This document shows positions 1-24,008 of a stretch of DNA of 24,008 nt, piece after piece. Both the position numbers and the translations under genes were made by a program. The stretch comes from an uncultured Flavobacteriales bacterium (GTDB lineage Bacteria > Bacteroidota > Bacteroidia > Flavobacteriales > Crocinitomicaceae). The stretch covers positions 1-24,008 of the forward strand of contig CAMLHZ010000027.1 of the NCBI GenBank assembly GCA_946480085.1, given 5' to 3'. Every line of letters begins with the position of its first letter. Position 1 is the stretch's first letter. Under the pieces are notes generated by a model, which saw only the letters and a program-made list of their open reading frames with translations, made no database searches and was not told the origin of the DNA.

Positions 1-40
1 TGAGAGATTGAAGCCAGTATTGGAATTTGAGACACGAGAT

Positions 41-116
41 TTAAGCACATAGAGACCTAGAACACATAGTTTTGGAAATGCCTTTCTATGTGACCTATGA
101 TCCTCTGTTGTTAAAT
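41..116. repeat. Imperfect inverted repeat, CACATAG/CTATGTG family, copy 1
   Basis: The left arm (41-69, rich in CACATAG/AGACCTAG) is complemented imperfectly by the right arm (86-116, CTATGTGACCTATG...). The block CTTTCTATGTGACCTATG recurs exactly in the copy at 1189-1264. The two copies flank the YihY gene. This is probably a dispersed intergenic hairpin, possibly acting as a transcript end; that role is inference. Confidence 0.7.
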
Positions 117-161
117 TTCATTTGGATGCTTTGTTTAGGTGTTTATTTGTAGAAATATGAT

Positions 162-198
162 AGAAACTTACATTATTTACAGAAATGAGTAAGTTTCT
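162..198. promoter_or_regulatory. 10-bp inverted repeat upstream of the YihY gene
   Basis: AGAAACTTAC (162-171) and GTAAGTTTCT (189-198) are exact reverse complements separated by 17 bases, about 50 bases before the YihY start. It could be a regulator site or a 5'-UTR hairpin. There is no second copy in the window to support an operator reading. Confidence 0.35.
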
Positions 199-249
199 TT
201 TGAAATGAGAGTGGAAACCCATAAAATAGATTGAATATTGTGTGGTTTT

Positions 250-1164
250 ATGGCAGAAAGGAAAAAGTATTTTGGCAATCTTTGGAAGATTACAAAGGAA
301 ACAGCACAGGCTTGGCTTGGAGCCGATCCATTTCGACAAAGCGCAGTAGTGGCGTATTATGCTGTTTTTTCAATTCCTGCATTGTTGGTGATTGTTATTG
401 CCGTTGCTGGACTGGCATTTGGACCAGAAGCAGTTCAAGGTAAAATTTCAGATCAGATTCAATCGGCACTGGGCACAGAGACAGCTGAATCAATAGAAAC
501 GATAATCGCAAACGCTTCTGAAAAAAAGACGTCTATTCTGGCGACAGTTATCGGTTTTGTGACCTTGATTGTAGGTTCAACGGCTATGTTTACAGAATTA
601 CAGACTTCCCTGAATCAGATTTGGGAAGTAAAGATAGTGGCAAAGAAAAAATGGTTGAAGACGATTAAAACCAAGTTATTTTCTTTTGGATTGGTGTTGT
701 CACTTGGATTTCTAATGTTGATTTCATTGTTACTTACCACTGGGTTGGAGGCGTTGAGTCAAGTAATAGAGAAGAGCGCTCAAGATTTTCTCCCGTTCGT
801 ATTTCGTATTCTGGGGTTTGCGCTTTCGTTTGGAATTATCACCGTGCTGTTTGCATTGATTTTCAAGATTCTCCCCGATGCTAAAATCAAGTTGAAGGAC
901 GTTTGGATTGGTGCCATGGTGACCACGTTACTGTTCATTCTTGGAAAATATGCTTTGGGAATTTACTTCGCAAAAGCGAATCCGGGCTCCACATACGGAG
1001 CTGCCGGATCCATTGTATTGGTGATGTTATGGGTTTCCTATTCTTGTATGATCTTGTTTTTTGGTGCCGAATTTACCAAGCAATATGCTTTGTTTCATGG
1101 TCACGAAATAACTCCAGCCAAAGGTGCCGAAATTGTAAAGAAGGATACACCAACTGACGTATAG
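250..1164 (+). CDS. YihY/virulence factor BrkB family inner-membrane protein
   Basis: The protein is 304 residues if translation starts at ATG 250 (MAERKKYFGNLWKI); an in-frame TTG at 238 is less likely. Family features are visible: an N-terminal amphipathic part leading to ADPFRQSAVVAYYAVFSIPAL, a long loop, and several hydrophobic helices, with the conserved region GAAGSIVLVMLWVSYSCMILFFGAEFTKQYA near the C-terminus. Family members are about 280-420 residues with about six membrane helices. Their function is unsettled: the old name RNase BN was wrong, and a transport role has been suggested. The gene stands alone between two copies of a hairpin repeat and converges on the epimerase gene at 1268-2203. 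Family assignment is firm; function is not. Confidence 0.9.
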   Translation: MAERKKYFGNLWKITKETAQAWLGADPFRQSAVVAYYAVFSIPALLVIVIAVAGLAFGPEAVQGKISDQIQSALGTETAESIETIIANASEKKTSILATVIGFVTLIVGSTAMFTELQTSLNQIWEVKIVAKKKWLKTIKTKLFSFGLVLSLGFLMLISLLLTTGLEALSQVIEKSAQDFLPFVFRILGFALSFGIITVLFALIFKILPDAKIKLKDVWIGAMVTTLLFILGKYALGIYFAKANPGSTYGAAGSIVLVMLWVSYSCMILFFGAEFTKQYALFHGHEITPAKGAEIVKKDTPTDV

Positions 1165-1188
1165 CTAAAGCATAGTCAGAATTGAACA

Positions 1189-1264
1189 ACATAGAACCAC
1201 ATAGGAACATAGAACACATAGATCTTTGAGTTACTTTCTATGTGACCTATGTCTCTATGTGGTT
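1189..1264. repeat. Imperfect inverted repeat, CACATAG/CTATGTG family, copy 2
   Basis: The left arm (1189-1221) holds repeated ACATAG units; the right arm (1238-1264) is CTATGTGACCTATG followed by a CTATGTGGTT unit. The arms pair imperfectly around a 16-base loop. It sits exactly between the convergent ends of the YihY and epimerase genes, so it could serve as a two-way terminator. It shares an 18-base block with copy 1. Confidence 0.7.
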
Positions 1265-1267
1265 AAA

Positions 1268-2203
1268 CTATACCTGTTCTGGTTTCTGATACAAATCCTT
1301 CAGTGCTCCTTCGATATCAGGGAATTTGTACTGAAATCCTTCTTCCGGAAGTCGTTTGGAGATGACATATCGGCTTTTCAAAACCAATTCCGTTTCCGTT
1401 CCAATGAGCATTGCTCCAAACTTCAATAACCAGGTGGGTTGCGGAATTCCGAACGGAACCTTTAATGTTTTTCTAATCAATTGATGCAATTCTTTGTTGC
1501 GAAGTGGATTTGGGGCCGCCATGTTGTAAGGTCCTTCACATTTTTCGTTGTTGAGAAAGAAAATCACTGCACGACAAAAATCCTCTTCGTGCATCCAGCT
1601 GAACCATTGTTTTCCAGAACCCATTTTTCCACCCATTCCGAGTTTAGTTAAGGTCTTCAAAGGAACAGTCACACCTCCATTTTTGCCAAGAACAATGGTG
1701 GTTCGCATCGCAATTTGTCGAATGCCCTGATTTTTGTACGACCAAAACGCTTCTTCCCATGCTTTACAAACTTCAACGGAGAATCCATGACCAATTCTGG
1801 TACTTTCTTCCGTATTCGGAGCGTCTTCGGTATGTTCGTAGATGGTTGCACTTGCTGCATTCAACCATGCTTTCGGAGGATTTTTACAATTGAGAATCGC
1901 TTTTCCAACAAGGTGAGTGGTGATTTTTCGCGATTCCATGATATCTCGTTTGTTCTTTTCGTTGTAACGACAGTCAACAGATCTTCCAGCCAGATTAATT
2001 ACCGCATCCGCATTTTCGAATTCTTCTGTCCAAAGTCCAGCGGTTAGACCGTCCCAAGCAACAAATCGCGCATTTTCAGGAAGGTGCTTTGGAGCATTTC
2101 GAGAAATGGCAACAATATCTGCCTGGTTATATGCTTTAGCTAATTCCTGAAGTAATTTCTTCCCAAGAAATCCAGAAGCTCCGGTGATGATGATTTTTTT
2201 CAT
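1268..2203 (-). CDS. TIGR01777 family NAD(P)-binding epimerase (SDR39U1/YfcH-like)
   Basis: The 311-residue protein begins MKKIIITGASGFLGKKL, with the dinucleotide-binding motif TGASGFLG at residues 7-14, the usual motif at the very N-terminus of extended SDR proteins. AVINLAGRSVDCRYNEKNK is typical of TIGR01777/YfcH proteins, as are a central WLNAASATIYE block, the following MRTTIVLGKNGG block and a C-terminal DUF1731-like part (PFGIPQPTWLLKFGAMLIGTETELVLKSRYVISKRLPEEGF). Length is close to the usual 300. The substrate is unknown for the family. The start codon lies 1 base after the stop of the upstream DCC gene, so the two are very probably co-transcribed and may be translationally coupled. 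Confidence 0.92.
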   Translation of the reverse strand: MKKIIITGASGFLGKKLLQELAKAYNQADIVAISRNAPKHLPENARFVAWDGLTAGLWTEEFENADAVINLAGRSVDCRYNEKNKRDIMESRKITTHLVGKAILNCKNPPKAWLNAASATIYEHTEDAPNTEESTRIGHGFSVEVCKAWEEAFWSYKNQGIRQIAMRTTIVLGKNGGVTVPLKTLTKLGMGGKMGSGKQWFSWMHEEDFCRAVIFFLNNEKCEGPYNMAAPNPLRNKELHQLIRKTLKVPFGIPQPTWLLKFGAMLIGTETELVLKSRYVISKRLPEEGFQYKFPDIEGALKDLYQKPEQV

Positions 2204-2204
2204 T

Positions 2205-3041
2205 TTAATAAAGTTTGAAGACCAATGCGTAAATAGAAATTCTAAAAATGATCCAGCTCAATGTCAAATATCCGCTAAATCCAAGTTTTTTGATTCGGGA
2301 ATAATGAATGAGAAGCATTACGGTTAACACAACTCCAAAGCCAAGTGGAGCGAGCAATTCAATAGTTATTCCGAAGTTTTGAAGAAGTGTGAGAACCAAT
2401 CCGATACCCAATAATAACAACGCTCCAATCAATGAAACCGTAGTTAAATGCCCTGCATAAGTATAGAAATCACGTTGCTTTAATAACCGAAAGCTGAAAT
2501 ACTGAAATACAAATTGAGAACCGAATAGAACGAAGTCGGGAACTGGATTCTGAACCAAATGATCTTTTAGAAAGTGAAAGAAATAAAAACCAACACTGAA
2601 ATGAATGATGACGGTTGCAAAGAGAATGTAAAGAACTCTCCAGAAATAAGAAACACTTGGTTCACAGCTGCAATTGGTTTCACAAACATGGACAGGTGCG
2701 ATTGCTTTTCTGTTGAAACTAACAAAACTGTAAAGTTGTTCAAGCAGGAAATGAATTGGTTTCCAATGTCCGATTTTACTAATCAACGGCATTTTAATTC
2801 CAAGAACGTAGAGTAAACTATCTATTCCGTAGAGAACATCATTGTTACTGGCATTTACAAGGGCGATTTTATTTTTCGCTAAGTTATGATTGAATTGAAG
2901 TTCGTTTTCTTCTACCGCTTTTGAATAGGGAAGACGAGACTCTTGGGAAATAAAGCCGCACGCTACAAATTTCTTGGTATACCAATTACATAGAGGACAC
3001 GCCTCGTCGTAAAGTAAATAGAGCTGATTTTCCTGTTTCAT
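2205..3041 (-). CDS. DCC family (DUF393) thiol-disulfide oxidoreductase-like membrane protein
   Basis: The 278-residue protein opens with YDEACPLCNWYTKKF, the DUF393 signature (Asp then CxxC, here C15 and C18), and the N-terminal DUF393 part runs to about residue 110. A second Cys group, C120/C124/C126 (VCETNCSC), follows. From about residue 132 the protein is hydrophobic with about four to five membrane helices. DUF393 proteins are predicted thioredoxin-fold oxidoreductases; whether this one has redox activity cannot be told. It is the middle gene of a leftward set with the GbsR/MarR regulator upstream and the epimerase 1 base downstream. A strong palindrome (3064-3089) sits just before its start, suggesting control by that regulator. 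Confidence 0.8.
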   Translation of the reverse strand: MKQENQLYLLYDEACPLCNWYTKKFVACGFISQESRLPYSKAVEENELQFNHNLAKNKIALVNASNNDVLYGIDSLLYVLGIKMPLISKIGHWKPIHFLLEQLYSFVSFNRKAIAPVHVCETNCSCEPSVSYFWRVLYILFATVIIHFSVGFYFFHFLKDHLVQNPVPDFVLFGSQFVFQYFSFRLLKQRDFYTYAGHLTTVSLIGALLLLGIGLVLTLLQNFGITIELLAPLGFGVVLTVMLLIHYSRIKKLGFSGYLTLSWIIFRISIYALVFKLY

Positions 3042-3063
3042 AACTCATGTTTTATTTCAATCA

Positions 3064-3089
3064 AAACTTTCAGTAATATTTGAAAGTTT
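3064..3089. promoter_or_regulatory. Probable operator: 9-bp palindrome upstream of the DCC gene
   Basis: AAACTTTCA (3064-3072) and TGAAAGTTT (3081-3089) are perfect reverse complements with an 8-base spacer. It is 23 bases upstream of the DCC start. The same half-site with the same 8-base spacer occurs upstream of the neighbouring GbsR/MarR gene (3622-3647). This spacing and symmetry fit a MarR-type dimer site. Confidence 0.65.
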
Positions 3090-3106
3090 GTACTAAATTT
3101 TTTTAA

Positions 3107-3604
3107 CTATTTGAAAAACTGAATGATCTTTCCGAAGAAAACGTGTTCATCAGCCTTCATCAATGTGTCGGATAAACTATCCAGTCTTGTTACCAATCGT
3201 TCAATATTTTCAATGGTTGCAACAAAGGAAATTGATTCATAAGACTGATCTACTTTTTTTAGTTCAGCCAAATGTTGTTGCAAAGGTTCAATCTCTCTGC
3301 GTTTGCGTTCGCGAACAATGCGTTTTGCTACTTCCCACATGTCTTTCTCGGCGCGGAAATATTCTTTTCTATCACCAACCACGCTTTCTTTGTAAACCAA
3401 TTGCCAGTTAATCAAATCGCGGATATTCATATTCGCATTTCCACGAGAAATAGACAACTGCTCCATCACTTCTTCGGTAGAAAGTGGTCGCTCGCTGACC
3501 AACAACAAAGCATGAACTTGCGCCATAGATTTATTGATTCCCCACTGGGTTCCGAAGTTTCCCCAGGTTTGAATAAATTGCTGTTTTGCTTGTTCAAGTT
3601 CCAT
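3107..3604 (-). CDS. GbsR/MarR family transcriptional regulator
   Basis: The protein is 165 residues from ATG 3604 (MELEQAKQQFIQTWGNFGTQWG). I prefer this start to an in-frame TTG at 3631 because the promoter -7 box and palindrome lie just upstream of 3604 and would otherwise be coding. The winged helix is visible at about residues 20-85: INKSMAQVHALLLVSERPLSTEEVMEQL, then the recognition helix SISRGNANMNIRDLINWQLVYK and a wing VVGDRKEYFRAE. A basic, helical C-terminal part follows and may mediate dimerisation. GbsR-type regulators are usually local repressors. Matching palindromes upstream of this gene and of the DCC gene suggest that it represses itself and the DCC-epimerase pair. The inducer is unknown. 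Confidence 0.9.
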   Translation of the reverse strand: MELEQAKQQFIQTWGNFGTQWGINKSMAQVHALLLVSERPLSTEEVMEQLSISRGNANMNIRDLINWQLVYKESVVGDRKEYFRAEKDMWEVAKRIVRERKRREIEPLQQHLAELKKVDQSYESISFVATIENIERLVTRLDSLSDTLMKADEHVFFGKIIQFFK

Positions 3605-3609
3605 AGTTC

Positions 3610-3647
3610 CAAATGTATACAAAACTTTCAATAATAATTGAAAATTG
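3610..3647 (-). promoter_or_regulatory. Promoter (TACATTTG -7 box) with overlapping palindromic operator of the regulator gene
   Basis: Reading leftward, TACATTTG (3617 to 3610) fits the Bacteroidota -7 consensus TAnnTTTG and ends only 5 bases before the ATG at 3604, so the transcript would be leaderless or nearly so. AAACTTTCA (3622-3630) and TGAAAATTG (3639-3647) form a palindrome with an 8-base spacer, 7 of 9 pairs matching, related to 3064-3089. It lies where the region between the -33 and -7 boxes should be, which fits autorepression. Confidence 0.6.
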
Positions 3648-3946
3648 GTAAAATGTTTTTAACATGAAGAGAATTACATGTTCGGATGTATTGAGAGCAA
3701 ATTTTTACAAAAAGTATTTGTTCAACTCCTTCTCTCCTTGTCTCAGCGGTTTATTATAACCAGCTTTTTTATTAAACCTCAGAGAGAATGAGAAAAAGAG
3801 AATTCTAAGGAAAACCGCTAATTCTACGAAAAAGAAATGTTGTTATATTTGGGAAAGGCGTAACACACTAGAAATATTCACTGAAGACCAACTAGATTAG
3901 GAATTCGAGGTTTTTGTGAGTAAACGGTATAGAGTTGCGTTTGTAA
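3648..3946. other. Gene-free stretch before the FRG gene, with crossing inverted repeats and a candidate promoter
   Basis: No convincing coding region is seen here. AGCGGTTT (3745-3752) matches AAACCGCT (3812-3819), and TTCTCTC (3730-3736) matches GAGAGAA (3782-3788). The two pairings cross, as in a pseudoknot. TATATTTG (3844-3851) fits the Bacteroidota -7 box on the + strand about 95 bases before the FRG start, but no clear -33 TTTG is at the right distance. The stretch marks the left boundary of the accessory block; no direct repeats or tRNA were found. Confidence 0.4.
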
Positions 3947-4741
3947 ATGAGTTATAAGCAACCATACTTTATGGACAAAATAGAAATCAAATCTGTATCT
4001 GAATATTTAGCTCACATACAATCCTTTGAGCAACAAAATATAGCCCAGTGGTTTTTCAGAGGCCAAGAGGATGAAGCTTACGATTTAATTCCGGGACTTT
4101 TTAGAATTAATATTAAAGAGACTCTTACAAATTGGAATGATTTGGAAGAGTATATGCTCAATATATTTCAACGAGAAGCAAGACCTTTTAATGAATTTAA
4201 ATCAGAAGATGATATTGAACTTATTTCTCTAGCTCAACATCATGGACTCCCCACTAGACTTTTAGACTGGTCTATGAACCCACTCATTGCATTATTCTTT
4301 GCTGTTGAGAATTACAATTCAAATGCTGAAAATAGTGCTGTATGGTGTTATGGATTTCCATCGACAAATAATTGTTTCCCTACAAGTACGCGAATTGATA
4401 AAAGATTGACATTAGAAAAAAGTGGGATTATAATATTTCCACACCACATATCTCCAAGAATAACAAATCAATCTGGTTGTTTTACTATACATGAACTTCC
4501 GCAAGGTAAGGAACACTTTATACCATTTAACAAGCAGGATAATATATTTGGAATGTTTGATTTATTCATTATTAATAAAAAACATAGAAAAGAAATATTA
4601 GATCAACTTTATGATCTTGGATATCATCATGGACTAATATATCCTGGGCTTGATGGTATTGCAAAAAGAATCAAATTTGAAGCTGTCACTTCTCACAATC
4701 GATGTAGCAATGAAAGACAGCTGAAAAAAATGTCTGAATAG
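3947..4741 (+). CDS. FRG domain-containing protein, probable defence-associated
   Basis: The protein is 264 residues from ATG 3947. An in-frame ATG at 3971 (MDKIEIKSVSEYLAHI) is an equally good start and is closer to where FRG proteins usually begin. The FRG signature is clear: QWFFRGQ (F37-R38-G39), then the conserved LAQHHGLPTRLLDW (residues 95-108) followed by NPLIALFFAVE, and a C-terminal GYHHGLIYPGLDGIAK block. FRG domains occur in many anti-phage or mobile contexts; their biochemical role is not established to my knowledge. The gene is AT-rich by eye compared with the flanking genes, and an RloC-like ATPase follows in the same direction after 71 bases, suggesting a two-gene unit. No membrane segment or signal peptide is seen. 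Confidence 0.85.
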   Translation: MSYKQPYFMDKIEIKSVSEYLAHIQSFEQQNIAQWFFRGQEDEAYDLIPGLFRINIKETLTNWNDLEEYMLNIFQREARPFNEFKSEDDIELISLAQHHGLPTRLLDWSMNPLIALFFAVENYNSNAENSAVWCYGFPSTNNCFPTSTRIDKRLTLEKSGIIIFPHHISPRITNQSGCFTIHELPQGKEHFIPFNKQDNIFGMFDLFIINKKHRKEILDQLYDLGYHHGLIYPGLDGIAKRIKFEAVTSHNRCSNERQLKKMSE

Positions 4742-4812
4742 ACAGCTTATAACAACAAATAAGCACCAGTTGTAAGCCTTGGAATGACCGCATTAAATAG
4801 ACCAAATACTGA

Positions 4813-7038
4813 ATGATAAAACAAATTGAAATAAAAAATGTAGCAACCTATGACAATCAGGGCGTAAAATTTGACGACTTGAAAGAAGTCAATTTTATAT
4901 ATGGAGCAAATGGTTGCGGAAAGACCACAATTTCAAACTTTGCCCACGACAATTCAGCCCCAAAATACAATTATAGTTCTTTGACTTGGCAAAATGCTTT
5001 AACCTTAAATATTTTGGTTTACAATAAAGAATTTAGAGATCGAAATTTTGGAAAGGGAAAACTAAATGGTGTTTTCACACTTGGCGAAGCTACAGCAGAA
5101 CAAATTAAGTTAATCGAACAAAAGAACGAAGAACTTAAAGTTATTAAAGCTGAAGGAATACAAAAACGAAATACGTTAGATAAACAGAAAGCTGAGGTAG
5201 AAAAATTAGAAAACGAATTTAAAGAAGCTGCTTGGACAAAAGTTTACAAGAAAAATGAAACTATGTTTAAAGAAGCGTTCTCTGGTTTCCTCCAGAAAGA
5301 ATCATTCAAGAACAAATTTTTATATGAATTTTCAAGTAACACTGAACAATTAGAAACCCTTGAAAATCTAAAAGCCAAAGCTGAAACAATTTTTGGTGAA
5401 CAGCCACAAAGAATTGAACCAATAAGCCAAATCTCATTTGAGAGAGTGTTAGAAATTGAAACCAATGAAATTTGGAAGAAGATCATTGTTGGTAAAGCTG
5501 ATGTTGATATTGCCAAGTTGATACAGAAACTAAACATTAACGATTGGGTTAATCAAGGTAGAGAATATATTCAAGGTGACACTTGTCCCTTTTGCCAAGA
5601 AAAAACTATAACAGACAATTTTAAAGCACAGTTAGTGAGCTTTTTCGATGAAACGTATTTAAACGACATCAAGCAACTAAAGGAATTAAAACAAGAATTC
5701 AACACTTTAAATCAAAACATAATAAACGAGCTAAACGGAATTGAAGTCAATCAAAAGGCTTTAAGTAATACCAAACTCGGGATTGATAAGTTTTCAGCTT
5801 ACTTAAAAACACTGATAAGTCAAAACACAACAAATAACGAATTTGTAAGTAACAAAATCAAAGAACCGAGTAGAAGTATTGAGATAATTTCGATTAAGGA
5901 ACAAGCTGATTTAATATCCGAGTTAATCAATCAAGCTAACGTTGAAATTAAAACGCATAATGACATTGTCGCAAACTTTGCGACTGAAAAAAGTAACCTG
6001 ATTAAAGCTGTTTGGAAATTCTTAATTGAAACTCACAATACAGATATTATTGACTTCAACGGAAAAAGAAACGGTTTAAAAAAAGGTATCGAAAGCTTAG
6101 AAATACAGCTAAAAACTAAACAGGACGAATACAAAAAATTAGATGCTGAAATAAAAAGCCTAAATAAGAATGTTACAAGTATTCAACCTACTATTGATGA
6201 AATAAACAGAATATTAAAATCCTATGGTTTTTTAAATTTTGAAATTGTTCCTACCCAAGAAGATGGCTTTTATCAAATTCAACGTGAAGACGGAACTATT
6301 GCTGAAGCAACGCTAAGTGAAGGAGAAATTACATTCATTACTTTTCTGTATTACTTGCAATTGACAAAAGGTGGTGTTTCAGAAGATGAGGTAAACAACG
6401 AAAGAGTATTGGTAATTGACGACCCAATTTCAAGTTTAGATAGCAATGTTTTATTTGTTGTAAGCACGCTCATCAAATACATTATTAAAGGCATCAAAGA
6501 AGACAAAGGGAATGTACGGCAATTAATATTGCTAACTCACAACGTCTATTTTCACAAAGAAGTTTCTTTCATAGACGGAAGGACAAAAACTTGTAATAAG
6601 ACAAACTTTTGGATTTTGAGAAAAAACGAAAAGGTTACAAGTTTACAGAGTTTTGAAATGAATAATCCAATTCAATCTTCATACGAACTTCTATGGCAAG
6701 AATTGAAAAGTGATGAAGTCAAATCAACACTTACAATTCAAAACATAATGCGGAGAATAATTGAAAATTATTTCAAGCTACTAGGCAAATATGGAGACGA
6801 TGATTTAATCCTAAAATTTAAAACCAAAGAAGAACAAGAAATTTGTCGTTCATTGATTTCGTGGATAAATGACGGTTCACACAGTATAAATGACGACTTG
6901 TATGTTGAACTTCAAGACAGGACAATTGAAGCATATAAAAACGTTTTTAAAGATATTTTTATATTGACGAAACACGAAGGACACTACAATATGATGATGA
7001 ACATTACAGAGAACGAAAAAGTAGAAATTGAAATATAA
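4813..7038 (+). CDS. RloC-like AAA_13 ATPase with zinc-hook motif, possible anticodon nuclease
   Basis: The 741-residue protein is an SMC/Rad50-like ABC ATPase with: Walker A GANGCGKTT (31-39), a long Lys/Glu-rich coiled coil, a zinc-hook-like C258-P-F-C261, a second coiled coil (about 270-465), signature LSEGE (501-505), Walker B VLVIDDP (532-538) with D-loop SSLD (540-543), and an H-loop histidine (576). This order and length fit PF13166 and the RloC family, whose members join such an ATPase to a C-terminal tRNA anticodon nuclease. The C-terminal domain holds R647-x3-E651 and H690, similar in order to the Arg-Glu-His triad known for PrrC, but the spacing to His is longer than I recall for PrrC. 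The nuclease call is therefore inference. No restriction-modification genes, common partners of such proteins, are in the window. Confidence 0.85.
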   Translation: MIKQIEIKNVATYDNQGVKFDDLKEVNFIYGANGCGKTTISNFAHDNSAPKYNYSSLTWQNALTLNILVYNKEFRDRNFGKGKLNGVFTLGEATAEQIKLIEQKNEELKVIKAEGIQKRNTLDKQKAEVEKLENEFKEAAWTKVYKKNETMFKEAFSGFLQKESFKNKFLYEFSSNTEQLETLENLKAKAETIFGEQPQRIEPISQISFERVLEIETNEIWKKIIVGKADVDIAKLIQKLNINDWVNQGREYIQGDTCPFCQEKTITDNFKAQLVSFFDETYLNDIKQLKELKQEFNTLNQNIINELNGIEVNQKALSNTKLGIDKFSAYLKTLISQNTTNNEFVSNKIKEPSRSIEIISIKEQADLISELINQANVEIKTHNDIVANFATEKSNLIKAVWKFLIETHNTDIIDFNGKRNGLKKGIESLEIQLKTKQDEYKKLDAEIKSLNKNVTSIQPTIDEINRILKSYGFLNFEIVPTQEDGFYQIQREDGTIAEATLSEGEITFITFLYYLQLTKGGVSEDEVNNERVLVIDDPISSLDSNVLFVVSTLIKYIIKGIKEDKGNVRQLILLTHNVYFHKEVSFIDGRTKTCNKTNFWILRKNEKVTSLQSFEMNNPIQSSYELLWQELKSDEVKSTLTIQNIMRRIIENYFKLLGKYGDDDLILKFKTKEEQEICRSLISWINDGSHSINDDLYVELQDRTIEAYKNVFKDIFILTKHEGHYNMMMNITENEKVEIEI

Positions 7039-7052
7039 AGGTTATAAAGCTG

Positions 7053-7078
7053 AGCCTACCCAAAAGTTGGGCTTCTTT
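7053..7078 (+). terminator. Probable terminator of the FRG/RloC-like unit
   Basis: CCCAA (7059-7063) pairs with TTGGG (7067-7071) within AGCC...GGGCT outer sequence, followed by TTCTTT. It starts 15 bases after the RloC-like stop. The stem is short and the T tract is broken, so it is moderate at best. Confidence 0.45.
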
Positions 7079-7264
7079 GGTTAAATCATTCCAACAAGTG
7101 ATGTTCAAAAGACCACTGATTCATATAGTGAATAAGGCAGGCAACACTCAATTCAAAGAACAATCTTAAACTGAAATCCATTCTTGATGAGCATCTAAAG
7201 AGTTGAAGGGTCAGTACATTACAACCGTTTCTTATTTTTTATCATTCCAAGTAAACTGTTTTTC
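7079..7264. other. Gene-free stretch between the accessory block and the B12 operon
   Basis: Together with the terminators on either side this makes a 285-base gap. I see no coding region, RNA gene, att-like direct repeat or transposase remnant here. It separates two units that converge. Confidence 0.4.
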
Positions 7265-7301
7265 AAACAAAAAATGTCCGATCCTTATCGAATCAGACAT
7301 T
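7265..7301 (-). terminator. Terminator of the B12 operon
   Basis: On the - strand AATGTC (7301-7296) and GACATT (7278-7273) form the outer stem, CGAT/ATCG an inner stem, and the hairpin is followed by a T-rich run (complement of 7265-7274). It lies 23 bases after the last operon gene. Confidence 0.65.
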
Positions 7302-7323
7302 CCTTTTCATACCAAGAATGCTA

Positions 7324-8295
7324 TCACTCCACAATTAGTCTCTCTGTAGCGCTAGTTCCATTCACATTTAATTGCAGCAAATAGATTCCTTTTTGAAATT
7401 GATTTAGATATATGGTGGTGAGGGTGTTATGTGTTGTTTCGAATAAGGTTTTTCCGTTTAGATCAAGAATTCGGATACTTCCGTTTTCTTCCGACTGAAC
7501 AGTCACAAATTCGTTTGCTGGATTGGGTGAAACTGTAAAATTCAAAACCGATTCTTCTTTCATTCCAAGAACTCCATTGATAATTCCAATCGCGTCCAAA
7601 TCAAATCCTCCAGAATGAAATTCTGTTGGAAATGGATCGTTGATTGGATTTCCGGAACCATCAAGAGTGGTGTGTTCTCCATCAACATCGCCGACAACGT
7701 CAACCAAACGCACGAAGTTGATGTTTTGCAAATCCAGATTGGGAGAACCGGTTAATTCGCTCAAATCGAATGGAGTCCCATAGTTCACACGGTATTTTCC
7801 TGCTAAATTGTTAACCATTCTGCAATCTGAAATGGAAGAGTTGCCAAGCTGTGGAGCCAATGGAATCTCAGAAGTGGAGGGGAAGCGTACAAAGTCAATT
7901 CCGTTTGTGCTGACTTCAACATGCGCAAATTCCATGTATCCATCTACAAAACCGTTTTCAAAAACCGCAAAATCGAACCCCGGACCATCTTGAATCACAT
8001 AATCGAAGGTTAGAGTAGCAACGCCGCTGTCACCCAATGAAACAACTTGTGTTGCATTCGCCATTCCAAAAGCATCATCCAAATCGCCGTAACTGGCATG
8101 ATTCAAATCATCGTAGGTCACAGTTGTATCGTTGATGTTTACAAAGCCGCGTGTGATTGTTCCTCCGGTTGCCCAGGCAATAAAAGATGGACTCGATTTA
8201 TGAATTGCCGTTGTTCCAACACTATCTGGCGATGGAGCGAAACTTTGCGAAAAACCGAAGTTCGAGATGAACAGAAGTGGTAAATATTTAATCAT
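7324..8295 (-). CDS. T9SS-sorted surface protein, last gene of the B12 uptake operon
   Basis: The 323-residue protein has an N-terminal signal peptide (MIKYLPLLFISNFGFSQ), a mature domain with ATQVVSLGDSGVATLTFDYVIQDGPGFDFAVFENGF and an acidic FHSGGFDLDAIGIINGV segment, and a C-terminal T9SS type A sorting domain of about 75 residues (from VLNFTVSPNPANEFVTV to the end, ATERLIVE). The FDFAVFENG type of domain is one I associate with secreted proteins in Bacteroidota cobalamin loci, but I cannot name its family with confidence. Its start ATG overlaps the stop of the DUF5074 gene by 8 bases (ATGATTAA), so it is translationally coupled and under the cobalamin riboswitch. Likely role: a cell-surface component of B12 capture (inference). 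T9SS genes themselves are not in the window. Confidence 0.75.
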   Translation of the reverse strand: MIKYLPLLFISNFGFSQSFAPSPDSVGTTAIHKSSPSFIAWATGGTITRGFVNINDTTVTYDDLNHASYGDLDDAFGMANATQVVSLGDSGVATLTFDYVIQDGPGFDFAVFENGFVDGYMEFAHVEVSTNGIDFVRFPSTSEIPLAPQLGNSSISDCRMVNNLAGKYRVNYGTPFDLSELTGSPNLDLQNINFVRLVDVVGDVDGEHTTLDGSGNPINDPFPTEFHSGGFDLDAIGIINGVLGMKEESVLNFTVSPNPANEFVTVQSEENGSIRILDLNGKTLFETTHNTLTTIYLNQFQKGIYLLQLNVNGTSATERLIVE

Positions 8296-9373
8296 AGAAT
8301 AAAATGCTATTTGGGTTTAGACCAACTGAAAATGTTTGCTCTAAAATTCCGGATGTATTGAAAATGTGAATTTTGCCATTGATGGTATAGCCCATGGCGT
8401 CGCAGATGTAGAATTTATTATTAGATGCTCGGTATTGGATTCCAAAGAGTGTTTCCACATTTGTGAGATCAAAGAAATCTGTAGAGCTGATGGTTTCGCT
8501 TGCTGGATTGAACAATCGTGTATGAACAGTTGATCCGCTAGAACTCACAATGATAAATTGGTTTCCGTATTCCGAAATGGATGAAGCATTGAAGGTGAAA
8601 GTTTCTTCTTTTATTAACGAAACTGGATTGATACGATGCATACGTGCCGGTACGGAACCGTAATCACCACGAGAAATGGCATAGATTTCACCGCTTGCAT
8701 CAACGGCGATGTCGCCCATATTTGGTCCACACGCGATTTTCGTTTCTTCTGTTAACGTGTTTAGTGAAATGACAGAAACGGTAGAATCAACATCCGGGAA
8801 ATTCAATCCGCCCGAATTGCAAACGAACAATCTGTTATTGCTGATGGCCATTCCCTCAGGATTTGCTCCAACCTGAATTCGTTGCGTAATAGCTAAACTT
8901 GCTGTATCGAGAACATCCACATAACCATCGTAACAAGTAATAAATGCTTTTGATCCGTGGAAGGTAATGAAACGTGGTTGTTTCGGAGTTGTCCCATTCA
9001 TCATGCTAATTTGTGTGATGGAATTTCCTGTTGAGGCATTCATCACTTCAATCGTGCTGGAAACATTCACAATGATGTAAATTTTGTTTCCGTAACGCTG
9101 CATGTCGTTTCCGGTATCTCCTAAACCACGATTGGTTTTCTGCTCAAAGAAATTCGAAATACTTTCTCCGCTTGATGTATTCAACCAGCTTAAACTAGCG
9201 TTGTTGTGATTGAAAAGCCCTTCGTTCAAGACAAGAATTCCACCTGTCAAATTGTTCGGAGCTTCTGGTTCCGGTTCCGAAGTATGCTTCTTCTTGCAAC
9301 TAGCTAAGAACAGAATCGAAAAAACAAACGTGAACTTCAGCAAAATTCTTAAATCGAGGCTTTTATATCGCAT
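8288..9373 (-). CDS. DUF5074/YncE-like beta-propeller lipoprotein (BtuG-like B12 capture protein)
   Basis: The 361-residue protein has a lipoprotein signal ending LFLASC (C26 lipidated), followed by KKKHTSEPEPE, a charged linker as seen in surface lipoproteins. The body is a chain of repeats of beta-propeller type: NKIYIIVNVSSTIEVMNASTG, KAFITCYDGYVDVLDT, GANPEGMAISNNRLFVCNSG, GDIAVDASGEIYAISRGDYG, FYICDAMGY. This matches DUF5074/YncE-like proteins. In Bacteroides, BtuG is a seven-bladed surface propeller that binds cobalamin and sits on BtuB. The gene overlaps the receptor gene by 11 bases and the next gene by 8 bases. The cobalamin riboswitch at the operon head supports a BtuG-like role; ligand binding itself is inferred. 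Confidence 0.82.
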   Translation of the reverse strand: MRYKSLDLRILLKFTFVFSILFLASCKKKHTSEPEPEAPNNLTGGILVLNEGLFNHNNASLSWLNTSSGESISNFFEQKTNRGLGDTGNDMQRYGNKIYIIVNVSSTIEVMNASTGNSITQISMMNGTTPKQPRFITFHGSKAFITCYDGYVDVLDTASLAITQRIQVGANPEGMAISNNRLFVCNSGGLNFPDVDSTVSVISLNTLTEETKIACGPNMGDIAVDASGEIYAISRGDYGSVPARMHRINPVSLIKEETFTFNASSISEYGNQFIIVSSSGSTVHTRLFNPASETISSTDFFDLTNVETLFGIQYRASNNKFYICDAMGYTINGKIHIFNTSGILEQTFSVGLNPNSILFYD

Positions 9374-11300
9374 AGGTCAGTTTTATTTGATAATTGAATC
9401 CTGGTAGAACAAAATAACGGATATACTGATTGTACTGATTCGTAATGTTTTTCAGGGAAACATTCAATTTGAGCTGGTGTGCTTTGAAGTTGAACTTATA
9501 AGAACTTCCAAGATCAATGGTATAATAACCGTCTACAATATTGGAAGGAATGTTTTCCTGCAATGCGTAACGGAATCCCTGAAACATGAACAAGGAATAA
9601 ACAGTCCAGTTTTTTTGCGACCAATCCAGCTCGAAACTTCCGCTGGTGAAGGGAATGTAGGTCAATTGATTTCTATAAACTGAACTATTTCGATTACTTA
9701 GATCAATAGCACTTTGAAAGGTGAAATTGGCCGTTTGACCAAGAAACCCGTTTCCGATCTTAATTCGTGATTCATCGTAAATTTCAATTCCAGTTGACTG
9801 CGATTTTCCAATGTTTTGGATACTCCAGACAAATAGATTTTTTGTTGGAATTGCGAGAATCTTGTTCTCGTTATAGGTATAGAATGGCTCAATTCTAAAA
9901 GAGTTGTTCCAATTCTTGAGTTTCCAGTTTATTTTCAGCGGAACAGAAAGAATAGTCGCTTCTTCCGGTTTTAGATCCGTATTCCCAATTTGCTGGTAGT
10001 ACAATTCCGAAAATGTTGGTTGACGAACAGTGTATCTCGCAATGAATCCAGATTCCACATTTTTTGAAAACGTGAAAATGTATTGCAAAGCAGGAAGAAC
10101 ATTCCACGTTTTTCGATGAGCGATTGAGCTTTCATTATCTACATACTGAAATCCAACCTGAAGATCTAATTTTTGCTTCTCCGCTTTAAATTCTGTTGCA
10201 ATAAATTGGTTTAAGATCGTCCGATTTGGATTCCCCGAAATTGTTCCGGAAACAATCTTTTCGGCAGTGTATTCGGAACCAATAGAGGCTTTCAATTTTT
10301 CAGTAAACTGATATGCAAATTGTGATTGCCCATTCAGGTATTGCGTTTTGTAAGTTTGCTCCAAATAGCCTTGCGTATTCAGGTAATTGGAATCGAGGTA
10401 GGTGAGTTGACTTTGCTGAGTGGTGAATTCAGTGAATAGTGAAATGCGGTTTTTTGTGTATTTATGATAAACGGTTCCGGTTAGTTCCTGATTATCCAAA
10501 TATTGTTTGTTGTTAGCATTGTAGAAAACTACAGCGCCAGCCAATTCCTTATCAGACTGGAAATAATTTCCTTTTACCGAAAGGGTATTGTAATCGTTTA
10601 GTTTCCATGTTAGACTTGCTGTTGTAATTAAGTCTTTCAAGGCATTATTTTGTCTGTTTTCATCAATGGTGGTGAAACCATTTCTGTATTGGAAAGGAAA
10701 GTTTCCTTCGTATGTTCTTCCTCTCCCGGTTAAAGTGAAATACACATTCTTGAATCGAAGAGCCGTTCCTAAATCTATAGAATGATATCCAAACGAACCA
10801 TTCTGGTAGCCTAAACTGAATTTATTCTTTTCACTTTGAACAGAATGAATGGTTTTGATCTGAATTAAACTTCCCGACAATTTACTTTGAATCGGAAGTT
10901 CGATATCAGTTCCGTTTTGTCGAATGATCTGCACCGAACGAACAAATTCCGTTGGAGTTGCACTTAAGTCAACGCTTCCTGTTTGTGTAACCGGTTGATT
11001 TTGAAAATCTATAACAATGCTGGAGTGTGCGGCTCCCAAACTTCGGAATCCCGCTGTCTTTAATCCTCCAACATCGCCATAGTTCTTGATTTGCAAACCG
11101 GGCAGCATCATTAGGATGGTTCCGATATCGGCTGCTAATTTGCCCTCAATTTTTGATTGATTCAGTTGAATAGTGGTTATTGAGTTCTTCTTGATCTGTG
11201 AAATCAAAACTTCGTCCAATTCTTTACCAGTCTCTTGTCCAAACAGGGAATGTGGGAGCAAAAGCAACATAAATAATTGAATTGGACGAAGTGTTTTCAA
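9363..11300 (-). CDS. btuB: TonB-dependent receptor, BtuB-like cobalamin transporter
   Basis: The 645-residue protein has a signal peptide (MKTLRPIQLFMLLLLPHSLFGQ), a TonB-box-like segment KELDEVLIS, and a plug domain (about 40-155: LNQSKIEGKLAADIGTILMMLPGLQIKNYG, GGLKTAGFRSLGAAHSSIVIDFQNQPV, EFVRSVQIIRQNG). A 22-strand-type barrel rich in alternating aromatic residues follows and ends in an outer-membrane C-terminal strand, YQIKLTYAI. Length fits BtuB (about 600-700) and is shorter than SusC receptors; the N-terminal carboxypeptidase-like domain of SusC is absent. It follows the DUF4465 gene by 4 bases and overlaps the DUF5074 lipoprotein gene. The substrate is inferred from the cobalamin riboswitch and the partner genes. 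The gene symbol is by analogy. Confidence 0.85.
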   Translation of the reverse strand: MKTLRPIQLFMLLLLPHSLFGQETGKELDEVLISQIKKNSITTIQLNQSKIEGKLAADIGTILMMLPGLQIKNYGDVGGLKTAGFRSLGAAHSSIVIDFQNQPVTQTGSVDLSATPTEFVRSVQIIRQNGTDIELPIQSKLSGSLIQIKTIHSVQSEKNKFSLGYQNGSFGYHSIDLGTALRFKNVYFTLTGRGRTYEGNFPFQYRNGFTTIDENRQNNALKDLITTASLTWKLNDYNTLSVKGNYFQSDKELAGAVVFYNANNKQYLDNQELTGTVYHKYTKNRISLFTEFTTQQSQLTYLDSNYLNTQGYLEQTYKTQYLNGQSQFAYQFTEKLKASIGSEYTAEKIVSGTISGNPNRTILNQFIATEFKAEKQKLDLQVGFQYVDNESSIAHRKTWNVLPALQYIFTFSKNVESGFIARYTVRQPTFSELYYQQIGNTDLKPEEATILSVPLKINWKLKNWNNSFRIEPFYTYNENKILAIPTKNLFVWSIQNIGKSQSTGIEIYDESRIKIGNGFLGQTANFTFQSAIDLSNRNSSVYRNQLTYIPFTSGSFELDWSQKNWTVYSLFMFQGFRYALQENIPSNIVDGYYTIDLGSSYKFNFKAHQLKLNVSLKNITNQYNQYIRYFVLPGFNYQIKLTYAI

Positions 11301-11304
11301 TGGA

Positions 11305-12279
11305 TTATTTCTTTACGAACTTTCCTGCAGCTACTGTTGAAGCAGAAACCACTTTGTAAGTGTAAGTTCCAACAGCCAAAGCAGAAATATCGATAGTTGT
11401 TTTACCATCTACTTTTTCTGCAGCTACTAATTGTCCGTATGTGTTGTAAATCGAGATTTCTCCTTCAACTCCGGCAAAAGTAATTTCTGTTGAAGCCGGA
11501 TTCGGATAAACCGAGTAAGCTGTTTGATTCAATTCTTCAGTTGCAACAACATCATAAGATAAATTGTCCAAAGCAAAATAAGCAGGAGTATTCATTCCCC
11601 ATTGTCCAACATCTGAAGATTCTAAAGCGAATTCCAGGAATTGTACTTGTCCAAGTGGAGAAAGGTCAACAGATTCCCAGGTGTTCAAAATGTAATCCTG
11701 AGAATTATCCGCAAAACGGTAATCAGCTAAATAGAAAACCACAGTATCGGTCACTGCTGAATTTCCGTCAAGACCAATGATCAATAAACGGAACCAATCT
11801 TCACCATTTGTCCCGTCAGGATCTCCGTTTGCATCATTTACTGAACCAAATTGTTTCCCGAATGAATCGCCATTCAACATTGAAAGTCCGGCGTAAGTTG
11901 TATTTGTAATATCGATTGAAGAAACAATCTTCTCTGCTCCAAAATCAATGCTTCCACCATAGTTCAAAGCATATTTACTACTGTTTGAACCTGTTCCTGC
12001 GTAAGAAGAGTAATCGTTTGAACTTCCTGGAGTTGTTACATCAGTCGCATTCGAGTAAATGAAACCAGATGACCAATAGTCACCCCACTGAGATGTTGTG
12101 TACGTGTTTTCGAAGAATAAACCGTTAGAAGTAAAACCTCCAGATTGGTCAATTCCGAACCAAGCTGTATCTACTCCTGGAAGAGTAAGATCTTCAAATG
12201 TGATGGTAGTTTGTGCAGAAGCACTGTTTGCAATAAATCCGAAAACGATCGGAAGAGCGAACATGTAAATTTTTTTCAT
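11305..12279 (-). CDS. DUF4465 family protein with T9SS sorting domain, first gene of the B12 operon
   Basis: The protein is 324 residues from ATG 12279 (MKKIYMFALPIVFGFIANSASAQ, a good signal peptide); the in-frame extension to 12318 is unlikely because it would place 13 residues before the signal peptide. The mature part carries DUF4465-like features: TITFEDL, DTAWFG, GGFTSNGLFFENTY, WGDYWSSGFIYSNATDVTTPGSSNDYSSYAG, then WFRLLIIGLDGN and WESVDLSPLGQVQFLEFALESSDVGQWGMNTPAYFALDNL. The last about 75 residues are a T9SS type A domain (YPNPASTEITFAG ... GKFVKK). DUF4465 proteins occur in cobalamin-regulated loci, and I recall that BtuH, a B12-binding lipoprotein of Bacteroides, belongs here. In this copy the lipid anchor is replaced by a T9SS tail. 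Confidence 0.85.
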   Translation of the reverse strand: MKKIYMFALPIVFGFIANSASAQTTITFEDLTLPGVDTAWFGIDQSGGFTSNGLFFENTYTTSQWGDYWSSGFIYSNATDVTTPGSSNDYSSYAGTGSNSSKYALNYGGSIDFGAEKIVSSIDITNTTYAGLSMLNGDSFGKQFGSVNDANGDPDGTNGEDWFRLLIIGLDGNSAVTDTVVFYLADYRFADNSQDYILNTWESVDLSPLGQVQFLEFALESSDVGQWGMNTPAYFALDNLSYDVVATEELNQTAYSVYPNPASTEITFAGVEGEISIYNTYGQLVAAEKVDGKTTIDISALAVGTYTYKVVSASTVAAGKFVKK

Positions 12280-12353
12280 ACGCTTATTAAGCATTAAATA
12301 ATTAATAATCGGAAGCAAAACTTCCAGTAATAAAGCGAATGAAACTTGTGAAA

Positions 12354-12435
12354 AAAGAGTGACAATACAGTCCCGCTTATGCGGAGCGTGTAACTGACGT
12401 TGACTTTAATCTGAAGTCTTCATTCAATATTGTCA
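12354..12435 (-). terminator. Riboswitch expression platform: terminator hairpin
   Basis: On the - strand TGACAATA (12435-12428) pairs perfectly with TATTGTCA (12367-12360), enclosing an inner CCGC/GCGG hairpin, and is followed by CTCTTTTTT. The upstream arm starts one base after the B12 box. This is the layout of a transcription-terminating cobalamin riboswitch. Confidence 0.65.
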
Positions 12436-12436
12436 T

Positions 12437-12600
12437 GGCAGGTATTCTGACTCCCTTCAGTCTGTTTCGTCTTCCCATCATTGCGCCTTAGGCGGATCAA
12501 CAGTGACATTTTGAAACAGTATTAACGAAGGTTACAGCTGCAGATACAGTTTCGGATTCTCACCGAATTCCCTTTTCATTTCTAGAGTTTTACCTCGAGA
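12437..12600 (-). ncRNA. Cobalamin (B12/AdoCbl) riboswitch
   Basis: Reading leftward, the conserved elements occur in the expected order: AAAAGGGAA, then TTCGGTGAGAATCCG, a GTCACTG version of the GCCACTG core, a GGGAAGACG segment, and the B12 box AGTCAGAATACCTGCC (12452-12437). It lies about 160 bases upstream of the first operon gene and is preceded by a promoter. Binding of cobalamin should switch the operon off. Element sequences and spacing are distinctive, so identity is nearly certain; class (AdoCbl or other cobalamin) is not assigned. Confidence 0.95.
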
Positions 12601-12616
12601 ACAACCAATAACGTTG

Positions 12617-12649
12617 CAAATATACTCAAATGCCGTTATTGGTTTCAAA
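12617..12649 (-). promoter_or_regulatory. Bacteroidota-type promoter of the B12 operon
   Basis: On the - strand TTTG (12649-12646) is followed after 21 bases by TATATTTG (12624-12617), matching the -33 TTTG and -7 TAnnTTTG boxes. Transcription would begin just before the riboswitch. An exact 11-bp inverted repeat (12603-12613 with 12634-12644, ACCAATAACG core) brackets the -7 box and could be a regulator site. Confidence 0.6.
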
Positions 12650-12664
12650 AAAAGATTATTTTTG
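12639..12664 (+). promoter_or_regulatory. Candidate divergent promoter of the TPR-ribH genes
   Basis: TATTTTTG (12657-12664) fits the -7 box TAnnTTTG and lies 43 bases before the TPR gene start. The nearest TTG (12639-12641) is 15 bases upstream, shorter than ideal. It would overlap the B12-operon promoter back to back. Confidence 0.35.
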
Positions 12665-12666
12665 CA

Positions 12667-12688
12667 ACCTGTCAGCCGACAAGGCAGG
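12667..12688. repeat. GC-rich short repeat, copy 1 (ACCTGTC...GGCAGG)
   Basis: This 22-base GC-rich patch, with self-complementary TGTC/GACA and CCT/AGG parts, matches the reverse complement of 16797-16818 at 18 of 22 positions. Such compact GC-rich palindromes scattered between genes are common in Bacteroidota; their role is unknown. Confidence 0.5.
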
Positions 12689-12707
12689 CGCTTAAATAAA
12701 AAATTAC

Positions 12708-13343
12708 ATGTCTAATAATTCAACATTTTCTAGCGTTAAGAAGCAGTTTTCAGAGAATACGCAATTGAAGCGTATCACAATTATCATCGGGGCTGCAATA
12801 GTTTTAATAGGTGGTTACATCGCATATCATCAGTTGGTTGTTGTGCCAGGAGAAGTAAAAGCTGCTGATTCTTATTACGAAGGATTGAACTACGCATCTA
12901 AAGATTCAACTGACGCTGCAATCGAATCATTACGTCCACAAGTTAAAAAATACGATGGTTACAAAGGTGGTGAATTGGCACAGTACACTTTAGGTCGTCA
13001 GTATATGAACAAAGGTGAATTCAAAAAAGCTTTGAAAGAATTGGAAGACGTAGATTTGGATGATACTTACAACTCTGTTTTAGTTGTCGGATTGCAAGGT
13101 GATTGTCAGTCGGAATTGAAAAAATACAAAGAAGCTTTGGATTTATATCAAGAAGCTGCTGAAATGGATGACAACGAGTTCACTACTCCAATGTTCTTGT
13201 TCAAAGCGGCAACAGTTGCTGAAGAATTGAAAGATTGGGCGAAAGCAAAAGAAAACTACGAAAAAATTAGAGATAACTACAAAATGTACTACGATCAACG
13301 TCAGGTTGAAAAGTACCTTTCAAGAGTTTCAAACCGCAAATAA
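12708..13343 (+). CDS. Tetratricopeptide repeat membrane-anchored protein
   Basis: The 211-residue protein has a basic N-terminus, one membrane segment (about 24-42, ITIIIGAAIVLIGGYIAYHQL), and then periplasmic TPR-like helices, for example AQYTLGRQYMNKGEFKKALKELEDV and YKEALDLYQEAAEMDDNEFTTPMFLFKAATVAEELKDWAKAKENYEKI. The single anchor followed by TPRs resembles YfgM-type proteins, which assist envelope protein folding, but orthology is not shown. It precedes ribH by 9 bases in the same direction, so they are probably co-transcribed. A TPR protein next to ribH is an order I recall from other Bacteroidota. Confidence 0.85.
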   Translation: MSNNSTFSSVKKQFSENTQLKRITIIIGAAIVLIGGYIAYHQLVVVPGEVKAADSYYEGLNYASKDSTDAAIESLRPQVKKYDGYKGGELAQYTLGRQYMNKGEFKKALKELEDVDLDDTYNSVLVVGLQGDCQSELKKYKEALDLYQEAAEMDDNEFTTPMFLFKAATVAEELKDWAKAKENYEKIRDNYKMYYDQRQVEKYLSRVSNRK

Positions 13344-13352
13344 TATTAGGAA

Positions 13353-13832
13353 GTGGCTACAAGCTTAAAGAACTTATCAGAATATAATGAACTTCCAAAC
13401 GGTGCCGATTTTAGAATCGGCATTGTTGTTTCTGAATGGAACGGCCATATTACTTCTAAACTTTACGAAGGTGCTTTGGAAACTTTGTTGAAGGCAGGAG
13501 TGAAGGAAGAAAACATTACGGTTCATCAGGTGCCCGGTGCATTTGAATTGCCGCTAGGCGCGCAATGGTTGTTTGAAAAAAACACAGTTGATGCTGTTGT
13601 TGCTATCGGAGTCGTGATTCAAGGTGAAACACGTCATTTTGATTTCGTTTGCTCAGGAACAACGCAAGGAATTGTAGACGTAACGTTGAAATACAATCGT
13701 CCTGTTGGATTTTGTTTGTTGACCGACAACACAGAGCAGCAATCCATAGACAGGGCAGGAGGAAAACACGGAAATAAAGGCGTGGAAGCGGCGGTGACGG
13801 TGCTACGCATGTTGGATTTACATAGAAATTAA
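13353..13832 (+). CDS. ribH: 6,7-dimethyl-8-ribityllumazine synthase
   Basis: The 159-residue protein joins 5-amino-6-ribitylamino-uracil and 3,4-dihydroxy-2-butanone 4-phosphate to make the riboflavin precursor lumazine in the cytosol. Family motifs are present: FRIGIVVSEWNGHITSKLYEGALETL, the VPGAFELPLGAQ loop, AVVAIGVVIQGETRHFDFVC with the catalytic His (residue 95), and GFCLLTDNTEQQSIDRAGGKHGNKGVEAA near the end. The start is GTG at 13353, preceded by TTAGGA; no in-frame ATG lies near. It follows the TPR gene by 9 bases. No other riboflavin gene is in the window, as is usual for dispersed rib genes in this phylum. Confidence 0.97.
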   Translation: MATSLKNLSEYNELPNGADFRIGIVVSEWNGHITSKLYEGALETLLKAGVKEENITVHQVPGAFELPLGAQWLFEKNTVDAVVAIGVVIQGETRHFDFVCSGTTQGIVDVTLKYNRPVGFCLLTDNTEQQSIDRAGGKHGNKGVEAAVTVLRMLDLHRN

Positions 13833-13834
13833 AT

Positions 13835-13881
13835 GGGGAAAACCTGTACGGGCGTAACATTTTACGCCCCTACGGTTTCCT
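13835..13881. repeat. Long intergenic hairpin (REP-like) between ribH and glmM
   Basis: GGGCGTAA (13850-13857) and TTACGCCC (13862-13869) pair perfectly over a 4-base loop; the outer flanks GTA/TAC and GGGGAAAACC/GGTTTCC extend the stem imperfectly to almost the whole 70-base gap. No T tract follows directly. It resembles dispersed GGGCGTA...TACGCCC palindromes seen in many genomes. Confidence 0.6.
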
Positions 13882-13902
13882 CATTTCTAAAATCACACTA
13901 TT

Positions 13903-15288
13903 ATGACATTAATCAAATCTATCTCAGGAATTCGTGGTACAATTGGTGGTGTACCAGCTGATAATTTAACGCCTATTGATGCGGTACAATTTGCCGCAGC
14001 TTACGGAACGTGGTTGAAATCCGTTTCGGATACAAATCAATTGAAAGTAGTTGTTGGACGTGATGCACGTTTGAGTGGTGAAATGATCTCTACCTTGGTT
14101 GTTCAAACCTTGGTTGGATTGGGAATTGATGTTGTTGATCTTGGTTTGTCGACTACACCAACAGTAGAAATGGCTGTTCCTTTTCACAAAGCGAATGGTG
14201 GAATTATTCTTACAGCTTCTCACAATCCTAAACAATGGAATGCATTGAAATTGTTGAATTCGAAAGGTGAATTTATTTCTGGTGCTGAAGGTGAATTATT
14301 ATTAGATATTGCTTCAAAAGGAGCATTCACCTTTGCGGAAGTGGATGATTTGGGGAAGGTTTCAACCGATCCTGAGGCGATCAATCGTCATATTGAAGAA
14401 ATTATAGCATTATCAGATGTTGACATTCCAGCAATCAAAGCTGCGAATTTCAAAGTGGTTGTTGATGCGGTGAATTCTACGGGTGGAATTTCAGTTCCTC
14501 TGTTATTGAGAAAATTAGGTGTAACAGATGTTATTGAAATGTACTGTGAGCCAACCGGACATTTTCCGCATAATCCAGAACCTTTAAAAGAACATTTGAC
14601 GGAGCTTTCTGCTCGTGTAGTTTCGGAAAAAGCACATTTGGGAATTACTGTTGATCCGGATGTGGATCGTTTGGCATTGGTGAACGAGGATGGTTCAATG
14701 TTCGGTGAAGAATACACTTTGGTTGCTGTTTCAGAATACATTCTTTCCAAAAGAAAAGGAGCAACGGTTTCCAATTTGAGTTCAACCCGTGCTTTACGCG
14801 ACATTACTGAGGAAGTAGGCTGCGCTTACCACGCTTCTGCCGTTGGAGAAGTGAATGTGGTGGTGAAAATGAAAGAAACGAATGCCGTAATTGGTGGTGA
14901 AGGAAATGGTGGGATCATCTATCCGGAGTTACATTATGGTCGTGATTCTCTGGTTGGAATTGCATTATTCTTATCGCATTTAGCACACAAAAAAATGAGC
15001 ATGACAGCTCTGCGTGCCTCATACCCGAATTATGAAATGGCAAAGAAGAAAATTGATCTTCAGCCTGGAATTGATGTAGATGGAATTTTAGCGAAAATGG
15101 CTTCCAAATATGCTCATGAAGAAGTAGATACTGTTGATGGTGTAAAGATCTACATCGGAAAAGAGTGGGTGCACTTGCGTAAGAGTAATACCGAACCTAT
15201 TATTCGTGTGTATACGGAAAGTAAAGATGCACAAGCCGCTTCTGATCTGGCTGACAGAATTATTTCAGAGATCAATTCTTTGATTTAG
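13903..15288 (+). CDS. glmM: Phosphoglucosamine mutase
   Basis: The 461-residue protein is an alpha-D-phosphohexomutase and probably interconverts glucosamine-6-P and glucosamine-1-P for UDP-GlcNAc and cell-wall synthesis. All four active-site loops are visible: the phosphoserine loop TASHNP (S106), the metal loop DPDVDR (D251/D253/D255), the sugar-binding loop GGEGNGG (331-337), and the phosphate-binding loop RKSNTEP (426-432). Length is normal (about 445-465). The N-terminus MTLIKSISGIRGTIGG matches GlmM-type enzymes of Bacteroidota; a phosphomannomutase or phosphoglucomutase specificity cannot be fully excluded. It is 70 bases downstream of ribH, with a hairpin between, and its 3' end overlaps the opposing iron-permease-family gene by 17 bases. 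Confidence 0.93.
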   Translation: MTLIKSISGIRGTIGGVPADNLTPIDAVQFAAAYGTWLKSVSDTNQLKVVVGRDARLSGEMISTLVVQTLVGLGIDVVDLGLSTTPTVEMAVPFHKANGGIILTASHNPKQWNALKLLNSKGEFISGAEGELLLDIASKGAFTFAEVDDLGKVSTDPEAINRHIEEIIALSDVDIPAIKAANFKVVVDAVNSTGGISVPLLLRKLGVTDVIEMYCEPTGHFPHNPEPLKEHLTELSARVVSEKAHLGITVDPDVDRLALVNEDGSMFGEEYTLVAVSEYILSKRKGATVSNLSSTRALRDITEEVGCAYHASAVGEVNVVVKMKETNAVIGGEGNGGIIYPELHYGRDSLVGIALFLSHLAHKKMSMTALRASYPNYEMAKKKIDLQPGIDVDGILAKMASKYAHEEVDTVDGVKIYIGKEWVHLRKSNTEPIIRVYTESKDAQAASDLADRIISEINSLI

Positions 15289-15787
15289 GAGAAGGAGTTC
15301 TTTTAGCAGTTGTTGCTGTTTTTCTAGCACTTGACTTTTTAGGGATGTTCTTTTCTTCATGGTTTTCTTTTGCCTGGGCAAGAGAATGCGTGCTATGAAC
15401 AGTTCCTTCTTTTCCCGACAACTCACTGAGCTTATGGTAATACTTCTGAACCACCAGCATTTCTTCTTCGGTCATACTTTCAATATCCACCAAACGGTTA
15501 CTGGATTCCGCATTTGAAGCTACCAATTCGTTTAATTTGAGCTGTATGGCCAACGAGTCTTTATTTTGGGATTTCTGAATGAGGAACACCATGAGAAACG
15601 TAATAATGGTAGTTCCGGTATTAATTACCAGTTGCCAGGTTTCTGAAAATCCAAATAAAGGACCGCTTACTGCCCAGAGAATCACTATTCCTAATGCACT
15701 TACGAATGCGTAAGAACTTCCTACGGCCTTTGATGCCTTTGATGCAAATGTTTCAAAAAAACTTCCGTTCGATTTCTTTTTCTTCAT
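15272..15787 (-). CDS. Low-affinity iron permease family protein
   Basis: The 171-residue protein carries the PF04120 pattern: FFETFASKASKAVGSSYAFVSALGIVILWAVSGPLFGFSETWQLVINTGTTIITFLMVFLIQKSQNKDSLAIQLKLNELVA. It has two membrane helices at about 22-44 and 52-72, then a soluble helix. The last about 45 residues are rich in Lys, Thr and Ser and look disordered. The family is named after yeast Fet4, but bacterial members are much shorter and an iron-transport role is not proven. It lies 12 bases downstream of the stress-type SDR gene in the same direction, so the two probably form an operon. Confidence 0.88.
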   Translation of the reverse strand: MKKKKSNGSFFETFASKASKAVGSSYAFVSALGIVILWAVSGPLFGFSETWQLVINTGTTIITFLMVFLIQKSQNKDSLAIQLKLNELVASNAESSNRLVDIESMTEEEMLVVQKYYHKLSELSGKEGTVHSTHSLAQAKENHEEKNIPKKSSARKTATTAKRTPSPKSKN

Positions 15788-15799
15788 GATTTTTATCGT

Positions 15800-16645
15800 T
15801 TAACTGCCAACTATTTCTCCTCCGTTCACATGTATCACCTGCCCAGTTATGTAACTACTGTCGTTGGACGCGAGAAATACATATGCAGGACCTACTTCTG
15901 AAGGCTGACCTGCTCTTTTCATAGGTGTGTCTTTTCCGAATTCTTCGATATGAGCAAAGCTGGAAACCACCAACGGTGTCCAAATCGGTCCCGGAGCCAC
16001 TCCGTTTACACGAATCCCTTTTTTTACCAGCATTTGTGACAGTGACTTGGTAAAAGTGGAAACAGCGCCTTTACTGCTTGAATAATCCAATAAATGGTCG
16101 CTTCCACGGTACGCCGCAACAGATGAAGTATTGATGATACAGTCTCCTTTTGACAGGATTGGAATGACCGCTTTGATCATGTAGAACAACGGATATACGT
16201 TGGTCTCAAAAGTCTTTTTGAGATTCTTGATACTTATTTTTATTGGATTCTCCTCGTCAAAATGGATTCCAGCGTTGTTTACCAAAACATTGATTTTTCC
16301 ATATTCTTTCATCACGCTTTTTATACATTTTGAACAGAATTTTTCATCAGAAACATCGCCTTTGATCAGAATGCACTTTCTTTTCTGAGCCTCCACAAGT
16401 TTCTTCGTTTCTTTTGCGTCCTTGTCTTCTGAAAGATATACAATAGCAATATCGGCTCCTTCATGAGCAAAATGTACGGCAACACTTCTTCCAATTCCAC
16501 TGTCGCCACCTGTGATAAGTGCTACTTTGTCAATGAGTTTATCACTTCCTTTATATCCGTTACGAATATATTCAGGGTTTGGTATCATCTCAGATTCTTT
16601 ACCCGGTTTCCTTTGCTTTTGAGGTTTAAACGTTGAAGGCTTCAT
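15800..16645 (-). CDS. SDR family oxidoreductase, general-stress type (YhdF/YhxC-like)
   Basis: The 281-residue classical SDR has TGGDSGIG (45-52) for NAD(P) binding, NNAG (123-126), catalytic Ser in NTSSVAAY (174/175), Y188 and K192 in YSSSKG, and the C-terminal GPAYVFLASNDSSYITGQVIHVNGGEIVGS. The about 40-residue N-terminal extension (KPQKQRKPGKESEMIPNPEYIRNGYKGSDKL) is the mark of the stress-inducible subgroup that includes Bacillus YhdF, YhxC and GSP39. The substrate is unknown. It heads a probable two-gene operon with the iron-permease-family gene; membership of a stress regulon is inference. Confidence 0.92.
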   Translation of the reverse strand: MKPSTFKPQKQRKPGKESEMIPNPEYIRNGYKGSDKLIDKVALITGGDSGIGRSVAVHFAHEGADIAIVYLSEDKDAKETKKLVEAQKRKCILIKGDVSDEKFCSKCIKSVMKEYGKINVLVNNAGIHFDEENPIKISIKNLKKTFETNVYPLFYMIKAVIPILSKGDCIINTSSVAAYRGSDHLLDYSSSKGAVSTFTKSLSQMLVKKGIRVNGVAPGPIWTPLVVSSFAHIEEFGKDTPMKRAGQPSEVGPAYVFLASNDSSYITGQVIHVNGGEIVGS

Positions 16646-16886
16646 CTGTAAAACCGAATTAAATGTTCATTAAAGTGGGTTTATGATGAAAGTAGGTTAT
16701 CTATCTTTTTTTCGCGTTTTACATTTTAGCAAAAAGATTACATAATTCTTTGGTTTGTGCCTTCACTTAAGATTCTATAAGCTTTTCCCATAAAGACCTA
16801 CCTAGGCGGCAGACAGGTGCGAATTTTGGACATCTAATAAAAACCTGAAGAACATGGTCAACTTCAATTCTTTTAACACGTACTGC
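16646..16886. other. Gene-free stretch upstream of the SDR gene, includes GC-rich repeat copy 2
   Basis: No coding region is supported. It must hold the leftward SDR promoter, but no clear TAnnTTTG box is seen. At 16797-16818 lies the second GC-rich short repeat (CCTACCTAGGCGGC...), matching the reverse complement of 12667-12688 at 18 of 22 positions. The patch stands out against AT-rich surroundings. Confidence 0.45.
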
Positions 16887-16985
16887 GAACTGTCCGTTAG
16901 GCAGTTCATAACACGCCATTATTGATTCGCGCATTTGCGGGAAGTTAAGGTCGGCTAGCCGGCCAGTTATTGGCTTTTTATTTAG
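16887..16985 (+). ncRNA. Candidate structured RNA ending in a terminator-like hairpin
   Basis: Several hairpins follow each other on the + strand: GAACTG/CAGTTC with inner CC/GG (16887-16907), TTCGCGCA/TGCGGGAA with one mismatch (16926-16943), GGTCGGCTAGCCGGCC palindrome (16949-16964), and GCCA/TGGC (16962-16974) followed by TTTTTATTT. The last two compete for the same bases. No reading frame fits. It lies 72 bases before the DUF4139 gene, so it could be a small RNA or a leader. I do not recognise a known RNA family. Confidence 0.35.
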
Positions 16986-17056
16986 TGGAATTCAGAGAGA
17001 AGTGAACTTTTTTAACACTTACAGGTACTGGTTTCCGAAATCAAAAAAACAAACAC

Positions 17057-18721
17057 ATGAAACGCATTTTCCTTTTCTGGAGCCTATTGTTTTGCTTCGG
17101 GACCTCTTTTGCAGGAGACAAAGAAACCATCAAATCTGAATTGTCGGATGTAACCGTTTACTCCAGTGGAGCTCAAATCTACAGGAAATCCAATTTTAAT
17201 GCTAAACCTGGAATTACGGAGTTCATTATTGAAGGTGTTAGTCCGAACATTGATCCCAAAAGTTTACAGGTAAAAGCAAGTGGTGCAGTTGTAATCATCG
17301 ATTCCAAGTACAGCACTTACTATCCAGAACCAACTAAAGTTAAATTGGAAGGACTTCCATTAAAAATTAGAAACGATATTCGATTTTTGAATGATTCCAT
17401 TGAAAATGTTCAATTCGTTTTGAAAGAAATTCAGGATGAAATTGATGTATTGAACACCTCTAAAACCATCTTAGCGAATAACGGCGCAATTCGCGGTCAG
17501 GGGAAGGTGAACGATTCAATTCAGTTGTTGAAGCAGGCAATGGATTACTATCAGGTGAAGATGAATGAATTGAACAAGAAAATTCAGGCACTTCAAAAAA
17601 GAAAATCTGATCAAAATGCGAAATTGAGCAGAATGAATTCTCGCTTAGCTGATCTGGAAAACTATCAAAGTTCCAACGAACCAGTTGAACCTAAAGGACC
17701 AATCCACAGAATTTCTATCACTGTTCAATCGAAAGAGTTGGTTGCAGGTAAATTCACCATTTCATATTTGGTAAGTGGCGCAAGTTGGACACCAAGTTAC
17801 GACTTGAGAGCGGAGATTTTGACCGGAAAAGTGAATTTGACATACAAAGCTTCTATTCAGCAAAATACAGGCGAAAACTGGGATAACGTTCGCTTGACAC
17901 TTTCAACAAATAATCCATACCAAAATAAAACCAAACCTGAATTGCATCCTTGGTACATTGATTATTATACGATGTATTACAACGATGGGCGATTAAATGG
18001 AGTTTCAGCTTACGGCAACGCTCCAATGCAGGAGAAAGAAGCTTCCAAAAAATATGAAGCGGATAGTTTTGCTCAAACAAGCATGGACTTTACAACAATG
18101 ATAGATAGAGTTATTGCCGCAGAATACAAGATCGATCTTCCATACACAATAGAATCTGATAACGAAGCGCATTTGGTGTTGGTGAAAAACACAGACGTAA
18201 ATGCAAATTACCGTTATTACACTGTTCCTAAAATAGATCCTGGAGTTTATTTGGTAGCCGAGATTTTGAAATTGGATGAATTGCAATTGGTTCCGGCAAA
18301 AGCCAATATTTTCTTCGATGGAACTTACATGGGTGAAACTTATCTTGATCCAACAACAATGAACGATACCTTGACGTTGAGTTTAGGGAAAGATCCAAAC
18401 ATCATCGCAAAACGAATTGTGTTGAAGAAAGATATGAAGGATAAGATCATTGGAAACGACAGAGAACGTGTCATGAGCTACGAAATTTCCATCAAGAACC
18501 TGAAGAATAATGATATTGAATTGGTGATCGAAGATCAGATTCCAATGTCGACCAACGGTGAAATTGTAATTGAAGCTCTTGAAACATCGAAAGCAGATTA
18601 CGATAAAGGAACCGGTAAATTGAAATGGGTGGTAACACTGAAATCGAAAGAATCGAAGAAGTTTGTTTACTCGTTCAAAGTGAAGAACCCGAAAGATAAG
18701 GACTTGCAGTTCGCACTATAA
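17057..18721 (+). CDS. Exported DUF4139/mucoidy inhibitor MuiA-like protein
   Basis: The 554-residue protein has a signal peptide (MKRIFLFWSLLFCFGTSFA), an N-terminal DUF4140-like domain (IKSELSDVTVYSSGAQIYRKSNFNAKPGITEFIIEGVSPNIDPKSLQVKASG), a coiled-coil region at about 105-205 (VQFVLKEIQDEIDVLN ... LNKKIQALQKRKSDQNAKLSRMNSRLADLE), and a C-terminal DUF4139 domain starting near ISITVQSKELVAGKFTISYLVSGASWTPSYDLRAEI. ISIKNLKNNDIELVIEDQIPMS and the final FVYSFKVKNPKD are typical. Length fits the family (500-650). Function is unknown; MuiA was named for lowering mucoidy. It probably acts in the periplasm or outer membrane. It is monocistronic, with a strong terminator right after it. Confidence 0.88.
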   Translation: MKRIFLFWSLLFCFGTSFAGDKETIKSELSDVTVYSSGAQIYRKSNFNAKPGITEFIIEGVSPNIDPKSLQVKASGAVVIIDSKYSTYYPEPTKVKLEGLPLKIRNDIRFLNDSIENVQFVLKEIQDEIDVLNTSKTILANNGAIRGQGKVNDSIQLLKQAMDYYQVKMNELNKKIQALQKRKSDQNAKLSRMNSRLADLENYQSSNEPVEPKGPIHRISITVQSKELVAGKFTISYLVSGASWTPSYDLRAEILTGKVNLTYKASIQQNTGENWDNVRLTLSTNNPYQNKTKPELHPWYIDYYTMYYNDGRLNGVSAYGNAPMQEKEASKKYEADSFAQTSMDFTTMIDRVIAAEYKIDLPYTIESDNEAHLVLVKNTDVNANYRYYTVPKIDPGVYLVAEILKLDELQLVPAKANIFFDGTYMGETYLDPTTMNDTLTLSLGKDPNIIAKRIVLKKDMKDKIIGNDRERVMSYEISIKNLKNNDIELVIEDQIPMSTNGEIVIEALETSKADYDKGTGKLKWVVTLKSKESKKFVYSFKVKNPKDKDLQFAL

Positions 18722-18727
18722 TCACAG

Positions 18728-18758
18728 AAAGCCCCAGTTGAAAGATTGGGGCTTTTTT
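18728..18758 (+). terminator. Strong intrinsic terminator after the DUF4139 gene
   Basis: AAAGCCCCA (18728-18736) pairs perfectly with TGGGGCTTT (18747-18755) over a 10-base loop, with a run of six T. It starts 7 bases after the stop codon. Confidence 0.9.
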
Positions 18759-18768
18759 GTGTAATTTC

Positions 18769-19302
18769 ATGAAAACAATTAAAATGAGAATAACCATCAC
18801 TTTCTGCTTATTGGTTTTTTGTCTGAATATTCATGCTCAATCGGATTCGATACCTAAAGCTTATGTTCTGTTGAAGGAAAAGAGACATGCACGCATCAAC
18901 TCGGAAGCTCTTGATAGTATTGATACGCAAGGCAAAACAAATAAAGCGATGCTGAAGAGTTTTAATCCGAAGAGAGGTAAAAACACCTATTATTATTTTG
19001 AATCTCCATTTAAAGGAGAATCTTTTAATGGAGATTCATCAACTATCCAGACATTCAATGATATTCTTGTTCTTGAAGTGAATGAAGCTGGAGAAATAGT
19101 GAAAGCTTATCAATACACAAAAGAATGGGCAGAACTACCGTGTCAATATGATGTTTTTAGATCAATTAATCCCAACGTAAGATTGAAGGATGGGATGAGT
19201 GTTCAGGAATTAAAATTAACTCGAACCATGCTGAACTGGGAAGAAGAACCGGTGTTTGAACCTTTTGAGGAAGAAGGAATTCTGCTTATGAATCCCGATT
19301 AG
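18769..19302 (+). CDS. Small exported protein of unknown function
   Basis: The protein is 177 residues from ATG 18769 (MKTIKMRITITFCLLVFCLNIHAQ, a Sec signal peptide with cleavage expected after HAQ); the TTG at 18757 would lie in the terminator T tract and is rejected. ATG 18784 is a possible alternative. The mature part is polar: SDSIPKAYVLLKEKRHARINSEALDSIDTQGKTNKAMLKSF, a Tyr-rich YYYFESPFKG, then VLEVNEAGEIVKAYQYTKEWAELPCQYDVF and an acidic end WEEEPVFEPFEEEGILL. I do not recognise a family. It lies after a terminator, so it has its own promoter, and its 3' end overlaps the opposing DUF983 gene by 17 bases. Confidence 0.75.
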   Translation: MKTIKMRITITFCLLVFCLNIHAQSDSIPKAYVLLKEKRHARINSEALDSIDTQGKTNKAMLKSFNPKRGKNTYYYFESPFKGESFNGDSSTIQTFNDILVLEVNEAGEIVKAYQYTKEWAELPCQYDVFRSINPNVRLKDGMSVQELKLTRTMLNWEEEPVFEPFEEEGILLMNPD

Positions 19303-19663
19303 GATTATAACTGAAAAACAAATTCGCCCAAATGATTTTAGAGTAAGCGTATTTTAAAGGTCCGGTAAGTACAGTTAATGTAATAATGAATGTGATTTCC
19401 CAAAAGGTGCTTACCCAAGGAAGGAACCATGAGAAAACGCACCAGCAGGTAACAAATTCAGCAACAGCAAGTGCATATGAAACGTACATTGCACCATAGT
19501 AAAAGCCAACTTCCTTCTCGTATTTCTGTCCGCAGTTGGAGCAACGCTCGTGCAAGTCACCCACTTTTCTAAGATTGTAGGGGTGCGCTTTGAAGAACTT
19601 GCCTTCCTGACAAACAGGACAAACAAAATGAAGAATACTGTATAGTTTACTGCCTTTTTTCAT
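19286..19663 (-). CDS. DUF983 family membrane protein
   Basis: The 125-residue protein has an N-terminal zinc-ribbon-like pair C15-P-V-C18 and C41-S-N-C44 (HFVCPVCQEGKFF ... RCSNCGQKYEKEVGFYYGAMYVSYALA), followed by two membrane helices (about 60-80 and 84-106) and the family end GPLKYAYSKIIWANLFF. This is the DUF983 pattern. Function is unknown; alphaproteobacterial homologues sit near cytochrome oxidase genes, which is not the case here. It is a single gene transcribed against the small exported gene. Confidence 0.9.
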   Translation of the reverse strand: MKKGSKLYSILHFVCPVCQEGKFFKAHPYNLRKVGDLHERCSNCGQKYEKEVGFYYGAMYVSYALAVAEFVTCWCVFSWFLPWVSTFWEITFIITLTVLTGPLKYAYSKIIWANLFFSYNPNRDS

Positions 19664-19727
19664 TGCTCAAAAGATGCTGCAAAAGTACTCAAATCTAAGG
19701 TTCGAGTTTATGTCTTTGAAATAAAAA

Positions 19728-19781
19728 GCACCGATTTATCAAGACATGAATGGCGACTGGTAAGCGCCATAAAATCGGTGC
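19728..19781. repeat. Two-tier hairpin upstream of the DUF983 gene
   Basis: GCACCGATTTAT (19728-19739) pairs with ATAAAATCGGTGC (19769-19781) with one bulge, and ATGGCG (19750-19755) pairs with CGCCAT (19765-19770) inside. The combined stem is about 18 bp. No T tract follows on either strand. It may be a dispersed repeat or part of an RNA; only one copy is in the window. Confidence 0.45.
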
Positions 19782-19870
19782 ATCTGTGGGAATAATTGTC
19801 TTTTTCAATTGTGCTCCTGGAAGGAATCATAAATATATTTTCAGAAAAAGTGAAACCTTTTTAAAGCTTG

Positions 19871-19958
19871 TGCGTTTCAGATAATAACGGATCAATTATT
19901 AACATCTACAGGTTAAGGGAAGAGGGCTTTTTGCAAACGCAGAAGGCCTTTTTCTTTT
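19871..19958 (+). ncRNA. Candidate structured leader or small RNA with intrinsic terminator
   Basis: The 3' part is a strong terminator: 19923-19934 pairs with 19939-19950 over a 4-base loop (some G-U pairs), followed by TTTTTCTTTT-like sequence to 19958. No + strand gene ends nearby; the last one ends at 19302. Upstream, AGATAATAA (19879-19887) pairs with TTATT...ATCT (19896-19907), and TGCGTTT (19871-19877) is complementary to AAACGCA (19935-19941), which overlaps the terminator loop and 3' arm. This gives two exclusive folds, as in an attenuator, 80 bases before the C25 protease gene. No known riboswitch class was recognised. Confidence 0.4.
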
Positions 19959-20037
19959 GTTGGCATTTCAACCTTAAATGGATTCTTTGTAATAAAAACA
20001 AAAGTTAATGTGTAAATTCATTGCAAACTATTGCAAT

Positions 20038-22269
20038 ATGAAAAAACTCCTTATTTTTCCATTGACCTTTTTTGCCCTAAATCAAGCTTCGGCACAAACC
20101 TTTAAAATCGTTTCTTCCTCTTCAAAAGAAATGATCGTTGAGGTTGAATTTCAAAACCAAAATTGGCAATCCACAGAACTGAATGGTGAGCAGTATCTTG
20201 ATTTTTCGAGTTTAAAAACTCCGTTAACAAGTGAAAAAGGTGCTCCTGCAGTTCCAATGTACCACACAACGATTCAACTTCCTGCCAAAGGAAATCCAAC
20301 TGTTGAAGTGGTTAGTGATGAGTATGTAGATTACCTTTTTAGTAAAGTTCTTCCTTCTAAAGGAAATTTAAAGAGAAATGTGAGCCCATCAAGTGTTCCT
20401 TATTCTTTCGGTTCGGTTTATCAATCGAATCAGTTTTATCCGGGAACATTGGGTGATTTGGAAGATCCGTTCTTATGGCGTTCTGCAAGAGGAATTGTTC
20501 TATCGGTTTCTCCTATCCAGTTTAATCCGTCAACTTCAACGGTTCAATTTCACAATAAAATGACGTTCAGGATTCGTTATAATGAAGCGTCTGCAGGAAT
20601 GAATGAATTGAGTGAAACGGTTGCAGATCCTGCAATGCAGAAATTACAGCAACGTACGTTTTTAAACCATTCAGTTGAAAAATATACTGTTCTTGAAGAG
20701 CAGGGTGATTTACTGATCATTACAACCAGCGATTTAACTGACGAGATCCAGCCTTTAGTGAATTGGAAGAATCAGAAAGGAATCAAGACGACTGTTGTGA
20801 CAACGGCTGTAACAGGAACTACTGATACGGACATTAAAGCATATTTGACAACAGCTTACCAATCCAATCCAAATCTTGTATATGTTTTGTTGGTTGGAGA
20901 TCATGCTGATGTTCCTTCTCACACTTACGGAAATTCGGGTGGTGAAGAATTGTGGTCAGATAGTTATTACGGACAACTTTCTGGCGGTGCTACTGATTTT
21001 TACCCTGAATTGTTCATTGGACGTTTTTCAGGTTCGGCTTCTCAAATTACAACTCAGGTTGATCGAACCTTGGAATACGAAAAGAATCCGGCTGCCGGTG
21101 ATTGGATGGAAAAAGCAATTGGTCTTGGATCTAATGAAGGTGACGGAATTGGTGATGACGACGAGCCGGATTGGCAGCACCTGAGAAATATCCGAACCGT
21201 TTTGATGAATTATGGCTATTCAGCCGTTTCAGAGTTTTACGATGGAAATCATGGTGGTGATGACGCATCTGGTGATCCAAGTTCGACAATTATTCTTCCT
21301 GTTGTAAATGCTGGAGTTGGTTTGTTTAATTACACTGGTCATGGAGCACAAAACGTTTGTGTTACAGGTAACTTTAGTTCAACTAACGTAAATCAGGCAT
21401 CAAATAATGGATTTTATCCTTTTGTAATTTCTGTAGCTTGTAATAATGGAACATTTACATCAGGAACTTGTATTTCTGAAGCCTGGATGTCGTCTACAAA
21501 TAATAATACGCCGGCAGGAGCAATTGCTGCAGCAGGTTCTTCTATTTTAATGAACTGGGCCGAACCAATGCAAACGCAAGACGAAATGGCGGAGATCATT
21601 GCTGAAAACTATCCTTCTAACAAGAAAGAATCTCTTGGCGGATTGTTCTACAACAGTCAATGTTCTATGTTGGAATCATATCCTGGTTCTGGTGGAAAAG
21701 AAGTGATGCAAACGTGGGTTTTATTCGGAGATCCATCTGCTGTATTCAGAAATAAGCAAACAATGCCAATCGTTATTTCTCATACGCAGAACGTGAACAA
21801 CGGAGCAACTTCAATCCTTGTAAATTGTGATGTAGAGGATTGTATGGTAGCGATTTCGCAAAACAATGTTCTTTTAGGAACAGCCATGTCAAATGGTGGA
21901 AGCGCAACGGTTAATTTCCCGGCTTTGGTAACGAACGATCCAATTATGGTAACAGTTACGAAGCAAAATCATATTTCTTACCAAGATCATGTTCAAGTTG
22001 GAAACGGTCCGGTTGGATTGGATGAAAACCTTGACTTGTTCACCGTTTATCCAGTTCCTACAAATGATAACTTAACTGTTCAAACGAATTCAAGCTCGTT
22101 GGAAACAATTGAGTTGATAGATATGAATGGTGTTGTAGTTGCTACGATTAAAGCAGCTGAAAATGGAACAACTACTATTTCTGTTGGACACTTGTCAGCA
22201 GGAAATTACGTAATGAAACTTTCCGGAAGCGGAATAACTTCAAGAAAATTGGTGCAAATAATCAAGTAA
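20038..22269 (+). CDS. Secreted gingipain-like C25 cysteine peptidase with T9SS sorting domain
   Basis: The protein is 743 residues from ATG 20038 (MKKLLIFPLTFFALNQASAQ, signal peptide); the in-frame ATG at 20008 would add 10 residues ahead of it. A propeptide-like domain runs to about 210. The caspase-like C25 domain follows (about 220-580): DLLIITTSDLTDEIQPLVNWKNQKGIKTTVV, VLLVGDHADVPSH, DFYPELFIGRFSGS, catalytic His435 in NYTGHGA and Cys468 in SVACNNGTF, and QTWVLFGDPSAVFRN. A beta-sandwich part (IVISHTQNVNNGATSILVNCDVEDCMVAISQNNVLLGTA) and a T9SS type A tail (VYPVPTNDNLTVQ ... SRKLVQIIK) end it. It should be exported by T9SS as a protease. It is too short and differs from PorU, which also has a C25 domain. 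Monocistronic, with a terminator after it. Confidence 0.92.
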   Translation: MKKLLIFPLTFFALNQASAQTFKIVSSSSKEMIVEVEFQNQNWQSTELNGEQYLDFSSLKTPLTSEKGAPAVPMYHTTIQLPAKGNPTVEVVSDEYVDYLFSKVLPSKGNLKRNVSPSSVPYSFGSVYQSNQFYPGTLGDLEDPFLWRSARGIVLSVSPIQFNPSTSTVQFHNKMTFRIRYNEASAGMNELSETVADPAMQKLQQRTFLNHSVEKYTVLEEQGDLLIITTSDLTDEIQPLVNWKNQKGIKTTVVTTAVTGTTDTDIKAYLTTAYQSNPNLVYVLLVGDHADVPSHTYGNSGGEELWSDSYYGQLSGGATDFYPELFIGRFSGSASQITTQVDRTLEYEKNPAAGDWMEKAIGLGSNEGDGIGDDDEPDWQHLRNIRTVLMNYGYSAVSEFYDGNHGGDDASGDPSSTIILPVVNAGVGLFNYTGHGAQNVCVTGNFSSTNVNQASNNGFYPFVISVACNNGTFTSGTCISEAWMSSTNNNTPAGAIAAAGSSILMNWAEPMQTQDEMAEIIAENYPSNKKESLGGLFYNSQCSMLESYPGSGGKEVMQTWVLFGDPSAVFRNKQTMPIVISHTQNVNNGATSILVNCDVEDCMVAISQNNVLLGTAMSNGGSATVNFPALVTNDPIMVTVTKQNHISYQDHVQVGNGPVGLDENLDLFTVYPVPTNDNLTVQTNSSSLETIELIDMNGVVVATIKAAENGTTTISVGHLSAGNYVMKLSGSGITSRKLVQIIK

Positions 22270-22294
22270 ACACTACTAAATATATTGGTTGTTG

Positions 22295-22329
22295 AAAGTC
22301 GCTTCGGTAATTATCGGAGCGACTTTTTT
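22295..22329 (+). terminator. Intrinsic terminator after the C25 peptidase gene
   Basis: AAAGTCGCTTCG pairs with CGGAGCGACTTT around GTAATTAT, with one imperfect pair, and ends in a run of six T. It starts 26 bases after the stop codon. Confidence 0.88.
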
Positions 22330-22410
22330 CTTTTCAATACGCGTTTTACATTCCAGCATTCCGATAGTCATCGTGCAAATGGACAAAAGTCAAATTTAAA
22401 GTCCAATGTC

Positions 22411-22443
22411 TTTCGTCTTCAGTCTAGAGTCTTTTTATCTTTG
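22411..22443 (+). promoter_or_regulatory. Promoter of the YhiN/BaiN flavoprotein gene
   Basis: TATCTTTG (22436-22443) fits the Bacteroidota -7 box, with TTTC (22411-22414) 21 bases upstream as a partial -33 box. The ATG at 22448 is only 4 bases after the -7 box, so the mRNA would be leaderless or nearly so. The stretch before it (22386-22431) repeats AGTC/GTCT units. Confidence 0.5.
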
Positions 22444-22447
22444 TCCC

Positions 22448-23662
22448 ATGAAAGTCGACGTTTTAGTTATTGGTGCAGGTGCTGCAGGTTGTTTTGCCGC
22501 AATTCAGGCTCGTGCAAAAAATCCCAATGCTAAAATCTGTATTCTGGAGAAATCGAACAAAGCACTGGCGAAAGTTAGAATTTCTGGTGGTGGTCGTTGC
22601 AATGTTACCAATGTACTTTCCAATCCAGCTGAATTGTCGAAAAACTATCCGCGTGGAGAACGATTCTTGAAGAAAGCATTTCACACCTTTTCAAGCAATC
22701 ATATGAAAGCTTGGTTGGAGGAAAGAGGAGTTCCGCTTCGTTTGTATCCGGACGGTTGTTACTTTCCGCAATCCAATTCTTCAGAGACAATCATTCAATT
22801 GTTTCTAAAGGAACTTTTAAATGGTGATATTCCCATTCATTTTCATCAAGGTGTTTCCAAGATGGAGAAGAAGGGAGAAAAATTTGTTGTTACAACACAA
22901 GATCAGATTTGGGAAACAGCGAATGTAATTTGCACAACGGGCGGACATCCTAAACGAACAGGATTCAGCTATTTGGAAGATTTTGGGGTAGAAATCGTCG
23001 AGCCCATTCCATCGTTATTCACTTTCAATTTGCAGGATAATTCCATTGTTGAGTTAATGGGAATTGTAAAAGAAGAAGCAATTGCTCGTTTGAAAGGGGA
23101 GAAATGGACTGGTGATGGACCTTTACTCGTCACGCATTGGGGATTAAGCGGTCCGGCAATCCTGAAATGTTCAGCTTTTGGAGCTCGAATCTTACATGAC
23201 TCAGGCTACGATTATGAGTTTTCTGTCAACTGGACAGGAGGATTAAAGCAAAACGAAGTGATTGAGGTGTTGAACGAGCAATTGCAATCAGGAAAGCAGA
23301 TAGGAAATACGCCTCAGTTTGAACTGAAATCACGACTTTGGATTTATCTTTTGCAAAAAGCCGGAATAAAATCAGATGCAACCTGGAAATCGCTTAATGC
23401 TAAGAATATGAATAAATTGACAGAAGAGTTGATCAACTGCAGTTTTCATATGAAAGGAAAGACTACATTTAAAGAAGAGTTTGTTACTGCCGGCGGAGTG
23501 GATTTGAGCTTTGTGGATGTGAATACAATGGAGCACAAACAAATTTCGGGTCTGTTTTTTGCTGGTGAAGTGTTGGATATGGACGGAATTACAGGTGGAT
23601 TTAATTTTCAGTCGGCTTGGACAACGGCATTTATTGCTGGAAATTCTGTCAGAATAAATTAG
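22448..23662 (+). CDS. BaiN/RdsA (HI0933/YhiN) family NAD(P)/FAD-dependent oxidoreductase
   Basis: The protein is 404 residues from ATG 22448 (MKVDVLVIGAGAAGCFAAIQA); an in-frame upstream ATG at 22406 would make the promoter coding and push the FAD motif 14 residues in. The Rossmann motif GAGAAG is at 9-14, with the acidic end of strand 2 in CILEKSNKALAKVRISGGGRCNVTN, which is diagnostic for HI0933. Further marks are CTTGGHPKRTGFSYLEDFGVEIVEPIPSLFTF, LLVTHWGLSGPAILKCSA and the C-terminal GGVDLSFVDVNTMEHKQISGLFFAGEVLDMDGITGGFNFQSAWTTAFIAG. Family length is about 390-420. The physiological substrate is unknown. A lipoprotein gene follows after 5 bases, probably in the same transcript. Confidence 0.92.
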   Translation: MKVDVLVIGAGAAGCFAAIQARAKNPNAKICILEKSNKALAKVRISGGGRCNVTNVLSNPAELSKNYPRGERFLKKAFHTFSSNHMKAWLEERGVPLRLYPDGCYFPQSNSSETIIQLFLKELLNGDIPIHFHQGVSKMEKKGEKFVVTTQDQIWETANVICTTGGHPKRTGFSYLEDFGVEIVEPIPSLFTFNLQDNSIVELMGIVKEEAIARLKGEKWTGDGPLLVTHWGLSGPAILKCSAFGARILHDSGYDYEFSVNWTGGLKQNEVIEVLNEQLQSGKQIGNTPQFELKSRLWIYLLQKAGIKSDATWKSLNAKNMNKLTEELINCSFHMKGKTTFKEEFVTAGGVDLSFVDVNTMEHKQISGLFFAGEVLDMDGITGGFNFQSAWTTAFIAGNSVRIN

Positions 23663-23667
23663 AAATC

Positions 23668-24008
23668 ATGAAAACGAAATTGATGATAGCTTTGGTTTTT
23701 ACGTTTGGAATGCTTCAATCGTGTAGAACACCAAAAGATACACCTATGGCTGATGACAGTGTTCCTATGGAGGATGTTTCGGTTGGTCAGGAAATGGATC
23801 GTTACCTGGGAACCGTTCATTTGGATGAAAAATGTGGTATTACGATACATGTGATTCAGGGAGATGTGATCAAATACTTTTCACCAACTAATTTGGAAGA
23901 AAAATACCAGGTGGAAGCAATGAAAATTCGTTTCAATTCGGTAACAACTGGCACCAAAATGGAAGGCGATTGCTCCATTTATGAAATTATCACGATTTCT
24001 GAAGTGTC
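23668..24008 (+). CDS. Lipoprotein of unknown function, cut by the window edge
   Basis: ATG 23668 opens a frame with no stop to the window end (113 codons plus 2 bases). The N-terminus MKTKLMIALVFTFGMLQSC is a lipoprotein signal with lipobox LQSC (C19), followed by RTPKDTPMADDSVPMEDVSVGQEMDRYLGTVHLDEKCGITIHVIQGDVIKYFSPTNLEEKYQVEAMKIRFNSV. A second Cys lies in EGDCSIYEI. It starts 5 bases after the flavoprotein stop. I do not recognise the family with certainty; it may be an envelope lipoprotein with a small beta domain. The 3' end is missing. Confidence 0.75.
   Translation, partial: MKTKLMIALVFTFGMLQSCRTPKDTPMADDSVPMEDVSVGQEMDRYLGTVHLDEKCGITIHVIQGDVIKYFSPTNLEEKYQVEAMKIRFNSVTTGTKMEGDCSIYEIITISEV

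What the first reader, a model, noticed from the sequence alone, without database searches (positions are those of the whole stretch)
7265..12649. Cobalamin-riboswitch operon whose surface binders are T9SS cargo rather than lipoproteins
One leftward unit holds a clear cobalamin riboswitch, a DUF4465 protein, a BtuB-like receptor, a DUF5074/BtuG-like lipoprotein and a FAVFENG-type protein, with 4-base gaps or short overlaps throughout. The first and last proteins end in T9SS type A sorting domains. The Bacteroides accessory binders (BtuG, BtuH) are, as I recall, lipoproteins. Here two parts appear to be sent out by type IX secretion, hinting at a different way of presenting B12-binding proteins at the cell surface or shedding them to scavenge the vitamin.
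Basis: partly seen in the sequence, partly recalled or inferred. Interest (0 to 1): 0.72.

Follow-up and report, generated by a model that had tools for sequence, protein, structure and literature searches.

The report
T9SS-delivered vitamin B12 capture operon
A B12-controlled bacterial operon pairs the usual B12 gate and lid with two extra, predicted B12-catching proteins that carry type IX secretion tails instead of lipid anchors, and one of them looks like a distant relative of the gut B12 protein BtuH.

Summary
Minus-strand 12624-7324 is one tight unit: Rfam cobalamin riboswitch, DUF4465 protein with T9SS tail, BtuB-type receptor, BtuG lipoprotein, and a "FAVFENG" protein with T9SS tail. 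What I did not find in print is the last gene. Besides its tail FAVFENG matches no Pfam family over cut-off, but a confident model of its domain best matches the B12-binding domains of BtuH2 and BtuGH, a family profile hits BtuGH there by sequence, and the invariant FAVFENG Asn aligns with the BtuH2 Asn that contacts B12 phosphate. Of the best 80 loci found through FAVFENG alone, 71 have BtuB, BtuG or DUF4465 within 3 kb and 53 have a cobalamin riboswitch near the operon start; 76 of 81 close copies match the T9SS-tail model, but only 11 of 22 of a mostly distant set. I read it as a T9SS-exported, BtuH-related B12-capture protein beside a lipidated BtuG lid. B12 binding by FAVFENG, anchoring versus shedding, and B12-responsive expression are untested.

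The parts
12617..12624 (-). promoter-like TATATTTG
   Evidence: Sequence; fits the Bacteroidota -7 element TAnnTTTG (consensus recalled, not from a call). One search lists an overlapping TTGAAA-18-TATATT pair, but the region holds no more promoter-like sites (14) than shuffles (mean 15.9).
12420..12624 (-). cobalamin riboswitch aptamer
   Evidence: RF00174, 84.4 bits, E 8.9e-20, complete.
12351..12435 (-). possible expression platform: TGACAATA...TATTGTCA stem, then a run of six T
   Evidence: Read by eye and present in the minimum-energy fold, whose energy does not beat shuffles (z -0.47). It overlaps the 3' end of the aptamer, so the direction of switching is not settled.
11305..12279 (-). 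DUF4465 (BtuJ-type) protein with T9SS type A sorting tail
   Evidence: PF14717 1.6e-48, PF18962 1.9e-10; TIGR04183; PDB 9fct BtuJ1 E 1.1e-16; keeps the equivalents of BtuJ1 Tyr146, Asn241, Thr242 and Tyr245 (counted by eye in the alignment; residues named, where the two Asn numbers appear swapped).
9363..11300 (-). BtuB-type TonB-dependent cobalamin receptor
   Evidence: 8blw_A BtuB1 E 3.2e-45; TIGR01779 E 4.3e-23, below its equivalog cut-off; Plug domain just over cut-off (24.5 of 23.9 bits).
8288..9373 (-). BtuG-type beta-propeller lipoprotein (DUF5074)
   Evidence: 8blw_B BtuG1 E 3.1e-61; PF16819; lipobox LASC.
7324..8295 (-). FAVFENG protein: BtuH-related jelly-roll domain with T9SS type A sorting tail
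7268..7300 (-). hairpin ATGTCTGAT...ATCGGACAT followed by T-run, likely operon terminator
   Evidence: Read by eye; not listed by the scan, whose loop limit is 8 bases (this loop has 9).

Best explanation
This is a cobamide-uptake operon of a Fluviicola-like bacterium (Crocinitomicaceae), controlled by a cobalamin riboswitch. BtuB is the TonB-driven gate and BtuG its lipid-anchored lid, as in B. theta. Two further B12-capture proteins, a BtuJ-type DUF4465 protein and a BtuH-related FAVFENG protein, are exported through the type IX secretion system and held on, or released from, the cell surface by way of their C-terminal tails; they bind cobamides outside the cell and pass them to BtuG-BtuB. 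Shown here: riboswitch, domains, tails, lipobox, gene order, recurrence of the arrangement in other genomes, and homology of FAVFENG to the BtuH domain. Shown by others: B12 binding by BtuG, BtuH and DUF4465 proteins, a Fluviicola DUF4465 among them. Inferred: B12 binding by FAVFENG, T9SS export in this organism, hand-over to BtuG-BtuB, and repression by B12.
Confidence: 0.72

Rival explanations
1. FAVFENG is a T9SS-exported jelly-roll that binds something else, for example surface polysaccharide or a partner protein, and helps the B12 complex only as scaffold or anchor.
For: The fold is a discoidin/CBM32-like jelly-roll; six of eight BtuH2 contact residues are not matched; relatives with the same core occur outside B12 operons. 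B. theta has an accessory protein in such an operon, BtuL, for which no cobalamin binding was seen (PMC12751083).
Against: BtuH2 and BtuGH outrank the CBM32 structures, and the Asn shared with BtuH is absent from the four relatives outside B12 operons that were read.
Confidence: 0.2
2. An ordinary lipoprotein-type Btu operon in which the tails are incidental: the proteins stay periplasmic or are inactive T9SS relics.
For: A periplasmic targeting signal is reported for 170 of 824 DUF4465 sequences; the tail call in distant FAVFENG relatives is weak (11 of 22).
Against: Tails are kept in 76 of 81 and 39 of 40 close relatives, no convincing lipobox was found, and SprA is present in 28 of 28 genomes tested.
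Confidence: 0.06
3. The operon captures a corrinoid other than B12, or a related tetrapyrrole.
For: BtuB-type sequence similarity does not fix the ligand, and the receptor is below the B12 equivalog cut-off.
Against: The complete cobalamin riboswitch and the BtuG and DUF4465 homology point to cobamides.
Confidence: 0.05

Closest known systems
B. theta BtuB-BtuG complexes (8BLW; PMC10404256, seen as search listing only)
   Same: TonB-dependent receptor next to a beta-propeller lipoprotein lid.
   Different: Here the extra binders carry T9SS tails.
BtuJ / DUF4465 (9FCT, 9I2L, 9HMU; PMC12751083, PMC13398666, sections and passages)
   Same: Same domain and B12-contact residues; a Fluviicola taffensis member has been shown to bind B12; C-terminal extracellular targeting motifs are already counted in the family.
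   Different: BtuJ1 and BtuJ2 are lipoproteins found on vesicles; this one has a T9SS tail.
BtuH (BtuH2 7BIZ, BtuGH 8BLW_B; PMC8941943, one section and passages)
   Same: FAVFENG shares the fold, the SLG..G...G.DF....N.F core and the operon partners.
   Different: FAVFENG's domain is about 226 residues, has no PKD or propeller partner domain, matches only two of eight published contact residues, and ends in a T9SS tail instead of starting with a lipobox.
Flavobacterium psychrophilum cobalamin-riboswitch TonB transporter (PMC9723704, one passage)
   Same: Cobalamin riboswitch upstream of a TonB-dependent transporter in a flavobacterium.
   Different: The passage does not mention accessory binders or T9SS cargo.

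Membership tests
Cobalamin riboswitch (RF00174) | covariance-model score over the gathering threshold | tested here: met
   84.4 bits vs 31.5, full length
Cobalamin riboswitch (RF00174) | expression controlled by cobalamin | not testable with these tools
   needs expression data
DUF4465 / BtuJ | PF14717 over cut-off | tested here: met
   165.8 bits vs 25
DUF4465 / BtuJ | B12-contact residues Tyr146, Asn241, Thr242, Tyr245 | tested here: met
   NTTY and MNTPAY aligned to BtuJ1 (residues)
DUF4465 / BtuJ | binds B12 | not testable with these tools
   shown for a F. taffensis member by others
BtuG | homology to BtuG propeller plus lipobox | tested here: met
   E 3.1e-61, LASC
BtuB | closest solved relative is a BtuB; TonB-B12 equivalog model | tested here: inconclusive
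   8blw_A is the only hit, E 3.2e-45; TIGR01779 matched but far below its cut-off
BtuH (for FAVFENG) | BtuH-domain homology by sequence | tested here: met
   A5 vs 8blw_B 1.3e-6, hhalign 4e-5 and 1.7e-8; single-sequence phmmer and profiles A1 and A3 did not reach it
BtuH (for FAVFENG) | BtuH-domain fold | tested here: met
BtuH (for FAVFENG) | the eight published B12-contact residues | tested here: inconclusive
   Asn399 and Phe401 equivalents present; Gln333 equivalent absent in the window; five not alignable
BtuH (for FAVFENG) | surface lipoprotein | tested here: not met
   signal peptide without lipobox, T9SS tail instead; hence called BtuH-related, not BtuH
T9SS type A cargo | N-terminal signal peptide and TIGR04183 tail over cut-off | tested here: met
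   tails; signal peptides judged by eye
T9SS type A cargo | host encodes a T9SS | tested here: inconclusive
   no genome for the window; SprA in 28 of 28 other genomes with FAVFENG

The most novel reading that the evidence does not exclude
FAVFENG founds a large, unnamed family of T9SS-exported, BtuH-related B12-capture proteins spread over Flavobacteriales, Bacteroidales, Chitinophagales and deeper Bacteroidota. Cobamide-capture domains (BtuH-type, BtuJ-type, even BtuG-type propellers) are swapped between lipid anchors and T9SS tails according to what the cell can do, and part of this cargo is shed as soluble 'cobalophores' that collect B12 away from the cell.
Probability: 0.25. Interest if true: 0.72.

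Novelty: new variant of a known kind. Interest (0 to 1): 0.52.

Why it matters
It gives a candidate function to a widespread protein for which Pfam shows only the secretion tail (115 of the 120 relatives listed show that tail alone and 5 show nothing), links it to BtuH (reported in 2022 to have no known structural homologs), and suggests that B12-scavenging operons outside the gut use another route to the surface. Whether vitamin-binding proteins are kept or shed becomes directly testable in T9SS model strains.

Tried and rejected
Single-sequence search of FAVFENG against PDB gave two weak hits (E 0.08 and 0.65), both at the tail; profile A1 hit mainly tails and A3 only one unrelated chain at E 0.15. 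The link to BtuH appeared only with the mixed profile A5 and with the fold. A first model that included tail and signal peptide was poor (pLDDT 71.8), and its match list was filled by tails and other small beta-sandwiches, PAPP-A, CBM-like and GH2 domains. I considered that FAVFENG might be a DUF4465 relative: hhalign gives nothing. I considered that it might be restricted to B12 operons: it is not, because A5 also picks up L144, L149, L153 and L154; L144, L149 and L154 look like OmpA fusions by eye. L144 and L149 were dropped from the BtuH alignment (A6 to A7); L153 and L154 were never in it. All four lack the Asn. L093 was left out of A4, L003 out of A9. Lipobox pattern hits in five FAVFENG proteins were judged by eye to be stray Cys in signal peptides. 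In one search the script missed the riboswitch of seven loci because it took an upstream receptor gene into the operon; I added these by hand from its printed positions. Papers: PMC13398666 outline, Results, Discussion and passages; PMC12751083 section 8 and passages; PMC8941943 section 8 and passages; passages only of PMC12578637, PMC9723704, PMC3953431, PMC11891782, PMC8055020; PMC8986121 one reference-list passage; all others as search listings.

Full report
What is there. The window is from a Fluviicola-like Crocinitomicaceae bacterium, judged by the named close relatives of its proteins; no whole genome is held for it. On the minus strand a complete cobalamin riboswitch (12624-12420) is followed by four tightly packed genes: DUF4465 with a T9SS tail (12279-11305), a BtuB-type receptor (11300-9363), a BtuG-type lipoprotein (9373-8288) and the FAVFENG protein with a T9SS tail (8295-7324). 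The receptor and the lipoprotein have their best solved relatives in one complex, BtuB1-BtuG1 of B. theta (8BLW).

DUF4465. The first protein is BtuJ-type. It aligns with BtuJ1 (9FCT, E 1.1e-16) and keeps the equivalents of Tyr146, Asn241, Thr242 and Tyr245 (counted; residues named). [quoted passage not shown] that IPR026444 is the T9SS tail is recalled). PMC13398666 reports B12 binding by six further family members, one from Fluviicola taffensis. Its discussion calls over 70% of the family lipoproteins and the remainder periplasmic, and the words T9SS, type IX, secretion and sorting do not occur in its main text.

Binding site. PMC8941943 names eight residues of BtuH2 that contact B12; all eight fall on the right letters of the 7biz chain with one constant offset. 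Through A7 and the profile alignments the Asn of FAVFENG's FENGF lies on Asn399, which contacts the phosphate, and the Phe on Phe401, which packs on the lower ligand. The Asn is present in 82 of 82 close and 11 of 11 distant family members, the Phe in 77 of 82 and 11 of 11; in BtuH proteins the Phe is Tyr in 2 of 10; the four superfamily members read outside B12 operons lack the Asn. The comparison with those four was made after the motif had been seen. A Gln like Gln333 follows a similar PxxG motif in 35 of 82 close relatives but not in the window (matched by pattern, not by alignment). The other five contact residues could not be aligned. So the site is partly shared, not proven.

Context across genomes. 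In 71 of 80 at least one of BtuB, BtuG or DUF4465 lies within 3 kb on the same strand (BtuG 62, BtuB 61, DUF4465 25). A profile made from 21 riboswitches, some of them from these very operons, finds one within 1.5 kb upstream of the first operon gene in 46 of 80 loci (L058 and L069 partial), and in 7 more (L004, L007, L011, L014, L016, L026, L028) between an upstream receptor gene and DUF4465, 53 of 80 in all. Of the remaining 27, 9 start within 400 bases of the locus edge and 18 have none in that place (L080 has one about 1.9 kb upstream). The Rfam model itself finds a riboswitch in 7 of 7 of these loci given to it and in 7 of 7 of the 20 fetched stretches given to it, four with BtuH and three with distant FAVFENG. 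In draws from the phylum, A3 matches 37 of 296 genomes and A5 60 of 395: 9 strong (E below 1e-75), 36 intermediate, 15 weak. Of the 30 best A5 matches kept as loci, 21 have BtuB or BtuG within about 1.5 kb. Fourteen of the 15 weak ones were fetched: ten are BtuH-type proteins beside BtuB/BtuG or a propeller gene, and four are other proteins.

Anchors. NCBI's tail model matches 76 of 81 close FAVFENG proteins (window and loci; L003, cut by a contig end, left out), 39 of 40 DUF4465 proteins (both at E 0.001), and 11 of 22 in a set of 21 distant and one close FAVFENG protein (E 0.01). My own tail profile, built from these families and so partly circular, gave 79 of 82 and 39 of 40. In the draw (296 genomes, 9 with PF14717, ten places) four DUF4465 proteins have the tail, three have a lipobox and three were not resolved, so both anchors are in use. 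The BtuG lids without tail have a lipobox by pattern in 47 of 59 full-length cases, and the other 12 show a Cys after a hydrophobic stretch by eye. Nine loci carry a T9SS-tailed BtuG-like propeller just before FAVFENG. Of the ten BtuH proteins nine have a lipobox by pattern and the tenth (L141) by eye; six of these ten loci also carry a 748-804-residue protein with a weak BtuG-like match and a T9SS tail. SprA, the T9SS channel (function recalled), is found in 28 of 28 tested genomes with FAVFENG, in 8 of 10 with BtuH lipoproteins, and in 0 of the 14 control genomes. In the genomes tested, then, FAVFENG goes with SprA, while lipid anchoring occurs with or without it.

Mechanism. Most likely the lipid-anchored BtuG closes over BtuB as in B. 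theta, and the T9SS-exported DUF4465 and FAVFENG proteins act as outer B12 collectors. Type A tails usually lead to attachment to anionic lipopolysaccharide or to release after tail cleavage (recalled); the sequence does not say which. For B. theta, vesicles carrying BtuJ are proposed to act like siderophores, which makes a shed collector plausible here. Repression by B12 is expected from the riboswitch class (recalled); the hairpin after the aptamer does not settle the direction.

Novelty. I searched for BtuG with T9SS, type IX secretion with cobalamin riboswitch, T9SS with cobalamin, TonB-dependent and Flavobacteri, type IX secretion with vitamin B12, surface and cobamide, vitamin B12 with T9SS and BtuB, Fluviicola with vitamin B12 and secretion system, DUF4465 with cobalamin (3 papers, 2 listed) and BtuH alone (48 papers, 15 listed, many of them a hospital's initials). 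No listing or passage that I saw describes a T9SS-borne BtuH relative; most papers behind the listings were not opened, and subscription papers are mostly outside that library. [quoted passage not shown] theta. I therefore score a new variant of a known kind: known binders, a route already counted for one of them, and one BtuH-related family whose link and route I did not find described.

Noticed in passing
window 3947-7038 (+): Two-gene pair beside the operon: FRG-domain protein and AAA_13 ATPase; both match PADLOC candidate defence families (PDC-S15 E 2.1e-75, PDC-S06 E 1e-270).
   Followed up: partly
window 20008-22269 (+): Gingipain-like C25 peptidase with propeptide and T9SS tail, a further hint that the host has a T9SS.
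   Followed up: no
L010, L019, L031, L034, L043, L051, L052, L075, L078: A BtuG-like propeller with a T9SS tail sits directly before FAVFENG; in seven of the nine a tail-less BtuG is also seen.
   Followed up: partly
L143, L145, L146, L148, L150, L151: Next to the BtuH lipoprotein lies a protein of 748-804 residues with a weak BtuG-like match and a T9SS tail.
   Followed up: partly
P0125, P0135, P0140: DUF4465 proteins of about 540 residues with two DUF4465 domains in tandem plus a T9SS tail (by eye in the alignment).
   Followed up: no
distant FAVFENG proteins in alignment A11: 21 of 22 match the NCBIfam model of Leptospira LIC_13355 lipoproteins at E 0.01 (best 9e-12), as do 15 of 81 close ones at E 0.001; in a draw of 61 genomes none of 7 matches reached its cut-off. 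No B12 link for LIC_13355 appeared in the passages read.
   Followed up: partly
L144, L149, L153, L154: Proteins with the same jelly-roll core but without the FEN Asn, with no B12 gene found in the stretch; L144, L149 and L154 look like OmpA fusions by eye.
   Followed up: partly
L001, L061: Record titles name Glaciecola amylolytica and a Saccharospirillaceae MAG, odd for a Bacteroidota-type operon; mislabelled record, mixed bin or transfer was not checked.
   Followed up: no
L010 10890-11288 (-): A tmRNA gene lies about 0.6 kb downstream of the FAVFENG gene.
   Followed up: no
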